DNA of 64,000 nt from Spirosoma radiotolerans (GTDB taxonomy: Bacteria > Bacteroidota > Bacteroidia > Cytophagales > Spirosomataceae), in assembly GCF_000974425.1 (NCBI RefSeq), contig NZ_CP010429.1:1674001-1738000 (forward strand), given 5' to 3'. Below the pieces are notes generated by a model. That model was not told where the DNA came from and did not search any database. It saw only the letters and a program-made list of their open reading frames with translations. Of this stretch, positions 1-64,000 are shown in pieces (the first letter of the stretch is position 1; the number at the start of each line of letters is the position of its first letter). A program made the position numbers and the translations under genes.

Positions 1-2
1 CA

Positions 3-539
3 CTGGACGATATGACCTTGCTGGGAAATTCGCTGGGCGGTCATCTGGCCATTCTGTATACATTTAAAAACCCGGAACAGGTTCGGCGTATGGTATTAAC
101 GGGCAGTTCGGGCTTATTTGAGAATGGTATGGGCGGTTCGTTTCCAAAGCGCGGCAGCTATGACTATATTGCTGAGCGAGTGGCCTATACGTTTTATGAC
201 CCGGCAGTAGCGTCGAAAGAACTGATCGACGAAGTCTTTGAAATCACCAGTAGTATTCCCAAATGCATGAGCATTGTTGCCATTGCCAAATCAGCACAGC
301 GTAACAATGTGGCTAAGGATCTGTATCAGATTCAGATTCCAACGCTACTCGTTTGGGGGCTCAATGATACCATCACGCCAGCCGAAGTGGGCCACGAGTT
401 TAATCGGCTGATTGCGGGGTCAGAATTGCATTTTATTGATAAGTGCTGCCATGCACCCATGATGGAATGCCCGAACCAGTTTAACGAATTATTGGATAAT
501 TGGCTGGCCAAGAATCCCGTAACCGAGTTAGTTGCGTAA
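3..539 (+). CDS. alpha/beta hydrolase, C-terminal part (5' end outside window)
   Basis: The reading frame is open from the window edge, so the gene starts upstream and only about 178 codons are visible. The nucleophile elbow G-N-S-L-G-G-H is near the visible start. The acid Asp lies in W-G-L-N-D-T and the catalytic His in C-C-H-A-P-M, in the order expected of the alpha/beta hydrolase fold (Hydrolase_1 type). The substrate cannot be told. It precedes a CBS protein and nadK on the same strand. Internal ATGs exist, but none is a likely start because the strand before the elbow would be lost. Confidence 0.85.
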   Translation: MDDMTLLGNSLGGHLAILYTFKNPEQVRRMVLTGSSGLFENGMGGSFPKRGSYDYIAERVAYTFYDPAVASKELIDEVFEITSSIPKCMSIVAIAKSAQRNNVAKDLYQIQIPTLLVWGLNDTITPAEVGHEFNRLIAGSELHFIDKCCHAPMMECPNQFNELLDNWLAKNPVTELVA

Positions 540-658
540 GTTTAGGAAGTGCACCTGGAACATTAAATTTTGTTCCCACACTAAAATTGAAAACTATGCG
601 AGATTTTCCGTAGTTTTCGGCGAACAGGTACTGTTTATCATACGACTCTCTATTTACT

Positions 659-1327
659 ATGCTGGCTGCCGAACTAATAGATCCCATGCTTCCGGCCCTG
701 AAGCCAACCGACCTGGTTGGACAGGCTTTAGCGTGGATGGAAGAGCACCGCGTCGGTCAACTTATACTGACTGACCAGGGCGACTATCGGGGTATTGTAA
801 GCGAAGAATTGCTTATGGACGTTGCGGATGATGAGCGTCCTCTGCGAGACGTGATGTGCCTGTTTGAGCAGATTTTTGTCAATGAAGAGCAACACATGCT
901 TGAAGTGCTGGGGCTGGCTATTCAACATCAGATGCAGGTCATTGCCGTTATTGGCGAGGGGCGCGAGTTTAGCGGTACCATTTCCGTGAATGAACTGCTT
1001 AAGAAATTTGCCCAGGATTTGGGTGTTCAGGAGGTAGGCGCCATTCTGATCCTGAATATGAATGAGCGAGACTACTCAATGGCGGAGGTTAGTCGGCTGA
1101 TTGAATCCAACAATGTTAAAATTATAAGCAGTTATTTTTCCAGTGCTGCCTTCGGTATGCCTGATCGTTCCCGGCTGACACTCAAGCTGAACCGCCGTGA
1201 CATCACCCCCGTCATCTCGACCCTCGAACGGTTTGGCTACCGAATAGAAGCGGCTTTTGCCAATGCACCGGTCGAAAGTATTGATCAGGAGCGGCTCGAT
1301 TTATTACTGCGTTACCTCAATACCTAG
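659..1327 (+). CDS. CBS-domain protein
   Basis: A 222-residue cytoplasmic protein. The N-terminal 120 residues read as a tandem CBS pair, with L-I-L-T-D-Q-G-D-Y-R-G-I-V-S-E ending the first repeat and F-S-G-T-I-S-V-N-E ending the second. CBS pairs usually bind adenosyl nucleotides. The C-terminal 90 residues (G-A-I-L-I-L-N-M-N onward) resemble a small ACT-like regulatory fold. No enzymatic domain is visible, so it is probably a sensor. It lies 76 bases upstream of NAD kinase, an arrangement I recall as common in Cytophagales; a link to nucleotide status is inference. Confidence 0.8.
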   Translation: MLAAELIDPMLPALKPTDLVGQALAWMEEHRVGQLILTDQGDYRGIVSEELLMDVADDERPLRDVMCLFEQIFVNEEQHMLEVLGLAIQHQMQVIAVIGEGREFSGTISVNELLKKFAQDLGVQEVGAILILNMNERDYSMAEVSRLIESNNVKIISSYFSSAAFGMPDRSRLTLKLNRRDITPVISTLERFGYRIEAAFANAPVESIDQERLDLLLRYLNT

Positions 1328-1403
1328 TGTTGACGTTTTCGGGTCAAGTTTCATCAGGATGGATCGCCGTTAACTTTACACCGCAGATCGTAAACTTTTA
1401 TTT

Positions 1404-2279
1404 ATGAAAATCGCCATTCACGGGCGCAACTTTCCCGAATCGGCACGGCCTTACATTCAATCAATGTTTGAGGAGCTGGCCAGGCGGCAAACGGAAGTAA
1501 TCATTTCGCTGGGATACCGTGAGTATCTGGACAATGCAGCCGTAGCGCATTATAGTGAGGCAACGTATACCGTTGAAGAAGGTGTTGCTGACGCCGACTT
1601 TATTTTTAGCCTTGGGGGCGACGGTACATTACTCGACGCCGTTACGCATGTCGGCTCCCGCCAAATTCCCATTATTGGTATCAACATTGGTCGTCTGGGG
1701 TTTCTGGCTACCGTAGCACCGGCATCGGTACGGCTCATGATTGACGCTATCTTCAACGGACAATATACTATTGATGAGCGTACGTTAGTAAGTGTGCGAT
1801 CAACTCAGGACATTTTTGGAAATTTACCGTTCGGGCTTAATGATTTTACCATTACCCGAACCCAAACTTCCTCTATGATCACAGTCCATTCGTACCTCGA
1901 CGGCGAATTTCTGAATTCGTACTGGGCAGATGGTTTGATCATTTCAACACCTTCAGGATCAACAGGTTATTCGCTTAGTTGTGGCGGCCCAGTACTGTTG
2001 CCCCAAACAGAAAGCTTTATCATTACCCCCATCAGTCCGCACAATCTCAACGTCCGGCCAATGATCGTTATGGACACGTGCCAACTGGCCTTTGAGGTGG
2101 AAAGCCGGAGTGGTAACTTTTTAGCCGCCTTAGATTCCCGTTCGTACACGGTCGATACGTCGGTCAGGATCAGCGTGCAAAAAGAAGCGTTCAAGGCGCG
2201 CCTGGTTAAGCTTAGCGACGATAATTTCCTGAATACGCTTCGAAGTAAACTCAACTGGGGCTGGGACATCCGTAATTAA
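1404..2279 (+). CDS. nadK: NAD kinase
   Basis: Phosphorylates NAD to NADP in the cytoplasm. The 291-residue length is normal for the family. The diagnostic G-G-D-G-T-L-L motif lies near residue 72, followed by N-I-G-R-L-G-F-L near residue 95. The second conserved block, T-P-S-G-S-T-G-Y-S-L-S-x-G-G-P, lies near residue 185. It follows the CBS protein closely and is followed by DUF6089 membrane proteins. The ATG at 1404 fits the usual N-terminus (M-K-I-A-I-H-G-R). Confidence 0.96.
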   Translation: MKIAIHGRNFPESARPYIQSMFEELARRQTEVIISLGYREYLDNAAVAHYSEATYTVEEGVADADFIFSLGGDGTLLDAVTHVGSRQIPIIGINIGRLGFLATVAPASVRLMIDAIFNGQYTIDERTLVSVRSTQDIFGNLPFGLNDFTITRTQTSSMITVHSYLDGEFLNSYWADGLIISTPSGSTGYSLSCGGPVLLPQTESFIITPISPHNLNVRPMIVMDTCQLAFEVESRSGNFLAALDSRSYTVDTSVRISVQKEAFKARLVKLSDDNFLNTLRSKLNWGWDIRN

Positions 2280-2442
2280 AGGCTGGCTTAATTACGCTCA
2301 TTCGCTTTGAATAATCCTGTTTCTTTCGCTTGTTTTTTGGGCCTGGCATAATTTTTATAGCTCATTGCCAATAAAAGCAAGTCCGTTGCCGTTTCGGAAA
2401 TGGCTGGCTTTATGGGGCAGTGGTGGTTGATTCACGTTTTTA

Positions 2443-3462
2443 ATGAATATGAATAAGTATAAACAGGTAGTAATAGGCGCTGCGACAATCTGTTTGCTGG
2501 CAGGTTTAGTTACAGAAAGCTCGGCGCAACGCCGACAGAATGCGCGTTTCGCTCCGTATTCGTCAATTACGTTCGGTGCAGGTACATCCACTTATTTTGG
2601 TGATTTGGCCGGTTATCGCAAGCCAATTAAGTCATTATTTACCCTGCCCCGCTGGAATGTCGGCCTGGGCTATACTCGTCAGTTTACGCCCCATTTTGCC
2701 GCTCGTGCTATGTTTACCTGGGCGCGCATCACAGGCGATGATTATACGTTTGCCAAGAGCAATATAGAAGAATACCTACCTCAGTATGCCCGAAATGCAC
2801 ACTTCCGGAACGACCTGAAAGAGTTTGCCGTAACAGGAATTTACAATTTTATTGAGGACGGCCGAAACTCGGAGTCGCGGGCGAAAATTACTCCTTATAT
2901 TTTTGGTGGGTTAGCGCTGGTCGCACACAGCCCTGAAGCCAGAACGCCGGTAGCAACAGGAACTGGTACGGATGTGTATGCAGGTCAGGAATGGGTAAAA
3001 CTTCAGCCTCTGCATACGGAAGGACAAGGTCAGCCAGGATTCGATAAGCCCTATTCGCTGGTAACTTTAGCTATACCAGTTGGTTTCGGCGTACGCTATA
3101 AGTTAAATGAGAGCTTTAATATAGGGGCAGAAATCGGTTTCCGGTATACCTTCACCGATTACCTGGATGATGTAGGGAACGGTCCTTACGCCGATCCCGC
3201 CACCCAGCAAGGTGTAGCTACGGTCATGTCGAACCGGCGCTTTGAGCAATTTGCGGCTCGCTATAAGAACGCACCGGATCGGTATACGCCACTACAAAAC
3301 CTATTCAATAATGGTAGCCCCGAATTGCAGGCAGCTATTTCTGATGCCCTAACTACCCCTGTTCGCTCAACAGACGGGAAATTAAATGATGGCTATTTAT
3401 TGACTAATTTCTCGATCCATTACATTATTCCAGGCAAGATAAAATGCCCTCCGGTCAAGTAA
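2443..3462 (+). CDS. DUF6089-type outer-membrane beta-barrel protein
   Basis: A 339-residue protein with a signal peptide of about 29 residues ending S-S-A-Q. The mature part is a run of alternating aromatic and hydrophobic strands with glycine turns, such as I-T-F-G-A-G-T-S-T-Y-F-G-D-L-A-G and Y-I-F-G-G-L-A. It ends in a strand-like N-F-S-I-H-Y-I-I-P segment. This matches the DUF6089 outer-membrane barrel family of Bacteroidota, of unknown function. A paralogue follows about 100 bases downstream, so the two may be co-transcribed. The ATG at 2443 gives two Met choices (M-N-M-N-K); either leaves the signal intact. Confidence 0.8.
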   Translation: MNMNKYKQVVIGAATICLLAGLVTESSAQRRQNARFAPYSSITFGAGTSTYFGDLAGYRKPIKSLFTLPRWNVGLGYTRQFTPHFAARAMFTWARITGDDYTFAKSNIEEYLPQYARNAHFRNDLKEFAVTGIYNFIEDGRNSESRAKITPYIFGGLALVAHSPEARTPVATGTGTDVYAGQEWVKLQPLHTEGQGQPGFDKPYSLVTLAIPVGFGVRYKLNESFNIGAEIGFRYTFTDYLDDVGNGPYADPATQQGVATVMSNRRFEQFAARYKNAPDRYTPLQNLFNNGSPELQAAISDALTTPVRSTDGKLNDGYLLTNFSIHYIIPGKIKCPPVK

Positions 3463-3565
3463 CGGAGGCTGTTATCTGGGCTGTTTAGCTTCAGAAACTA
3501 TACGTTATGGCAATCGTAGGCATTAACGAGCTTTGTGCGTCTGGTTGAGGTCTGTTATCTACTTT

Positions 3566-4237
3566 ATGTATCAAAATGAAATCAGGAAGGCCCGGCTTAT
3601 TGTAGCCGGGCTTTTTATCAGCCTGAGTGTACAGGCGCAAAAAATTGAAATCGGGGGTGGCCTGGGCGGTATGCTCTATAAAGGGGATGTATCACCTTCG
3701 CTTAATCCCAGATTCTACAGACCCGCAGGAAGCCTTTTCTTTCGGTATAATGCCACCCGTTCCTTCTCCATTCGGGGGACGGGTTCTCTCGGTGGCCTTC
3801 GGGGTGAGGATCAGGTTAGTAGCGACCCTCTTCAGAAAGCGCGTAACTACTCATTCCGCACGAACATTACAGCCGCAGAAATTGATTTTGAGTACAATTT
3901 TCTGAACTACATAGCGTCGCCCAGAGTAAAAAACTGGACACCTTATGTATTCGGGGGCATTGGTATATGCAGATTTAATAATGCGGTAGTGCGAGTCGGT
4001 GGGGTTGTCACGTATCCGCTGGGAGTAGGCATCAAGTATGAAATCAAGCGACCCTGGAGTGTCGGCGTAGAATTTGGCACTCGATTTACAACCAATGATT
4101 ACCTGGATGGTTTAGGCGAAAATACCTTCGGCAAGGCTATGACAAAAGTGACCCAGAGTAATCCAGCCCTTAAAGATAGCTATACGTATACCGCCGTTAC
4201 ACTGAGTTACACATTTTATAAAATCGTTTGTCCTTAG
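3566..4237 (+). CDS. DUF6089-type outer-membrane beta-barrel protein, second copy
   Basis: A 223-residue exported barrel protein sharing with its upstream neighbour the G-G-G-L-G-G-M-L-Y-K-G-D start, the Y-V-F-G-G-I-G core strand and the T-N-D-Y-L-D-G-L segment near the end. I chose the ATG at 3566 over the TTG at 3533 because it places a normal signal peptide (M-Y-Q-N-E then L-I-V-A-G-L-F-I-S-L-S-V-Q-A-Q) at the very N-terminus. It is shorter than the first copy, mainly through loss of loop insertions. Function is unknown; a structural envelope role is inferred. Confidence 0.78.
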   Translation: MYQNEIRKARLIVAGLFISLSVQAQKIEIGGGLGGMLYKGDVSPSLNPRFYRPAGSLFFRYNATRSFSIRGTGSLGGLRGEDQVSSDPLQKARNYSFRTNITAAEIDFEYNFLNYIASPRVKNWTPYVFGGIGICRFNNAVVRVGGVVTYPLGVGIKYEIKRPWSVGVEFGTRFTTNDYLDGLGENTFGKAMTKVTQSNPALKDSYTYTAVTLSYTFYKIVCP

Positions 4238-4300
4238 TGTAAGATAATCCCTGTAGGGAAACTTTTTTGTAGAAATACGAAGTATATTTACTAAAATAAG

Positions 4301-4318
4301 TTTATATAATTATATAAA
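4301..4318. repeat. 18-bp AT-only perfect palindrome
   Basis: TTTATATAA followed by its complement, 74 bases before the receiver-protein start. It could be a regulator site or a chance feature of an AT-rich leader. Confidence 0.4.
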
Positions 4319-4391
4319 ACACCCAAATATTCAAAGTACACTCTTAAGGGACATATTGTATTACTTCCTCTTCTTTATTGGATAACTTATT

Positions 4392-4856
4392 ATGATATCA
4401 ACTTTCCCTAATCGACAGCGTAGCAACCGAAGCAAATCATTTCCTTTATTGGTTGTTGAGGATAATAAGGACCATCAATTACTGATCGGTTACAGTTTAC
4501 GGGCAAAAATTCCGCAAGCTCAACCGGTTTTTGCATCGAGTGTAAAAGAAGCTCTTATTCATCTGAAAATAACATTTGACAAACAGGAAGACTTCCCTCA
4601 ATTGGTGTTGCTGGACCTATATTTGCCCGATCCGACCTTGGGATGGCAATTACTGAAAGACATACGAACACACTATCCCCGATTACCCGTCATAATACTC
4701 AGTAGCCATCAGGATACAGATATCGTTGAAACAGCTTATGAGTTAGGGGCTCATTCGTTTATTAATAAACCGATGGATCTTGACGAGTGGGAGTGTTATT
4801 TCCGGGTTTTGAATGAATATTGGTTAGGTACGGTTACATTGCCCTCTGTCAGTTAA
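4392..4856 (+). CDS. single-domain response regulator
   Basis: A 154-residue CheY-like receiver with no output domain. The acidic pair is in V-V-E-D-N-K-D-H, the phospho-acceptor Asp in L-V-L-L-D-L-Y-L-P, the switch Ser in I-I-L-S-S-H, and the conserved Lys in F-I-N-K-P-M-D. The family is close to Rcp1-type receivers that shuttle phosphate in phosphorelays. No histidine kinase lies next to it, so it is an orphan here. The spacer before it is AT-rich. Confidence 0.9.
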   Translation: MISTFPNRQRSNRSKSFPLLVVEDNKDHQLLIGYSLRAKIPQAQPVFASSVKEALIHLKITFDKQEDFPQLVLLDLYLPDPTLGWQLLKDIRTHYPRLPVIILSSHQDTDIVETAYELGAHSFINKPMDLDEWECYFRVLNEYWLGTVTLPSVS

Positions 4857-4892
4857 TCGCTGATCTTCCTCACTACTTTTCGTCGGTAAATG

Positions 4893-7634
4893 CTAGGGCA
4901 CTCGTTTCGCTTGTGCTTCCAGAATCAGTTGTAAATTGGCGTTCCCGGCCGTAATGTGGGTATAGGAACCTTGTCCTGACTGGGCCAGCTTTATAAGGTT
5001 TTTTCCATTTACCTCGCTTTTGCCGAAGGTGAAAATGGTTAAGAAAACATCGTCTTTACTTGATTTACGCACCAGGTCATACACATCGTCACTAACCGAA
5101 AATTCACCATCGGTTGCCAGAATAATCCGGTTATTTCCTGCCCGTATGTAATGTTTGTTCGCCATCTTGTAAGCGAGTTGAAGGCCTTTGTCTGCGTCGG
5201 TGTCCCCGTCTGACTGGAGTTGGTCAATCACATGGGTAATTTCGTTGACGTTGGCTCCAGACGTGGGTTTTAGAACGACACGCGCTTTGCCCGAGTAAAC
5301 CACAATACAAAGCTGGTCTTCAGGCCTGAGCACGCTAAGAAGTGATTTTATGGATCGCTTTAACAAAGGCATTTTATAAGGAGAAGCCATCGAAGCCGAT
5401 ACATCAAGTAACAAAACCATGTTGTTGGGGGCAAAGCCCGCAAGGGAAAGCGAACCGTCTGACTGGCTTTTTTGACCAATATATACTGTATCCGTCCTTA
5501 CCTGATTGACATAAACCGTGTCGTGTTTTATAACCGTCCTGTCCTGTTGTCTGGGTTCTGTAGGTTGGGTCAGTCGTGCAGTGTCAATAGGCTTACGCTC
5601 ACTATCTGGTTTAGGACCGGGCTGTATTGTGTCCTCCGGTATGGTCTGTTGCCCGACTGCTGGTGTTGACCGCCGAAACGCGAAGACATTGGGCTCAGTT
5701 ACGGCTTTAAGGACACCTACTTTAGCCAGCTCGCTGAATTTATTGTATTGGTAAACCAGCTCGTTGTTAAAGAAATAGTAAATCATTTCATACGGATGGG
5801 TTGCGAAGACAGCTGCAGGCTTTTTGATTTTTGGCGCCATCTCGGCCATTCGAAGCGAGTTTGTACCAATAGCCTCATACGGTGAGTAAGGGCACAGGCC
5901 GTTACTTGGACCATAGCGTTGCAGACCCTTCAGGTTCTGGAATTCGCTGGAAATCAAACTCCTGGCCTCGGCACGAAGTGAATCGGTAGCGGGTCGTTCG
6001 GTAGCTTCACCGCGTAGATAGGCTCGTATGCCAAATACGATTTTTTTGTTGGCATCGATGATCTTGAGTAAGGCTCTGCCAGCCGTAATCCAGGAAGTAA
6101 GCGGTTTAGTGGCCGGATAACTTTCATGAATGCGTCGAACATCCTGGTAGAGTTGCTCCTTCTTTTTGTCGAATTCGTCGAATAAAAAAGCATACCGATC
6201 CAAAATCGCATCAGATCGCCGAAACTGGTCCTGCTCGTATTGACCTCTGGCTGCATAGTCGACCAACTCAATGCTCAGATTGTCCATTTCGGTCAGCATG
6301 GCCAGCAGTACATCGGCTTGTTTATTGATCGAGTTGCGATAGGTCGATGGAATGTGTACACTATTCAGAAGAAGAAGCTGATGTTCAGAAACGGGTACTT
6401 TGTATTCGTTATGGGCGTAGGTTAAGCTATTTCGGCGTTTGTTGCCAGCTGATTCCCGGTAGCGATCGGCTGACGACTGGTAGTTACGGACCAACACCTG
6501 AAGATGGTTCATTTGCCGCAGCGACTCGTTGATAAATTCCACATAGGCGTTTAGTGCCTGAAAAGTAGCTGTTTGGGCCGGGGCCGCAGCTGGTTTTATA
6601 ACGAAGGCAAGCGGTTTGCCGTCACTAAAAGGTTGGGCCTGCTGTATGGTCTGGATGGCTGGTTGAGGAGGGTCAATTTTAAAGATAGGAGAGAGTTTTG
6701 GGTACTCCAGCAGTTGTCTGGTTGGGGTACTGTACTTGACAAAACTTTGTTGCCAGTTTACTAAATCATTATTGTACTGATTAATAAGCGAACGATACAC
6801 CTTGTTGCCGTGCTCGGCGGTTTGCTGTGCGGCAAATGTATAGTCATCCACAGCGCGCTTTTTTACCTCCTGTATGGCCCTCAAACCCGTTCTGAATGAA
6901 TTAAGCATGTCCGATGCGGGATAGCCGATCGTCGACGTTGCTTTCCCAAAGGAAGTCAGGAGGGTCTGATCAGACAGGATGCTTTGCTGAACAAGTTTTT
7001 TGGGCCAGTCAGCGCGGCTTTTTTCATTCAGGTAGAAAGATAGCGTATCAAGTAGTTTACGCTGGCTTGTCAGCGCCTGTTCCATTTCTTTTTCAGCATA
7101 CAGATAGGCATCCGTGTCCCGGTAGGGCTGGTAACGGCGATACACCCGTTGAATTTGGGCATACATCGCGTCTTTCGCCTGGCTGAACTGGCTGGTAAGC
7201 GTTTGTAGCTCAACCATCAAGGCATTTGCTTTCTCAAACTTGTCGCGTTCGTAATCCTTCAGCCGATCGTACGTTTCCAGCTTTTTTGTTGTCTCATCAA
7301 TTTTGGTCAACAGCTTCCAGAGCGATTCTGTACTTGTATTTAAGCGCTGTTTTTCGGCTTCGGTTAGGGCTACAGAAGTCAGGGCTTTTTTGTAATAGTA
7401 CGATTCCAGTATCCTGGATGATGGCATCTGTGGCGGTGCGCCCAATTTCGATTTGTAGCCTTCTATACTCGAATAATAGAGCTGGATTTGTTGGGAGCGA
7501 TAGCTTACCTCGTCGGTTGACTGATTCAAAAAGGCGATGTACTGATTGAGTGCCTGCTGAGGGGTTTCCTGATAGGAACCATTGGTTAAAAAAACGCTGG
7601 CAAAAACCAGGAATAGACAAAAGAAGGCCTGCAT
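4893..7634 (-). CDS. exported protein with C-terminal von Willebrand factor A domain
   Basis: A 913-residue protein with an N-terminal signal segment (F-F-C-L-F-L-V-F-A-S-V-F-L). The following 650 residues are mostly charged, probably helical and tandemly related: the opening L-N-Q-Y-I-A-F-L-N-Q-S recurs as L-N-A-Y-V-E-F-I-N-E-S near residue 360. A Pro/Thr/Gln-rich linker precedes a C-terminal VWA domain whose MIDAS motif D-V-S-A-S starts at Asp744, with A-T-D-G-E-F later. VWA domains bind metal and protein ligands. The long N-terminal part is not a family I recognise. It is monocistronic; a role in the cell envelope is inferred. Confidence 0.78.
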   Translation of the reverse strand: MQAFFCLFLVFASVFLTNGSYQETPQQALNQYIAFLNQSTDEVSYRSQQIQLYYSSIEGYKSKLGAPPQMPSSRILESYYYKKALTSVALTEAEKQRLNTSTESLWKLLTKIDETTKKLETYDRLKDYERDKFEKANALMVELQTLTSQFSQAKDAMYAQIQRVYRRYQPYRDTDAYLYAEKEMEQALTSQRKLLDTLSFYLNEKSRADWPKKLVQQSILSDQTLLTSFGKATSTIGYPASDMLNSFRTGLRAIQEVKKRAVDDYTFAAQQTAEHGNKVYRSLINQYNNDLVNWQQSFVKYSTPTRQLLEYPKLSPIFKIDPPQPAIQTIQQAQPFSDGKPLAFVIKPAAAPAQTATFQALNAYVEFINESLRQMNHLQVLVRNYQSSADRYRESAGNKRRNSLTYAHNEYKVPVSEHQLLLLNSVHIPSTYRNSINKQADVLLAMLTEMDNLSIELVDYAARGQYEQDQFRRSDAILDRYAFLFDEFDKKKEQLYQDVRRIHESYPATKPLTSWITAGRALLKIIDANKKIVFGIRAYLRGEATERPATDSLRAEARSLISSEFQNLKGLQRYGPSNGLCPYSPYEAIGTNSLRMAEMAPKIKKPAAVFATHPYEMIYYFFNNELVYQYNKFSELAKVGVLKAVTEPNVFAFRRSTPAVGQQTIPEDTIQPGPKPDSERKPIDTARLTQPTEPRQQDRTVIKHDTVYVNQVRTDTVYIGQKSQSDGSLSLAGFAPNNMVLLLDVSASMASPYKMPLLKRSIKSLLSVLRPEDQLCIVVYSGKARVVLKPTSGANVNEITHVIDQLQSDGDTDADKGLQLAYKMANKHYIRAGNNRIILATDGEFSVSDDVYDLVRKSSKDDVFLTIFTFGKSEVNGKNLIKLAQSGQGSYTHITAGNANLQLILEAQAKRVP

Positions 7635-7852
7635 ATCGACTTGACAAAGAAAGAGCGCGAAATGGACGGAAGCAGGGCATCGTGTAATCAGCTATGCAAA
7701 CCGAAACCTGCCCGTTCCTAATTCAGATAGAAAGTTTACGGATTTGGGAAAGCGAAGTTCAAGCCTATCTTATTGAGAAGCTACAAGAAGTGTGTAACCG
7801 GTTATTTTAAACGTGAACAATGTCACTGCGACATTGATTAAAAAAGTATTGA

Positions 7853-7899
7853 GTGCCGTTGGTACGCAACCAGGCTAATGGGTTACGTACCTACGGCAC
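7853..7899. repeat. 14-bp inverted repeat with one mismatch
   Basis: Arms GTGCCGTTGGTACG (7853-7866) and CGTACCTACGGCAC (7886-7899) pair except at one T-T position, with a 19-base loop. Function unknown. Confidence 0.6.
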
Positions 7900-8003
7900 G
7901 CGGTTGAAGACAGCAATAACGCTTGTTACAAACCTTAGACTGCTACGCGGCCATTTTTTATATTATAAATCAAGCAAGGCATAGATTGGCATTGCAGATT
8001 AAG

Positions 8004-8058
8004 CACAGACGCCCGGCGAATACACGTTTGTCTTTCGTGTATTCGCCGGGCGTCTGTG
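8004..8058. repeat. perfect 23-bp inverted repeat
   Basis: Arms 8004-8026 and 8036-8058 are fully complementary around a 9-base loop (TTTGTCTTT). It lies 83 bases past the bshB1 stop. There is no T-run on either side, so it is not a classical intrinsic terminator, though it could stop transcription or protect a 3' end. Confidence 0.75.
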
Positions 8059-8141
8059 TTGGGAAGAAGTAATCAAGCTAAATTAACCGTTGATAAAGCT
8101 GGGCTTATAGTCGCTTGGTTATCAACGTTGATACTTATCTG

Positions 8142-8861
8142 CTAGACTAACGCAAACAAATCCTGTACGCCCAGCATACGCCGACTGATGAAGCCTTCGC
8201 CGAATTCTGCACCAATCATATGGCCGTGTTCGCGGGTGCGCGACTCCAGAAATTTCATGAACGGCTCGCCCGAAATATAGCTTTGAGGCTCCGTACTTTC
8301 GGGGTTGAAAAATTGGCTTTTATAGGCTTTTATAGCGGCTATTTTTCCGTCCCAGTAGGGCGTAATATCAACCACGAAATCAGGCTTCAGAGAACGATCC
8401 TGGATAAAATGATAAATAAACTTAGGCCGGTGCGCTTCCTGGGACTTACCGTCTTTCCCCACCGTTTTGATCTGACGTAAGCCAGCGTAAAAACAGGCAT
8501 CTTCAACAAGCTCGGCAGCACGACCGTGATCGGGATGGCGGTCGTCGGGTGTATTCGTTAATATGATTTCTGGCCGAAACTGGCGAATAACGGCAATCAG
8601 GGCCAACTGGTGTTCTTCGTCATTTCGGAAAAAAGCATCCCGGAAACCCATGTTTTCTCTCGCTACCAGATTCATGATCCGGGCACCTTCGGCTGCTTCC
8701 TGCAAGCGAATTTCGGGCGTTCCGCGTGTCCCTAACTCTCCCCGGGTCAGGTCGACGCCAGCAACAGTTTTACCCTGCGCTACTAATGAAAGAACAGTGC
8801 CGGCACAGGTCATTTCAATATCATCGGGATGGGCCGCAATGGCCAGTACGTCAACGGTCAT
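8142..8861 (-). CDS. bshB1: bacillithiol biosynthesis deacetylase BshB1
   Basis: Hydrolyses N-acetylglucosaminyl-malate to glucosaminyl-malate in bacillithiol synthesis. The 239-residue length fits the PIG-L/LmbE family. The zinc motif A-H-P-D-D is at residues 10-14, the partner H-P-D-H at about residue 107, and L-T-R-G-E-L-G-T-R-G-T is the block typical of BshB1 rather than other deacetylases. It acts in the cytoplasm. Other bsh genes are not nearby, as is usual. It sits alone on the minus strand, divergent from the nitrilase-fold gene. Confidence 0.92.
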   Translation of the reverse strand: MTVDVLAIAAHPDDIEMTCAGTVLSLVAQGKTVAGVDLTRGELGTRGTPEIRLQEAAEGARIMNLVARENMGFRDAFFRNDEEHQLALIAVIRQFRPEIILTNTPDDRHPDHGRAAELVEDACFYAGLRQIKTVGKDGKSQEAHRPKFIYHFIQDRSLKPDFVVDITPYWDGKIAAIKAYKSQFFNPESTEPQSYISGEPFMKFLESRTREHGHMIGAEFGEGFISRRMLGVQDLFALV

Positions 8862-9032
8862 GTATATAGTTTAACTGATTGGTGGTTCCTGTGATGAAAT
8901 CTAACAGATAGATAATCACCTAGGCGCTGTATTTGTTCCAGGTTGATCCAAAGGAGGACGCCCGCGGTTTTTTCGATAGAAACACTTTATTTTAGCGCCC
9001 CCAACCTAAACACTACCGTTACTACTTAATTT

Positions 9033-10040
9033 ATGTCCTACAAAGCCCTTGCCCTTCAACTAACCTGTCAGACAGTAAACACTTCCCAAACCCACGATGA
9101 AGCCGAAGCGATTATGCTTCAATCTATTGAGCGTATTGACCGTCAGATTGCCGCATCGATTGGCTTAATTGGCCGCGACACCCTACTTGTTGTCGTACCC
9201 GAATTTTTTCTGACGGGCCCACCCATCGACGAAACCGTAGACCAGTGGCGCGAAAAGGCTGCCCTTGAAATTGACGGTCGGGTTTATGAAGCCCTGAGCG
9301 CTATGGTGCAGCGGCAACAAATTTATTTCTCTGGAAATGCCTATGAACAGGACCCTTTTTTTCCTGAACTGTATTTTCAAACCAGTTTTATCATCGGTCC
9401 GAATGGGGACGTGCTATTGAGGTATCGCCGGTTGAACGCAATGTATACGCCGACTCCACATGATGTCTGGGAGTTGTATCTCGACGCTTACGGCTATGAT
9501 TCGTTGTTTCCGGTGGCTAAGACAAACATTGGTAATCTGGCCTGTATTGCTTCGGAAGACATTCTGTATCCTGAAGTAGCTCGTTGCCTGGCGATGCGCG
9601 GGGCCGAGGTACTCCTACACGCAACATCAGAAATTGGCAGCCCACAGCTAACGCCCAAAAATATAGCCAAACAAGCCCGGGCCATTGAAAACATGGCTTA
9701 CGTAGTATCGGCAAACTCGGCTGGGGTGGTTGGTAGTTCACTGCCAGCGGGTACCACCGATGGGCATTCTAAACTCATTGATCCCAAAGGAGTTGTACTG
9801 GCTGAAGCGGCTTATGGCGAGAGCATCGTGGCCAACGCTGATATTGATCTGGCGGCTTTGCGCGAATTCCGGCAGCGGCCCGCCATCGGGAACCAGTTGG
9901 CCCGCCAACGGCTGGAACTGTATACGGAAAGTTACGCCAAACACACGATATATCCACCCAACGCGCTTCTAAGCCAACCAGCCGAGCGATCCCAGTTTAT
10001 GCGGAACCAGCAAGAGGTAATCAAGAAACTTTATAGCTGA
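9033..10040 (+). CDS. nitrilase-superfamily protein lacking catalytic Cys and Lys
   Basis: A 335-residue carbon-nitrogen hydrolase fold protein, close in layout to aliphatic amidases. The catalytic Glu is kept (V-P-E-F-F-L-T-G, Glu57). The usual Lys of Y-R-K is Arg133 (Y-R-R-L-N). In a gapless alignment of T-N-I-G-N-L-A-C-I-A-S-E-D-I-L-Y-P-E with the family block ending I-C-Y-D-x-x-F-P-E, Ser174 stands where the nucleophilic Cys should be. The downstream A-R-C-L-A-M-R-G-A-E-V-L-L block is normal. It is therefore probably a non-hydrolytic or altered member. It converges with the AI-2E transporter gene with only two bases between the stops. Confidence 0.82.
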   Translation: MSYKALALQLTCQTVNTSQTHDEAEAIMLQSIERIDRQIAASIGLIGRDTLLVVVPEFFLTGPPIDETVDQWREKAALEIDGRVYEALSAMVQRQQIYFSGNAYEQDPFFPELYFQTSFIIGPNGDVLLRYRRLNAMYTPTPHDVWELYLDAYGYDSLFPVAKTNIGNLACIASEDILYPEVARCLAMRGAEVLLHATSEIGSPQLTPKNIAKQARAIENMAYVVSANSAGVVGSSLPAGTTDGHSKLIDPKGVVLAEAAYGESIVANADIDLAALREFRQRPAIGNQLARQRLELYTESYAKHTIYPPNALLSQPAERSQFMRNQQEVIKKLYS

Positions 10041-10042
10041 AC

Positions 10043-11164
10043 CTATGCTTCGACTTCGCTTGGTTTCGCTTTTCGTCGGCGTCGGGGCAGGCGAAATAAA
10101 TTACTGCCCGCTTCTTCAGGCGTTTGATCACCCAGTAATACTCCCCAGGGCTGGAGGCCCTCGACGCGGTCGAAAATGACTTTTAAAATGGCAATGGCCG
10201 GAATCGACAGAAACATGCCTGATACACCGGCTAAAGCACCGCCAATAAGCACGCCTATGATGGAAATAAGGGCGTTGATCCGCACTTTAGACGCAACAAT
10301 TAGGGGAACCAGCACATTGTTGTCGATGAACTGTACCAGCAGAAACACCCCAACTACGCCCAGAATAACGGACGTTTCGGGATTATTGCTAAACGTAATA
10401 ATGACCGTTAACAGAGTAGCGACTAACCCGCCAATGTAGGGGACCAGATTCAAAATAGCTGCCATGACGCCCAGCAAAACGGCGTATTGTACCCCCAGCA
10501 GTAGCAGGCCGATGGAGTTTAGAGCAGCTACGCAGGCCGTTTCAATAAGCAAACCAACCATATAACTCTGGATAACGGCTTTCACTTCGCCCAGTACTTC
10601 GCGCACTCGTTCGGTATGCTTCTCGGCAAAAAGCACGACAACAAAATGCAGTAACATGGTGCGGTAATAGAGCAGGAGAAAAACATAAATTGGAATCAAT
10701 GTGAGCGTGCCCAGGGGACCGGTAATGAACCCAAGCGTGTCGGGGCTCTGCAAACTATCGAGTGTTTGGGCCTGGGCTTTTTGAAGGTATTTTTCCTGTT
10801 GTCGATAGCTTACGTTGTATTCGCGCCTGACCCAGCGTTTGGCATCGCTGAAAAAGTCGGCTAAGTTCTGCCGAATCTTGGGTAGGTCATCGGCAAAGTC
10901 GGAGAGTTGCATGGACAGCGTCACGGCTATGCCAGCCACCAGAATGATCGCCACCAGCAGAGCCAGGCTAATGGCAATAACTTTATGAACGCCCAGCCGG
11001 ACGAGTCTATTTTCAATAGGACGTAAGAGTACGGCAACCAGACCCGCCATAGCCAGTGGTACCAAAATATCCTGCCCTATATAGATACCAGCTGTCAGGA
11101 TGGCTAAGGCAAGCAGAGAGTGAGAGAATTGATGATAGTGGGGGCGTAGCGGTTCGGCAGCCAT
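10043..11164 (-). CDS. AI-2E family transporter (PerM-like permease)
   Basis: A 373-residue inner-membrane protein of the AI-2 exporter / PerM family. There are about eight hydrophobic segments: an N-terminal pair, a third before the charged stretch near residues 85-130, and a C-terminal group. The conserved region P-Y-I-G-G-L-V-A-T near residue 245 and the Q-F-I-D-N-N-V-L-V-P-L-I-V motif near residue 280 are present. Substrates vary in this family (autoinducer-2, ions, small solutes), so the name is by fold only. It ends in an Arg/Lys-rich cytoplasmic tail. Confidence 0.88.
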   Translation of the reverse strand: MAAEPLRPHYHQFSHSLLALAILTAGIYIGQDILVPLAMAGLVAVLLRPIENRLVRLGVHKVIAISLALLVAIILVAGIAVTLSMQLSDFADDLPKIRQNLADFFSDAKRWVRREYNVSYRQQEKYLQKAQAQTLDSLQSPDTLGFITGPLGTLTLIPIYVFLLLYYRTMLLHFVVVLFAEKHTERVREVLGEVKAVIQSYMVGLLIETACVAALNSIGLLLLGVQYAVLLGVMAAILNLVPYIGGLVATLLTVIITFSNNPETSVILGVVGVFLLVQFIDNNVLVPLIVASKVRINALISIIGVLIGGALAGVSGMFLSIPAIAILKVIFDRVEGLQPWGVLLGDQTPEEAGSNLFRLPRRRRKAKPSEVEA

Positions 11165-11300
11165 AGGTTAAAGATGGTTCATCAGAATGTAGAGAATTAA
11201 GGATCAGTGCTTCAACATCCTATGTTGTATTTTGTTCATCTGACAGGAGTAGAAGGTGGGTATCTTGCTTGTGGCTGATCATCTTTCTCCAAACTTGCTG

Positions 11301-11308
11301 TATTTTTG
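11301..11308 (+). promoter_or_regulatory. -7 box TATTTTTG
   Basis: Perfect match to the Bacteroidota TAnnTTTG box, 15 bases before the ATG at 11323. It supports that start over the upstream TTG at 11269, which would lie ahead of the transcript. No clear -33 TTTG is seen at the usual distance. Confidence 0.5.
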
Positions 11309-11322
11309 CGGTTTATTTATTT

Positions 11323-11880
11323 ATGACGCCAAGTATTCGCGATATCGCTTTTCAACTCAGGCAGGGACAACTTATTGCGTTGGCCGACGAAACCGGCTGG
11401 TCTGTTACTGCTGATCCTGTTAATGATGTAGCCGTTGAGAAATTGTTGACCTTGCGCGCAGTTATGCCCCATGGTTTACAACCAACGGTACTTATCCAGA
11501 ACGCCGATCAGGTAGGCTTATACGTGGCGAAAATCCCCGATGTGGCCTATGATTTAGTGGAATTTGCCGAAATTCCGCTAACGGTTATTTACGAACAGGG
11601 AAAAAATCTGTCTGCCTTGCTGTGGCAGTCGGCGGCAACTGGAGCCGCTGGGCAACCAACGGGCGAAGTGGCCGTTCGGCGGTCGCTGAGTGCGGAGGTG
11701 CAACGGCTGATTGGCAGTTTCGGGCGTGGATTACTATCTATTCCGCTGGAGTCTCTGGTGTTGCCACCACCGGCCGAAGCACTCATTGTCGAACGATTTG
11801 GTGCGCTACCGGGTATGCCTAAACGACCGCGCATTATGCGCCTGGCCGTTAATGGAGAAATTAATTTTATCAGAAAATAA
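11323..11880 (+). CDS. divergent YrdC/Sua5-fold protein
   Basis: A 185-residue protein recognisable as YrdC-like by overall order: G-Q-L-I-A-L-A-D-E-T-G-W-S-V-T-A-D aligns to the family G-x-x-x-x-P-T-D-T-V-Y-G-L-x, Q-P-T-V-L-I to K-P-L-x-x-L, and I-P-L-T-V-I-Y to the PGPLT block. Key substrate residues of threonylcarbamoyl-AMP synthase are missing: the P-T-D-T block, the Lys/Arg pair, and the S-A-N-x-S-G motif, replaced by S-I-P-L-E-S. A real TsaC activity is therefore unlikely. It lies just upstream of the CCA-adding enzyme, which may hint at a tRNA-related role; that is inference. Confidence 0.65.
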   Translation: MTPSIRDIAFQLRQGQLIALADETGWSVTADPVNDVAVEKLLTLRAVMPHGLQPTVLIQNADQVGLYVAKIPDVAYDLVEFAEIPLTVIYEQGKNLSALLWQSAATGAAGQPTGEVAVRRSLSAEVQRLIGSFGRGLLSIPLESLVLPPPAEALIVERFGALPGMPKRPRIMRLAVNGEINFIRK

Positions 11881-11976
11881 ATTGTCAGATATGGGCTGGC
11901 CAATAACCCGGCCACTCACTATTGATTAAGTGCAACGGCCGGTAGGCCGAAGCCAGGTTGTGATTGTTTCGTACAC

Positions 11977-13521
11977 ATGAATTTTAGCGACACCTTACAT
12001 AAAAATCCGGTTTTTGATGTGATTGCTCAACAGGCCGATGCGCTTGGTCTGCCAGCGTACGTCATTGGCGGATTCGTGCGTGATTTAGTTTTGGGGCGTC
12101 CGTCGAAAGATATTGATGTAGTCTGCATTGGTAGTGGTATTGCGCTGGCTGAAGCTGTTGGAAAAGCCCTTCGCACAAATGTATCGGTATTCCCAAATTT
12201 TGGCACAGCGATGCTTAAAGCCACCGCTCCGGCGGACCAGCCGGGCGACTCCACGCGGGGCGACTCCACGCCGGGCGACGAGGAATGGGAAGTTGAGTTT
12301 GTTGGGGCGCGTAAAGAGTCGTATCGGAGTGAATCGCGCAAACCAATTGTCGAAGATGGCACGCTCGAAGATGACCAAAATCGGCGGGACTTCACCATCA
12401 ATGCTATGGGCATTAGCCTAAATTGGAATACACCGCAGGCTGGAGCCGAATCGGCCGTCGGCTATGGTGAATTACTTGATCCATTCGGAGGACTGAAAGA
12501 CATAAAGCGGAAAATTATCCGTACGCCCCTAAATCCCGACATTACGTTTTCTGATGACCCGCTTCGTATGATGAGGGCCATCCGCTTTGCCTCTCAATTA
12601 AGCTTTGATATTGAACCGGATACATTCGATGCCATTGTGCGGATGAACGAGCGGATCACCATTGTGTCGAGGGAGCGCGTAACTGACGAACTGAACAAGA
12701 TCATTCTGTCGCCTACGCCTTCGTACGGATTTAAATTGTTGTATCATGCCGGATTGCTGGATCGGATCTTCCCCGAGCTGGTTGCCTTAAAAGGCGTTGA
12801 AACCATTGAAGGAAAGGGACATAAAGACAATTTTTACCATACGCTTCAGGTTCTCGACAACATCGCGAATCGGGCCAATCCAACCAAATATGCGGGCGAG
12901 GCTGAGAACGAACTCTGGCTGCGTTGGGCGGCTCTGCTACACGACATTGCCAAACCAGCCACTAAGCGATTTGATCAGAAGGTTGGCTGGACATTTCATG
13001 GTCACGAAGACTTGGGCGCTCGGTGGGTACCCGGAATTTTCCGGACTATGAAATTACCGCTCAACGAGCACATGCGGTTTGTGCAGCGGCTTGTGCGGTT
13101 GCACCTACGGCCCATTGCCTTAACAAAGGAGCAAATTACAGACTCGGCCCTGCGTCGGTTGTTAGTGGATGCAGGCGATGATCTCGAAGGACTCATGGCG
13201 CTTTGCCGCGCCGACATTACGTCCAAGAATTATGAACGTGTACAAAAACACCTGCGTAATTTCGACCGGGTTGAGCGTAAATTGCATGACCTCGAAGAGC
13301 GGGATAAACTTCGTAATTTTCAGCCGGTTATCACGGGTGAGTTGATTATGGAAACGTTTGGGTTGCCGCCGTCCAAAGAAGTTGGTGAGATCAAAGCTAT
13401 AATGCGGGAAGCTATTCTGGACGGGGTTGTTACGAACTCGCACGAAGCAGCTTACCCGTTCTTACTTGAAGAAGGTCGCAAACGCGGTTTAATTCCTAAA
13501 ACAGTCAAGAAGGCCAAATAA
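11977..13521 (+). CDS. CCA tRNA nucleotidyltransferase with HD domain
   Basis: Adds or repairs the 3' CCA of tRNAs. The nucleotidyltransferase head has G-G-F-V-R-D-L-V-L-G-R and D-I-D-V-V (residues 28-48) and R-R-D-F-T-I-N-A-M. The PolyA_pol RNA-binding part follows (D-D-P-L-R-M-M-R-A-I-R-F-A), then an HD domain with H-D-I-A-K-P near residue 324. At 514 residues it is a little long because of a roughly 15-residue insertion at about 86-102 built of G-D-S-T repeats, just before the conserved V-E-F-V-G-A-R-K-E-S-Y. This looks like local slippage or an acquired linker in a surface turn. Confidence 0.93.
   Translation: MNFSDTLHKNPVFDVIAQQADALGLPAYVIGGFVRDLVLGRPSKDIDVVCIGSGIALAEAVGKALRTNVSVFPNFGTAMLKATAPADQPGDSTRGDSTPGDEEWEVEFVGARKESYRSESRKPIVEDGTLEDDQNRRDFTINAMGISLNWNTPQAGAESAVGYGELLDPFGGLKDIKRKIIRTPLNPDITFSDDPLRMMRAIRFASQLSFDIEPDTFDAIVRMNERITIVSRERVTDELNKIILSPTPSYGFKLLYHAGLLDRIFPELVALKGVETIEGKGHKDNFYHTLQVLDNIANRANPTKYAGEAENELWLRWAALLHDIAKPATKRFDQKVGWTFHGHEDLGARWVPGIFRTMKLPLNEHMRFVQRLVRLHLRPIALTKEQITDSALRRLLVDAGDDLEGLMALCRADITSKNYERVQKHLRNFDRVERKLHDLEERDKLRNFQPVITGELIMETFGLPPSKEVGEIKAIMREAILDGVVTNSHEAAYPFLLEEGRKRGLIPKTVKKAK
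12243..12280 (+). repeat. in-frame 15-bp tandem repeat, about 2.4 copies
   Basis: GGGCGACTCCACGC recurs with a 15-base period and then partly a third time, encoding P-G-D-S-T, R-G-D-S-T, P-G-D inside the CCA-adding enzyme. Confidence 0.8.
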
Positions 13522-13583
13522 AGGTCGGCAGGCCTAATAAGCCACTTATTATTTTTCATTCACCACGCTACATTAATGTGCTC

Positions 13584-13790
13584 ATGGATAACAATACAAA
13601 TTTTCGTCGCTTCTTCGGTGCGTCTCTCACCATTCTGGGTGTAGTTGTCGTTTTGTTCGCTCTGGTCGCTTTTCTATCAGAAGGGAAGGCGGTCTTGGGT
13701 ATGCACGTATCAAAAGCTGAATCGGCCGCGCCCTTCATTGTTGGCATGATCTTCCTCGTTACAGGCGTAAACCTTGTCCGCGAATCGTAG
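13584..13790 (+). CDS. small two-helix membrane protein
   Basis: A 68-residue protein of no recognised family. After a short polar N-terminus (M-D-N-N-T-N-F-R-R) come two hydrophobic helices, about residues 10-32 (A-S-L-T-I-L-G-V-V-V-V-L-F-A-L) and 48-64 (P-F-I-V-G-M-I-F-L-V-T-G). A short loop between them carries K-A-E-S-A. I chose ATG 13584 over the GTG at 13578. It is 62 bases after the CCA-adding enzyme gene on the same strand. Composition and ATG context favour a real gene, but function is unknown. Confidence 0.6.
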   Translation: MDNNTNFRRFFGASLTILGVVVVLFALVAFLSEGKAVLGMHVSKAESAAPFIVGMIFLVTGVNLVRES

Positions 13791-13796
13791 AAGAAT

Positions 13797-13903
13797 AGAT
13801 ATAGGAAGTATGGTGTAGGATATATGATATAAGTAACGTGAAAGGAGTACACCCTCTACCATATAATATATATCCTACACCATGCATCTTATAACCTATA
13901 TCA
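13797..13903. repeat. nested inverted repeats between convergent genes
   Basis: A perfect 16-bp pair (ATGGTGTAGGATATAT at 13810-13825, complement at 13868-13883) sits inside an outer pair GATATAGG / CCTATATC. It covers the space between the small membrane protein and the M23 peptidase and probably ends transcription from both sides. Confidence 0.6.
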
Positions 13904-14716
13904 TTTCGACAGTTTGGCGGTCAGTAGCCACTCATAGGTGTTGATTGGCTGGGGGAGACCATCGGGTTTAATCTGGAGGTACATCAGGTGTAAATGGGTT
14001 GGTGATCGGGATTTGTAGGCATTAAAGCCAGTTCTGCCCATTTCGGCCAGCTTTTCGCCAGCTTTGACCCATTGCCCTGGCGATACATCGACCTCGCTGT
14101 TGTGGGCGTAATAGAATAGTCCGTTTAACAGCGGGTCATATACCCAAATCCAGTTGCCTCCCCGGTAATCAGAGCCTGGTTTCCAGCCCGTTTCGATAGC
14201 CAGAACTAACCCCTGGCTCATGGCCAGAATATCGACCGGTTTAGTGGTTCGGTCGTCAATGTTATCTTGGTTTCGATCACTGATAAAGATGTCCTGAGCA
14301 GGATGACTGCCGCGCACGTTATAGTCGAATAAGTCAAAGCCGGTACCCCGGTAGCCTTCACCGTGTGTACCACCAATGGCATTGGTCGAATAGCCACGGA
14401 TCGGGAAATTGAAGTAGATACCCGTTCGACGAAGGCTGTCCCGTTGCAGGGAATCCTGTTTGTAGCCTTCCATACTGCGAAACCGGACCTGTAGCCCCTG
14501 CATAATCTGGCTGAACTGTAGCCGGGCCGAGTCGGGGCTTACACTTTGCTCCCGGATTTGTGTGTATAGGGTCTGGAACTGTTGGCAATAGGTATAAAGC
14601 GTAGGCTCGTCGGAATTACTGATAACGACCTGAGAAGAAGCCGCATTCAGGCCACCAATTAGCAATGCCCCCAAGATACCTGCTATCCGCATGAACAATG
14701 TTAGGTCAATCTTCAC
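13901..14716 (-). CDS. M23 (LytM-type) metallopeptidase
   Basis: A 271-residue exported peptidoglycan hydrolase or related factor. An N-terminal hydrophobic segment (I-A-G-I-L-G-A-L-L-I-G-G-L) is a signal peptide or anchor. The M23 zinc ligands are visible: H-P-A-Q-D (first His and Asp) and the H-L-H motif near the C-terminus (T-H-L-H-L-M-Y). The G-N-W-I-W-V-Y-D and F-Y-Y-A-H-N strands between them are typical. The first Met at 14716 and a second at 14689 are both possible starts. Because all zinc ligands are present, it should be active rather than an EnvC-like dead homologue. Confidence 0.87.
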   Translation of the reverse strand: MKIDLTLFMRIAGILGALLIGGLNAASSQVVISNSDEPTLYTYCQQFQTLYTQIREQSVSPDSARLQFSQIMQGLQVRFRSMEGYKQDSLQRDSLRRTGIYFNFPIRGYSTNAIGGTHGEGYRGTGFDLFDYNVRGSHPAQDIFISDRNQDNIDDRTTKPVDILAMSQGLVLAIETGWKPGSDYRGGNWIWVYDPLLNGLFYYAHNSEVDVSPGQWVKAGEKLAEMGRTGFNAYKSRSPTHLHLMYLQIKPDGLPQPINTYEWLLTAKLSK

Positions 14717-14846
14717 TACTGTTTGTATTCGATTCTGGCGGTAAAAATACGCAAGTAGGGCGATAGGTACGTAGAATATTATACCGTGAATGGCTCATAT
14801 ACGTGTGTATTCGCCTATTTGAAAATTATTTTCAGCTTATAAGAGA

Positions 14847-14872
14847 TATTTTCCAAATGCATTTGGAAAATA
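14847..14872. promoter_or_regulatory. perfect 26-bp palindrome upstream of the cold-shock gene
   Basis: The half-site TATTTTCCAAATG is followed directly by its complement, 40 bases before the cold-shock ATG. It has the size and symmetry of a dimeric regulator site. If transcribed, it would form a hairpin in the leader. It is not followed by a T-run, so it is not a terminator. Confidence 0.55.
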
Positions 14873-14911
14873 CATTTATTGTGCCGTCCTTCGCCTAAAT
14901 TTAAAATAGCA

Positions 14912-15103
14912 ATGCAAACAGGAACTGTAAAATTCTTTAATGAAACCAAAGGGTTTGGTTTTATTAAACCCGATGATGGTGGCGAAGACATTTTTGTACA
15001 CGCTTCCGGTCTCATCGACCAAATCCGTGAAAACGACAAAGTTAAATTCAATGTCGAGCGCGGTAAGAAAGGCTTAAACGCCGTAAACGTCGAAATGGCT
15101 TAA
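14912..15103 (+). CDS. cold-shock domain protein
   Basis: A 63-residue single OB-fold nucleic-acid chaperone. RNP1 is K-G-F-G-F-I and RNP2 is D-I-F-V-H-A-S; the start M-Q-T-G-T-V-K-F-F-N is canonical, which fixes the ATG at 14912 rather than the TTG at 14879. The length matches CspA-type proteins. It binds single-stranded RNA and DNA and melts structure in the cold or in growth transitions. It has its own terminator and a striking palindrome upstream, so it looks like a single-gene unit under specific control. Confidence 0.96.
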   Translation: MQTGTVKFFNETKGFGFIKPDDGGEDIFVHASGLIDQIRENDKVKFNVERGKKGLNAVNVEMA

Positions 15104-15131
15104 TCGTAAGATATACCAAGACAACCGTTGT

Positions 15132-15162
15132 AAAAAACATGCCAATCGGCATGTTTTTTTTT
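15132..15162 (+). terminator. intrinsic terminator of the cold-shock gene
   Basis: The stem ACATGCC/GGCATGT is extended by an A-run pairing with a nine-T run; the loop is AATC. Confidence 0.9.
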
Positions 15163-15293
15163 GCTCTGTCGGTTCGTAAGGCCATTTTTGCAGGCTCGTT
15201 TGCTAGTTGCCTGTCGCATGCTGTTCGTATAGACGGCATGAATAATCGCGGCACGGAGTACGCTCCAGGCAAACGACCTACTCTATTTTTCAC

Positions 15294-17435
15294 ATGACCC
15301 AATCTATTGAGCAACGCGTTGCTGCCCGACTCAGCTTACCGCTCCGGTCTGTAACGGCCACTATTGACCTACTCAACGGCGGAGCCACCGTTCCCTTTAT
15401 TGCCCGCTACCGTAAAGAAGCCACGGCATCGACAGATGGAAATCCTCTTGATGAAATACAGATCGGACAAATAAAGGACACCTATCAAAAGTTAATTGAC
15501 CTCGATAAGCGTCGGGAGAGTATTCTCAAATCCATTGACGAGCAGGGTAAGCTAACGCCCGATCTGCGTCGAAAAATCGAAGCCGCTGATTCACTCACCG
15601 ATCTGGAAGATTTGTATCTGCCATATCGACAAAAAAGAAAGACCCGTGCCAGTATAGCTATCGAACGTGGGCTGGAACCCCTCGCTAACGTAGTTATTGC
15701 CCAGCGCGAAGCAAATCTGGAGCGCATTGCTCAACGGTATCTCTCCGACGCAGTGCCCACCATGGCCGATGCCTTGCAGGGTGCCCGCGATATTCTGGCC
15801 GAGCGAATCAGTGAAGATGCCGACGCTCGACAGCGAATTCGCAATCTCTTTGAGCGGGAAGCCATCATTCGGTCTGTCGTTAAAAAAGGGAAAGAAGCGG
15901 AGGGCATAAAATACAAAGACTATTTCGATTTTGCCGAACCCCTCCGCCGGGTTCCATCGCACCGGTTGCTGGCCTTGCGTCGTGGCGAGACAGAAGGATT
16001 TCTGGCCGTTGCCATTGGTCCGGACGAAGAAGCGGCTACGCAACGGCTCGAACGACAGTTTGTGGCCGATCGGTCGGGGACGCCCGTTTGCAAGGAGCAG
16101 GTGATGCTGGCTATTCGTGATGGGTACAAACGCCTGCTCAAACCTTCGCTCGAAACAGAATTTTCGACCATGTCGAAAGAGAAAGCCGATGCCGAAGCTA
16201 TCCAGATTTTTGCTGACAACCTACGTCAACTACTGCTTAGTCCGCCCCTGGGCCAGAAGCGCGTGATGGCCATCGACCCCGGTTATCGAACGGGTTGTAA
16301 AACGGTCTGTCTGGACGCACAGGGGAGTTTATTGGCCGAAACGGTGCTGTATCTGGCTCATTCTGAATCGCAGAAGCAACAGGCTATCCACACAGTTCAG
16401 AAGCTTGTGGCTCAATATGCTATCGATGCTATTGCTATCGGGAATGGCACCGCCGGACGAGAAACGGAGGAGTTTATACAAGGGCTAAATCTGGATAAAC
16501 CTGTTTTTATGGTGAGTGAGCAGGGCGCGTCGATTTATTCCGCTTCCGAAGTCGCTCGTGAAGAATTTCCGGATCGAGATGTTACCGTTCGCGGAGCCGT
16601 TAGTATTGGCCGCCGGCTGATGGACCCACTGGCTGAACTGGTGAAGATTGACCCCAAGTCAATTGGCGTTGGTCAATATCAGCATGATGTGGATCAGACC
16701 GATCTGAAAACCAGCCTCGATACCGTAGTAGAGAGCTGTGTCAATCAGGTTGGTGTATCGCTCAATACCGCGAGTGCGTATTTACTACGCTATGTGTCGG
16801 GACTGGGACCGCAACTGGCCGGTAACATTGTTGCCTACCGGGCCGAAAATGGGCCGTTTACATCCCGAGACCAACTCAGGAAAGTACCTCGGTTGGGCCC
16901 GAAAGCTTTTGAGCAATGTGCGGGTTTCCTGCGTATTGAAGGCGCTAAAAATCCGTTGGACAACAGTGCCGTTCACCCCGAGCGGTATGCCGTTGTTGAG
17001 CAGATGGCCATTGATGCAGGTAGTAAAGTAGATGACCTTATCCGTCGACCGGACTTGCGGCAGCACATCAAAGTCGACAAGTATGTGACCAGCGCGGTTG
17101 GTCTACCTACGCTTCGGGATATCCTGGCCGAACTGGCTAAACCCGGCCGCGATCCGCGCGAACAACTTTCAGTGTTTGAATACGACGCCCGTGTTCGGTC
17201 TGTCGATGATTTGCACGAAGGTATGGTGCTGGCGGGTGTCGTGACCAACATCACCGCTTTTGGGGCCTTTGTGGATATTGGTGTCAAGCAGGATGGGCTT
17301 GTTCACGTTTCTCAACTGGCTAATCACTTTGTTTCGGACCCCAAAACGGTGGTGAAAGTGTACCAGAAAGTAAAAGTTAAAGTAATCGAGGTCGATAAGA
17401 CCCGGAAACGAATTGCATTAACTATGAAATTTTAA
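15294..17435 (+). CDS. tex: Tex family RNA-binding transcriptional accessory protein
   Basis: A 713-residue cytoplasmic protein with the full Tex layout: N-terminal helical part (A-T-V-P-F-I-A-R-Y-R-K-E), YqgF-like RNase H fold beginning V-M-A-I-D-P-G-Y-R-T-G near residue 323, helix-hairpin-helix repeats (Y-V-S-G-L-G-P-Q-L-A and K-V-P-R-L-G-P-K-A-F-E-Q), and a C-terminal S1 domain (E-G-M-V-L-A-G-V-V-T-N-I-T-A-F-G-A-F-V-D). Tex proteins bind nucleic acids and influence transcription and ribosome function. The length is slightly short of E. coli YhgF (773). Confidence 0.95.
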   Translation: MTQSIEQRVAARLSLPLRSVTATIDLLNGGATVPFIARYRKEATASTDGNPLDEIQIGQIKDTYQKLIDLDKRRESILKSIDEQGKLTPDLRRKIEAADSLTDLEDLYLPYRQKRKTRASIAIERGLEPLANVVIAQREANLERIAQRYLSDAVPTMADALQGARDILAERISEDADARQRIRNLFEREAIIRSVVKKGKEAEGIKYKDYFDFAEPLRRVPSHRLLALRRGETEGFLAVAIGPDEEAATQRLERQFVADRSGTPVCKEQVMLAIRDGYKRLLKPSLETEFSTMSKEKADAEAIQIFADNLRQLLLSPPLGQKRVMAIDPGYRTGCKTVCLDAQGSLLAETVLYLAHSESQKQQAIHTVQKLVAQYAIDAIAIGNGTAGRETEEFIQGLNLDKPVFMVSEQGASIYSASEVAREEFPDRDVTVRGAVSIGRRLMDPLAELVKIDPKSIGVGQYQHDVDQTDLKTSLDTVVESCVNQVGVSLNTASAYLLRYVSGLGPQLAGNIVAYRAENGPFTSRDQLRKVPRLGPKAFEQCAGFLRIEGAKNPLDNSAVHPERYAVVEQMAIDAGSKVDDLIRRPDLRQHIKVDKYVTSAVGLPTLRDILAELAKPGRDPREQLSVFEYDARVRSVDDLHEGMVLAGVVTNITAFGAFVDIGVKQDGLVHVSQLANHFVSDPKTVVKVYQKVKVKVIEVDKTRKRIALTMKF

Positions 17436-17502
17436 TAGGTTGCAATAGGTTAATGTGCCTTAACGTTAAAAAATTGCCTACACTACCCTAACCTACTTCC
17501 GT

Positions 17503-18129
17503 ATGCAACAACGCTGGTCTCGGGAAATTATACGTCCCGTACTGCTGAGTGCCTGCCTGCTCGTCTTGTTGAGTGCCTGTAATGCGCTTCGTTCTTCTGG
17601 TCCGTCCGTTAGCCGTCGACCGTCCTCATCGTCCCGATCCGTTGTCCATCGACCATCTACCGGTAAAACACCCAGTCGTTCGCCCGCTGTTCCGACTAAA
17701 CCGACAGGCAAAGTTGTGGATAGTCGGACCTACGAAAACCGGTATGTGCCTGAAGTCGTGAAAATTGCCCGAACTTATACCGGAACGCCCTACCGGTCGG
17801 GTGGGAATACATCCGACGGCATTGATTGCTCAGGCCTGGTCTATGCTGTTTTTAACACGGTGGGTCTGAAAATGCCCCGAATATCCTGGCAGCAGTCAGA
17901 GGTCGGTCATGAAGTCGAAGTAGCAGAGATTTTGCCAGGTGATTTAATTTTCTTTGTGCCGGACAAAGGACAGGCCGGATATGTTTCGCACACCGGCATC
18001 GTGACCGAAGTAAACGGCGCCCAGAATATCCGGTTTATTCATGCGTCTTCTTCGCGGGGCGTTCGGGAAGACAACCTGTATGCAGATTACTTTAAAGGCC
18101 GATTTGTAAAGGCGCTGCGCCCCTTTTGA
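17503..18129 (+). CDS. NlpC/P60 peptidase, lipoprotein
   Basis: A 208-residue cell-wall hydrolase. The signal peptide ends in a lipobox (L-L-S-A-C, Cys26 as lipid site), followed by a Ser/Pro/Arg-rich linker to about residue 65. The NlpC/P60 domain has the catalytic Cys109 in D-G-I-D-C-S-G-L-V and His163 in V-S-H-T-G-I-V; a polar third residue is provided by I-H-A-S-S. It should cleave D-Glu to diamino-acid bonds in peptidoglycan stems. It is separated from tex by 67 bases and followed by a strong terminator. Confidence 0.92.
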   Translation: MQQRWSREIIRPVLLSACLLVLLSACNALRSSGPSVSRRPSSSSRSVVHRPSTGKTPSRSPAVPTKPTGKVVDSRTYENRYVPEVVKIARTYTGTPYRSGGNTSDGIDCSGLVYAVFNTVGLKMPRISWQQSEVGHEVEVAEILPGDLIFFVPDKGQAGYVSHTGIVTEVNGAQNIRFIHASSSRGVREDNLYADYFKGRFVKALRPF

Positions 18130-18144
18130 TGAAAAATATAGGCA

Positions 18145-18177
18145 TAAAAAAAACCGCTCCTGGAGCGGTTTTTTTTA
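18145..18177 (+). terminator. intrinsic terminator after NlpC/P60 gene
   Basis: The stem ACCGCTCC/GGAGCGGT is flanked by an A8 run and a T8 run. It may serve both strands, because the GIY-YIG gene ends just beyond it. Confidence 0.92.
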
Positions 18178-18189
18178 TAAGAAGGTTAC

Positions 18190-18444
18190 CTACACAGCTG
18201 GCTGAGCACTATTAATAAGCTCTTCCCAATGCGCGCGATCCTTCTTTTTAAGCTTCATTTCTAAACTCAGGGCTTCATTGCGCGTATCAAATGCCTGCGT
18301 AAAGCGTACTTCCCATGGCTTTCCATCTGCCGTAACAGGGTTAGTCTTAGCATTATGCTGCCACAGTGTTATTTTCAGGTCTTTAGTCTGGCCAATAAAA
18401 TACCGGTCAGTGGAAGGGCTATAAATTATATATACCGTATGCAT
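18190..18444 (-). CDS. GIY-YIG domain small endonuclease-like protein
   Basis: An 84-residue protein of the UPF0213/YhbQ-like group. The start M-H-T-V-Y-I-I-Y-S was chosen over the longer frame at 18492 because it opens directly on the first strand. The family pattern is present as V-Y-I-I-Y-S then R-Y-F-I-G-Q-T, with the Arg/Lys helix R-N-E-A-L-S-L-E-M-K-L-K-K. It is a minimal nuclease fold often carried in several copies in Bacteroidota; the biological role is not known. It is convergent with the NlpC/P60 gene. Confidence 0.82.
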   Translation of the reverse strand: MHTVYIIYSPSTDRYFIGQTKDLKITLWQHNAKTNPVTADGKPWEVRFTQAFDTRNEALSLEMKLKKKDRAHWEELINSAQPAV

Positions 18445-18549
18445 ATGTATCGGAAGTATTATCAAAACTACACAATTGATCATACAAAACAAACATTGCC
18501 TGATCTAGCGGATAGGTTGAGTTACCCGAATAAAAAAAATGGTATTCAA

Positions 18550-18581
18550 TTTGGGTCAAACTAATTTTTTACTCATATTTG
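18550..18581 (+). promoter_or_regulatory. promoter of tRNA-Ala
   Basis: TTTG at 18550-18553 and CATATTTG at 18574-18581 (one mismatch to TAnnTTTG), 20 bases apart. This is the standard Bacteroidota arrangement, about 30 bases ahead of the tRNA. Confidence 0.6.
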
Positions 18582-18610
18582 CACCCACAAAACACTACCA
18601 TTGGTGTTTA

Positions 18611-18685
<75 letters not shown>

Positions 18686-18700
18686 CTACGTTGCAAACCG

Positions 18701-18724
18701 ACCACTCTGAATGGGTGGTTTTTT
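18701..18724 (+). terminator. terminator of tRNA-Ala
   Basis: ACCACTC pairs with GGGTGGT (one T-G pair) over a 5-base loop, followed by six T. Confidence 0.85.
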
Positions 18725-18798
18725 GTTGCCTAGTCTCTTAAAAATAAACCCCGGTAATCAAGCGATTACCGGGGTTTATTTTTAAGAGACTAGGCAAC
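18725..18798. repeat. perfect 35-bp inverted repeat (74-base hairpin)
   Basis: Arms 18725-18759 and 18764-18798 are completely complementary around the loop AAGC. It starts right after the tRNA terminator and ends on the base before the stop codon of the next minus-strand gene. The inner part has A/T-runs on both flanks, so it may be an unusually long bidirectional terminator. Confidence 0.9.
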
Positions 18799-19296
18799 CT
18801 ATTGCTGAATCATTTCTGCGTCAGCCAGTATGTAATTCAGTTCGTAAATATTGTCAGCATTCAATTTAAGGGTACCCCGGAACGTCCGGCGTTCGTCGGT
18901 CTTAAATTTCTTGTCTGATTTTTTGAATTTCAGCGACACAACCGATTCGGGCCCTGCGCCCCCGCAAAAGAAGCAGGCGCTATAAGGGAAAGCCGATAAG
19001 ACATAGATATTGGATTCCAGATCTACTGGAAGTACGTACCCAGTAAGATCCACCGTTTTTCCGTTCAATTTTTGAATGCCTTGCCCAAAGGTTGGGTAAA
19101 GCATGTATACGGATTCCTCAGCATACCATTTTTTCTTGAACGTAACATCGCGTAGCACTTCCCACGATAGTTTAACCGGTTCGGCAGCTACCGAAGGCGG
19201 TATGCCCGGCTTAATCCGATTGACAGGAGGCAGTGCCGGACGAAAGGCCGGGGCCGCGAGTGATACAACTAGTAAGGCAATCAATAAACGAGTCAT
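18799..19296 (-). CDS. exported DUF3299-like protein
   Basis: A 165-residue protein with a signal peptide (M-T-R-L-L-I-A-L-L-V-V-S-L-A-A-P-A). The mature part has G-K-T-V-D-L-T-G-Y-V-L-P near residue 80 and a Cys pair in S-A-C-F-F-C-G-G-A-G-P-E-S-V, like the DUF3299/OB-like family, where a Cys often sits at this position. The C-terminal strands end with N-Y-I-L-A-D-A. Periplasmic location is likely; function is not known. The ATG at 19296 was chosen over the upstream one at 19341 because it starts the signal peptide cleanly. Confidence 0.68.
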   Translation of the reverse strand: MTRLLIALLVVSLAAPAFRPALPPVNRIKPGIPPSVAAEPVKLSWEVLRDVTFKKKWYAEESVYMLYPTFGQGIQKLNGKTVDLTGYVLPVDLESNIYVLSAFPYSACFFCGGAGPESVVSLKFKKSDKKFKTDERRTFRGTLKLNADNIYELNYILADAEMIQQ

Positions 19297-19387
19297 GTTG
19301 AGGGAAGTCTTATATGCGAAGATACAATGGTAAAAATACAAAAAATATTACTTTTACTAACGGACTTTATCATCAACCACGCTGCTC

Positions 19388-20965
19388 GTGCCTGATACAC
19401 TCAACGACAACACAAAAGATGGCTCGGTAATTCCCGTTCGGTTTACCCGGCTGTATATGACTCTGCTGATTATTCTGGCCGTTTTGCTAACGGTAGGGCA
19501 GGGCCTCACGCAATGGCGGCTCCGTGCTGTTCAGGACGAGCTATGGATTATTCGGTACTCGGCTTTGCAACGGCACCAGAGCCAGCAAATTGTGAAACAA
19601 GTCCTACAACTGGCGGATGCCAGTGAACAGGATCACTTTTCGGAGAATGTGGCGGCTTTACGGCAGGTATTTCCTGTTTTTGAACGCTATCACCTACAAA
19701 GTCGGCAAGGAAAAGTTGATAATCCAAAGGTATATATTGTGAATTCCGATACGGTTCAACGACTGTATGACGCCATTCGTCCGCAGTTTGATGCGTTCCG
19801 GCAGAGTGCCCATCGACTCATGCGATTGCAAAGGTTCGACGAAATCAAGACGCCTGAAGTCCAGGCTAGTATCAAATTGATGCTGGCGAACGAAAAGCCA
19901 TTTTTGGAGGAAATGGATGGTATTGTTCGGGAATACACGACCGAACTCAGGGCCAAGTTAACGCTGCTACAATCAATAGAACTGTACTTGTATATCTTCA
20001 CCGTAGCCGTTCTAATTGGCATAGGCTTCGTGATTTTTCGTCCTGCGGCCCGAAGACTCAAACAAACATTTGCGCAACTGGTTGAAGCAGAGAGCCAAAC
20101 AACGGCGGCTAATAAGAAACTGCTGAACGCCAACCGCATTTTGAAGGAAACCCGTCAGAAACTGTTTGAAGCTACTAAACTGCAATACCAGCAGGAAATT
20201 GACGATCAAAAACTACGAACGTCTTACTTAATCGCCGGGCAGGAAGAAGAACGTAAACGGTTATCACGCGAGCTACATGATGGGCTCGGCCAGATGCTTA
20301 CCGCTATCAAATTGCAAATTGAAGGGCTTGAGGCCAGCCTGACCAGAGCGGCTGCGACGGAACAGGTTGGTACGGCACCACACGCCAAAAATTTGAAAAC
20401 GTTGAAGAGCCTGGTAACACAGACAATTCAGGAAACACGCACGATCTCCAATAATTTGATGCCTAGCGTACTCAGTGATTTTGGCATCATACCCGCTATC
20501 AAAATGCTGGCTGAGCAAGACCGAAGCGATTCCTTCGATGTTACATTTGAAACAAATTTTACCTCCGATATGCCTCGATTGAATAAAAACGTTGAGATCA
20601 TGCTCTATCGGGTGACCCAAGAGGCCGTCAGCAATGCGGTCAAACACGCCAAACCGTCACACATTCATATCGAATTATATGAACGAAGTACTTTCTTACA
20701 ATTGATTGTCAGCGATGATGGAAAAGGGTTTCAGGTTCCTCGAAAAAAACAGGAAAATGGGGGACTCAAACAAAAGTCAGAAATAAATGGCGACATAACG
20801 AATCCGTCAGAACTACGGCCCCCTTCGCAGGGTTTACATAATATGCAGGAACGAACCAAATTGCTCAACGGTAAATTTAAATTACAATCTGCGTTTGGTA
20901 AAGGCACTAAAATTCAAGTAAGCATTCCCTATAAAACGCATTTTGCATCCCATGACACCTACTAG
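19388..20965 (+). CDS. sensor histidine kinase, NarL/HisKA_3 type
   Basis: A 525-residue inner-membrane sensor with a GTG start. TM1 is at about 17-37 (L-Y-M-T-L-L-I-I-L-A-V-L-L) and TM2 at about 198-217, enclosing a periplasmic sensor of about 160 residues that I do not recognise. A coiled-coil follows, then the HisKA_3 motif S-R-E-L-H-D-G-L-G-Q-M-L with phospho-acceptor His297, and an HATPase with Q-E-A-V-S-N-A-V-K-H-A (N box) and D-D-G-K-G-F (G1). It overlaps the response regulator gene by 14 bases, so the two form one pair. Confidence 0.93.
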   Translation: MPDTLNDNTKDGSVIPVRFTRLYMTLLIILAVLLTVGQGLTQWRLRAVQDELWIIRYSALQRHQSQQIVKQVLQLADASEQDHFSENVAALRQVFPVFERYHLQSRQGKVDNPKVYIVNSDTVQRLYDAIRPQFDAFRQSAHRLMRLQRFDEIKTPEVQASIKLMLANEKPFLEEMDGIVREYTTELRAKLTLLQSIELYLYIFTVAVLIGIGFVIFRPAARRLKQTFAQLVEAESQTTAANKKLLNANRILKETRQKLFEATKLQYQQEIDDQKLRTSYLIAGQEEERKRLSRELHDGLGQMLTAIKLQIEGLEASLTRAAATEQVGTAPHAKNLKTLKSLVTQTIQETRTISNNLMPSVLSDFGIIPAIKMLAEQDRSDSFDVTFETNFTSDMPRLNKNVEIMLYRVTQEAVSNAVKHAKPSHIHIELYERSTFLQLIVSDDGKGFQVPRKKQENGGLKQKSEINGDITNPSELRPPSQGLHNMQERTKLLNGKFKLQSAFGKGTKIQVSIPYKTHFASHDTY

Positions 20966-21626
20966 AATAATGTTGGTGGACGACCACTCTATCGTTCGTG
21001 ACGGTATTCGGCTTCTACTTGAACAAGCCGATGGCCTGGAGATTATCGATGAAGCCAACGATGGCGAAGAAATCCTTGATAAACTGAAAGTGCTTCAGCC
21101 CGATCCAAGTCGTTTACCTGATTTGATCCTGATGGATATATCATTGCCGGGGATGTCGGGCATCCAGACTACGCAGGTCATTAGCCGTCTGTACAAAAAT
21201 GTACGGGTGTTGATGCTGTCCATGCACAATAACGAAGATTATATTTTACGGTCTGTGGAAGCTGGCGCGTATGGCTATATTTTAAAAGATTCATCGTCCG
21301 ATGAGATGATCAAAGCCATTCGAACCATTGCTTCGGGTGAGAAATATTACAGCTCGCCAGTCGCTTCAATTATTTTGAGCGGCTATATGCAGCAACTGAA
21401 GAAAGGAGATCGACATGGCCGTGCCGAACGCCAATCAAAACTGTCGAACAAGGAAAAAGAAATTCTTCAATTTCTGGTCGATGGCATGAGTAGTCGTGAA
21501 ATTGCCGAAAAACTTCAACTTAGCGTCCGGACTGTCGATAACCACCGGGCTAATATGATGCGCCGGTTGCAAGTTCGTAATGCGGCTGAATTAGTCAGAA
21601 TGGCCGTGGAAGATAAGCTGATCTAA
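20952..21626 (+). CDS. LuxR/NarL-type response regulator
   Basis: A 224-residue DNA-binding regulator. The receiver has D-D-H near residues 10-12, phospho-acceptor Asp62 in L-I-L-M-D-I-S-L-P-G-M-S-G, and K in I-L-K-D-S. The C-terminal LuxR helix-turn-helix is N-K-E-K-E-I-L-Q-F-L-V-D-G-M-S-S-R-E-I-A followed by R-T-V-D-N-H-R. It is the partner of the kinase it overlaps. The start at ATG 20952 gives the canonical M-T-P-T-R-I-M-L-V-D-D-H. A terminator follows, so the pair is a two-gene operon. Targets are not deducible. Confidence 0.95.
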   Translation: MTPTRIMLVDDHSIVRDGIRLLLEQADGLEIIDEANDGEEILDKLKVLQPDPSRLPDLILMDISLPGMSGIQTTQVISRLYKNVRVLMLSMHNNEDYILRSVEAGAYGYILKDSSSDEMIKAIRTIASGEKYYSSPVASIILSGYMQQLKKGDRHGRAERQSKLSNKEKEILQFLVDGMSSREIAEKLQLSVRTVDNHRANMMRRLQVRNAAELVRMAVEDKLI

Positions 21627-21687
21627 TCCCTGAACAACTCTACCAATCGAATTGCGAACTTGAAAATTGTTTTTTAGGTTTGCTTCC

Positions 21688-21711
21688 AAAACCGGCTCAG
21701 TGCCGGTTTTC
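21688..21711 (+). terminator. terminator of the two-component operon
   Basis: AAAACCGGC pairs with GCCGGTTTT over the loop TCAGT. Confidence 0.85.
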
Positions 21712-21770
21712 CATTTATTAGGTACTATATTAACTATATAGGCTTTATTAACTAATAAACCCGTATTATT

Positions 21771-22406
21771 ATGTCACTACGCTTAGGAGATATCGCCCCC
21801 GATTTTGAGGCCGATACAACGCAAGGCCACATCCATTTTCATGAGTGGTTAGGTACTTCCTGGGGAATGCTATTCTCACACCCTGCCGATTTTACACCCG
21901 TTTGTACAACGGAATTGGGTCGGACGGCACTCTTGAAAGATGAATTCGGCAAACGAAATGTAAAAGTTATTGCCGTATCGGTGGATGATTTAGAGTCGCA
22001 CAATCGTTGGACGCCCGATATTAAGGACGTGACCGGTTCAGAAGTTAACTTCCCAATTATTGCGGATGCTGACCGGAAGGTGGCTACCTTATACGATATG
22101 ATTCACCCCAATGCCAGTGAAAAAACAACAGTTCGCTCGGTGTTTGTGATTGGACCCGACAAAAAAATCAAACTGACGCTGACCTATCCAGCCTCAACCG
22201 GACGTAATTTTAATGAGCTCATTCGCGTGATTGACTCGCTCCAGTTGACCGCCGACTACCAGGTCGCTACCCCCGCCGACTGGCAGCAGGGTGATGATGT
22301 TATTGTTACGCCTGCTGTTACCAATGATCAACTGGAAGCTAAATTTCCGAAAGGCGTAACGTTTGTTAAGCCGTACTTACGCACAACACCCCAGCCCAAT
22401 AAGTAA
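21771..22406 (+). CDS. peroxiredoxin, 1-Cys (Prx6) type
   Basis: A 211-residue cytoplasmic thiol peroxidase. The peroxidatic Cys is in D-F-T-P-V-C-T-T-E-L, with the family Pro-Thr just ahead. The second domain contains T-Y-P-A-S-T-G-R-N-F and the C-terminal extension P-A-D-W-Q-Q-G-D-D-V that distinguishes Prx6 from AhpC. No resolving Cys is seen, consistent with the 1-Cys type. It reduces peroxides; the recycling thiol could be bacillithiol, given bshB1 in this window, but that is inference. It is flanked by its own terminator. Confidence 0.95.
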   Translation: MSLRLGDIAPDFEADTTQGHIHFHEWLGTSWGMLFSHPADFTPVCTTELGRTALLKDEFGKRNVKVIAVSVDDLESHNRWTPDIKDVTGSEVNFPIIADADRKVATLYDMIHPNASEKTTVRSVFVIGPDKKIKLTLTYPASTGRNFNELIRVIDSLQLTADYQVATPADWQQGDDVIVTPAVTNDQLEAKFPKGVTFVKPYLRTTPQPNK

Positions 22407-22436
22407 CGTTTCGTTACGCTAATGGCCATGCGATGC

Positions 22437-22504
22437 TACGCTGGATTAAGTGAAACCTGGTTACCGTAATGGGTAAGGTTGCGCTTAATTCAGCGTATTT
22501 TTTT
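22437..22504 (+). terminator. long-stem terminator after peroxiredoxin
   Basis: TACGCTGGATTAAG pairs imperfectly with CTTAATTCAGCGTA. The enclosed part folds again (AACC.GGTTACC with GGTAAGGTT), and seven T follow. Confidence 0.75.
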
Positions 22505-22613
22505 GCTCGAGCGGACCATACGCATATAATACTCGTTTAAGACTATAGTATTAAAACCTTATGATGCCTCCCTGAGTTAGGTGGTTTGTAGAATAAACAA
22601 ACCACTTAGCGTT

Positions 22614-22859
22614 ATGGCAAAGTCTCAAAACAACAATCCTGAGCACACAGAAGGACCAGTAGCAACCGCTATTGAAGAGCAAACAGCCAAGTTGCCTTCC
22701 GATCTTTTCTTATGGGCGGCACTCGGTTCCATGGGAGTCTCACTGTATTTACAGTCAATAAACAAGCGCGACCGAAGTCTGTTTGTTGGTCAGTGGGCAG
22801 CTCCCTTTTTGTTGCTTGGCTTATACAATAAGTTAGTGAAACTGGAAGGCCACGATTAA
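22614..22859 (+). CDS. small membrane protein
   Basis: An 81-residue protein not assigned to a named family. A polar N-terminus (M-A-K-S-Q-N-N-N-P-E-H) leads to two hydrophobic helices, about 33-48 (L-F-L-W-A-A-L-G-S-M-G-V-S-L-Y) and 58-73 (Q-W-A-A-P-F-L-L-L-G-L-Y). The linker N-K-R-D-R is positively charged. ATG 22614 was chosen over the longer frame from 22581. It is a stand-alone gene with a strong terminator, which supports it being real. Confidence 0.65.
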   Translation: MAKSQNNNPEHTEGPVATAIEEQTAKLPSDLFLWAALGSMGVSLYLQSINKRDRSLFVGQWAAPFLLLGLYNKLVKLEGHD

Positions 22860-22884
22860 GAAAGGCCATCAAAACTTGAGGAAG

Positions 22885-22914
22885 AAGCCCTCTGCCTAGG
22901 CAGAGGGCTTTTTT
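22885..22914 (+). terminator. strong terminator, perfect 26-bp palindrome
   Basis: AAGCCCTCTGCCT is followed by its exact complement, then T-rich DNA to 22914. Confidence 0.9.
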
Positions 22915-22942
22915 ATGTTCGTTATGTTCAGGCCTAATGCTG

Positions 22943-22950
22943 TATTTTTG
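22943..22950 (+). promoter_or_regulatory. -7 box TATTTTTG for the GH25 gene
   Basis: Perfect TAnnTTTG match 22 bases before ATG 22972. It supports that start over the upstream in-frame ATG at 22915, which lies inside the preceding terminator region. Confidence 0.55.
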
Positions 22951-22971
22951 ACTCACAAATTAAGAAATTGC

Positions 22972-23745
22972 ATGAAAACCCGCGTTCTGGTAAAGCTCAT
23001 CGTTCAGCGATATGGTCTCTGGATTGCGGCATTCTTTATCGTATTGATCACTGTTTGGGTTGTTCGGTCGCGTAAGGCTGATCAGCTCGACTGGCAATTT
23101 GTTCGGGCATTTGGTATCCGCTTACCCATGCGTTATGGCATTCACGGCATTGATGTATCCCGACATAATGATCGAATAAACTGGGCGCGTGTCAGACAGA
23201 TGGAAGCCGATGGTGTTCGGCTTCAGTTCGTGTTTATCAAGGCGACTGAAGGAGCGACATTGGCTGACAAGCATTTCGAGAAGAACTGGCGTGAAGCAAA
23301 AAAGTCAGCGCTACGGCGGGGAGCCTACCATTTTTATCATCCCACACGTGATCCAGTTAAACAAGCCAATAATTTTATTCGAACGGTAGATTTGAACGAG
23401 GGTGACTTTGTTCCCGTCGTTGACTTCGAGGTAATAAATGGTCAATCGGATGAAACAATTATCAACGGCTTGCGACTCTGGCTCGAAACCGTTGAGGAAC
23501 ACTATCATGTACGGCCAATTATCTATACGAACGGTAATCTCTACAAACGGTACATTAAGGATAACCTGGGTGAATACCCGCTTTGGATCGCCGACTATTC
23601 GGCCAAACACCTGCGGAATTACGATGCGGATAAATTATACCTTTGGCAACATAACCAGAGTGGCTGGGTTCAGGGTATTCGGGGGCAGGTAGACTTCAAC
23701 GTGTTCGTGATGGATGAGGATCGAATGAAAGATATCTGTTTGTAA
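22972..23745 (+). CDS. GH25 lysozyme (N-acetylmuramidase), membrane-anchored
   Basis: A 257-residue protein with one N-terminal hydrophobic helix at about 13-32 (W-I-A-A-F-F-I-V-L-I-T-V-W-V-V) that is a signal anchor. The GH25 domain begins G-I-H-G-I-D-V-S-R-H. The active-site acids are in V-V-D-F-E-V-I (Asp and Glu), and the strands F-V-F-I-K-A-T-E-G and A-Y-H-F-Y-H-P are typical. It cleaves the peptidoglycan glycan backbone on the outer face of the inner membrane. It is a single gene with its own -7 box. Confidence 0.93.
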   Translation: MKTRVLVKLIVQRYGLWIAAFFIVLITVWVVRSRKADQLDWQFVRAFGIRLPMRYGIHGIDVSRHNDRINWARVRQMEADGVRLQFVFIKATEGATLADKHFEKNWREAKKSALRRGAYHFYHPTRDPVKQANNFIRTVDLNEGDFVPVVDFEVINGQSDETIINGLRLWLETVEEHYHVRPIIYTNGNLYKRYIKDNLGEYPLWIADYSAKHLRNYDADKLYLWQHNQSGWVQGIRGQVDFNVFVMDEDRMKDICL

Positions 23746-23769
23746 GGGTTTTATCGCTGTTTAAAAATA

Positions 23770-23787
23770 AACGGGCCTGAGCCCGTT
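23770..23787. terminator. bidirectional terminator between convergent genes
   Basis: AACGGGC pairs with GCCCGTT over the loop CTGA. It lies between the GH25 gene and the ABM gene and touches the ABM stop codon. Confidence 0.7.
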
Positions 23788-24071
23788 CATATAGTTACTT
23801 TCGTCAGGGCCGCCGGACCAGCTAACCAGTCTTTTGCCTTTTCGCCAAAAGTTTTCATGTGGGCCATCTGGTTATGGGCCTGCAGACCCGCTTCATCATC
23901 CCAGCGTTCGTGCATAATAAATCGTTCGGGATGTTCTGTGCTCTCGTATAATTCGTAGAGTTGACAGGCGGGTTCGGTCCGAACGGCCAGAACCAGTTCG
24001 TGCAGGGCATTTTTGAGGTTGGTCTCAGCACCAGCTTTGGCGGTGATTTCGGCAAATACTAAAAGAGGCAT
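23787..24071 (-). CDS. antibiotic biosynthesis monooxygenase (ABM) domain protein
   Basis: A 94-residue ferredoxin-like-fold protein of the ABM/YgiN group. Typical features are the first strand L-L-V-F-A-E-I-T-A-K, the conserved E-P-A-C-Q-L-Y-E-L-Y and the H-E-R-W-D-D-E-A-G-L-Q-A-H block. Members act as small quinol or aldehyde monooxygenases or as accessory domains; the family name does not imply antibiotic synthesis. It is the last gene of the comA-dedA-aroE-ABM operon, 41 bases after aroE. Confidence 0.88.
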   Translation of the reverse strand: MPLLVFAEITAKAGAETNLKNALHELVLAVRTEPACQLYELYESTEHPERFIMHERWDDEAGLQAHNQMAHMKTFGEKAKDWLAGPAALTKVTI

Positions 24072-24112
24072 CGGTTATACGTTTTATTAACAAAAGCGGG
24101 AAGACCTAAAAT

Positions 24113-24856
24113 TTACCGTTGCCATATTTCCCAGGCCTTTTCAGCCTGTAATTCCAGCATCCGCAGCCCATTATGCACTGCTGCGCCATGTTCCTGACCA
24201 AGCTTCATGAATTTCGTCTCGGTAGGATTGTAGACCAGGTCATATAAGAGATGACGGGCCGTCAACAAGTGATAAGGGAGCGTGGGAGCTTCGTCAATTT
24301 TGGGATATGTGCCAACGGGTGAACCATTGATAATCAACGGGTAATCATCTACCATGTCAGTTAGCTCGTCATACGTTAGGGTATTGGTGCTTTTCGTTCG
24401 TGACACATAGGTATACGAAATTCCCAGATCAGCCAAAGCGACCGTAACTGCTTTCGATGCACCACCTGTGCCAAGGACCAGCGCCTGTAGCTCATCAGTT
24501 GAACGCCCAAGTAATATCAGCCAATCGACCAGCGATTGCCGAAAACCATAGTAGTCGGAGTTGTAACCGGTTCGGGAACCATCAGCCTCCAATTTAATCA
24601 CATTAACGGCGCCAATCTTCTCCGCCGACGCATCCAATCGATCCAAATAGGGTAGAACCGCCTGTTTGTGAGGAATCGTAACATTTAGGCCCCGCAAACC
24701 AGGCAAAGCCAGCAGATCGGGCAATGCGGTAATGGCAGGCATTTCGAACAGATCGTACCGGCTGTCGGAGATACCCTCCCGTTCGAATTTCTCCGTAAAA
24801 TAGCGTTTTGAAAATGAATGCGTGAGCGGGAAGCCAATAAGGCCGTAGCGTGTCAT
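24113..24856 (-). CDS. aroE: shikimate dehydrogenase
   Basis: Reduces 3-dehydroshikimate to shikimate with NADPH in aromatic amino-acid synthesis. The shikimate site has L-T-H-S-F-S near residue 14, the catalytic Lys in N-V-T-I-P-H-K-Q, and the Asp in Y-N-S-D-Y-Y-G-F. The nucleotide loop is G-T-G-G-A-S-K-A-V near residue 128. At 247 residues it is slightly shorter than E. coli AroE (272). No other aro genes are nearby. It is the third gene of a minus-strand operon. Confidence 0.94.
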   Translation of the reverse strand: MTRYGLIGFPLTHSFSKRYFTEKFEREGISDSRYDLFEMPAITALPDLLALPGLRGLNVTIPHKQAVLPYLDRLDASAEKIGAVNVIKLEADGSRTGYNSDYYGFRQSLVDWLILLGRSTDELQALVLGTGGASKAVTVALADLGISYTYVSRTKSTNTLTYDELTDMVDDYPLIINGSPVGTYPKIDEAPTLPYHLLTARHLLYDLVYNPTETKFMKLGQEHGAAVHNGLRMLELQAEKAWEIWQR

Positions 24857-24929
24857 AGTACCTTGTTAAAAACACTATGCCACTGCTAAAAGCAATGGCA
24901 TAAGTAATGTCCATTAGAATACAGAATAT

Positions 24930-25571
24930 TTAGCGAGCCCGCTTTTTGAAAAACTCAATAATAATAGGCACGATAGATAAGCCGACTATGCCAAATACCA
25001 CGAGCTCGAAGTTTTTCTGAACGATTGGGAAGTTTCCAAAAAAGTAGCCCAGCAGCGAAATGCTTGTTACCCATAAGATGGCCCCAAGGATACAGAACTT
25101 AATATAGGTGCCGTAACTCATGCTTCCAGCGCCTGCTACAAACGGGGCAATGGTGCGCACAATCGGGATAAATCGGGCAATGATTACAGTTCGTCCCCCA
25201 TACTTATCGTAGAACTTTTCTGTTTCGGTGATGTATTCGCGTTTAAAAAACAAGATACGTTCGCGGGACTTGATTTTTGTTCCCAGAAATTTACCGACAA
25301 AGTAATTGACATTATCACCTAAGAGGGCAGCTACAATGAGCAGCGGAATAATTATCCATACACTCAATTCATTGGTGGGCCGTGCGGCCAGAGCACCAGC
25401 AGCGAACAACAGGGAATCGCCGGGTAGCAGCGGCATCACAATTAATCCTGTCTCCGTAAATATGATTAGGAAGAGGATGGCATACAGCAGTATACCGTAC
25501 TCGTTTGCCCACAGATCGAGGTAGCGATCAAGATGAAGCAAAAAATCAAGTAACGATTTAATAAGATCCAT
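24930..25571 (-). CDS. DedA/VTT family membrane protein
   Basis: A 213-residue inner-membrane protein. The DedA pattern is clear: E-T-G-L-I-V-M-P-L-L-P-G-D-S-L-L near residue 42, G-D-N-V-N-Y-F-V-G-K near 85, and A-R-F-I-P-I-V-R-T-I-A-P-F-V-A-G-A-G near 133, with hydrophobic segments between. DedA proteins are thought to act in lipid carrier recycling and membrane homeostasis. It follows comA by 11 bases, so the two are co-transcribed. Confidence 0.94.
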   Translation of the reverse strand: MDLIKSLLDFLLHLDRYLDLWANEYGILLYAILFLIIFTETGLIVMPLLPGDSLLFAAGALAARPTNELSVWIIIPLLIVAALLGDNVNYFVGKFLGTKIKSRERILFFKREYITETEKFYDKYGGRTVIIARFIPIVRTIAPFVAGAGSMSYGTYIKFCILGAILWVTSISLLGYFFGNFPIVQKNFELVVFGIVGLSIVPIIIEFFKKRAR

Positions 25572-25582
25572 ATGGTTTGCCT

Positions 25583-26344
25583 CTACTTATCTAAAAATTG
25601 TAAGAATGTATCACCACGTAGCCCTAACCGAATGGTTTCCAGAGGAATAACTTCGTGAGGGGCAATGTTGCCCAGATTTACGTTCGCACCGAGCAGTTTA
25701 ACGAACCAAACCTGCTGTTCTTTTTGGGGGGCCTCCCATAAGATGTTTTCGAATGGCACCTGCGTTAAAATTTCTTCCACCAGCCCCTGTCTAACTTCTC
25801 CGCTCGACCGGAACAGGCCAACAGTACCGCCTTCACGGGCTTCACCAATTACTTTCCAGGCACCCGCTTCCAGCTCGGCTTTCATCAACTGAATCCATTT
25901 GTAAGGTGGAATAATTTTGGCCTCGTCTTTTGAACCCACTTCTGAAAGTACGGTAACCTGAGTGGCAAGCTGCCGTATGTATTCGCACTTATCGTCCTGA
26001 TTCATATCAATCGATCCATCAGATACTTCGGCATGTTCCATCCCGAATTTGTCTAACAACCGGCGATAGTCGTCGAACTGATTTCGCACGACAAAAGCTT
26101 CAAACAAGGTTCCGCCGAAATACACTGGAATACCTGCTTCGCGATAAATGGCCAATTTTTCGCCCAATCGCGGGGTAACAAATGAGGTTGCCCAACCCAG
26201 CTTAACGATATCTGTGTGTTCAGCAGAGACAGATAGAAAATCTTCTACTTCCCGGAGGCTTAACCCCTTATCCATAACCATAGTCAGCCCACTTTCACGG
26301 GGTTTTTCGGTTCGATCGGGTATCTGCGTAAGCGTATAATTCAT
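25583..26344 (-). CDS. comA: phosphosulfolactate synthase
   Basis: Adds sulfite to phosphoenolpyruvate to give (R)-phosphosulfolactate. The 253-residue TIM-barrel protein matches the ComA family across its length: T-M-V-M-D-K-G-L near residue 21, V-K-L-G-W-A-T-S near 48, Y-F-G-G-T-L-F-E near 75, and S-D-G-S-I-D-M near 108. In methanogens this begins coenzyme M synthesis; here comB, comC and comDE homologues are not seen. In Bacteroidota a role feeding sulfonated products such as sulfonolipids is conceivable but not shown. First gene of a four-gene operon. Confidence 0.9.
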   Translation of the reverse strand: MNYTLTQIPDRTEKPRESGLTMVMDKGLSLREVEDFLSVSAEHTDIVKLGWATSFVTPRLGEKLAIYREAGIPVYFGGTLFEAFVVRNQFDDYRRLLDKFGMEHAEVSDGSIDMNQDDKCEYIRQLATQVTVLSEVGSKDEAKIIPPYKWIQLMKAELEAGAWKVIGEAREGGTVGLFRSSGEVRQGLVEEILTQVPFENILWEAPQKEQQVWFVKLLGANVNLGNIAPHEVIPLETIRLGLRGDTFLQFLDK

Positions 26345-26377
26345 GAGGAGAAATTACGTAGGCGTATTAAAAACGCC

Positions 26378-26409
26378 CAAAAGTAGTACAAGTCTTGAAA
26401 AACTCCCAA
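26378..26409 (-). promoter_or_regulatory. promoter of the comA operon
   Basis: Read on the minus strand: TTG (26409-26407), a 21-base spacer, then TACTTTTG (26385-26378), a perfect TAnnTTTG box. The comA ATG lies 33 bases downstream. Confidence 0.65.
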
Positions 26410-26459
26410 GAAAGTACATAAATAATAGCATGTTATAGACTTCTAGCTTAGTTAAGTAC

Positions 26460-26467
26460 TATTTTTG
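26460..26467 (+). promoter_or_regulatory. -7 box TATTTTTG close to the thioesterase ATG
   Basis: Perfect TAnnTTTG match ending only five bases before ATG 26473. If used, the transcript would start at or next to the ATG, giving a leaderless mRNA, or the true start would be the in-frame ATG at 26530. Confidence 0.4.
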
Positions 26468-26472
26468 TTCCC

Positions 26473-26922
26473 ATGGATAACATCACAAATCCCCGGCTTG
26501 AGTTCTTTCGCGCTCGAATAGGGCAGGATATGAACGAAAGTATATCGCCGTTTGGCCGCTGGCTCAACGGCACCATCCGCGAGGTCGATTATGGCCGGCT
26601 CGTGGCTGATTTTACGGTTCGCACCGACATGACGAATCCAGCCGGCGTTTTGCACGGTGGCGCGGGGGCGGCTATTCTGGATGATTTAATTGGCGCTATG
26701 GTCTATTCGCTCGGTCGGGAATATGCCTATACGTCGGTTAATCTGACAATCGATTTTTTACATGCAGCTCGTATGGGCGACGTGGTTACGACAGTGGCTG
26801 AAGTTATACGGGAGGGAAAAAATATTATTCATTGCGAAGGCCGTATCCTGGCTTCTACAGGTAAAATTATCGCTAAATGTGCGACCAATCTAATTCAGAC
26901 ATCCGTCAAAATAGAACGTTGA
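26473..26922 (+). CDS. PaaI-type hotdog thioesterase
   Basis: A 149-residue single hotdog-fold protein. The family block N-P-A-G-V-L-H-G-G-A-G-A-A-I-L-D-D is near residues 55-72, with Y-T-S-V-N-L-T-I-D-F-L in the central strand. Members hydrolyse aryl- or acyl-CoA thioesters. The start is uncertain: ATG 26473 gives 149 residues, while ATG 26530 (M-N-E-S-I-S-P-F) gives 130 and would leave a usual leader after the nearby -7 box. It is divergent from the comA operon. Confidence 0.88.
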   Translation: MDNITNPRLEFFRARIGQDMNESISPFGRWLNGTIREVDYGRLVADFTVRTDMTNPAGVLHGGAGAAILDDLIGAMVYSLGREYAYTSVNLTIDFLHAARMGDVVTTVAEVIREGKNIIHCEGRILASTGKIIAKCATNLIQTSVKIER

Positions 26923-27756
26923 TGTGGTATCTGGAAAATTAATGGCAATTATTTTCATACCATCGATTTGTTACAATTTATAATTTCGCTCGTCTAAGCG
27001 AATCCACTTATATAATTGTCTATGTTGACTAAACAATACCCGGAAAAAATGGATTATTCCAAATCGAAAAGAGTTGGTAGTGAGTAGTACTACCAATCTT
27101 TACCTTATGTAGATAATCTCTAGAGAATCGGGTGGTGCACAAGATAATAGCTGGAACAAATAGAACGAATAAAGGAAGAAGTAAGAAAATCTGGGGGATT
27201 TAACGTTTGTTTGGCGTTGAGACGAGCAATTATTTTTTTATCACCTTATTCTTACTATTATTGACCATTAATAAAAAAGAGGCCAGTTTTGAACACAATT
27301 CAATCAAATTGGTAATACCAAGTATTACGACGATCTAGCCAAATTTAATAAGTCAAATTGACTTGCGGAATACCCTATAAATTTGGTCAACTAGATTATT
27401 TCGCGACAAAGGTGAAAAAAAAACTGATAGATGAATTGAGTTTTGCAATTCAGTCTTAACATTGCAGAAAAATAGCGGATTGTGGGGCTGCTTGATGAAG
27501 GTATTCATCAAATGACCTGTGTGGTTGGTCAGAATTGTTGACCATGATTTAAGGAACAGGGATTTTTTTTTGCGGATGAACATAAAGTTATGAGCAACCT
27601 CGAAACATTTATCCGGAAAGCTAGTCATATAGGGTATTGTGGGTTATCAAGTAACCTATAACCTAAAAAAGACAGGCCGTTCCCTAAATTTCCGTAGTCA
27701 CATTTGGGAGAATAACAGTTTAGTAACAAACATTGCGTCAAATTAACTCAATAAAT
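26923..27756. other. 834-base AT-rich spacer
   Basis: No convincing gene. A 91-codon minus frame at 27353-27628 has no recognisable features and an atypical composition. Small palindromes occur, such as TTGGTAGT/ACTACCAA at 27074-27096 and TTGGTAATACCAA near 27309. It presumably holds the leader and promoter of the large gene at 27757. Confidence 0.5.
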
Positions 27757-29775
27757 ATGCGAACATTTATCCAACAACACCCTATGAGGATGCTGGCTGG
27801 ACTCGTGTTGCTAGGTTTTGCAATACCTTCTGTTAGCCTTGCTCAACAGGCTGACACAGTCCGGGTTCAACCCGCTACAACAACCGCACCGAGCGGCAAT
27901 TATGTACGAGAGAACATCTATCGTCTGGGTAAAGGTGTTTACACCGATACCCTGCGTAGAGGTGATTTCAAAGCACAAGCCAGTGATGTTGCTGAGCTGG
28001 ATGATTGTGATACAACCTTCCAAACGTTCATCCTAGTACGGCGCTTATCGCCCTGGCGGGTTGGCTTATATGCCGGTCCTAACTTCGCCTATTGCGGAAC
28101 GTGGGAGAACACGTTTGGTCCTAACAAGCGGGACAACACCCTTTACAATGGCGCAGGCTTCAACATCACGGGTAACATCGATTACTTCTTAACCCCAGCT
28201 ACCCGTCGGCTTCGGTTTGGCTTAGGGGCTGCTTTCGGTTATCAGAACTACATTACACGTAGTATTTACACAGATTATCTGTATGGATTGGCCGCAGCTC
28301 GCGGGTTTACCAGAGATCAGGTAACCATTCGTCAACGGGCTTCGGAAGATATGTTCCTGACGGTTGGGCCTGTACTGACGTTTACGCTGGCTCGTAGCCG
28401 TCGTAATCCTGATGCGACAACGTTCATCGAGTTAGGCGCCCGTGGCGGTTTGTTCCGTACGGAAGCGGCTACAATCGCTGCTTATACGCCATCGACGCTG
28501 TCATTGCCAGCTGTCTCTTCGTTTGTCGGTGGGGGTGGTTTGATTCGCTCGGTTAACCCTAGCCCTAGTTTATACCACTTGGGTGCTTTAGGTTCGGTAG
28601 CTGTTTTCTTCCCACTGCGCAATAACTGGAACATCGGTGTTCAGGGTCAGGGCTTTATCACCCAGTTGAACTACCTGATCATCAACGGTATCGACGATCA
28701 AGTGTATGAGTTCAAGCGCAAGCACGGTGGTTTTAACGTTGGTCTGGCTGTTCGGAAAGGATTTGTTCAGAAGAAGCTTATTCCTAAAGCTCCTGTTACC
28801 TGCCCAACCTGCGAACAGGTTCCTGAGTTGAACGTACGTTTCAACGGTGCTTCTCTGAAAGGTGCATCGCTATCATTTGTTGACAGCACAAACGCACAAC
28901 AGTCGGCTCCTGTAAACACAGCTGCAACGGCTCCTGTTATCAGCTGGCGTAGCACAACCCCGAACCCAAAGAACGAAACGTTCACGGCTCGTTTGTACTA
29001 CCGTGCAGATTCAGTAGTGGCTGGCGCAACGGATCAAGTGATTGCTCAGCTGGAAAACACAACCGATACAACACTTGCTTTTCCAACTGCTTACTTCTCG
29101 AACGGTCAGGTAAATCCTGGTTTCTACTACGTAACGGTTCACAACAAGCAGGTCGCAAAATGTGGTACATGTATGAGCGAGGTTGCTACAACGAGCTTCG
29201 CCAGCATTCGCCCACGTAGCAAAGTTGTTGAATGTGAATACCGTCATAAACTTGAGCGTCTGGAAGTTTATTATCGCACGCCATACACACGTGAAGTGGC
29301 TAACGTATGTTACTGTAATGGCACCGTTACCTCAGTGGGTGACACCGTTACACGCCTTCGTTACCGTGGCCTAAACCGTCAACTGGCGAACAGCACGGTT
29401 GAGTTTGACACAAACACGGTTATCCTGAACATTCGTGAATTGCCAGGTGGTTTAGCTCAACAGTTGCAAGCTGAGAAAGCGAAAATCGAAAGTGGTAACG
29501 CGATTCGCTACAAAGGCCGCCGGGTACGTCCGCAGGTTCAATACTTCCGCGCTGTATTTACTGTCACGAAACTGCCATGTAACGGTCAGCCTGAGCAAGC
29601 AGTGGGTAGCTTCAACACAACGATTAGCGACAATAGCTACTCGATCACTGACCTGAAGCCACTGACAGATGAGCAGAAAGCTAAGTTACTAGCTCCACCA
29701 GCACCCGCTAAAAAGAAAACTCGCCGGGCTGGTAACAGCGGTCGCCGGTCAGATGTACTCTTCGGTGTTGAATAA
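27757..29775 (+). CDS. large exported protein with barrel-like N-terminus, function unknown
   Basis: A 672-residue protein with a signal peptide (M-L-A-G-L-V-L-L-G-F-A-I-P-S-V-S-L-A-Q). Residues of about 95-340 resemble an outer-membrane barrel (G-L-Y-A-G-P-N-F, L-R-F-G-L-G-A-A-F-G-Y, F-N-V-G-L-A-V-R-K-G). The C-terminal half has Cys-rich spots (C-P-T-C-E, C-G-T-C-M, V-C-Y-C-N-G), Ig-like strands, and a Lys/Arg-rich end. Codon choice is strikingly uniform (GGT, CGT, AAC, GCT), unlike its neighbours, as in highly expressed genes. ATG 27757 is preferred over the TTG at 27733. I do not recognise the family. Confidence 0.65.
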   Translation: MRTFIQQHPMRMLAGLVLLGFAIPSVSLAQQADTVRVQPATTTAPSGNYVRENIYRLGKGVYTDTLRRGDFKAQASDVAELDDCDTTFQTFILVRRLSPWRVGLYAGPNFAYCGTWENTFGPNKRDNTLYNGAGFNITGNIDYFLTPATRRLRFGLGAAFGYQNYITRSIYTDYLYGLAAARGFTRDQVTIRQRASEDMFLTVGPVLTFTLARSRRNPDATTFIELGARGGLFRTEAATIAAYTPSTLSLPAVSSFVGGGGLIRSVNPSPSLYHLGALGSVAVFFPLRNNWNIGVQGQGFITQLNYLIINGIDDQVYEFKRKHGGFNVGLAVRKGFVQKKLIPKAPVTCPTCEQVPELNVRFNGASLKGASLSFVDSTNAQQSAPVNTAATAPVISWRSTTPNPKNETFTARLYYRADSVVAGATDQVIAQLENTTDTTLAFPTAYFSNGQVNPGFYYVTVHNKQVAKCGTCMSEVATTSFASIRPRSKVVECEYRHKLERLEVYYRTPYTREVANVCYCNGTVTSVGDTVTRLRYRGLNRQLANSTVEFDTNTVILNIRELPGGLAQQLQAEKAKIESGNAIRYKGRRVRPQVQYFRAVFTVTKLPCNGQPEQAVGSFNTTISDNSYSITDLKPLTDEQKAKLLAPPAPAKKKTRRAGNSGRRSDVLFGVE

Positions 29776-29792
29776 GGAAGTAGCACACAAAT

Positions 29793-29826
29793 AAAAAAAC
29801 CGGGGGCCAACGCTCCCGGTTTTTTT
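29793..29826 (+). terminator. strong terminator after the large exported-protein gene
   Basis: ACCGGGGGC pairs with GCTCCCGGT (one G-T pair), flanked by A7 and T7. Confidence 0.92.
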
Positions 29827-29895
29827 ATTTGATAGAAACCCAGCTTCCTAAGCAGTGACCAACTAGATTTAACCAGCTAAAAAGCGCCCTACCAA

Positions 29896-30396
29896 ATGCG
29901 ACTTGTTTTACTAGTACTTACGTGTCAATGTCTCGTAACTATGCTTAATGCGCAACCTACCAATAGTCATGTACCAGCCGTGGCGGCTACCATGCAGACT
30001 TATTCTGTACGATTAAAGCCGGGTCAGGATTTAAAGAAATCACTGGAAATGGTCGTTCAGCAGGAACGGATCAGCGCTGGTGCTGTGCTTACCTGCGTCG
30101 GTAGTTTAACGGATGTGACATTGCGCCTGGCTAACCAGGAAACGGCCAGCGTTTGGAAGGGACATTTTGAAATTGTATCACTTGTTGGTACGTTGTCAGT
30201 CAATGGAAGCCACGTCCATTTATCAGTCTCTGACTCAACGGGCCGAACCATTGGAGGACATTTATTGGACGGCTGTATTATTTATACGACGGCCGAATTA
30301 GTTATTGGTGTTATGCCTGAGCTCATCTACGCCCGGGAACCTGACCCTACCTTTGGCTATAAAGAGCTGGTGATTCGAAAAAAGCAGAAGAAATAA
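29896..30396 (+). CDS. PPC/DUF296-domain protein with signal peptide
   Basis: A 166-residue protein. An N-terminal hydrophobic signal (L-V-L-L-V-L-T-C-Q-C-L-V) ends N-A-Q, followed by a PPC (DUF296) domain: Y-S-V-R-L-K-P-G-Q-D-L near residue 36, A-G-A-V-L-T-C-V-G-S-L near 57, S-L-V-G-T-L-S-V-N-G-S-H-V-H-L near 94 and G-G-H-L-L-D-G-C-I-I-Y near 115. The metal-binding His residues of bacterial PPC proteins appear present. PPC domains elsewhere occur in plant AT-hook DNA-binding proteins and in cytoplasmic bacterial proteins, so export is unusual. Function unknown. Confidence 0.82.
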   Translation: MRLVLLVLTCQCLVTMLNAQPTNSHVPAVAATMQTYSVRLKPGQDLKKSLEMVVQQERISAGAVLTCVGSLTDVTLRLANQETASVWKGHFEIVSLVGTLSVNGSHVHLSVSDSTGRTIGGHLLDGCIIYTTAELVIGVMPELIYAREPDPTFGYKELVIRKKQKK

Positions 30397-30398
30397 CC

Positions 30399-30430
30399 AA
30401 AAGAGCCACCCTACTGAGGGTGGCTCTTTT
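30399..30430. terminator. bidirectional terminator
   Basis: AAAAGAGCCACCC pairs perfectly with GGGTGGCTCTTTT over a 6-base loop, between the PPC gene and the convergent BFN gene. Confidence 0.92.
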
Positions 30431-30451
30431 AAATTACGGTAAAAAATAGGA

Positions 30452-31048
30452 CTAGTTGCGCTTACTCATCTCATCGCGAATTTTAGCGGCTCTCTCGTAT
30501 TCTTCGTTGCCAAGGGCCTCTTCGAGCATACGCTGTAGCTCTTCCGAAGATGCGTTCTTTAGCTGATCGCCAAAAGATCGTGTCGATGGCTTATTCGACG
30601 AACGAACCAGCTCTTCCTGCTCTTCTTCCTCATCGTTGCCTGTGGCTGTAATACCAGCCTCTGACAGGATGGACTCATTCGTATATATAGGTACATCGAA
30701 CCTGATGCCAATGGCTATAGCGTCGGATGGCCGAGCGTCAATAACGGATTCACGAACACCATCGAAACAGACGATTTTGGCAAAGAAGATGCCTTCTCGT
30801 AAGTCGGAGATCATAATTTCACGAACGGTAAATTTGAATTGTTCGGCAAATTGCTTGAACAAATCGTGCGTCATGGGCCTGTTGGGCACAATCTTTTCGA
30901 TTTCTATAGCAATGGCCTGCGCTTCAAACATACCAATGATGATTGGCAATCGTCGGTTGCCATATTCTTCGCCTAATACCAATGCAAACGAACCTGATTG
31001 CGATTGGCTGGGCGACAGTCCTAATATTTCCAGCTTAATCTTATCCAC
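30452..31048 (-). CDS. bifunctional nuclease domain (DUF151) protein with UVR motif
   Basis: A 198-residue cytoplasmic protein. The BFN/DUF151 domain covers about residues 3-130 (L-P-I-I-I-G-M-F-E-A-Q-A-I-A, D-A-R-P-S-D-A-I-A-I). After an acidic linker (E-E-E-E-Q-E-E) comes a UvrB/UvrC-type motif, L-E-E-A-L-G-N-E-E-Y-E-R-A-A-K-I-R-D. BFN proteins have been described as dual RNase/DNase. This domain pair is common in Bacteroidota. It lies 114 bases downstream of etfA on the same strand, and spaced palindromes between them may end etf transcription. Confidence 0.9.
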   Translation of the reverse strand: MDKIKLEILGLSPSQSQSGSFALVLGEEYGNRRLPIIIGMFEAQAIAIEIEKIVPNRPMTHDLFKQFAEQFKFTVREIMISDLREGIFFAKIVCFDGVRESVIDARPSDAIAIGIRFDVPIYTNESILSEAGITATGNDEEEEQEELVRSSNKPSTRSFGDQLKNASSEELQRMLEEALGNEEYERAAKIRDEMSKRN

Positions 31049-31070
31049 GGTGCGAAATTAACAAAAAGTC

Positions 31071-31157
31071 GTAAGTAATAACGGGGACACCTCTTGGTCA
31101 GTAAGCCGTAAGTAAAAAAATATTCAGTCGTTTACGACTTACTATCCCGTTACTTAC
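31071..31157. repeat. interrupted inverted repeat between etfA and the BFN gene
   Basis: GTAAGTAATAACGGG (31071-31085) pairs with CCCGTTACTTAC (31146-31157) apart from a 3-base bulge. A further CCGTAAGTA copy lies between them at about 31105. Confidence 0.5.
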
Positions 31158-31162
31158 ACCTT

Positions 31163-32125
31163 TTACAAGGCTTGCACGGCTTTTGTCAGACGCGGAAGTA
31201 TGTCGAAAACATCTCCAACAATACCATAATCCGCCGACTTAAAGAACGGTGCGTCAGCATCCTTGTTGATAACAACAATCACCTTCGATGAGTTTACACC
31301 GGCCAGGTGTTGGATAGCGCCGGAAATGCCGCAGGCAATGTACAAATTGGGGCTAATTTTAATCCCTGTCTGGCCTACGTGCTCAGAGTGAGGCCGCCAA
31401 TCGAGGTCTGAAACCGGTTTCGAGCAGGCCGTGGCTGCATGCAGGGCTTTCGCCAGATCTTCAACAATACCCCAGTTCTCGGGGCCCTTTAAGCCACGAC
31501 CGGCCGAGACAACCAAGTCTGCTTCCGGTAATAAGATATCCCCCGACGATTTTTCGGTGTTTTTTACCGAAATAACGAAATCGGCATCATTCAGGATGGG
31601 GGCGAAAGCCTCTACAGAAGCGGTAGCGTCTTCCTCTTCCGGAGTGATTGTATTCTTCTTGATAGCCAGGATTTTTACATCCGCTTTCAGATCATTATAA
31701 GCAAATGCCTTACCCGTATAGATGCTGCTTTTGACCTGAAAACCGTTGGATAAGTTAGGTAACTCGATCACGTTGGCCGCTAGTCCGGCTTTCAGTTTAC
31801 CGGCTAACCGGGCGGTCATGGCATCGGCCAGCGATGATTTGGCCAGTACAATCACTTTACTACCTTCCTGCTGGGCGGCTGCCGCCACTACGGTAGCGTA
31901 AGCCATGCCATTGGGTTCGGTCAATTTGGCATCAGCGGCATGGAGCACTTTGGTTGCTCCGAACCGACCAGCTGAAGCCAGTTCGGCGTCATCAGCCGGG
32001 CCAATAATAACGGCAGTAGCTGAAGTACCCGTCATTTCGGCCACTTTAGTGCCATAGAAAATAGCCTCCTGCGAGGATTTCTTGATCTTACCTTCGTCTA
32101 ATTCTGCAAATATGAGGACAGACAT
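31163..32125 (-). CDS. etfA: electron transfer flavoprotein alpha subunit
   Basis: A 320-residue FAD-binding subunit of ETF, which takes electrons from acyl-CoA dehydrogenases to the quinone pool. The C-terminal FAD domain has [12 protein letters not shown] near residue 207, [10 protein letters not shown] near 250, and [11 protein letters not shown] near 268. The N-terminal domain pairs with EtfB. It follows etfB by 81 bases and is translated from the same transcript. Confidence 0.96.
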
Positions 32126-32206
32126 AAAAGATTTTTCGGTTTATGGTTTTTCAGTCTTCGGGTTTCAAGCTTGTAGCATGAGTCGTAAACCAAAAACCAA
32201 GTACAA

Positions 32207-32944
32207 TTAAATGACTTTGGCTTCAGTATGGAGGAGCTGAATAAGCGTTTCGGCCGAATCAGCGGGAATCATTTTAACGGCACCCCGTGGAGCGGGCAGT
32301 TCATAGCTCGCAACGGTGGTTAGTTTGTCTGTACCCGTTGGCTCAACTACTTTGAGCGGTTTGGTCCGGGCGGTCATAATACCGCGCATGTTCGGAATTT
32401 TCCATTCGGCAATGGGTTCCTGACAACCGAGTACGAGTGGTAATTTCGCTTCCAGGCTTTCTTTACCGCCTTCGATCTCGCGAGTGATTTTGGCCGTGTC
32501 ACCGTCCAGGTCGAGTAGCATAACGGGAGAAATGGAGGGAATACCCAGCATTTCGCCAACGATACCGTGAACTTGACCGCCATTATAGTCGATGGATTCG
32601 CGCCCCATCAGAATCAGGTCATAGCTGTTTTCTTTGGCAATAGCGGCAATTTGCTCGGCTACAAAATAAGCGTCGGTTGGCTCGGCATTGATGCGAATGG
32701 CATCATCGGCACCAATGGCCAGGCATTTACGAATAACGGGCTCGGAATCAGCTTCCCCAACGTTTAATACGGTAATGGTAGCGCCTGTCTTTTCTTTTAA
32801 TTCGACAGCCCTTGCCAGCGCATAGTCATCGTAAGGGCCCGTAATAAACGTTACCCCCGCTTTATTGAGCTTGGTGTTATTGTCCGTAAAGGCAATTTTG
32901 GTGGTGGTGTCCGGCACACTCGTCACACACACTAAAATTTTCAT
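32207..32944 (-). CDS. etfB: electron transfer flavoprotein beta subunit
   Basis: A 245-residue AMP-binding subunit partnering EtfA. Seen features are the N-terminal M-K-I-L-V-C-V-T-S-V-P-D-T, the A-L-A-R-A-V-E-L-K-E helix, and the signature near residues 178-200 (L-P-L-V-L-G-C-Q-E-P-I-A-E-W-K-I-P) where the family has V-x-x-x-N-x-P-R-Y-x-x-L-P. First gene of the etf operon. The upstream region shared with a divergent TPR gene carries two palindromes. Confidence 0.95.
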   Translation of the reverse strand: MKILVCVTSVPDTTTKIAFTDNNTKLNKAGVTFITGPYDDYALARAVELKEKTGATITVLNVGEADSEPVIRKCLAIGADDAIRINAEPTDAYFVAEQIAAIAKENSYDLILMGRESIDYNGGQVHGIVGEMLGIPSISPVMLLDLDGDTAKITREIEGGKESLEAKLPLVLGCQEPIAEWKIPNMRGIMTARTKPLKVVEPTGTDKLTTVASYELPAPRGAVKMIPADSAETLIQLLHTEAKVI

Positions 32945-32992
32945 GCTTATTGGGGTTTTATGGTTGTTATCGTGCTACGTAGCCCGTAAGTA

Positions 32993-33016
32993 ATGTCTGC
33001 TCCCTTAAGCAGACAT
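32993..33016. promoter_or_regulatory. 9-bp hairpin in the etfB/TPR divergent region
   Basis: ATGTCTGCT pairs with AGCAGACAT over a 6-base loop, 49 bases before the etfB ATG. It could be an operator or a leader hairpin. Confidence 0.45.
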
Positions 33017-33082
33017 GGATACTGTTCGCTACGCATGAATCCTTACTTTTACGACTCAAAAGTACAAATAGTCTTAAATAAA

Positions 33083-33098
33083 AGTATGCATGCATACT
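33083..33098. promoter_or_regulatory. 16-bp perfect palindrome before the TPR gene
   Basis: AGTATGCA followed directly by TGCATACT, 15 bases ahead of ATG 33114. Position and symmetry fit a repressor site. Confidence 0.45.
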
Positions 33099-33113
33099 AA
33101 TTTTCTTGCACGT

Positions 33114-33443
33114 ATGAATAACGAACGCATCCAACAATTAATTCGATTTGTACAGGAAGAACCGAATGATCCATTCAACATCTATGCGTTGGCTATGGAA
33201 TACATGAGTAATCAGCCTGCTCAGGCCCGGATTTACTTCGATCAACTGCTAGCCGACCATCCGGATTATTTGCCAACCTATTACCATGCAGCCGCTCTTT
33301 ACGCCGACCTCGATGAGCGGGAGCGGGCAGCGGAGTTATACGATAAGGGAATTTTGCTGGCTAAAGCGCGGAAGAATCAGAAAACGCTTCAGGAACTGGA
33401 GCGCGCGCGACAGGCCTTTGAGGATGACGACGATGACTGGTGA
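33114..33443 (+). CDS. small tetratricopeptide-repeat protein
   Basis: A 109-residue all-helical protein with about two and a half TPRs: P-F-N-I-Y-A-L-A-M-E-Y, A-R-I-Y-F-D-Q-L-L-A-D-H-P-D-Y-L-P-T-Y-Y-H-A-A, and A-A-E-L-Y-D-K-G-I-L-L-A. It ends in a highly acidic tail (F-E-D-D-D-D-D-W). ATG 33114 was preferred to ATG 33090. It probably serves as a protein-binding adaptor. The stop codon lies in one arm of a 10-bp inverted repeat (33436-33445 with 33477-33486) shared with the convergent lipoprotein gene. Confidence 0.82.
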   Translation: MNNERIQQLIRFVQEEPNDPFNIYALAMEYMSNQPAQARIYFDQLLADHPDYLPTYYHAAALYADLDERERAAELYDKGILLAKARKNQKTLQELERARQAFEDDDDDW

Positions 33444-33486
33444 TTATATCGTCACGGTCAAATGTTCTGAATAAGCAATCACCAGT
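33436..33486. repeat. 10-bp inverted repeat across convergent stop codons
   Basis: ACTGGTGATT and AATCACCAGT flank the 42-base gap. The left arm contains the TPR stop codon and the right arm touches the lipoprotein stop codon. Confidence 0.55.
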
Positions 33487-34295
33487 TAACGGCGTGGGCG
33501 GCCTTGTCGTTGTTGCACTAACTCCTGCTTGAAAAGTAAGGGTACGTTTGCCTGCTCCGGTATAGTATAATTGACGGCCAGGTAACGGGCATTGGCTACT
33601 TTAGGCAAATATACAAAGCCCCGTACCGATTCGCCGGGAGCGAGTGTATTGGCCTTCAGTGCCAGTTCGCGCCAGCGGTATTCTTCATAATCATAGCGCT
33701 GCATCCGGTTGGCAAAGGTGCTGTAGTCGATAATCCGTTTGGCAGCCAGACCCTGGTAGGCAATTCCATGCGCTACCTGATTTGTGGCATACTCGCGGTA
33801 GGAGCGGCTATTGGAGGAGGACGAGACATCGCTGGCAATGACCGCAACCATCAGAATGGTATTCAGAACTTTGGCTTTTTTCAGGCGTTTCTCTTCCTGT
33901 TTCCGCTTAAAGCCTACACGGCCTGCTTCGTAGGCAGGGTCAGCAGCTGCCCGTGAGAGGGCAAGGCTTGCATTGGTCGGTTCTGGAAGTGTGTCCTGAG
34001 CCGCACCGAGCGCCGTGAAGTGGAAATCGGATGGGTTGACGTCGATGGCGTGATCAGTACGGTTTTTGACCTCAATGTCGAGGGTAACAAATTCCAGGTC
34101 TTCCCGCTCAAAAGAAGCGACGACACCCACGCCATTCTGTTGCGCTTTCGTAACTGGTCTTCCTTCAATCATGGCCACATCGCCGGAAACGGGTTCAAGC
34201 CGATAGGTGGTTGTAAGCGTTGGCGCACAACTACTTATCGCAACGGCTAGCAGGCTGGTTACCAGTGTATAGGTCAGAACGGAAAAAGCTTTCAT
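33486..34295 (-). CDS. lipoprotein of unknown function
   Basis: A 269-residue protein with a lipobox (V-A-I-S-S-C). A beta-rich first half (E-D-L-E-F-V-T-L-D-I-E-V-K-N-R-T) is followed near residue 70 by S-D-F-H-F-T-A-L-G. A helical Arg/Lys segment and a hydrophobic stretch (V-L-N-T-I-L-M-V-A-V-I-A-S) lie in the middle. The last part has G-E-S-V-R-G-F-V-Y-L-P-K as in DUF-type proteins with a late-embryogenesis/telomere-like fold. ATG 34295 is preferred over the TTG two codons upstream. I cannot assign a function. Confidence 0.65.
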   Translation of the reverse strand: MKAFSVLTYTLVTSLLAVAISSCAPTLTTTYRLEPVSGDVAMIEGRPVTKAQQNGVGVVASFEREDLEFVTLDIEVKNRTDHAIDVNPSDFHFTALGAAQDTLPEPTNASLALSRAAADPAYEAGRVGFKRKQEEKRLKKAKVLNTILMVAVIASDVSSSSNSRSYREYATNQVAHGIAYQGLAAKRIIDYSTFANRMQRYDYEEYRWRELALKANTLAPGESVRGFVYLPKVANARYLAVNYTIPEQANVPLLFKQELVQQRQGRPRR

Positions 34296-34537
34296 ACACA
34301 AACAGATTAATGCCGGATAGTTCAGTTAATGGATGTAAAGTTACATAAGTAGCGAATTCAATTGTGTTAAAGACCAGTTAGTTTATTGGACGGATAACGG
34401 ATCGCGGCTGCTCGGTTAATTTCTCTTCCTTAGCCGCTAATTTTTGCTGGAATCGTTCTGAAAAATACCATTCCTTTGTATTGTTTAAGTTAATAAAGTA
34501 GCCTGACGACTGGCCCCTAATTTAGAATGACTTGCTT

Positions 34538-35554
34538 ATGAAAACTCTGGTTTGCGTTACACCCGGTCAGTTTGCCTACGAGCAGACGGAAGTGCCCATT
34601 CTGACACCGGGGAACGCTCTGCTAAAAATCAGACAGATAGGTGTTTGTGGAACGGACCTGCACGCTTTTGAGGGAACACAGCCTTATTTTAATTACCCGC
34701 GTATTTTAGGCCATGAATTAGCGGCAGAAGTGGTAGCCGTCGATGGGGCTCCAGACTTTGTGCCGGGCGAATCCGTTACCATTATTCCTTACCAGAACTG
34801 TACGCACTGCATCGCCTGCCGGTCGGGTAAACCAAATTGCTGCGTCTCCTTGAAGGTGGCTGGCGTTCATATAGACGGCGGTATGGTGGAATACCTCTCG
34901 GTGCCTTCCCGTTTGCTGGTACACGGCGAAGGGCTGGGTTTCGATGAACTGGCGTTGGTAGAACCGCTGGCCATCGGTGCCCACGGCGTTCGTCGGGCAG
35001 CGGTGCAGCCGCGTGAATTTGTCCTGGTGGTTGGGGCAGGGCCCATCGGGCTAGGCATCATGGAGTTTGCCCGGATTGCCGGAGCGACCGTCATTGCCCT
35101 GGATATTAACGAAGCCCGACTGACTTTCTGCCGCGAGAAACTGAACGTTCCCTTTACCATAAATGCTGCCAGCGCCAATGTTCACGAAGAGCTACGGAGT
35201 ATTACCAACGGCGATATGCCCACTGTTGTGATTGACGCCACGGGGAGTTTGCGGGCCATGAATACGGCCTTTTCCTATCTGGCCCACGGTGGTCGGTATG
35301 TACTAGTTGGGTTGCAGAAGGGCGATATAAGCGTGAATCACCCTGAGTTTCATAAACGCGAAGCCACGCTGATGAGTAGCCGCAATGCCACCAAGGCGGA
35401 TTTCGAACTAGTTATTTCGAGTATGAAAAGTGGGGCTGTCGATCCCACCACCTACATTACCCATCGCGTCAATTTTGATCAGGTGGGCGATGAGTTTGCC
35501 AACTGGCTCGATCCGGGCAACGGGGTCATTAAAGCAATGGTCATGATGTCCTGA
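34538..35554 (+). CDS. zinc-dependent medium-chain dehydrogenase
   Basis: A 338-residue MDR-family dehydrogenase. Catalytic zinc ligands are Cys in I-G-V-C-G-T-D-L-H and the His-Glu pair in G-H-E-L-A. The structural zinc cluster is C-T-H-C-I-A-C-R-S-G-K-P-N-C-C, and the NAD loop is V-G-A-G-P-I-G-L-G. It resembles sugar-acid dehydrogenases such as those for L-galactonate or L-gulonate, so a substrate in sugar acid use is plausible but unproven. It stands alone on the plus strand. ATG 34538 was preferred over the TTG at 34532. Confidence 0.88.
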   Translation: MKTLVCVTPGQFAYEQTEVPILTPGNALLKIRQIGVCGTDLHAFEGTQPYFNYPRILGHELAAEVVAVDGAPDFVPGESVTIIPYQNCTHCIACRSGKPNCCVSLKVAGVHIDGGMVEYLSVPSRLLVHGEGLGFDELALVEPLAIGAHGVRRAAVQPREFVLVVGAGPIGLGIMEFARIAGATVIALDINEARLTFCREKLNVPFTINAASANVHEELRSITNGDMPTVVIDATGSLRAMNTAFSYLAHGGRYVLVGLQKGDISVNHPEFHKREATLMSSRNATKADFELVISSMKSGAVDPTTYITHRVNFDQVGDEFANWLDPGNGVIKAMVMMS

Positions 35555-35855
35555 TTCTTGTCTAACACACTAAAGTAAACTCGTCTAAAACGGCTGTTCA
35601 TCCGCCTGCTTACAACTGCGTTCGCCACAGCATAACCCGTTACCTGGCCACCTGCCCTGCCAGGCATCCGAAAAGCGACCGTCGATAAGCCTGAAGCCTA
35701 TGACTTGCTGACAGCAGGATGTCAACGAGAATCGCAACGTCAAGAATGCGTCTCAGGGAAGTTGCATTGATCAAAAAATAAACCAACCGACCACGATGGG
35801 GTTGATACTAATGCTGCACCACCACGCTGCATTAGTATCAACCTCAATCCTTACC
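35555..35855. other. 301-base spacer with one strong inverted repeat
   Basis: No gene is seen. It is moderately GC-rich and contains the CDF-leader hairpin at 35800-35843. Confidence 0.5.
35800..35843. promoter_or_regulatory. 15-bp perfect inverted repeat before the CDF exporter gene
   Basis: GGTTGATACTAATGC and GCATTAGTATCAACC are separated by 14 bases. The right arm ends 12 bases before ATG 35856. It could be a metal-regulator operator or a leader hairpin covering the start region. Confidence 0.6.
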
Positions 35856-36740
35856 ATGGAACAATCCACAAAACCGCATCAGGCTGAACGGGGGCAAAAA
35901 ACAACCTTAATCGGGATTGGCGTTAATATTGGGCTGGTTTTAGTGAAAGGAGTGGCCGGATGGCTGGGGAATTCGTACGCCCTGGTGGCCGACGCGATGG
36001 AGTCGGGTACGGACATCGTTACCTCAATCTTTGTCTGGTTTGGCCTCCGCACGGCGTCGAAGGCTCCTGACCAGGATCATCCCTATGGCCATGGAAAAGC
36101 TGAACCGCTGGCTGCCCTTGTTGTAGCACTGGCCCTGGTGGGAGCTGCCATCCTGATTGCGGTGCAGAGCATTCGTAATATTCAGGTTCCTCATGAGATA
36201 CCCGCGCCCTTTACACTGGCTGTCCTGGCAGGGGTGGTTCTGGTGAAGGAAGTCTTATTTCGGCGGATTGCAAAAGTGGGCGCCGAAACCGATAGTAGCG
36301 CCGTGAAAGCGGATGCTTGGCACCACCGTAGCGATGCCATTACATCCCTCACGGCTTTTGTGGGCATTAGTATCGCGCTGATTGGCGGTCCTGGCTACGA
36401 AAGTGCCGACGATTGGGCGGCTCTGCTGGCTTCGGTCGTGATTGTCTACAACGCGTATCTGATCTTCCGGCCTTCGTTTGGCGAAATTATGGATGAAACA
36501 CCCGCTGGCGACTGGCAAAATGAGCTCAGAGCGCTGGCGCTAACTGTTCCGCAGGTTAAGGGAATCGACAAGTATCGGGTTCGGAAAACGGGCTTTGAGT
36601 ATTTTGTCGATCTGCATGTGCTAGTGCCGGGTGAGCTGACGGTCAAGCAGGGGCACGACATCGCCCATGCCGTTAAAGCGGCTATTCTTCGGGAGAAACC
36701 TTCCGTTTATGATGTGCTTGTGCATATTGAGCCTGTTTGA
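35856..36740 (+). CDS. cation diffusion facilitator (CDF) metal exporter
   Basis: A 294-residue inner-membrane divalent metal/proton antiporter. TM segments occupy about residues 18-225. The metal site residues are seen as A-L-V-A-D-A-M-E-S-G-T-D (TM2) and A-D-A-W-H-H-R-S-D (TM5, H-x-x-x-D). The H-P-Y-G-H-G-K signature lies between them, and the C-terminal cytoplasmic dimer domain has V-D-L-H-V-L-V. I chose ATG 35856 (M-E-Q-S-T-K) because the earlier ATG at 35796 would translate through the inverted repeat. Exported metal (Zn, Mn, Fe) is not certain. Confidence 0.9.
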   Translation: MEQSTKPHQAERGQKTTLIGIGVNIGLVLVKGVAGWLGNSYALVADAMESGTDIVTSIFVWFGLRTASKAPDQDHPYGHGKAEPLAALVVALALVGAAILIAVQSIRNIQVPHEIPAPFTLAVLAGVVLVKEVLFRRIAKVGAETDSSAVKADAWHHRSDAITSLTAFVGISIALIGGPGYESADDWAALLASVVIVYNAYLIFRPSFGEIMDETPAGDWQNELRALALTVPQVKGIDKYRVRKTGFEYFVDLHVLVPGELTVKQGHDIAHAVKAAILREKPSVYDVLVHIEPV

Positions 36741-36914
36741 TGACTTTCTGACACAGGGAATGGACCTAAATGGTTGGAGGCTAGAACTAACCTGCCTGGA
36801 CACAAATTCTTAATACATTTTGTTGAAAGGCTGATCGACATACGATTACCTTTGGGAAGAGACACTTTGAAACGCCAGTTCATGTCAGCGTTCAGGGAGG
36901 CTCGGTACCGAACT

Positions 36915-39683
36915 ATGAAGCACCTTTTACACTTTCTCCTTCTTTTTACCTGTTTCCACGTATCGGCTCAGCCAAAACCCAAAACGTACACTACTCTACA
37001 GGTACCGGGGCGGGCAGAGTTTTGCAGAATAGATACAGGCGGCCGGTCTGTATTACCCAGTGGCCGCTATGTCACACCGGCTGGAAAAACCATACGCATC
37101 ACCAATGACCCCTTCGGCCTAGCGCTATCTCCCAATGGCCAACGGGCCGTGTCGCTACACGATGGTGTTCTGACGGTCGTCAAGTTAAAGGAGCTGGCGG
37201 CTACCCGTATTCCTGATTATGCCGGTAAAATTCCCGCTGCGCTGAAAGAAGGTTCCTTTCTGGGCGTAGCCTTCGCTCCCGATAACCGCACCGTTTACTT
37301 AAGCAATGGCGACAAAGGGCGGGTACTTATTTTCGACACCGACCAACACCAAACCATCGACAGTGTCGCCCTTGATGGCAATGGCTATACGGACAGTTTC
37401 ACCTCCGACTTGCTCTTGAACGGGAGCGAACTACTGGTGCTGGACCGGGCTAATTTCCGGCTCGTACGCATCGACCTGTCGACAAAGCGAATCACCGCTT
37501 CGATCCCAACGGGCCGACAGCCGTTTGGGCTGGCCATCAGTCCGGATAAGAAGCTGGCGTTTGTGGCCAACGTTGGGCTCTATGCGTACCCCAAAGTGCC
37601 GGGCGTAACCAAGACGAACAAAGACACAATGGCGCTCAAATTTCCTCCTTACGCTGCTCATACCAAAGAATCTGCCGAGGGAGTGGAAGTAGAAGGACGC
37701 CGGATTCCGGGCTTGGGAAGCCCATTGGTCGATGAAGCGATGAGCGTCTGGACTGTTGACCTGAACACCAGTAAGGTGGTGAGTAAAGTAAAAACCGGTG
37801 TGCAGATTGGGGAAATGATTGAGGAAGCTGAAGTGGTTGGGGGCGCATCGCCTAATTCGGTGGTCGTTGGGAGCCGGTACGCTTATGTGTCCAATGCCAC
37901 AAACGATAACATTTCGATCATTGACTACAAATCGGTTGGCCGGGGCGGTAAAAAGCTGGCGGGCACGATTCAACTCCGAGTCAAGTCAACTTTGGATCGC
38001 TACCGGGGGCTGATGCCTTTTGGAATGGCCTTGACCAACGACGAAAAAACCTTATACGTGACCTTGCTGGCCTTCAACGCTGTGGCCGTGGTGGATGTGC
38101 CCACGCGTACGGTTCGGGGCCTTATCCCAACCGGTTGGGGACCCACCCGCGTAGCCTTATCGCCCAGCGCCGGACCTGAGCAAATGCTGTATGTGACCTC
38201 GGCCCGGGGTTATGGCGCAGGTCCTAACGGTGGCGCTACCTTTGTGAAGCCCCCACAGGGGACATACATCGGTGATATTCAGCTGGGAACGTTTCAGGCA
38301 ATTCCCGTACCCGACGCAGCCCAACTGGCGATTTATACGAAGCAGGTGCTGGACAACACCTACCAGCCGGTTATGGTAACGGATGATGGCCGTAATCCAC
38401 TACCTGTGTTACCGAAAACGCGACAGTCGCCCATAAAGCACATCGTTTACATTACAAAAGAGAATCGGACGTACGATGAAGTGCTGGGCCAGCTACCAAG
38501 TGCCAACGGTGATTCGACACTGGCGCGGTTTGGGGTAGGAGTGACCATCAAAAGCCGCATCTCGACCAGCCGGGGAACCAGCGGCCGAACGACGGATCGG
38601 CCGGGCGATACGGTACGCGTGACCAATGCCGATATTATGCCCAATCACGTACGCGTTGCCAAACAGTTTGCGTTTTCGGATAATTTTTACTGCGATTCTG
38701 ACGCCAGCATTCACGGCCACCACTGGATGCTGGGGACCATTCCCAACGAATGGGTAGAGGCCAATGCTGCTTCGGCGGGACGCTTCGACCCGGATTCCAA
38801 AGCGCCGGGTCGGCGGTTTCCTAAAGCGTCCGGGGCCATAGACCCCGAAGATTACAACGAGATTGGCGGGTTGTGGGAAGCCTTTGAGCGAAACAAGGTA
38901 TCGCTGTATAACTTCGGGCAGGCCAACGAATATGCCGGAAACGTGGAGGAGTGGACAACCACGCAGTTTGGAGCGGCTCAGTCGGTGGTATTTCCCATGC
39001 CGAAAGCCGTGTATCCGCACACCTCACGCGATTTTGCGGGCTACAATACCAATGTGCCCGATCAGTATCGGATAGAGCAGTTTGAGCGGGAGTTCACCGC
39101 CAAGTGGATCAAAGGAAAGCAAACGATGCCGCAATTTGTGACGATGCAGATACCCAACGATCACGGGGCCGGGCCACGTCCTGACTTTGCTTATCCGTAC
39201 CTGCACTCCTACATGGCTGATAATGATCTGGCCGTTGGCCGGGTGCTGCATTTCCTGTCGCGTACAAAATACTGGAAAAACATGCTCGTCATCATCACCG
39301 AAGATGACCCGCAGGGGGGCGTCGACCACATCGATGCGCACCGATCGGTGCTGCTACTGGCCGGGCCGTACGTCAAACGCGGGTATGTGTCGCATACACA
39401 CGCCAACTTCGGATCTGTTCTGAAAATGATGTACAATATACTCGGTGTACCATACGTAAATCAATACGATCAAACGGCCTCGCTGCTTCAGGACTTTTTT
39501 ACGGACAAACCTGATTTTAGACCTTACGACGCGGTACTGCCCGATGTCCGGGTGTTCGACCCGAAGGCGGCCATGAAACCGTACAAGAAAACATTCGACT
39601 GGCGTAAAATTCAGAAAGGACCCGAAATGGATGACCGCGCTGACCAGCGTGCCGAACATTATCGACAGCAGGACGAGAAGTAG
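36915..39683 (+). CDS. exported beta-propeller / phosphoesterase fusion
   Basis: A 922-residue protein with signal peptide H-L-L-H-F-L-L-L-F-T-C-F-H-V-S-A-Q (ATG 36915). Residues of about 60-470 form YVTN-type propeller repeats (F-G-L-A-L-S-P-N-G-Q, F-G-L-A-I-S-P-D-K-K-L-A-F-V-A-N, F-G-M-A-L-T-N-D-E-K-T-L-Y-V). From about 505 comes a phosphoesterase (PF04185) domain opening H-I-V-Y-I-T-K-E-N-R-T-Y-D-E and including D-N-F-Y-C-D-S-D-A-S-I-H-G-H and I-I-T-E-D-D-P-Q-G-G-V-D-H-I-D. This family includes acid phosphatases and phospholipase C. It is followed 32 bases later by the DUF5690 gene. Confidence 0.9.
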   Translation: MKHLLHFLLLFTCFHVSAQPKPKTYTTLQVPGRAEFCRIDTGGRSVLPSGRYVTPAGKTIRITNDPFGLALSPNGQRAVSLHDGVLTVVKLKELAATRIPDYAGKIPAALKEGSFLGVAFAPDNRTVYLSNGDKGRVLIFDTDQHQTIDSVALDGNGYTDSFTSDLLLNGSELLVLDRANFRLVRIDLSTKRITASIPTGRQPFGLAISPDKKLAFVANVGLYAYPKVPGVTKTNKDTMALKFPPYAAHTKESAEGVEVEGRRIPGLGSPLVDEAMSVWTVDLNTSKVVSKVKTGVQIGEMIEEAEVVGGASPNSVVVGSRYAYVSNATNDNISIIDYKSVGRGGKKLAGTIQLRVKSTLDRYRGLMPFGMALTNDEKTLYVTLLAFNAVAVVDVPTRTVRGLIPTGWGPTRVALSPSAGPEQMLYVTSARGYGAGPNGGATFVKPPQGTYIGDIQLGTFQAIPVPDAAQLAIYTKQVLDNTYQPVMVTDDGRNPLPVLPKTRQSPIKHIVYITKENRTYDEVLGQLPSANGDSTLARFGVGVTIKSRISTSRGTSGRTTDRPGDTVRVTNADIMPNHVRVAKQFAFSDNFYCDSDASIHGHHWMLGTIPNEWVEANAASAGRFDPDSKAPGRRFPKASGAIDPEDYNEIGGLWEAFERNKVSLYNFGQANEYAGNVEEWTTTQFGAAQSVVFPMPKAVYPHTSRDFAGYNTNVPDQYRIEQFEREFTAKWIKGKQTMPQFVTMQIPNDHGAGPRPDFAYPYLHSYMADNDLAVGRVLHFLSRTKYWKNMLVIITEDDPQGGVDHIDAHRSVLLLAGPYVKRGYVSHTHANFGSVLKMMYNILGVPYVNQYDQTASLLQDFFTDKPDFRPYDAVLPDVRVFDPKAAMKPYKKTFDWRKIQKGPEMDDRADQRAEHYRQQDEK

Positions 39684-39715
39684 TTTATGTTAGCTTTGCT
39701 ATTCTAACAAAATTT

Positions 39716-41002
39716 ATGCGCTCACCTGCCTTCCTCCGGAATCCAACGGCTTTCATGCTTTTCGGCGCTACAGCCGCCTTCTGTACCTATGCCTGTATGT
39801 ATGCCTTTCGCCGGGGTATTACGGCAGTTACGTTCGAGGGGATGGCTTTTGCCGGTATCAGCTACAAAATATGGCTCGTGACGGCGCAGGTCTTTGGCTA
39901 TGCCATGTCGAAAGGCATTGGTATTAAGGTCGTTTCGGAGATGTCGCCGGGCCGCCGGGCCATCAATATTCTGCTGTTTGTTCTGATGGCGTTGCTGGCG
40001 CTGCTTGGGTTTGCGCTTGTACCTGCTCCTTACAACATTGTCTTTCTGTTTCTGAATGGGTTACCGTTAGGGCTGATCTATGGAACCATGCTGGGTTTTC
40101 TGGAAGGCCGACGCCAGACGGACGGCCTTGTGGCGGGCCTGACAGCCTCTTTTATTTTTGCTTCGGGTTTTGTGAAAACCGTAGCGCTGACCATTCGGGC
40201 CGATTGGGGGGTGTCCGAATTCTGGTTGCCGTTCGTGACCGGAAGTTTGTTTGTGCTGCCCATGCTGGTGTCGATTTATGCACTCACGCTGCTACCGCCA
40301 CCCACCGCTGAAGACCGCGCCCTGCGTACCGAGCGCAAGCCAATGGATGCCGACGAACGCCGGAGTTTTGTCCGTAACTTCAGACCGGGCCTGGTTCTGC
40401 TCATTGCGTCGTACGTCCTGCTTTCTGCGTTTCGAGACTTTCGCGATAACTTCGGCCCCGAAATTCTGAAAGATGCAGGTGTCGATAATCCGGGTATTTT
40501 CGCCAAAACCGAAACCCTGGTGGCCGTCGGAATTCTTATTGTCATGGCGTTGCTTCAGCGGGTCACCAACAACTTTCGGGCGTTTACGCTGCTCAACTGC
40601 CTGATGCTGGCCGGAGGAACCCTGGTTGGTGTCAGCACCTATGCCTACTCAACCGGAATGCTATCGCCCGGCAACTGGTTTCTGCTTACGGGATTGGGTT
40701 TGTACATGGCTTATGTGCCCTGCAACGGCCTTTATTTTGAGCGGCTGATTGCTACGTTTCGGTATGTGAGTACGGTCGGCTTTATCGTAACGCTGGCCGA
40801 TTGGTACGGCTATCTGGGTAGTGTGGCAGTGTTGCTGTACAAAAATTTTGGGCATGCCAACATCAGTTATCGGGAGTTTTTTATGGACGGCGCTTACATT
40901 TTATCGGCCGTCTATGGTGTTCTGGTGATTGCGTCATTTGTTTATTTTCAACGACGGTTTAAGGCTGAGATGGCGGTTCCGGCCGAGAAAACGCTTGCTT
41001 AA
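39716..41002 (+). CDS. DUF5690 MFS-like membrane protein
   Basis: A 428-residue inner-membrane protein with about 12 hydrophobic segments, in the DUF5690 group related to the major facilitator superfamily. Features include the first helix F-M-L-F-G-A-T-A-A-F-C-T-Y-A-C-M-Y-A-F-R-R and the loop L-G-F-L-E-G-R-R-Q-T-D. A charged central loop (E-R-K-P-M-D-A-D-E-R-R) divides the halves. The substrate is unknown. Tight spacing suggests co-transcription with the phosphoesterase, so a link to a released phosphorylated compound is conceivable. Confidence 0.85.
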   Translation: MRSPAFLRNPTAFMLFGATAAFCTYACMYAFRRGITAVTFEGMAFAGISYKIWLVTAQVFGYAMSKGIGIKVVSEMSPGRRAINILLFVLMALLALLGFALVPAPYNIVFLFLNGLPLGLIYGTMLGFLEGRRQTDGLVAGLTASFIFASGFVKTVALTIRADWGVSEFWLPFVTGSLFVLPMLVSIYALTLLPPPTAEDRALRTERKPMDADERRSFVRNFRPGLVLLIASYVLLSAFRDFRDNFGPEILKDAGVDNPGIFAKTETLVAVGILIVMALLQRVTNNFRAFTLLNCLMLAGGTLVGVSTYAYSTGMLSPGNWFLLTGLGLYMAYVPCNGLYFERLIATFRYVSTVGFIVTLADWYGYLGSVAVLLYKNFGHANISYREFFMDGAYILSAVYGVLVIASFVYFQRRFKAEMAVPAEKTLA

Positions 41003-41154
41003 TGTAACCCCCGTCTGTGTCTTCACAGACCGAGGATTCCAGATACCGATGGGACAAAGGCCAATATGTTTTCAAGGCATTCTTTAAGGCAAAGCAGCTT
41101 GGTCGTTAGTCACCGCATAGGCGACTCTGTCACGCCTTTTTGTGAAGCGAGTAT

Positions 41155-42204
41155 TCACTCCCCACTTGGCCGTTTTATGAACTGTGTCAATGGCACAGGC
41201 TGACCGAAATCCGGCGAGCCATCGGCTTTCCAGGTGAATGGCTGCATCCGCACTGAGCGTTGGTCACCACATCCCTGACCGGCTCCTGGGTTCGCGTGAT
41301 AAACCATCCAGTTCTCTTTTCCATCGGGTGTTGTAAAAAAACTCTGGTGGCCTGGACCATACGTGCCATTGAGACCGTAAGGGCCAAAAACTGGATTCGC
41401 CGACTTTGTCCACGACGCGGGGTCCAGCAGGTTAGCGCTGGTGGTAGCCGTCAGTTGACCGAGTGCGTACTGATCTGTGCCGCAGAAACTGGCGGAATAA
41501 ATGATAAACACCTTGTCGTTGTGAACCAGGAACTCGGGCCCTTCATTAACGCCGAAACCCTGTTTCTCCCATGCATAGTCGGGTGTCGATAGACGGATGC
41601 GTGGCCCCTCGGCGGTCCAGGGATTCGTTAGCTTACTGATGTATAGGTTCTGGAGGCCGCCTTGCTCGTTTTCCCATCCGGACCAGGCAAAATACAACTG
41701 GCCATTATTCTGTAATACGGTTCCGTCAATCGCCCATTTATTATCGGCTACGTTTAATTGGCCTTTATCGGTCCAGGTGCCCTGTGTCGGGTCGGCAGAT
41801 TCGTTTTCAAGCACGAACATGCGGTGTGTGGCATCGGCGCCATTGTTATCGGCGGCATAGTAGATATACCATTTGCCGTTGATAAAATGAAGTTCGGGTG
41901 CCCAGATGTCGCGCGAGTTGGGGCCCGTGGCGGGCGGTGTCCAAACGACAAAAGAGGGGGCCGCAGCAAGACGGCTCATGGTCCGGGTTTTATAGATGCG
42001 CAGGTTATTGCCCGTGGTGTGCATCACATAGTAGAATCCATCTTTATACGTCACCCAGGGATCAGGTCCCACGGTGAGTAAAGGATTCCGAAACTTGCCA
42101 ACCGTATCGGCCGCCGTAACGGGTGGGGGCGGGGTGGTTGAGGACGTATCGGCTGATTTGCAGGCGTAAAGGGCAAGTAGTAAAAGAAAAAGGAAGTTCT
42201 TCAT
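41155..42204 (-). CDS. GH43 glycoside hydrolase, lipoprotein
   Basis: A 349-residue surface or periplasmic enzyme with lipobox L-L-A-L-Y-A-C (Cys15). The five-bladed propeller shows the GH43 acids: base Asp in V-G-P-D-P-W-V, pKa-modulating Asp in W-A-I-D-G-T-V, and acid Glu in V-N-E-G-P-E-F-L. Typical activities are alpha-L-arabinofuranosidase, arabinanase or beta-xylosidase. It is the only glycosidase of the SusC/SusD locus, lying downstream of susD with a perfect 24-bp hairpin in between. Confidence 0.93.
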   Translation of the reverse strand: MKNFLFLLLLALYACKSADTSSTTPPPPVTAADTVGKFRNPLLTVGPDPWVTYKDGFYYVMHTTGNNLRIYKTRTMSRLAAAPSFVVWTPPATGPNSRDIWAPELHFINGKWYIYYAADNNGADATHRMFVLENESADPTQGTWTDKGQLNVADNKWAIDGTVLQNNGQLYFAWSGWENEQGGLQNLYISKLTNPWTAEGPRIRLSTPDYAWEKQGFGVNEGPEFLVHNDKVFIIYSASFCGTDQYALGQLTATTSANLLDPASWTKSANPVFGPYGLNGTYGPGHQSFFTTPDGKENWMVYHANPGAGQGCGDQRSVRMQPFTWKADGSPDFGQPVPLTQFIKRPSGE

Positions 42205-42228
42205 CGTTGACGTCGGATGGGGTTATAG

Positions 42229-42290
42229 ACAGCAGAAACGAAGAAATACAGGGTTGCACTGAAGAGCCTGTATTTCTTCGTTTCTGCTGT
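42229..42290. repeat. perfect 24-bp inverted repeat between susD and GH43
   Basis: Arms 42229-42252 and 42267-42290 are completely complementary over a 14-base loop. On the transcribed minus strand it begins 11 bases after the susD stop and ends 24 bases before the GH43 ATG. It could be an attenuator, RNase III site or 3'-end protector. Confidence 0.85.
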
Positions 42291-42301
42291 GTCAGACAAA
42301 C

Positions 42302-43837
42302 TTAATAGCCTGGGTTTTGCATCAGACTTGGGTTTAAATCACGCTCTTGCTGTGGAATGGGCAGCAACTCATCCTGACCCTTCGTAAACGTAGCAAAACC
42401 AGCATCGCGAGGGGCCAGTTGTGGCCCAAGATCACCCCACCGAGTCAGATCGTTCCAGCGCCATCCTTCTCCCGACAGTTCCGTGACGCGCTCGTGTTTG
42501 AGTTGGTTCAGAAACTGGTCCTGCGTTAAGCCGGGCCGGGCGGTTGAGAGTGGAGCCAGCCCCGCCCGCTGCCGAACCTGATCCACATAGGGGTAGGCCT
42601 GCGCGGTTTTGCCAGTCGCGTTCAGCGCTTCGGCATACATCAACAACACATCGGCGTAGCGAATGTAGCGCCAGTTGTTTGGTGACCGGTAACCTTCTTC
42701 ATTTTTCCAGTGGTCGTTCTGAAACTTATGGAACCAGACCCGCTTGTTGTCGGCACCGTACCGTTGCAGGAACGTTTGTCCATAAATTTGGGTGAAGGCC
42801 GGACCGCGAACGTCGGTCGAGTCAAACAAAAACGACGCTTCCAGGCGTGGGTCGCGGGTGCCGGTCTTTGTTGGTTCGTTAAACTGGTATATCGGCCAGC
42901 GGTTGGCTTCTCCATCGGACCAGCCGATGCCGGGAGGGCCAAAAAACTGTGCGAGTGACGTACCGTAGTTCTGGTTCGGGGTTTCCGTATCGTCGTCGGT
43001 GTATTCCGCCGGGTTGATCTCAAACTGCCACTCAAACACCGATTCCCGGTTGTTTTCGGTTGTAATCAGGAAGTTCTCCCGGTAATTCTGAACCAGCGCG
43101 TAAATACTTTTTCCTTCGCCATCGGCCAGCCACTGGAGGGGCGTCAGCGCTTCGGTATACTTTCGCTCCTGCAGGTAAGCTCTGGCCAGTAGGGCGTAGG
43201 CGGCACCTTTCGTGGCCCGGCCAACATCAGCTGCGCTGTAGGTCGTGGGTAGGGCACTGGCCGCCTGGGTCAGGTCCTGCTCGATTTGAGCCCAGACTTG
43301 GGCAATAGTTGCCGAACCGGGCTGATCGCCAAGCGCCGAGGGGGTCAGAATCAGCGGAACATTGCCGAAGAGCGTCACCAGGTGAAAGTAATACATAGCA
43401 CGCAGGAACTTAGCTTCGCCGATGTACCGAGCCTTTAGCGTCTCGTCCATCTGAATGCCTGGTACGTTGGCAATGACCTGATTGGCCCGATTAACGCCAA
43501 TGTAGTTGTCGTTCCAGACGCCGTAGGCATTGCCGTAGTTGTAGTCGGTGACCAGAAACCGATCCATGTTATTGAGGATACCCGGATCCGGGCTTTGACT
43601 GCGGCCTTCGTCGGAGCGGATGATGTAATAAAAGGGCATCCAGCGCGAAATGCCACCCCGGTGTGTCGTGCTGTAAATAGCATTGACACCCGCCAGCGCA
43701 TCGTCGGCCGTCCGCCAGAAGACGGCCGTGGTTACCTGGTTCGGATTGACAATATTTAGGTCCCGCTCACACCCAGCCAGAGCAGCCAGAGCGCTCAGAG
43801 CCAGGAAAATGACTTTATTTTTCATGATTCGTTTCAT
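42302..43837 (-). CDS. SusD/RagB-like nutrient-binding lipoprotein
   Basis: A 511-residue surface lipoprotein that caps the SusC transporter and binds glycans. The lipobox is A-A-L-A-G-C. The SusD fold shows as T-A-V-F-W-R-T-A-D-D-A-L-A-G-V-N near residue 45, A-K-F-L-R-A-M-Y-Y-F near 140, and the C-terminal Y-A-D-V-L-L-M-Y-A-E-A-L-N and R-Q-R-A-G-L. I chose ATG 43837 (M-K-R-I-M-K-N-K) because the longer frame would overlap the susC stop. It follows susC by 13 bases. Confidence 0.96.
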   Translation of the reverse strand: MKRIMKNKVIFLALSALAALAGCERDLNIVNPNQVTTAVFWRTADDALAGVNAIYSTTHRGGISRWMPFYYIIRSDEGRSQSPDPGILNNMDRFLVTDYNYGNAYGVWNDNYIGVNRANQVIANVPGIQMDETLKARYIGEAKFLRAMYYFHLVTLFGNVPLILTPSALGDQPGSATIAQVWAQIEQDLTQAASALPTTYSAADVGRATKGAAYALLARAYLQERKYTEALTPLQWLADGEGKSIYALVQNYRENFLITTENNRESVFEWQFEINPAEYTDDDTETPNQNYGTSLAQFFGPPGIGWSDGEANRWPIYQFNEPTKTGTRDPRLEASFLFDSTDVRGPAFTQIYGQTFLQRYGADNKRVWFHKFQNDHWKNEEGYRSPNNWRYIRYADVLLMYAEALNATGKTAQAYPYVDQVRQRAGLAPLSTARPGLTQDQFLNQLKHERVTELSGEGWRWNDLTRWGDLGPQLAPRDAGFATFTKGQDELLPIPQQERDLNPSLMQNPGY

Positions 43838-43850
43838 AAGGAAGTGGCAG

Positions 43851-46800
43851 TTATAGATCACAATTGATACCTAAGGAGATTACCCGTGGTGTAGGCCAGT
43901 GACCATTATCAACACCCCGTTCCTGAATGTTGGCCCCTGTCACGTCGGGGTCGAGTCCGGAATAGCCGGTGATTGTGAATAAATTCTGACCACTGACATA
44001 AATACGGGCACCCCGTGCGTGGAAACGATTGGCCAGCTCTTTCGGTAGGTTGTAGCCGATTTCTATGTTACGAAACCGAACGTAGGATGCGTTTTCGAGC
44101 CAACGGTCGCTGTAGGCGAGGTTATTGGAAATAATGCCCTGATCACCCGACTCCAGACCTAAACGTGGATCCGTCGTGCCGGTATTCGTGGGTGTCCACG
44201 GACTGATGTCACGGCGGAAGTTGGTATTCTGGTAGCTATCCAGAATACGCCGGACATCGTTGTACACGGTGTAGCCGAACGTGCCCACTAATTGGATGTT
44301 CAACGAAAAGTTCTTGTAGGATCCGTTGAACTGCGCTCCGGCCTGCAACGTAGGCCAGGGAGAAGTAACAAACTGCCGATCGTTAACGTCAATCCGGCCG
44401 TCATTGTTGGTATCTACATACCGAATGTCTCCTGGCTTCGCAAAAGGCTGTACGAGTGAGCCATCCGCTCCGCGATAGTTGTTAATTTCTTCCTGACTTT
44501 GGAACAGGCCGTTCGATTTGAGCACAAACCACTGTCCAATAGGATTTCCTACCTGCGAACGGGTGTTGCCGCTGACGATGTAATTAATGCCCTGCCCCTG
44601 ATTGCCGACGCTTTCAACCCGGTTTTTAATCGTGGTGAAGTTTCCCGATACATCCCACTTAAAGGCATGTTTCGTGCTACGATACGTGGCGGCAAACTCA
44701 ATGCCCCGGTTGCGGATCGAGGCCGTGTTGACGTACGGATTACCGCGCAGGTTACCCAAATATCCTGGTACTGTCAGGTTCAGAATGGCATTCGACGATA
44801 GGGAATTATAGACGTTGATCTCGGTGAAAATCCGGTTGTTCAGGAAACTGGCCGTGACACCGACGTTCTGTTGGATTCGCTGTTCCCATCGTATATCCGG
44901 GTTCGACAGTTGGGCCTGATAGGCACCAACGTTAGCCGCTTGGTCCGTGCCGAAAATGGCTCGTGGGTTGCTGTTGATATAAGCTGTATAGGGAAATGAA
45001 CCTAGCGTTGGCACGACGATACCTAACTTACCATACGACACATTCAGCTTTAACTCCGAAATCCAGTCGACGTGGAAAAACTTCTCCTGGCTGATGCGCC
45101 AGGCCGCTGCTACAGATGGAAAAAAGCCCGTTCGGTTGCTGGCCCCGAAACGCGAGTCCTGATCGACACGCCCGGTCAGGGTTAGCAGGTACCGATCACC
45201 ATACGTATAATTGATCCGACCGAGATAGCCCAGAATGCGGTAATAATCGGGTGTTCCCCCGGCCGAATTCGAGATACCCGTAGCTGCCCCGATGGTCGTG
45301 AAATACTGTCCGCCTGCATAACCCAGATTGGTTCGTGAACCGGACGTTATATCGCTGCGGGTCGTCTGCTGGCTGATACCGACTACGCCGTTAATATTGT
45401 GCGCTCCAAACGTCCGGTTAAAATTCAGTGTGTTCTCGAACAGAAAGCTTCTGTATTGCGACCGATCTTCGCCGACCGATGTTGGAACGGGAGCCGCATT
45501 GTATTGAAATACACCCAGATACCGCAGGTTTTGGTTATAACTAAAGTTAGCGTCCAGGCCCGCGTTGAAGCGGTAACTCAGCCAGTCGGCGAATTTATAC
45601 TCGACATAGCCGTTGCCAACAAGCCGGGCAACGTTGGTCCGGCTGGGGGCCAGGCTACGGGCTGCTACGGGGTTAAAGGCGTAACTCACCGCGTTGAACG
45701 AGCCAATTCCGTAGCCCAGCGGGTTCGTCGGACTGATGTAACTCGGATCCTGAACCGGAATGACGGGCAGGTTATAGGCCATGTCGTAAATTGGATTCGT
45801 ACCGGCTGGTTGGTTCTGGGTATTTGAGTTGGTCAGCACGAGGTTTTCGCCCACTGTAAACCGGTTTAGTACGCTGCGGGTGTTGATTCGCAGGCTGGCC
45901 CGGTTGAAGTTGCTGCCGATGACATAACCGGTATTGTTGAAGTAGCTCCCTGAAATATAGTATTGCCCTGTTTTTGTTCCGCCCGACAGGTTGATGTTGT
46001 AATTCTGTAAACTACCCGTTCGGAGTACCTGGTCCTGCCAGTCGGTGTTTACATTTGGGTTGAATGTAGCCTCCGCCACGCTGCTTAGTGGTGCCTGACC
46101 TGCGTTCTGGTACTGTTGCCGCTGCGTAGCGGCAAACTCGGATGCATTCATAACATCCCAGCGTTTGTACGCTTGCTGTACGCCATATTTAGCCGAAAAC
46201 GACACTCGGGCTGGTCCTTCCTTGCCTTGTCTGGTTGTGACAATGATGACGCCATTGGCCGCCCGTGATCCATAAATGGCAGCCGCCGATGCATCTTTCA
46301 AAATCTGGATAGACTCAATATCATCCGAGTTGAGCGTTGGGTTGGCGTCGGCAATCATGCCATCAACTACGTAAAGCGGGTCTGTATTCAGGAAACTGGC
46401 TACGCCCCGTATCTGGATGGACGCCTGTTGACCAGGTACGCCTGTATTCCGTACCGTTACGCCCGGCGCTAGCCCCTGAATGGACTCCGGCAGCGACTGG
46501 GCCGTTACCCGGTTGGCTTCGGTAGGATTGATGACGTCGTTGGCCCCGGTTACGTCCCGCTTGCGTACAGCCTGATAACCAATCACGACCACCTCGTTTA
46601 ACTCGGTAGCATTGGGAACTAGCCTGACATCAACCGTGCTACGGTTATTGACCGCCACATCCTGCGTTGTGTAGCCAATAAAGGAGAACGTCAGCGTAGC
46701 ATTTCCGTCAGGTACCGATAGCGTATAGACCCCTTCGGCATTGGTTGTCGTACCAGTCGTTGTTCCTTTCAAAACAACGGTAACACCAGGCAGCGGGCTG

Positions 46801-47303
46801 CCCGTTTCATCAAGTACGCGTCCGGTAACCGTACTGGCAACCTCGGCCTTCGCCGAAACGACATCGCTGCTCAGCGATGCAAGCGATACGCTGGCCGAGT
46901 TGTCAACAGGGGCGGCTTTATCGGCCTTTGGGGAAGCCCCCTGAATGACAAAAAGCTTGTCTTTTACTTTGCGATAGCGTAATCCCTGCGCGTCTATCAG
47001 TTGCGTTAAGGCTTGTTCGAGCGAGAGGCCATCCAGATCGACTTCGGTCTGGCGTCCGGCCAGCAACTGCTCATCGTAGGCCACGCTGACATTGAATCGT
47101 CGTTCGAGCTCGGTCAGTGCTTTCTTAAGGGACCGGCTACGGCGGTTGTGCTGAAGGGGCGATCCATCGGGTGTAGGCGGGCGTTGGTTTGTTGTACGTT
47201 CAATGGGTGGCTGCGCGCGGGTGAGCAACTGCGCTACGGCCGGTTGAGGCATGGTATAAACCCCGACCAACAGCATTGGAAAAAAAAGATACTGGTTTTT
47301 CAT
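43851..47303 (-). CDS. SusC/RagA TonB-dependent transporter with STN domain
   Basis: A 1150-residue outer-membrane transporter. In order: signal peptide, an STN domain (about 58-122; L-K-K-A-L-T-E-L-E-R-R-F-N-V-S-V-A), a CarboxypepD_reg-like domain (about 158-235; V-T-G-R-V-L-D-E-T-G-S-P-L-P-G-V-T-V), a plug with V-V-I-G-Y-Q and the S-A-A-A-I-Y-G-S-R-A-A-N-G-V-I-I-V-T-T signature, then a large barrel. The STN domain is the feature of transporters that signal to FecR/ECF sigma pairs, both encoded directly upstream. It imports oligosaccharides with SusD using TonB energy. Confidence 0.97.
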   Translation of the reverse strand: MKNQYLFFPMLLVGVYTMPQPAVAQLLTRAQPPIERTTNQRPPTPDGSPLQHNRRSRSLKKALTELERRFNVSVAYDEQLLAGRQTEVDLDGLSLEQALTQLIDAQGLRYRKVKDKLFVIQGASPKADKAAPVDNSASVSLASLSSDVVSAKAEVASTVTGRVLDETGSPLPGVTVVLKGTTTGTTTNAEGVYTLSVPDGNATLTFSFIGYTTQDVAVNNRSTVDVRLVPNATELNEVVVIGYQAVRKRDVTGANDVINPTEANRVTAQSLPESIQGLAPGVTVRNTGVPGQQASIQIRGVASFLNTDPLYVVDGMIADANPTLNSDDIESIQILKDASAAAIYGSRAANGVIIVTTRQGKEGPARVSFSAKYGVQQAYKRWDVMNASEFAATQRQQYQNAGQAPLSSVAEATFNPNVNTDWQDQVLRTGSLQNYNINLSGGTKTGQYYISGSYFNNTGYVIGSNFNRASLRINTRSVLNRFTVGENLVLTNSNTQNQPAGTNPIYDMAYNLPVIPVQDPSYISPTNPLGYGIGSFNAVSYAFNPVAARSLAPSRTNVARLVGNGYVEYKFADWLSYRFNAGLDANFSYNQNLRYLGVFQYNAAPVPTSVGEDRSQYRSFLFENTLNFNRTFGAHNINGVVGISQQTTRSDITSGSRTNLGYAGGQYFTTIGAATGISNSAGGTPDYYRILGYLGRINYTYGDRYLLTLTGRVDQDSRFGASNRTGFFPSVAAAWRISQEKFFHVDWISELKLNVSYGKLGIVVPTLGSFPYTAYINSNPRAIFGTDQAANVGAYQAQLSNPDIRWEQRIQQNVGVTASFLNNRIFTEINVYNSLSSNAILNLTVPGYLGNLRGNPYVNTASIRNRGIEFAATYRSTKHAFKWDVSGNFTTIKNRVESVGNQGQGINYIVSGNTRSQVGNPIGQWFVLKSNGLFQSQEEINNYRGADGSLVQPFAKPGDIRYVDTNNDGRIDVNDRQFVTSPWPTLQAGAQFNGSYKNFSLNIQLVGTFGYTVYNDVRRILDSYQNTNFRRDISPWTPTNTGTTDPRLGLESGDQGIISNNLAYSDRWLENASYVRFRNIEIGYNLPKELANRFHARGARIYVSGQNLFTITGYSGLDPDVTGANIQERGVDNGHWPTPRVISLGINCDL

Positions 47304-47336
47304 AGGATGAGAGATAGGAAAATGAGTCTGGTTAAA

Positions 47337-48407
47337 TCATGGGTTGTGGCGTAAACGGATTCGGTCGCCATTGCGCTGAACCGTTAGGTCGAATGTGAGC
47401 GAAAGGGTGGTTAGCAGCGTTTCGATGCTTTGATCGGAGAGGTTACCCGTAAACCGTCGACTAGCCAGATCGCTATCTTCAAAGACGACTTCAAGGCCAT
47501 AGGTATCGCGAAGCTGCTGGGCAATATCACTCAGGGGTGTATCGTCGAAAGCAAACTGGTGTTCGACCCACGATGTGTGTAGTTGCGGTTTCTCGGGTTT
47601 GACCACTACCGTTTCGATGTTGGGCTGGCTGGCCGCAAACTGGCCGGGTTTCATGTCGATTACCCGCCCCGACGGCTCATTGGGCTTGGATAGCTGCACT
47701 CGCCCCTCGATCAGCGTAACGGCCGTATTGCCCCGCCGGGTGTTGACATTAAACTGCGTTCCCAGCACCGTAATGTCCAGGCCCGGCGTATGGGTCACAA
47801 ACTTTATCCGGCCACTCGGGCTTTTCTTTTTGGTGACAGTAAAGAAGCCTTCGCCATCGAGCCAGACCTCGCGCGACTGATTGTCGTTCCATCTATCCGT
47901 ATAGGTGAGCGTCGTATTCCCATTCAGTAACACGCGTGAGCCATCCGGCAGCGTTACGCTTCGATTTTCGCCAAAAGCCGTATGAATGCGCATTTGTCTG
48001 GGCATTAGCTGGTAGTAGACCAAGCCACCCGCCAGTAGCAGCAAGCCCGTTAAGGAAGCCGCCGTCTGCCAACCGAAAGCAGTTCGCCCGGTGGTGAACC
48101 GTTGCCAGACCGTAAGGGGCCGAACAGGGATCGACGTAGCTTTCTGGTTGTCAAAGGCCTGATCGAGAACCTGCCAGATTCGTTGCTGGCTGGCGTCCGT
48201 TAGGTCGTCATAGCGAGCATGAAGGTGGAGTAGTAGGGAGGCTGCCTCGTCAATAAGGCCCTGTTGTTCGGGATGCCTGAGCATGATGCCGTGCCAGAAC
48301 GTCATCCGTTGCTCATCGGGCTCGAAGACCCATTGCCGAAACGAGTCATCCAGCACAAAATCGTGAAGTGAATACTGACTGTAATCAGGTTGTTGAGCGG
48401 AATTCAT
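47337..48407 (-). CDS. FecR-type anti-sigma factor
   Basis: A 356-residue inner-membrane regulator. The cytoplasmic N-terminus (about 1-105) would hold the sigma factor, one TM helix lies at about 112-130 (A-A-S-L-T-G-L-L-L-L-A-G-G), and the periplasmic FecR domain follows (T-A-F-G-E-N-R-S-V-T-L-P-D-G-S-R-V-L-L-N-G-N-T). A C-terminal STN-like segment (D-I-A-Q-Q-L-R-D-T-Y-G-L-E-V-V-F) may contact the SusC STN. ATG 48407 was preferred over the start at 48431. It is followed by susC after 33 bases. Confidence 0.93.
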   Translation of the reverse strand: MNSAQQPDYSQYSLHDFVLDDSFRQWVFEPDEQRMTFWHGIMLRHPEQQGLIDEAASLLLHLHARYDDLTDASQQRIWQVLDQAFDNQKATSIPVRPLTVWQRFTTGRTAFGWQTAASLTGLLLLAGGLVYYQLMPRQMRIHTAFGENRSVTLPDGSRVLLNGNTTLTYTDRWNDNQSREVWLDGEGFFTVTKKKSPSGRIKFVTHTPGLDITVLGTQFNVNTRRGNTAVTLIEGRVQLSKPNEPSGRVIDMKPGQFAASQPNIETVVVKPEKPQLHTSWVEHQFAFDDTPLSDIAQQLRDTYGLEVVFEDSDLASRRFTGNLSDQSIETLLTTLSLTFDLTVQRNGDRIRLRHNP

Positions 48408-48490
48408 AACAGGATACTGGCGGAAGTACACTCAACAAAGAGCCATACTTCACTAATTATCCCTCGGTATCCCTGCTTTTTTACTAAACT

Positions 48491-49087
48491 TTATCGAATG
48501 AGTGCTAATAGTAAGAATACGGCCTGCACTGGCATTCGTTTTTGGAGAGACGCAATGGCTTTGTACACGATTTTATAGACCGATGTTTGTTCGATGCCCA
48601 TGATTCCGGCGATTTCTTCGTAGCTGAGGTTATCGAAGTATTTCAGAAAAAGAGCTTCTTTTTGCCGGGCGGGGAGGTTGTTCAGTTCCGAAAGCAAAAG
48701 TGCCGACTGCTCCTGCGAGATCTGCCGATCGAGCCAGGTTGGTTCGTACTGAAACTCGATAGTGAAGTCAAGCGTATCCAGTTCATGATCAAACCGTTGT
48801 TCATTGGTCAGCTTACGGACAATGTCCCGGCGCAGGGAGCGCATCAGGTAAAACTTAATGGAGTCGGTGCGGCCCAAACGCTCGCGGGTCTCCAGAATAG
48901 TCAGAAAAAGATCTTGCAGGCAGTCCTCGGTCAGCTCCCGATTCTGGGCAATCTTAAAGCCATAATTGTACAATGTCGGCGCGTATTTGCTGTACAGATA
49001 CGCATACGCGTGCTTGCTGCCACCCAGGAAATCGTCCCACAGGGCAGCGTCAGTGGTATACAGGTAAGCAGTCGTTGAGGCCTCCAA
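48491..49087 (-). CDS. ECF RNA polymerase sigma factor
   Basis: A 198-residue group 4 sigma factor. Region 2 has Y-L-Y-S-K-Y-A-P-T-L-Y-N-Y-G and the helix E-D-C-L-Q-D-L-F-L-T-I-L near residue 55. Region 4 has L-P-A-R-Q-K-E-A-L-F-L-K-Y-F-D-N-L-S-Y-E-E-I-A followed by V-Y-K-I-V-Y-K-A. An extra hydrophobic C-terminus (V-Q-A-V-F-L-L-L-A-L-I-R) is present. It lies 83 bases upstream of fecR and should direct transcription of the susCD genes. Confidence 0.94.
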   Translation of the reverse strand: MEASTTAYLYTTDAALWDDFLGGSKHAYAYLYSKYAPTLYNYGFKIAQNRELTEDCLQDLFLTILETRERLGRTDSIKFYLMRSLRRDIVRKLTNEQRFDHELDTLDFTIEFQYEPTWLDRQISQEQSALLLSELNNLPARQKEALFLKYFDNLSYEEIAGIMGIEQTSVYKIVYKAIASLQKRMPVQAVFLLLALIR

Positions 49088-49249
49088 GTTGATCCGTTGA
49101 GTTACTGGAAAATTAAATTTACTACTCTTTATGGGAATAGTAATGTTTACTAGAGTGAAAGCGCGGGTTCGCGTTTGTTAACGCCGTTTGAGTAACCGCT
49201 TTTCATGGCTATGGTACCCGTACAATCTTCATCGGTAGAAGACAGATAC

Positions 49250-50566
49250 CTACCTCAACACCCAGTTCAAGGCCATGACTCCTGCCAGACCCGAAACCGA
49301 AACCAGCGTTTCCATGATGGACCAGGTTTTCAGGGTGTCGGCCATCGACAGTTGAAAGTACTCCCGAAAGAGCCAGAAACCTGTATCGTTGACGTGGGAA
49401 AACATCATACTTCCCGCCCCGATGCTCAGCACCATCAAATTGGGCTCAACACCGGACGCGGTCAGGAGCGGGGCCACGAATCCGGCCGTCGTGATTCCCG
49501 ATACCGTCGATGAACCCACGCATACCCGAATAAGGGCGGCCATGCCCCAGGCCAGTACGTACGGGTGCAGGGTGGAGTCACGCATTAGATCGGCCACCGC
49601 CTGGTTTACGCCCCCATCCGTTAACACTTGTTTGAGCGCACCCGCCCCACCAAAGATCAGGAAAAGCATGGCAACATCTTTGACTGAATCGGCCAGCATA
49701 GCCGTTACGACCGGCATGGGTTTGCCCAGCCGAAGCCCCAGCGTAACGCTTGCCACCATGACGGCACAGAACATGCTCACAACGGGCTCGCCGATAAAAA
49801 GCAGGACTTGCTGACCGACTGAACCGATGGGTAACAACGGGCTCACAACCGTACTGAAACCAATGAGCAGAATGGGCAAAAGAACCGTCAGGAAACTTAC
49901 CGTGGCTGAAGGCATTTGGTCGTCGGGTAAGTCGGCCGCAATGAAGGCGGGGTTGGGTAAGGTAGTGTAGCGTTTCAGCGTACTCCCAAACAGCGCCCCC
50001 GATACGAGAATGGCCGGAATGGAAACGATGATGCCGTAAAAGAGCGTCAGACCCATGTCGGCATTGAATTGCTTGAGAATCGCCAGTGGGGCCGGGTGGG
50101 GTGGAAGGTACCCCTGGGTCACCGACAGGGACGCCAGCATTGGCAGGCCAATGTACAGGGCGGGTAATTTGTAGCGGTAGGCCACCGTGATTACGAGCGG
50201 TGCCAGCAGCATAAACCCAACCGAATAGAAAAGGGGTAAGCCCACAATGAAGCCCGTTATCAAAAAGGCCCAGCGGGCATGCCGGGTTCCGACAAGCGTC
50301 ATCATATTCACGGCAATTCGTTGGGCCGCGCCACTCTGAGCGACCAGTTTACCCAACATGGCTCCCAAAGCGATAATGGCCGTGATCGAGCCAAGCGTTC
50401 CACCAATACCTTTCTGGATGGCATCCAGTACGGCCAGAGGGGCTAGTCCCAGCGCCAGACCAACGCCCAGCGATACGACCAGAAAAGCCAGAAATGCGTG
50501 TAGGCGAACAACTGAAATAAGCGCAATCAGGACCAGAATGCCGAGGAGGGTAATGGTTAGGGGCAT
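49250..50566 (-). CDS. GntP-family gluconate/hexonate permease
   Basis: A 438-residue inner-membrane symporter with 12-14 hydrophobic segments. Family signs are G-V-G-L-A-L-G-L-A-P near residue 35, G-L-P-L-F-Y-S-V-G-F near 108, P-H-P-A-P near 156, and near the end C-V-G-S-S-T-V-S-G-I-T-T and F-S-H-V-N-D-T-G-F-W-L. It imports gluconate or related sugar acids. A uxuA remnant on the same strand 4 kb upstream suggests the region once held a hexuronate pathway. Confidence 0.94.
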   Translation of the reverse strand: MPLTITLLGILVLIALISVVRLHAFLAFLVVSLGVGLALGLAPLAVLDAIQKGIGGTLGSITAIIALGAMLGKLVAQSGAAQRIAVNMMTLVGTRHARWAFLITGFIVGLPLFYSVGFMLLAPLVITVAYRYKLPALYIGLPMLASLSVTQGYLPPHPAPLAILKQFNADMGLTLFYGIIVSIPAILVSGALFGSTLKRYTTLPNPAFIAADLPDDQMPSATVSFLTVLLPILLIGFSTVVSPLLPIGSVGQQVLLFIGEPVVSMFCAVMVASVTLGLRLGKPMPVVTAMLADSVKDVAMLFLIFGGAGALKQVLTDGGVNQAVADLMRDSTLHPYVLAWGMAALIRVCVGSSTVSGITTAGFVAPLLTASGVEPNLMVLSIGAGSMMFSHVNDTGFWLFREYFQLSMADTLKTWSIMETLVSVSGLAGVMALNWVLR

Positions 50567-50869
50567 GGCAGGAATAAGGAAGCTACCCTACAAAGCACAG
50601 GAGATGGTTTTCTCTAATGCAACGGTCCACGGGTTGTCGGCAAGCAGGCTCTGATTGTTCCTTTTTTGCCCAAACAAATGCGCTAGCTGCAACCAGAAAA
50701 TTTACAAATGTAGCCTTATAATCTAACCTATAAGAATGACACAGTTATATGCTAAATGCTTGATTTTTAAATGTTTACCGTTGGATAAAGGATATTAATT
50801 CTGTGATTATTTACATCCCTACTTTGTCTAAGGAAATAATCAATAACCAGTTTATTAACGCAAAAGATT
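50567..50869. other. 303-base AT-rich spacer, divergent promoters
   Basis: Separates the GntP gene from the plus-strand S8 module. A weak -7-like TACTTTG at 50820-50826 lies 44 bases before the first ATG of the module. No gene or strong repeat is seen. Confidence 0.4.
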
Positions 50870-51280
50870 ATGGAAACAGAAAGCATAACCCTGCAGGAGC
50901 AGGCACCAAAAACCGTAATGGCTGGCAGCAATTTGCCTGAGCAAATTCAGGATGCCAAACCCGCTGGGCACCCGACTGCTCCTTTGGATACGGTCGCCAA
51001 TTTAAGTCCGGCAACCTTCTCCACGTTTTTCACGTGGCGGGGCAATGGCCTGGTCAACGTTCGAGCTCTGGACGCGCGAATTACCGCCAACTCACGGGTA
51101 TTTGTCTCGATCAGCGAGTTCAACTCCGATGCTCGTCAGAACCGATTTATTGGCAATGCGTCAATGAGTGTGCTCAACGTTAGCCCCTTTAACGGTGGCT
51201 TCTGGGCGCGGATAAATGTGAATTTCAGTCAAGCCCTGAATGTACGTTTGGACGTGCTTGTAGACCCATCCGGGATTTAA
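50870..51280 (+). CDS. small protein heading the S8 protease module, unrecognised
   Basis: A 136-residue protein with no signal peptide or membrane helix and no family I recognise. The first 45 residues are polar and Pro/Ala-rich (L-P-E-Q-I-Q-D-A-K-P-A-G-H-P-T-A-P). The rest alternates strands: T-F-S-T-F-F-T-W-R-G-N-G, V-N-V-R-A-L-D-A-R-I-T, R-V-F-V-S-I-S-E-F and F-W-A-R-I-N-V-N-F, suggesting a small beta-sandwich. It is 49 bases upstream of the active S8 gene on the same strand, so co-transcription is likely. It could be a substrate, chaperone or partner of the proteases; that is inference. Confidence 0.6.
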   Translation: METESITLQEQAPKTVMAGSNLPEQIQDAKPAGHPTAPLDTVANLSPATFSTFFTWRGNGLVNVRALDARITANSRVFVSISEFNSDARQNRFIGNASMSVLNVSPFNGGFWARINVNFSQALNVRLDVLVDPSGI

Positions 51281-51329
51281 ATCGTAGTTCCCTTTCCTCT
51301 TTATTATCTAAACCAAAAAAGTTAAAGTC

Positions 51330-52679
51330 ATGGCTAAGAAAGAGTCAACCAATTCGTCGAACGGCGCTAATCGGGCTTCTTCATCTGTTGATGAATTATT
51401 GCTTGCCGCTCTTGAGCGGAACGATACCAGTTTCGAAACGGGCCGGTATGTGGTTACGTTTAAAGAAGGTGCCATGGAAGAAGGGCTCCAGTCTCTGCAA
51501 ACGCAGGGAATGCGCGTTGCCGATACCCGCGATTTCGATAATCAGGCCCTGGAGATGGACAGTGTCGGTGATGCTGACGCCGTAGTCTTCTCGGAAATTG
51601 GCTCCGCACTTCTTGGAGGTAATGCGGCTCAGGAGCGCAGCATAAGCACCTTTGCCGAGATTGCTTCAGACAGCCCGATCCTGTCCATCGATCCGGAATA
51701 TTTTGTTTTTGCGGATAGCATGTATTCCGAATTTTTGCAAGGCCGTGCGACCCAAACGGCCCAGGGGACGTCGAACGAATTTCTGCGGGGGTTTTTGCAG
51801 GCAACCGAGACCATTGCGAAAGAGATGCGGGAAAATGGCAATTCGCAGCTGGAAATCGAGGAGGAAGTGCAGGTACTTGGCGCAACCTGGGGGTTAAATG
51901 CCTGCCGGGTACCACCCAGCATACGCAGTGGCGTTGGTATAAAAGTAGCCGTACTCGACACCGGTTTTGATCTGGGCCACCCCGATTTTGCGGGCCGCCC
52001 TATTGTGAGCCAAACCTTCGTGGGACAGCCGGTTCAGGATATTCATGGGCATGGCACCCATACGACAGGTACCGCCTGTGGTCCTAAAGCGCCCGTAGGC
52101 ACAACACCCCGCTACGGGATTGGGTATCGGTCGTCCATTTATGTTGGAAAAGTACTGTCGAACTCAGGCGGTAGTGTAGGCAGCAGTGTGCTGGCAGGTA
52201 TGAACTGGGCCGTTGCCAATCGGTGTGCTGTTATCTCCATGTCCCTTGGTGGGCAGGGTGGAGTTCAGCCGTCCTATACCGCAGCCGGACAAGCTGCGCT
52301 GAACAACGGTTGTCTCATCATTGCCGCAGCCGGTAATGTGCCGGGTGGGCCAACGGGTTATCCGGCCAACTCGCCCACAATTATGTCGGTAGCCTCGCTC
52401 GATTCAAATCTGGCCCCATCGTCCTTTTCTTGCCAGGGCAAGATCGAGATTGCAGGTCCTGGTCGGGATGTTTTCTCATCCTGGCCTCGACCAACCCGCT
52501 ACCGAACGATTAGCGGAACCAGTATGGCTACGCCACATGTATCGGGTTGTGCCGCGCTCTGGGCCGAAACATCGCCCAATATGCGTGGCCTGACACTCTG
52601 GCGGAAGCTACAGGCCTCGGCCAGACACTTGCCCTTCCCGGCCACACGCGTGGGCGCCGGTCTGGTACAGGCTCCCTAG
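51330..52679 (+). CDS. S8 subtilase with intact triad and I9-like propeptide, no signal peptide
   Basis: A 449-residue serine protease. Residues of about 20-125 form a propeptide-like region (G-R-Y-V-V-T-F-K-E-G-A, S-I-D-P-E-Y-F-V-F-A). A helical linker (R-G-F-L-Q-A-T-E-T-I-A-K-E-M-R) precedes the S8 domain. The triad is Asp210 (A-V-L-D-T-G-F-D), His241 (G-H-G-T-H) and Ser398 (S-G-T-S-M-A-T-P-H), with oxyanion Asn336 (A-A-A-G-N). There is no signal peptide: the start M-A-K-K-E-S-T-N-S-S-N is polar, so it may act in the cytoplasm or leave by another route. A dead paralogue lies 450 bases downstream. Confidence 0.92.
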   Translation: MAKKESTNSSNGANRASSSVDELLLAALERNDTSFETGRYVVTFKEGAMEEGLQSLQTQGMRVADTRDFDNQALEMDSVGDADAVVFSEIGSALLGGNAAQERSISTFAEIASDSPILSIDPEYFVFADSMYSEFLQGRATQTAQGTSNEFLRGFLQATETIAKEMRENGNSQLEIEEEVQVLGATWGLNACRVPPSIRSGVGIKVAVLDTGFDLGHPDFAGRPIVSQTFVGQPVQDIHGHGTHTTGTACGPKAPVGTTPRYGIGYRSSIYVGKVLSNSGGSVGSSVLAGMNWAVANRCAVISMSLGGQGGVQPSYTAAGQAALNNGCLIIAAAGNVPGGPTGYPANSPTIMSVASLDSNLAPSSFSCQGKIEIAGPGRDVFSSWPRPTRYRTISGTSMATPHVSGCAALWAETSPNMRGLTLWRKLQASARHLPFPATRVGAGLVQAP

Positions 52680-52694
52680 GCAACGCTAAACGGT

Positions 52695-52725
52695 GTAGGT
52701 GGTGTGTTCGTTACATACCACCTAC
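52695..52725. repeat. 12-bp hairpin between the active S8 gene and the I9-like gene
   Basis: GTAGGTGGTGTG pairs with CATACCACCTAC (one G-T pair) over a 7-base loop, just after the S8 stop. No T-run follows, so it may tune rather than stop transcription. Confidence 0.6.
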
Positions 52726-52738
52726 CCACAAAAAAAGC

Positions 52739-53065
52739 ATGACATACAGTCGATGGTTTGTTATTTTACTCTTATTGGTCGTTTCAAAGGCAGACGAACA
52801 ACCGGTACGTTATTCCCCTACTATTATGTCTACTACGAAGAAATGGGTTGTCACCCTGGCCAGTGATCGGCCAATAAGTGAGGTATCCAACGAGTTAACC
52901 AAAACCGGATTCGACGTTGATCAGGTACTTGACCAGATTGGCTGTATCACAGGTTCTGCCAGCGACGAGGTCGTGCAGAAACTGCGAAAAGTCCCTGGCG
53001 TGGCTGATGTGTCGCCGGAATCACCTATCCAACTCCCGCCATCCGACGAATCGATTACCTGGTAG
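52739..53065 (+). CDS. stand-alone I9-propeptide-like protein (possible protease inhibitor)
   Basis: A 108-residue protein. From about residue 34 it matches the ferredoxin-like I9/subtilisin-propeptide pattern: W-V-V-T-L-A-S-D-R-P, E-L-T-K-T-G-F-D-V-D-Q-V-L-D-Q-I-G-C-I-T-G, then V-Q-K-L-R-K-V-P-G-V-A-D-V-S-P-E. It has no protease domain. ATG 52739 gives an N-terminal hydrophobic stretch (F-V-I-L-L-L-L-V-V-S) that would export it; ATG 52826 (M-S-T-T-K-K-W) would give a cytoplasmic 79-residue inhibitor. Its place between two S8 genes suggests it inhibits or folds them. Known stand-alone I9 proteins inhibit subtilases. Confidence 0.7.
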   Translation: MTYSRWFVILLLLVVSKADEQPVRYSPTIMSTTKKWVVTLASDRPISEVSNELTKTGFDVDQVLDQIGCITGSASDEVVQKLRKVPGVADVSPESPIQLPPSDESITW

Positions 53066-53125
53066 AATGATCTGCCTGTCCGTAGAATATACCATAACCT
53101 ATTACTTACTTGGAGGGACATTGTC

Positions 53126-54529
53126 ATGGCACGAAGTGATATGCAAAATGACGCTCCGGAGGGATCATCGGCCAGCCGCGTAGCTTCGTCCGTTGACGAA
53201 CTGTTTCTGGCCGCTTTGGCGCGTGGTGATGATCGCTTTCAAACCGGTCGCTATCTGGTTACCTTTAAAGAAGGCGCTGGTCAGTCGGGTCTACGGTATT
53301 TAGAGGCTATGCGGGTGGCTCATGCCGGAGACTTTGAGGGGCAGGCTGTTACGCTGGATCAACTGAGCGATGCCGATGCGCTGTTCCTACCCGAAATCAA
53401 CATGGCGCTGATTGGTGGTCAGGCGGCTAGTGAGCATAAGCTGGGGGAACAGGCCGAGATCGCTTCGGATAGTCCAATTGCTTCCATCGAACCGGAGTAT
53501 TTTGTGTTTGCCGATGGCGGCACAAGCGGGAGCGTTGTTGAGAGTGGCTTTGTCGAGTTAGCGAAGAGCACAACGTTCGAAAGCTTACCCGGCTTTACTG
53601 AATCATTATACCAGGCTTCCAATAGTTATTTACGGGGGTTTTTGCAGGCTACAGAAACGATTGCCCGAGAGATACGAAAAACAGGCAATGGCCATTCTCA
53701 CCAGGAAATAGAGGAAGAAACGGAAGCCCTTCTGGCTACCTGGGGCCTGAAAGCGTGTAAAGTGCCGACCAGCAGACGCAGCGGTGCGGGCATCAACATT
53801 GCCGTGCTGGCAAATGGGTTCGATAGCGGGCATCCTGATTTTGTGGGCCGTTCCATCGTTAGTCAAACCTTTGTTGGTGAGCCCGTCATGGATCTTAACG
53901 GGCATGGTACTCATATGATTGGCACCGCCTGTGGCCCGCTGTCTCCCGCCGACCCGACTCCGCGCTACGGCATTGGCTATCAGACATCGATTTATGTGGC
54001 CAAGGTGCTGACGAACTCAATGATGGGAACCGTCGCTAGTGTTTTGACGGGTATCAACTGGGCCATCGCGAATCGCTGTCCAGTCATTTTTGCTCCGCTG
54101 GCTATGGCAGGAGGACCTTCGGCTGTCTTTACGGCTGCCGGGAAGGCCGCCCTGAACAAGGGGTGCCTGCTCATTGCCGGATCGAGTAGCGCAGGGGCAT
54201 CGGTGGGTGCTCCGGCCAACTCGCCTACTATCCTGTCGGTAGCTGCGCTCAACCAGAATTTACAGCCTACTCCGTTCTCACCCGTGGGCAAAATCGACAT
54301 GGCCGCTCCCGGCGTAGATACTTTCTCGTCCTGGCCCCGGCCGCGCCGGTATGCTACCATTAGCGGCATTGCATCGGCCACGGCCCATGTAGCCGGGTGT
54401 GCCGCCTTATGGGCCGAAACGTCGCCAGCCTTACGCGGTATTCGGCTATGGCAAAAGCTACAGAATACGGCCAGAGGGCTTCCGTTTCCGGCTACACGCG
54501 TGGGCGCAGGCCTGGTTCAGGCGCCCTAA
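53126..54529 (+). CDS. S8 pseudoprotease paralogue (Asp, Asn and Ser lost)
   Basis: A 467-residue full-length homologue of the active S8 gene upstream, with matching propeptide (S-S-V-D-E-L-F-L-A-A-L, G-R-Y-L-V-T-F-K-E-G-A), linker (R-G-F-L-Q-A-T-E-T-I-A-R-E-I-R) and catalytic fold. The triad Asp is Ala229 (A-V-L-A-N-G-F-D), the Ser is Ala416 (S-G-I-A-S-A-T-A-H), and the oxyanion Asn is Ser355 (A-G-S-S-S). Only His260 remains. The frame is otherwise undamaged, so loss of catalysis looks selected rather than decayed. A likely role is binding, as a decoy or partner. A purine-rich site GGAGGG lies ahead of the ATG. Confidence 0.88.
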   Translation: MARSDMQNDAPEGSSASRVASSVDELFLAALARGDDRFQTGRYLVTFKEGAGQSGLRYLEAMRVAHAGDFEGQAVTLDQLSDADALFLPEINMALIGGQAASEHKLGEQAEIASDSPIASIEPEYFVFADGGTSGSVVESGFVELAKSTTFESLPGFTESLYQASNSYLRGFLQATETIAREIRKTGNGHSHQEIEEETEALLATWGLKACKVPTSRRSGAGINIAVLANGFDSGHPDFVGRSIVSQTFVGEPVMDLNGHGTHMIGTACGPLSPADPTPRYGIGYQTSIYVAKVLTNSMMGTVASVLTGINWAIANRCPVIFAPLAMAGGPSAVFTAAGKAALNKGCLLIAGSSSAGASVGAPANSPTILSVAALNQNLQPTPFSPVGKIDMAAPGVDTFSSWPRPRRYATISGIASATAHVAGCAALWAETSPALRGIRLWQKLQNTARGLPFPATRVGAGLVQAP

Positions 54530-54542
54530 CTGTGTGCTTACG

Positions 54543-55095
54543 CTAGTGCGTCACCCACCTCTTGCGGATAGCTTCCATCAGTCCCTGCATGTAGCCAACC
54601 GCGTGCAAACTGCCTAACAGGCTGTAGCCCTGATGCTCATGGCTGTCGCCTGCCATGGTTGGTACATGATTGGGTCGGATGGGGCCTTTGTCGCCAATGT
54701 CGTAATAGGCCTTCATGGCTTTGTACATATCGTTCTGCCCATCATCGAAGAAGGTTTCTTCAAAGTTCTGGCGGTTGCCCCGTATGTCGCGAAAGTGCAC
54801 AAAGAAGATTTTGTTGCGTTCCCCGAAGTACTTCACCACCGTCGGAATATCTTCGCCCATGGTGGCAAAACTGCCCTGGCACATGGTGATGCCGTTGTTG
54901 AGGCTCGGATAAAGGGCCAGCATGCGCTTGAAGGCGTCGGCCGACGTCATAATCCGGGAGATGCCCCGCAGGGTATCGACCGGCGGATCGTCGGGGTGCA
55001 GGGCCAGCTTTATACCGGCTTTCTCCGCTTCAGGAACGACCGCTTTCAAAAAGTAGTCGAGGTTTTTCCACATCGTGTCGGCCGAGAAATGAGCC
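54543..55095 (-). pseudogene. mannonate dehydratase (uxuA) C-terminal remnant
   Basis: An open frame of 206 codons on the minus strand matches only the second half of UxuA: F-S-A-D-T-M-W-K-N-L-D-Y-F-L, G-I-K-L-A-L-H-P-D-D-P-P, L-N-N-G-I-T-M-C-Q-G-S, K-I-F-F-V-H-F-R-D-I-R and R-P-N-H-V-P-T-M-A. The N-terminal part of about 150-180 residues, with substrate and metal residues, is absent; the frame's first 23 codons are unrelated and run into the next gene. The remnant was probably cut by a rearrangement that also brought in the neighbouring plus-strand genes. Confidence 0.85.
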
Positions 55096-55148
55096 AAAAT
55101 AGGCCCGTGTCGCTTAACTTTCGGCCTCGACCCACGAACATCCAAACT

Positions 55149-55952
55149 ATGCTCTTTTATCAAGGACTTAGATATACCTTATTCGGCCTAATGATCTGCT
55201 GCTCCCTGACCGGTTTGGCTCAGAAAGCAACCGAAATTCGGCGATTTCAACTGCCGCAGGTTCAGCAGGGCGTGGCGGTCGACCAAACCCATTTCTACGT
55301 CATCAATAATCATTCGCTGACCAAACACACCAAGCCAGACGGTAAACAAGTAGCCGTCTGGAGCGATACGACGGGTTTTTTGAAGCATATGAACAGTGGA
55401 GTCGTCATCGGGAAGAAACTTTACTGCACCCACTCGAATTACCCCGATGTGCCCATGGCCAGCTCCATCGAAATCTTTGACACGCGCACTCTGAAACACA
55501 TTGGTAATCATAGCTTTGGATTGTTTCCAGGCTCCGTGACCTGGGCCGATTTTCACCAGGGCTTCTGGTGGGTCGCCTTTGCCAACTACTCGAACAAAGC
55601 CTCCGCCGAAGGCCGGGATAACCGCTGGACAACACTGGTCAAATTCAACGAAAACTGGCAGCAACTGGAATCCTGGGCGTTTCCGGCCAATGTGTTACAG
55701 GCTTTCGCGCCCTACAGCACATCGGGCGGCACCTGGGGCCCCGACGGACTCATCTATTGCACTGGTCATGACAAGCCCGAAGTATATGTCCTGAAACTCC
55801 CGGAGCGGGGGCATACGCTGCAATACGTCAAAACCATTCCGACCCGCAGCGAAGGACAGGCCTTCTCCATTGACCGCAGCCTGCCTAACAAGCTCGTACT
55901 GTACGGGATTACCCGCAACGATAATTACGTAATTGTCTCGGTCGTTGAGTGA
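55149..55952 (+). CDS. exported beta-propeller-like protein, function unknown
   Basis: A 267-residue protein with signal peptide (F-G-L-M-I-C-C-S-L-T-G-L-A-Q). The mature part consists of repeated four-strand-like units: V-A-V-D-Q-T-H-F-Y-V-I-N-N, G-K-K-L-Y-C-T-H-S-N-Y-P, G-F-W-W-V-A-F-A-N-Y and G-P-D-G-L-I-Y-C-T-G-H-D. This pattern fits a small propeller lacking a clear active site. ATG 55149 is preferred; a longer frame reaches 54633 but only by reading over the uxuA remnant. It lies immediately beyond the truncation point of uxuA. Confidence 0.75.
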   Translation: MLFYQGLRYTLFGLMICCSLTGLAQKATEIRRFQLPQVQQGVAVDQTHFYVINNHSLTKHTKPDGKQVAVWSDTTGFLKHMNSGVVIGKKLYCTHSNYPDVPMASSIEIFDTRTLKHIGNHSFGLFPGSVTWADFHQGFWWVAFANYSNKASAEGRDNRWTTLVKFNENWQQLESWAFPANVLQAFAPYSTSGGTWGPDGLIYCTGHDKPEVYVLKLPERGHTLQYVKTIPTRSEGQAFSIDRSLPNKLVLYGITRNDNYVIVSVVE

Positions 55953-55987
55953 AATTGAAGTGTTTGCTCACTGCCATCTTTCTGGAT

Positions 55988-56073
55988 AAAAAAGGGATTA
56001 ACCAGAGAGGCACAAAAGACACAAAGTCATTTCTCTCTGTGTACTCTGTGCCTCTGTGGTTAATTCCTTTTTT
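55988..56073. repeat. long hairpin of the widespread HRE/TEYTE repeat type
   Basis: 27-base arms pair with one mismatch and one G-T pair. They begin in A6 and end in T6, and include GGTTAA and AGAGGCACA elements found in dispersed repeats of many bacterial genomes. Translated, the minus strand reads R-G-T-E-Y-T-E-R, a known artefact signature. It lies between convergent genes and likely also works as a bidirectional terminator. Confidence 0.75.
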
Positions 56074-56099
56074 AATAAAGACTTGTATCGACAAGCGAA

Positions 56100-56759
56100 C
56101 TACTGCTTTGCCAGCGCTACAATATCCTTCACTTCCAGAATTTTCTTTTCATACCCGATGCTGGCCGATTTGATCATGGCGAGTGCCAGTTCCTGTAAGG
56201 TCGAAAACCCGGAAGGGTAAAGTGTCCGGCCAATGGGATACAACCAGGCAATGTACTTGTAATAGACTTTCACATTTTTCAAGCCCGGTGTTGGCTTCAT
56301 AAATCCCGGCCGAAACATGTATGCGTTTTTGAACAAGTCCATCAAGGCGTTTTCGGTGGCGCCCTTCACCCGCGCCCAGGCCGACCGGCCTTTTTCGGTG
56401 CTGTCGGTGCCGGCTCCGGATACGTATTCAAAAGTCAGATCCGGATTCAGCGTTGCCAGGAGTTTGGCAAAATTCAGGGTTAGGTCATAGGTCAGATGCC
56501 GATACTCGTCAGCGCCCATCCCGACAGATGACACACCCAGGCAAAAAAAGCAGGCATTGTAACCACTTAACTCCGATTCAATCGGTGACAGATCGAAGAA
56601 GTCTTTAAGGATAACCTCTTTAAGTTTCGGATGCGTTACTCCGCCCGGTTTGCGGTTGATGACCAGTACCTGCTCCACATCGGGGTGCAACAGGCATTCG
56701 TGCAGGACACCTTCGCCCACCATACCCGTAGCTCCGGTTATAATTGCTCTGATTTTCAT
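56100..56759 (-). CDS. NAD(P)-binding epimerase/SDR-type protein
   Basis: A 219-residue atypical short-chain dehydrogenase. The nucleotide loop is A-I-I-T-G-A-T-G-M-V-G-E-G near residue 10. Further blocks are C-F-F-C-L-G-V-S-S-V-G-M near 70, Y-V-S-G-A-G-T-D near 113 and A-R-V-K-G-A-T-E-N-A, which resemble the NmrA/HTATIP2-like branch where a classical Tyr-x-x-x-Lys is missing. The substrate is unknown. It is preceded by the DUF3820 gene on the same strand after 34 bases. Confidence 0.82.
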   Translation of the reverse strand: MKIRAIITGATGMVGEGVLHECLLHPDVEQVLVINRKPGGVTHPKLKEVILKDFFDLSPIESELSGYNACFFCLGVSSVGMGADEYRHLTYDLTLNFAKLLATLNPDLTFEYVSGAGTDSTEKGRSAWARVKGATENALMDLFKNAYMFRPGFMKPTPGLKNVKVYYKYIAWLYPIGRTLYPSGFSTLQELALAMIKSASIGYEKKILEVKDIVALAKQ

Positions 56760-56793
56760 GTAGTGAATCGTTTAGGATGGACAAACTATGTAC

Positions 56794-57030
56794 TTACAGA
56801 TTACGCTTCAATCCGTCGAGCAGGTATTCCAGGCCATTCAGCTTAATCTCATACATGGTTTGCAGCAGCATACCCAGCTTGCCCGCCGGGAAGCCTTTCT
56901 GCACGAACCACTCCAGGTACGACATGGGTAATGACCTGACCAGCTTGCCTTTGTACTTGCCAAACGGCATTTCATAATGCAGTAGTTCTCGTAAAATTTC
57001 GGTGTTGCCGTGGGCTTGTTCGTTGGGCAT
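56794..57030 (-). CDS. DUF3820 family protein
   Basis: A 78-residue protein with the family block M-P-F-G-K-Y-K-G-K-L-V-R-S-L-P-M-S-Y-L near residues 21-40, followed by W-F-V-Q-K-G-F-P-A-G-K-L-G. This small domain is common in proteobacteria and Bacteroidota, sometimes fused to exonucleases, and its role as a nucleic-acid accessory is only suspected. It lies between the LD-carboxypeptidase and SDR genes, all on the minus strand with short gaps. Confidence 0.88.
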   Translation of the reverse strand: MPNEQAHGNTEILRELLHYEMPFGKYKGKLVRSLPMSYLEWFVQKGFPAGKLGMLLQTMYEIKLNGLEYLLDGLKRNL

Positions 57031-57082
57031 GTAAGTAAATGAGTTGGTAAAGGCTGGCCGTGTTGAGCGTTAAAAAACGGGG

Positions 57083-58108
57083 TCAGCTTACAGCCGACTC
57101 AAGCAATCGGATGGTGCCAGCGGTCGCGTCAATTTCGGCGTCGATGCCCAGCGGAACCGTAAACTTGTCCCGAATATGGCCGATCATGGCACCAGAATAG
57201 GCTGGTTTATCCAACGGAATAATGTATTCCGTCAATACATCGTCCAGAGTTAAGGAGCCGTACCCACTGCCGGGACCGCAGTCGCTGCATTTGCCGAACA
57301 CGAAACCTGCAATCTGATTCAGAATTCCCGCCAGTTTAAGCTGCGTGAACATCCTGTCCATGCGGTAAATATCCTCATGGGTATCTTCCAGAAACAGAAT
57401 CGTGTTTTTCCAGTCAGGCAAATACGGTGACCCGATAAGGTGGCTGAGTACTGTTAAGTTTCCGCCTACCAGTCGGCCACGGGCTAGTCCGGGTTTGAGG
57501 GTAGTGATGCGATCCTGCGTTTGAGTAAGGTTATCGCCTTTTTCGGTGGGGTTGCGCATTGTTAGAGCCTCGCCTTCCAGCAGGAGCCGCTTCAACCAGT
57601 CGACGGTATATCCATTGAAGGTAGCCGACGCCACCGGCCCATGAAACGTAACCAGCCCTGTTTTGGCGTATATGCCCAGGAGTAAGGCCGTTACATCGCT
57701 GTAGCCGATCAGAATTTTAGGGTTGCGTTGAATCAGGTCGTAATCCAGCAGGGGCAAGAGCCGTGCACATCCCCAACCGCCATGAATCGCCATAACGGCT
57801 TTCACAGCACGATCGGTGAAGAACGCGTGCAGATCGGAAGCCCGGTCGGCGTCGCGCCCGGCCAGATACCCGTAGCGGTCATATACGTGCGGCCCAACCA
57901 GGGTTTTGAACCCCAGGGCCTGAAGAGACTCCTGCGCTATCTGAACGGTTTCCCGGCTGTAGGCCGGAGCCGCCGGACAAAATAGCCCAATGGTATCGCC
58001 GGGCCGTAAGCGGTCGGGCTTAGTAAGGGTTGGCAGTGGCAGACGGGCCTCCAGCGATAGGAAGGGGGCCAGGGTAGTCGCTTGCAGGAATGAACGGCGA
58101 GAAGACAT
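57083..58108 (-). CDS. S66 LD-carboxypeptidase
   Basis: A 341-residue cell-wall recycling enzyme that removes the terminal D-Ala from tetrapeptides. The N-terminus M-S-S-R-R-S-F-L-Q-A-T has a twin-arginine-like motif and short hydrophobic stretch, so export is possible. S66 features are I-G-L-F-C-P-A-A-P near residue 40, the nucleophile Ser in I-G-Y-S-D-V-T-A-L near 128, and L-E-D-T-H-E-D-I-Y with the catalytic Glu near 245. A final His in G-H-I-R-D-K-F-T-V-P-L-G completes the set. Confidence 0.91.
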   Translation of the reverse strand: MSSRRSFLQATTLAPFLSLEARLPLPTLTKPDRLRPGDTIGLFCPAAPAYSRETVQIAQESLQALGFKTLVGPHVYDRYGYLAGRDADRASDLHAFFTDRAVKAVMAIHGGWGCARLLPLLDYDLIQRNPKILIGYSDVTALLLGIYAKTGLVTFHGPVASATFNGYTVDWLKRLLLEGEALTMRNPTEKGDNLTQTQDRITTLKPGLARGRLVGGNLTVLSHLIGSPYLPDWKNTILFLEDTHEDIYRMDRMFTQLKLAGILNQIAGFVFGKCSDCGPGSGYGSLTLDDVLTEYIIPLDKPAYSGAMIGHIRDKFTVPLGIDAEIDATAGTIRLLESAVS

Positions 58109-58250
58109 CAGGCTAAGAAACGAATCTGAATCAGTGCAGAAAGATAACCGAAAACGAACGGGTGAGCAAGCAAACGGAGTAGCTTATGCATTGGCCGAAC
58201 TTTTACCGGAACAAACCATAATCAGGTATTAACCAATTAACAATCCTGCA

Positions 58251-58799
58251 ATGATCACTAAACTACCGCTTCGCTTTATGCTTGCCGTAATGGGCTTGCT
58301 CTGGGCATTTTCGGCCGTGCAGGCCGCGGCCCCCATGACGACGATAACGCAGCTAACGGCTGACTGGCAACGGGCTAAGGAATACACCAAAGAGTATCTG
58401 GACGTGATGACGGAGGAGGGCATGAGCTACAAACCAACACCTGAGATTCGCAGTTTTGCCGATCAGATGCTGCACCTGGCTGCGGCCAATTACAACTTTG
58501 GGGCGATGGTCAGCGGCAAAGCCAATCCTTTTCAGGGCAAGAAACTGGAAGAAATGAACGAGCTGAAAACAAAAGCGGCTCTGACCAAAACGGTGATGGA
58601 TAGCTACGATTTCATGCTCGATGCCATTAAGGGCCTGAACGACGCTCAACTGGCTGAATCCGTAAAAATGGGCCAGCGTGAAATGACCCGCGAAGTGCTG
58701 CTGGCTAAGGCGTTCGAACACCAGACCCACCACCGGGGCCAGTGTACGATTTACATTCGCATGAAGGGAATCAAGCCCCCGAATGAGAAGCTGTTTTAG
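58251..58799 (+). CDS. exported DinB-like protein
   Basis: A 182-residue four-helix DinB/DUF664 fold protein preceded by a signal peptide (L-L-W-A-F-S-A-V-Q-A-A). Metal-binding His residues are seen in Q-M-L-H-L-A-A-A and the C-terminal E-H-Q-T-H-H-R-G-Q, the normal ligand layout for the family. DinB-like enzymes are metal-dependent thiol transferases, some working with bacillithiol, but an exported form would meet different thiols. The gene is divergent from the LD-carboxypeptidase and is followed by a three-hairpin element. Confidence 0.87.
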   Translation: MITKLPLRFMLAVMGLLWAFSAVQAAAPMTTITQLTADWQRAKEYTKEYLDVMTEEGMSYKPTPEIRSFADQMLHLAAANYNFGAMVSGKANPFQGKKLEEMNELKTKAALTKTVMDSYDFMLDAIKGLNDAQLAESVKMGQREMTREVLLAKAFEHQTHHRGQCTIYIRMKGIKPPNEKLF

Positions 58800-58806
58800 A
58801 CGTGCT

Positions 58807-58901
58807 GTCGGTTACTTATAACCGACAAGGGAGGTTTCTCAAAACCGAATCTATGAAACGAGGTTTTAAGAAACCTCCCTTGTCCGATTTAAGAATCGGA
58901 C
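58807..58901. repeat. three-hairpin symmetrical element
   Basis: An 8-bp hairpin (GTCGGTTA/TAACCGAC, loop CTTA), a long stem at 58825-58883 (15 bp, one mismatch, 6 bp), and a second 8-bp hairpin (GTCCGATT/AATCGGAC, loop TAAG) follow without gaps. The small hairpins have like size and ends. The layout recalls REP/BIME or MITE-like elements, or a leader RNA for the DUF4403 gene. Confidence 0.75.
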
Positions 58902-59029
58902 GGCACAGTCTATATAGCTCCTTACTGGATAAAACGGCTCTGTTAAACATACCCAAAAGAAAGGAAGTTATTCAGGGATGCAGAGTCAACAATAGCCCGA
59001 CTTCAGGCTGTTGGCCGCTTCCACCATTG

Positions 59030-60412
59030 ATGAGAACACCACCACTACTCGGTTATATTATTGGCCTGGGCATACTTGTGCTTCTGGCGCAATGCCAGAA
59101 AGTGCAGCCCCAGGCACCCCAGGCAGAAGGGTTCGACCCGTCGATTCCCGCGCAGGTCTCCTATCTGGCGGGCCCTATCACGTTTGATCTCCGGGAATTA
59201 GAAGAGAAAATTAATCGGGAGCTTGACCCCGTTCTGGTTGGTAAGGAGACGAAAGATGGCAAGACAAAAGGCATCATTTCGTTCCGGGTCAAGCGCCTGG
59301 GACCTGTGCACGTCGAGTATGCCGATCAACAGGTAAAGCTGTCGGCTCCCCTCCAGATGTGGCTCACCAAACCCTTTAGTCGGGATACAACGCCCCCGGA
59401 AAAGCCCTTCTGCGCCTTGAACGTTAATTTCAAAAGCCCCATTGGTGTTACACCAAACTGGCGGCTGGCAAGTCATACCAGCTTTACGGATTACACGTGG
59501 ATTGTCAAGCCCGAGGTTCACTTGTTAGGGGGCGGTATTTCGTTGACCAAGCTGGTTCAGCATATACTGGACAAGCATAAGACGGCTATCGAAATGGCCA
59601 TTGACTCCGCCGTTTATAAAGGATTACGGCTCGACGATATGGTGAAGCCTATCTGGCGTGATCTGCAGAATCCATTATTGATCAGTAAATCATACGGATT
59701 GTGGCTGATTCCTAAACCCATCAGTGTCATGGCTGGCCCCGTCACGGGCAACAACCGCCAGATCACCACCCATGTTCGCATTGCCCTCGAAACGCAAACC
59801 GAACTTAAACCCAAAGCGCCGGAACAGGCGAAGACGCCGTTGCCTGTTCTGCAAAAACGGGAGCAGGTCCTGGAAACATCAGATTTGCATGTGCTGAGTT
59901 ATATTCCCTATGCCGATATCAACCGGATGCTGGCTATCACTACCAATAACAAAAACAAAAAACTGGCGCTCGGCTCATTGACAATCAATGAGTTATCTGT
60001 CTACGGTGGTCAGCAATCGCTGATTGTCAAGGCCAACCTAAGCGGCTTGCTCGACGGAACAGTTTACCTGCGCGGGCGTCCCGAGTTCGATACGCTCACC
60101 AATACGCTGCGGGTTAGCCAGCTGGATTTTGATGCTGAAACCTGGAAAGTTCTCTCCAGAGACTCGAACACTGTTTGGCATAAAGGGTTACGTAAGCTAC
60201 TGGAACGCTTGCTGACGATTCCATTGGGTGATGACATTGCCAAACTGCCAGCCTCCATCGATAAGGCGTATGAGGAAGGACCAGGCCAAACGACAGATTT
60301 AGGTATTCGATCTTTTCGCTTTGTGCCGGAGAAAATAGCCATTCGTCCCGACGGTATTCAGGCGTTGATCAATGTGCATTCGAAAGTAGGGGTGAAGATA
60401 AATCAGTTATAG
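59030..60412 (+). CDS. DUF4403 family lipoprotein
   Basis: A 460-residue envelope protein. ATG 59030 starts a signal with a lipobox-like end (G-I-L-V-L-L-A-Q-C, Cys22); the longer frame from 58802 reads through the hairpin element and is not credible. The DUF4403 family pattern includes I-P-A-Q-V-S-Y-L-A-G-P-I near residue 40, L-E-E-K-I-N-R-E-L, W-R-L-A-S-H-T-S-F-T-D-Y-T-W and Y-I-P-Y-A-D-I-N near 290. It resembles lipid-binding BPI/TULIP-like proteins in shape, but function is not established. Confidence 0.82.
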   Translation: MRTPPLLGYIIGLGILVLLAQCQKVQPQAPQAEGFDPSIPAQVSYLAGPITFDLRELEEKINRELDPVLVGKETKDGKTKGIISFRVKRLGPVHVEYADQQVKLSAPLQMWLTKPFSRDTTPPEKPFCALNVNFKSPIGVTPNWRLASHTSFTDYTWIVKPEVHLLGGGISLTKLVQHILDKHKTAIEMAIDSAVYKGLRLDDMVKPIWRDLQNPLLISKSYGLWLIPKPISVMAGPVTGNNRQITTHVRIALETQTELKPKAPEQAKTPLPVLQKREQVLETSDLHVLSYIPYADINRMLAITTNNKNKKLALGSLTINELSVYGGQQSLIVKANLSGLLDGTVYLRGRPEFDTLTNTLRVSQLDFDAETWKVLSRDSNTVWHKGLRKLLERLLTIPLGDDIAKLPASIDKAYEEGPGQTTDLGIRSFRFVPEKIAIRPDGIQALINVHSKVGVKINQL

Positions 60413-60476
60413 TGTACGGCATGGGTCTTCAGCCCGTGTTTTACATCAACGCATACACGACTCAAACAGCCTCAAC

Positions 60477-61277
60477 ATGACTCTATTCGTGACAATCACC
60501 GTGCTTGTGGCCGGTTGGTTTCTCTGGCGTTACCTGCAGGATAAAAAAGACAAAGAAGTACTTCCCCTGCCTACTAGTTACCCGCAACTGTTACAGAAAC
60601 ACGTTGCTTACTATCAGTCGTTACCCGAGGATAAAAAGAAATTGTTCGAAAATCGGGTGAGCTACTTCCTGAGCCACGTGACTATCGATGGCGTAGGTAC
60701 CCCGGTCGATGATCTGGATAAAGTCCTGGTGGCCAGTAGTGCCATCATTCCCATTTTCGGCTTCGCCGACTGGTATTATCCACTGACCAATGTGCTGCTG
60801 TATCCGGATCGCTTCAATACAGATTACCAAACCACCGGCGATGAGCGGAATATCTTGGGTATGGTTGGCGAGGGTGGCGCTTTGCAGAGTACAATGGTCT
60901 TGTCGAAACCAGCCTTGCAAGAAGGCTTTGCCAACGTAACCAGCAAAGGAAATACGGGTATCCATGAGTTTGTTCACCTGCTCGATAAGGCCGACGGTGC
61001 TACGGATGGGTTGCCGGAAAATCTGCTGGAGAAAGATCACGTGAAGCCCTGGCTACAACTCATTCACAAAAGCATTCACGATATCAAAGCCAATCACTCA
61101 GACATTAACCCATACGGCATCACGAACGAAGCCGAATTCTTTGCGGTCGTATCCGAGTATTTTTTCAAACGCCCGGATCTGCTTCAGGAAAAACACCCGG
61201 AACTGTTTGTCCGGCTGGAAGAAATATTCCATCAGAATCCGCTCGAAGCCGACAAAGCAATAGAGCCGACAGACTAG
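60477..61277 (+). CDS. MtfA-like zinc metallopeptidase
   Basis: A 266-residue protein with one N-terminal TM helix (F-V-T-I-T-V-L-V-A-G-W-F-L-W). The zinc site is H-E-F-V-H at residues 163-167, in G-I-H-E-F-V-H-L-L-D-K-A-D-G, and the downstream Glu is in N-E-A-E-F-F-A-V-V-S-E. This is the M90/MtfA family; E. coli MtfA modulates the Mlc repressor of glucose uptake, and members are related to anthrax lethal factor. Here there is no Mlc nearby, and the helix places the protease at the membrane. Confidence 0.92.
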   Translation: MTLFVTITVLVAGWFLWRYLQDKKDKEVLPLPTSYPQLLQKHVAYYQSLPEDKKKLFENRVSYFLSHVTIDGVGTPVDDLDKVLVASSAIIPIFGFADWYYPLTNVLLYPDRFNTDYQTTGDERNILGMVGEGGALQSTMVLSKPALQEGFANVTSKGNTGIHEFVHLLDKADGATDGLPENLLEKDHVKPWLQLIHKSIHDIKANHSDINPYGITNEAEFFAVVSEYFFKRPDLLQEKHPELFVRLEEIFHQNPLEADKAIEPTD

Positions 61278-61469
61278 ACACGTTCAGGCTATACGAAGCC
61301 TTATCATTTTCTCGCCCTGTTTTTGCCTCTGGCCTAACCAGGGGCACTTCGCCCAAAACAACCGTTGTTCGCAGGTAGGTCACTCGCTCAGAATCCAGTA
61401 CGTTAAATAAATGCCTGGGGTCAGGAACGGCTCTTTTTTCTAAGTTTTCACGGCTAAACGCTGTGAGTA

Positions 61470-62672
61470 ATGGGAAAGAAAATAATTGTTTGTGCCGATG
61501 GGACCTGGAACGATCCCGAGCAACTGGACCGGGGTAGCCTGGTACCGACGAACGTGGTAAAAATTGCCAGGGCACTGGCGCTGGCAAATGCCAAGGGGCA
61601 GGAAGAGATCTTTTACGATCTCGGTGTAGGGACTGGCAAAGGGCTGGACCGGTTTATGGGCGGCCTAACGGGCAACGGCCTGTTGCACAATATTTTTGAG
61701 TGTTACCTCTTCATCGCCGAGCGCTACCAGTCCGGCGATTCCATTTATTTATTTGGTTTTAGCCGGGGTGCTTATACCGTTCGCAGTCTGGCGGGTTTGA
61801 TCTGTCAGTTTGGCATTGATAAGGCGCTGACCAATCAGGACCTCGCTCGGTCGGAAACCAGCCCCGTCGACCAGGCCAACAAACCCGCGATCACAACGGA
61901 AAATAACCGTCCTGAAGAAAGGTCAGCCCGGAAAGCCAACCAATCCATGGAGCACCTCAATCAGCTTCGTCTGGCTTACAAACAACTGAAGGCCGGGCAG
62001 AGCGATCAGGTGGTTAGCGACTATAAACGAACCCACGATTGTTACGAGCCGTATATCGAAATGATTGGCGTTTGGGATACGGTGGGGTCGTTGGGCATTC
62101 CTATGCTGTTGCCGCAGTGGCTGCTTGGGAAAACACTGTCGGAGAACTTGTCGAAATGGTTGCTGGGTAATTATCGCTTTCTCAATGTGGGCCTAAATCC
62201 TAAAGTAAAAGCAGCCTATCATGCGCTCTCGATTGACGAAAATCGGCGGGCTTTTTTGCCAACGCTCTGGAACGAAGCTGGGCTGGAATCTCACCAGCGA
62301 GTAAAACAGGTGTGGTTTACGGGCATTCACAGCAATGTTGGTGGGGGCTATGCCGATACTGGCTTATCGGACAATGCCCTGCTCTGGATGGTTGAGCAGG
62401 CCAAGCAGCACGGACTTCAATTCTCCGATGCCTATTTGACCCGAAGTACGCAGGCCGACACGTTTTATGGCGAGATCCGGGACGAGCGCGCCCGCTGGAT
62501 CAAGCGGATACTCTTTCAGAAAGGCATGCGTAATGTAGATGACTTATGCGCCCAAGCGGGTATTGTTCCGATCATTGCTCAAAGTGCTATCGACCGGCAA
62601 ACGTCGGTGATCTGCAAGAAACCTTACAAAATAAGTTTACCGAAAGCGCATCATGTCGAAAAAGGCTTCTAA
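61470..62672 (+). CDS. DUF2235 alpha/beta hydrolase
   Basis: A 400-residue cytosolic hydrolase. Markers are I-I-V-C-A-D-G-T-W-N-D-P near residue 5, the nucleophile elbow G-F-S-R-G-A-Y near residue 98, D-T-V-G-S-L-G-I-P near residue 205, and the catalytic His region F-T-G-I-H-S-N-V-G-G-G-Y near residue 290. The DUF2235 fold includes T6SS phospholipase effectors (Tle1), but no T6SS genes are visible here and no signal is present, so a housekeeping lipase role is also possible. Confidence 0.9.
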   Translation: MGKKIIVCADGTWNDPEQLDRGSLVPTNVVKIARALALANAKGQEEIFYDLGVGTGKGLDRFMGGLTGNGLLHNIFECYLFIAERYQSGDSIYLFGFSRGAYTVRSLAGLICQFGIDKALTNQDLARSETSPVDQANKPAITTENNRPEERSARKANQSMEHLNQLRLAYKQLKAGQSDQVVSDYKRTHDCYEPYIEMIGVWDTVGSLGIPMLLPQWLLGKTLSENLSKWLLGNYRFLNVGLNPKVKAAYHALSIDENRRAFLPTLWNEAGLESHQRVKQVWFTGIHSNVGGGYADTGLSDNALLWMVEQAKQHGLQFSDAYLTRSTQADTFYGEIRDERARWIKRILFQKGMRNVDDLCAQAGIVPIIAQSAIDRQTSVICKKPYKISLPKAHHVEKGF

Positions 62673-62743
62673 CGAACCGGGTAAAACGGGCGCTGTATGT
62701 TCTTACAGGACTATAGGTTTACCACCAAACGAATCCAGATCTG

Positions 62744-63535
62744 ATGACGCTCTCCGCGACTACCCGACGTACCGTTCTGCCCGGCTTTTTAGCTCTTGCC
62801 ATTAGTGTGGCCATGATTCCCGATGCCAAAGAACCGGTTGGCGTTGGTGTGAAAGCGCCCAAAGGGGCTGAGGTCCTTTTCGATGGGTCGCGTAAAATGC
62901 TGGATGAAAAATGGACCTACTGGGAAGGCCCTCGTTTGGCGGCTAGCCTGCCCATTAAATGGATGATTGAAAAAGACCCCGCTGGACCCGGCACGGTGAT
63001 GAACACCAATGACCCCGCGGCTGCCGGTGGTAAATACGGCGCTGCTGATATTGTCACCAAAGAGACGTTCCGCGACTTTCGGCTTCATGTCGAATTCTAT
63101 GTCAGCAAGCCGGGCGGCAACAGTGGCGTGTATCTGCAAAACCGGTACGAAATTCAAATATTCGATGGCGACACAACCAGTCATGGCTTAGGAGCCGTTA
63201 TCAACGAGTCGCCATCGCCGTACAAGCTGTATGCGGGTATTGGCAAATGGAACGCGTATGACATTGCGTTTCGGGCTGCCCGGTTTACGGATGGCAAGCG
63301 GACCGAACCGGCCATGGTGACGCTTTACCTGAACGGCAAAAAAGCCCACACCAATCAGAAGATCAGCCAGGTGTGGGGTGGCCCCAACTCAGGTATCGAT
63401 GGGGGTAATGAGGAAGGAAAAGGCATTACCGATACACCCGGCGGTATTAAGCTGCAAGCCGAAGGTCACGATGTGCTGTTCCGAAACATCTGGATCAAGC
63501 CGCTGGAACTGAAACAGGCAAACACTGATTTTTAA
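62744..63535 (+). CDS. DUF1080 (3-keto-disaccharide hydrolase) domain protein
   Basis: A 263-residue exported protein. The N-terminus (A-T-T-R-R-T-V-L-P-G-F-L-A-L-A-I-S-V) has a signal with an Arg pair that might be Tat-like. The concanavalin-like DUF1080 domain has V-L-F-D-G-S, D-F-R-L-H-V-E-F-Y, N-S-G-V-Y-L-Q-N-R-Y-E-I-Q-I-F-D and the final W-I-K-P-L strand. Members cleave glycosidic bonds of 3-keto-sugars. It is followed by an esterase; both may work on plant-derived substrates, by inference. Confidence 0.88.
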   Translation: MTLSATTRRTVLPGFLALAISVAMIPDAKEPVGVGVKAPKGAEVLFDGSRKMLDEKWTYWEGPRLAASLPIKWMIEKDPAGPGTVMNTNDPAAAGGKYGAADIVTKETFRDFRLHVEFYVSKPGGNSGVYLQNRYEIQIFDGDTTSHGLGAVINESPSPYKLYAGIGKWNAYDIAFRAARFTDGKRTEPAMVTLYLNGKKAHTNQKISQVWGGPNSGIDGGNEEGKGITDTPGGIKLQAEGHDVLFRNIWIKPLELKQANTDF

Positions 63536-63601
63536 CGTGGCTAAAATCGCTCAATCGTCCACGACAACATTCGCTAGTTTCTCCCAAAATACCCGGCTAT
63601 C

Positions 63602-64000
63602 ATGCATGCTCAATTCTTATCATTTCGTTGTTTTGTTTATTCATTTTTAGTCCTGAGTACGTTCGCGTTCGTCGTCGCCACGCAGGCATACAGCCAGAGC
63701 AGCCCGACCGGACCTGGTCGGGTTGAGCGCATAAAAGTGCATGGCAAAGGGCTGGAAGGCAACCTGGCGGGCGATTCGCCGGACCGGGATGTATCGGTCT
63801 ATCTGCCGCCCAGTTACCAGACGGATAAAAAGCGGCATTATCCCGTCATTTATTTTCTGCACGGGTTTACGGATAGCGATGACAAATGGTACGGCCTGAC
63901 CAAGCACTGGATCAACCTGCCCGCCGTTGTCGACAAAGCGCTGGCTGAGGGCAAAACGAGCGAATTTATCATTGTAACGCCCAATGCCTACAATCGCTAT
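63602..64000 (+). CDS. exported esterase (esterase D/feruloyl-type), 3' end outside window
   Basis: An open frame from ATG 63602 to the window edge gives 133 codons. A signal peptide ([16 protein letters not shown]) ends near A-T-Q-A. The mature start has the strand-turn set [10 protein letters not shown], then [12 protein letters not shown], the oxyanion-region motif of alpha/beta esterases. The nucleophile Ser lies beyond the window. It follows the DUF1080 gene on the same strand. Confidence 0.8.

Follow-up and report, generated by a model that had tools for sequence, protein, structure and literature searches.

In Plasmodium, the parts of PMC6993865 on which we draw describe a stretch of chromosome 5 where SUB1, its inhibitor SUB1-ProM, the likely inactive PIMMS2/SOPT and SUB3 all run in one direction, and report that SUB1-ProM inhibits SUB1. 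Other stand-alone I9 inhibitors covered in the sections cited include POIA1, yeast proteinase B inhibitor 2, Arabidopsis SPI-1 and TgMIC5 (PMC6993865, PMC10580911). As for dead subtilases, the Csp proteins of Clostridioides difficile can regulate an active one, according to the portions of PMC6636752 cited here (see also PMC12880746). For a bacterial S8 subtilase paired with a detached I9-like protein, we found no description in the open-licence PubMed Central literature.

The locus described here, in Spirosoma radiotolerans, resembles each of these systems in part. By analogy, SUB1, ProM and PIMMS2 would be its nearest precedent: an active subtilase, a stand-alone I9-like gene and a dead subtilase occur in the same order and direction. 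The likeness is one of gene order and roles, and the Plasmodium proteins are, in the parts of the source used, eukaryotic, secreted and not encoded in an operon, whereas the bacterial pair is mostly found without a dead copy. Like POIA1, yeast proteinase B inhibitor 2, SPI-1 and TgMIC5, the detached protein would be small and separate, with a propeptide fold and an active-site tail; unlike it, those four are eukaryotic, and the sections cited describe no adjacency to a target gene and do not mention the Pro-Pro tail of the bacterial family. With the Csp system it shares an active subtilase and a dead paralogue that keeps its prodomain and would regulate the pathway. The Csp proteins, in contrast, contain a jelly-roll insertion and function in the germination of spores, and a detached I9 gene goes unmentioned in the portions cited.

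Four genes in Spirosoma radiotolerans

The window that we analysed, a stretch of 64,000 nucleotides, corresponds to positions 1674001-1738000 of contig NZ_CP010429.1 of the 7.03-Mb genome. As originally predicted, it contains four consecutive plus-strand genes with gaps of 49, 59 and 60 bases, and all four open reading frames were found as follows (window coordinates):

50870..51280, + strand: small gene, an open reading frame of 136 aa with a predicted beta sandwich, an optional accessory
51330..52679, + strand: S8a, 449 aa, an active-type subtilase with an N-terminal I9-like prodomain, a helical linker and a catalytic domain
52739..53065, + strand: stand-alone I9-like gene, an open reading frame of 108 aa, of which a 79-aa core starting at the Met at 52826 is conserved
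53126..54529, + strand: S8p, 467 aa, a pseudoprotease paralogue of S8a with an I9-like prodomain

S8a carries the full set of key residues that had been claimed for it, with D in VLDTG, H in HGHGTH, N in AAAGN and S in SGTSMATPHV, which we take to be D32, H64, N155 and S221 in subtilisin BPN' numbering. The corresponding motifs of S8p are VLANG, NGHGTH, AGSSS and SGIASATAH, in which Asp, Asn and Ser are lost and His is kept, in line with the three losses first noted. The Asp-His-Ser triad and oxyanion Asn by which family S8 is recognised are thus present in S8a and incomplete in S8p, and because three of the four key residues are gone, S8p is classed as an S8 homologue and not as a predicted peptidase. 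Both proteins match Peptidase_S8 (PF00082; 133.4 bits for S8a and 82 bits for S8p, cut-off 21.8), and they alone among the four are assigned a Pfam domain. Their 60% identity across 447 aligned columns extends through the N-terminal I9-like part and the linker as well as the catalytic domain, so the propeptide-like and linker regions are indeed common to both. The closest relative of S8a lies at a Spirosoma fluviale locus (L014; 85%).

More specialised models did not reach their cut-offs. The NCBIfam equivalog for type VII mycosins scored 108.3 bits with S8a and 68.4 bits with S8p, below 278.75, and the Csp germination protease models gave 20.5 and 21.8 bits against 1250 (CspBA) and 11.3 and 11.0 bits against 675 (CspC). 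Among the PADLOC models, S8a matches the generic 'subtilase' (66.1 bits) and IetS (18.4 bits), and neither the small protein nor the I9-like protein has a match. Signal peptides were assessed from hydropathy only, and by this measure S8a has no evident one; values above 1.9 were found in one of 59 pair-family S8 proteins, compared with seven of seven other S8 loci of the same genome.

The small gene is an optional partner. Its product is modeled by AlphaFold as a beta sandwich (pLDDT 70), and relatives occur in five of 200 family genomes, our own included, and in three of 22 pair-carrying genomes. Just four of the 55 pair loci detailed below have it immediately ahead of S8: the window locus, two Telluribacter loci (L015 and L017) and L039. 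Relatives apart from the pair are found at L058, where no S8 is present, and, weakly, at L079/L115, while S. fluviale retains a decayed relic upstream of S8a. At L067, a domain resembling the small protein follows a C-terminal S8 fragment in a different frame, the mark of a broken gene.

The S8-I9 pair and its spread

The four genes had been presented as one module, but the conserved unit is a pair, an S8 subtilase and a downstream I9-like gene. A stand-alone I9-like open reading frame lies downstream of S8 on the same strand in 55/55 loci, several of them closely related to one another, and overlaps it by four bases in 10. These loci comprise 26 from an S8a scan of genome contigs, 22 from genome searches, six from plasmids and the window locus; the scan returned a 27th (L040), a generic S8 with 35% identity over part of the query and without I9, which was dropped before counting. 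L034 and L112 were kept in the I9 count. The I9 profile had been built from 26 of the 55 I9 rows and not from the other 29, and L114 was found by that profile alone. In a later set, I9 is present at six of eight pair-family S8 loci; the other two, L148 and L150, have no I9 within ~5 kb on either side, wider flanks included, which counts against the switch model set out below. No I9 lies within 1.5 kb of the seven other S8 loci of the same genome that were covered (of 10 such loci), nor did any of the 79 other S8 loci on viral contigs show a separate I9 match.

The pair is widely scattered. By record title, its hosts include Bacteroidota, a Planctomyces MAG, Acidobacteriota, Rubrivivax, Halomonas, Sphingomonas, Roseicella, Streptomyces, a Hyphomicrobiales MAG and an Acidimicrobiales MAG, and the six plasmid records are from Methylobacterium, Rhizobium (two), Streptomyces, Hymenobacter and Palleronia. 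At E <=1e-50, 13 of 222 family genomes match the S8p query, and the S8a query matches 13 of 291 order genomes (a set overlapping the 222), 6/294, 6/199 and 3/179 genomes in the remaining sets; each count includes the centre genome and, given the strict E limit, is a lower bound. The I9 profile, searched across the phylum, matched six of 395 genomes, three of which hold pairs (our own, G254 and G301). The other three, with low-scoring matches inside long frames, were set aside. A phage origin was considered and set aside: in the phage collection, none of the 30 matching records covers 80% of S8a and all are below 60% identity; among viral contigs, one (L156) of the 80 kept (87 in total) carries a pair-family member with I9.

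Two related genomes, G167 and G004, bear on how the module may have arrived. In the window and in S. fluviale, it is flanked by a GntP-type permease on one side and, on the other, by the gene found downstream of it in S. fluviale; in G167 and G004, the same two genes, 96-97% and 88% identical to those of S. fluviale, are directly adjacent, 110 bases apart. The 24 permease loci divide into these two with the empty site, the pair formed by the window and S. fluviale, and 20 in which nothing within 1.5 kb matches the downstream gene. The S8a-I9-S8p form is found in two of 36 Spirosoma genomes, and gain of the module at the permease site is a simpler reading than loss.

An all-against-all comparison of neighbours found that, besides S8 and I9, only common transporters and sigma factors recur across unrelated loci. 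Of the roles once proposed, a defence or developmental one is without direct support, and defence in particular, although unsupported, may still apply. Some individual loci have suggestive neighbours: at L080 a TIR protein lies near the pair, and Trypsin_2 and Endonuclease_NS proteins adjoin the pairs of L082 and L016, respectively.

The detached I9-like protein and the dead copy

The I9-like protein scores 13.8 bits with Inhibitor_I9 (PF05922), below the cut-off of 21.2, and of 26 relatives, five match that family weakly (best E 0.0094) and five match the unrelated MORF_dom, likewise weakly. When a profile of the 26 was compared with the PDB, the top matches were subtilisin prosegments (E 0.003 to 0.016). 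The protein is therefore named I9-like and not filed in PF05922. Its start is either 52739 or 52826, since its relatives begin at the Met equivalent to 52826 and the stretch of 29 codons that opens at 52739 does not look coding, with a pN/pS of 0.91 compared with 0.26 in the core (against S. fluviale, a single genome pair with synonymous sites near saturation).

At the site aligned with Asp71 of the BPN' propeptide, a residue that caps a helix of the catalytic domain according to the section of PMC6993865 cited, 44 of the 55 I9 proteins have an acidic residue. In 13/55, the chain stops <=8 residues past this position, near the expected P1 residue, and in 41 of the remaining 42 chains (41/55 in total), tail positions 6-8, close to P1/P1', include a proline; we had noticed this pattern before counting it, and we set the two classes after inspecting the sequences. 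A chain end or a proline at the tail should block cleavage, as in an uncleavable inhibitor, and the I9-like protein thus looks like a putative inhibitor. The L083 protein has neither type of tail and counts against the inhibitor-switch reading. So would a hydrophobic leader, seen on the I9 frames of the window, L014, L015, L017 and L021 (Spirosoma/Telluribacter) and of L036: if real, it would export the protein and count against an intracellular switch.

The dead copy is present in four of the 55 pair loci, with an open frame in each. It lies 3' of I9 in the window and in L014, and 5' of it in L018 and L021. Of the gene order expected to be conserved, S8 followed by I9 thus stood in all 55, while the side of I9 taken by S8p varies and the small gene is optional. 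The original prediction had named two outcomes that would speak against it, random gene order in homologous loci and losses private to this genome with frameshifts in close relatives. Neither was found, since the S8-I9 order is constant and S8p is open-framed in S. fluviale (L014). The dead copies have at least two origins, and one predates the split of three Spirosoma copies in our trees, the first of which has 57 of 59 rows (L034, cut by a contig end, and L112, with an incomplete S8 frame, being omitted) and the second 42 rows without plasmid loci, the group for its clade test being named after the first had been viewed.

Judged from its residues, S8p is a true pseudoenzyme, with losses in the cleft and a fold apparently under constraint. 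Its changes at near-invariant positions fall almost wholly within the catalytic cleft, the ranges of which were set after the sequences had been inspected, and its pN/pS is 0.24, with a replacement-site rate ~2x that of S8a (one pair, synonymous sites near saturation). From modelling, S8p should still fold as a pro-subtilisin. The two presumed docking helices are 71% and 75% identical between S8a and S8p, compared with 66% for the whole catalytic domain, too little to decide whether S8p acts as a sponge for I9. That idea is weakened, and a simple sponge role is doubtful because an uncleaved cis prodomain would cover the face needed by the detached protein.

A putative protease-inhibitor switch and its alternatives

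The best explanation, which we judge somewhat likelier true than false, is an intracellular protease-inhibitor switch that is mobile and has pseudoproteases as regulators. S8a would be an intracellular subtilase made as a zymogen and restrained initially by the I9 domain at its own N terminus. The gene that follows would then supply a second, separate I9 domain docking on the same face of mature S8a, its tail lying in the active site as an uncleavable mimic of the product, and S8a would be held off until this inhibitor is removed or titrated. Where present, S8p would be a dead copy kept as a regulator that tunes the switch, probably by binding the active enzyme or the inhibitor. From the data above we infer the inhibition, the cytoplasmic location, the partner of S8p and the biological purpose. 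The original observation is confirmed, and its interpretation is partly supported: controlled proteolysis as a proposal is backed, together with the genes and residue losses, whereas a fixed four-gene module is rejected.

The pair might instead be toxin-antitoxin-like or an effector with its immunity protein, a harmful subtilase spreading horizontally with I9 as antidote. A two-gene unit with overlapping genes in 10/55 loci, a patchy presence in several phyla and on six plasmids, no other recurrent neighbour and an empty site in two relatives would all fit, and the leader on some I9 frames would suit a periplasmic immunity protein. We nevertheless think this unlikely: S8a has its own inhibitory prodomain, the neighbour comparison found no recurrent secretion or export gene beside the pair, toxicity is not known, and the open-licence PubMed Central literature yielded no such system. 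The existing prodomain also makes it improbable that the detached protein serves S8a chiefly as a folding helper, as does the tail pattern, needed by an inhibitor and not by a helper; the constant linkage to S8 would suit that role, and I9 prodomains are known to aid folding (PMC6993865, PMC10580911, in the sections cited).

That S8p is a functionless duplicate in decay is suggested by its presence in just four of 55 loci and by its twofold replacement rate. Against this stand the four open frames, the pN/pS of 0.24, the near-confinement of its changes to the cleft and its retention since before the three Spirosoma copies split, while the adjoining small gene decayed in S. fluviale, and we find decay quite improbable. 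Most remote of all is a processing system resembling peptide-maturation clusters, with the small protein or some other precursor matured by S8a. The window, L015, L017 and L039 do have the small gene directly upstream, and there are weak NCBIfam matches to QhpE and PatA, but these are far under their cut-offs (60.5 against 165 bits and 33.5 against 421 bits), and the small gene was not found beside the other pairs, stands without S8 at L058 and is decayed in S. fluviale.

More tentatively, and in our view improbably, the intracellular switch could be both mobile and toxin-antitoxin-like, its duplicates repeatedly becoming dead regulators and independently matching the active-inhibitor-dead arrangement of the malaria SUB1 locus. 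Interest centres on the conservation of the pair and on the way dead copies have arisen repeatedly. The subtilase and its detached I9-like protein, compact and widely scattered in bacteria, can be tested together, and the locus offers a recurring birth of pseudoenzymes next to their active parent and what looks like convergence with the malaria SUB1 locus. Should I9 inhibit S8a, the pair would be a general bacterial protease-inhibitor switch so far without a name in the open-licence literature.

Leader of the I9-like protein

Upstream of the conserved core, the ORF of the stand-alone I9-like protein has a hydrophobic leader in the window (52739-52825) and at loci L014 (Spirosoma fluviale), L015, L017, L021 and L036 of other genomes. 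At these loci the stretch may be a signal peptide or else non-coding.

Decayed, broken and extended genes

L014, about 7700-7950: small gene, surviving only as a decayed relic upstream of the active-type subtilase
L067, 5210-5624, minus: domain like the small protein, directly behind an S8 C-terminal fragment
L150 (genome G1359), 964-3000, minus: family S8 without a detached I9

In S. fluviale, the small gene is decayed, yet the frames of the active-type subtilase, the I9-like protein and the pseudoprotease are open. The fragment and domain at L067 lie in differing frames and represent a broken gene, which hints that S8 and the small-protein domain are fused at some other locus. The S8 of L150 bears a C-terminal extension, the end of which is similar to the product of the adjoining next gene.

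Surroundings of the S8 genes

Window, 54543-55163, minus: truncated UxuA-like frame, 206 aa (profile match)
L016, 5720-7612: Endonuclease_NS protein, near a pair
L082, 6658-8646: Trypsin_2 protein, near a pair
L080, 826-1542: TIR protein, near a pair

The UxuA-like frame, which sits between the pseudoprotease gene and the following gene, matches the C-terminal half of D-mannonate dehydratase alone (profile positions 171-351 of 352), and was not seen at the corresponding place in S. fluviale. The Endonuclease_NS, Trypsin_2 and TIR proteins, each near one of three pairs of S8 and downstream I9, are possible conflict-system neighbours.
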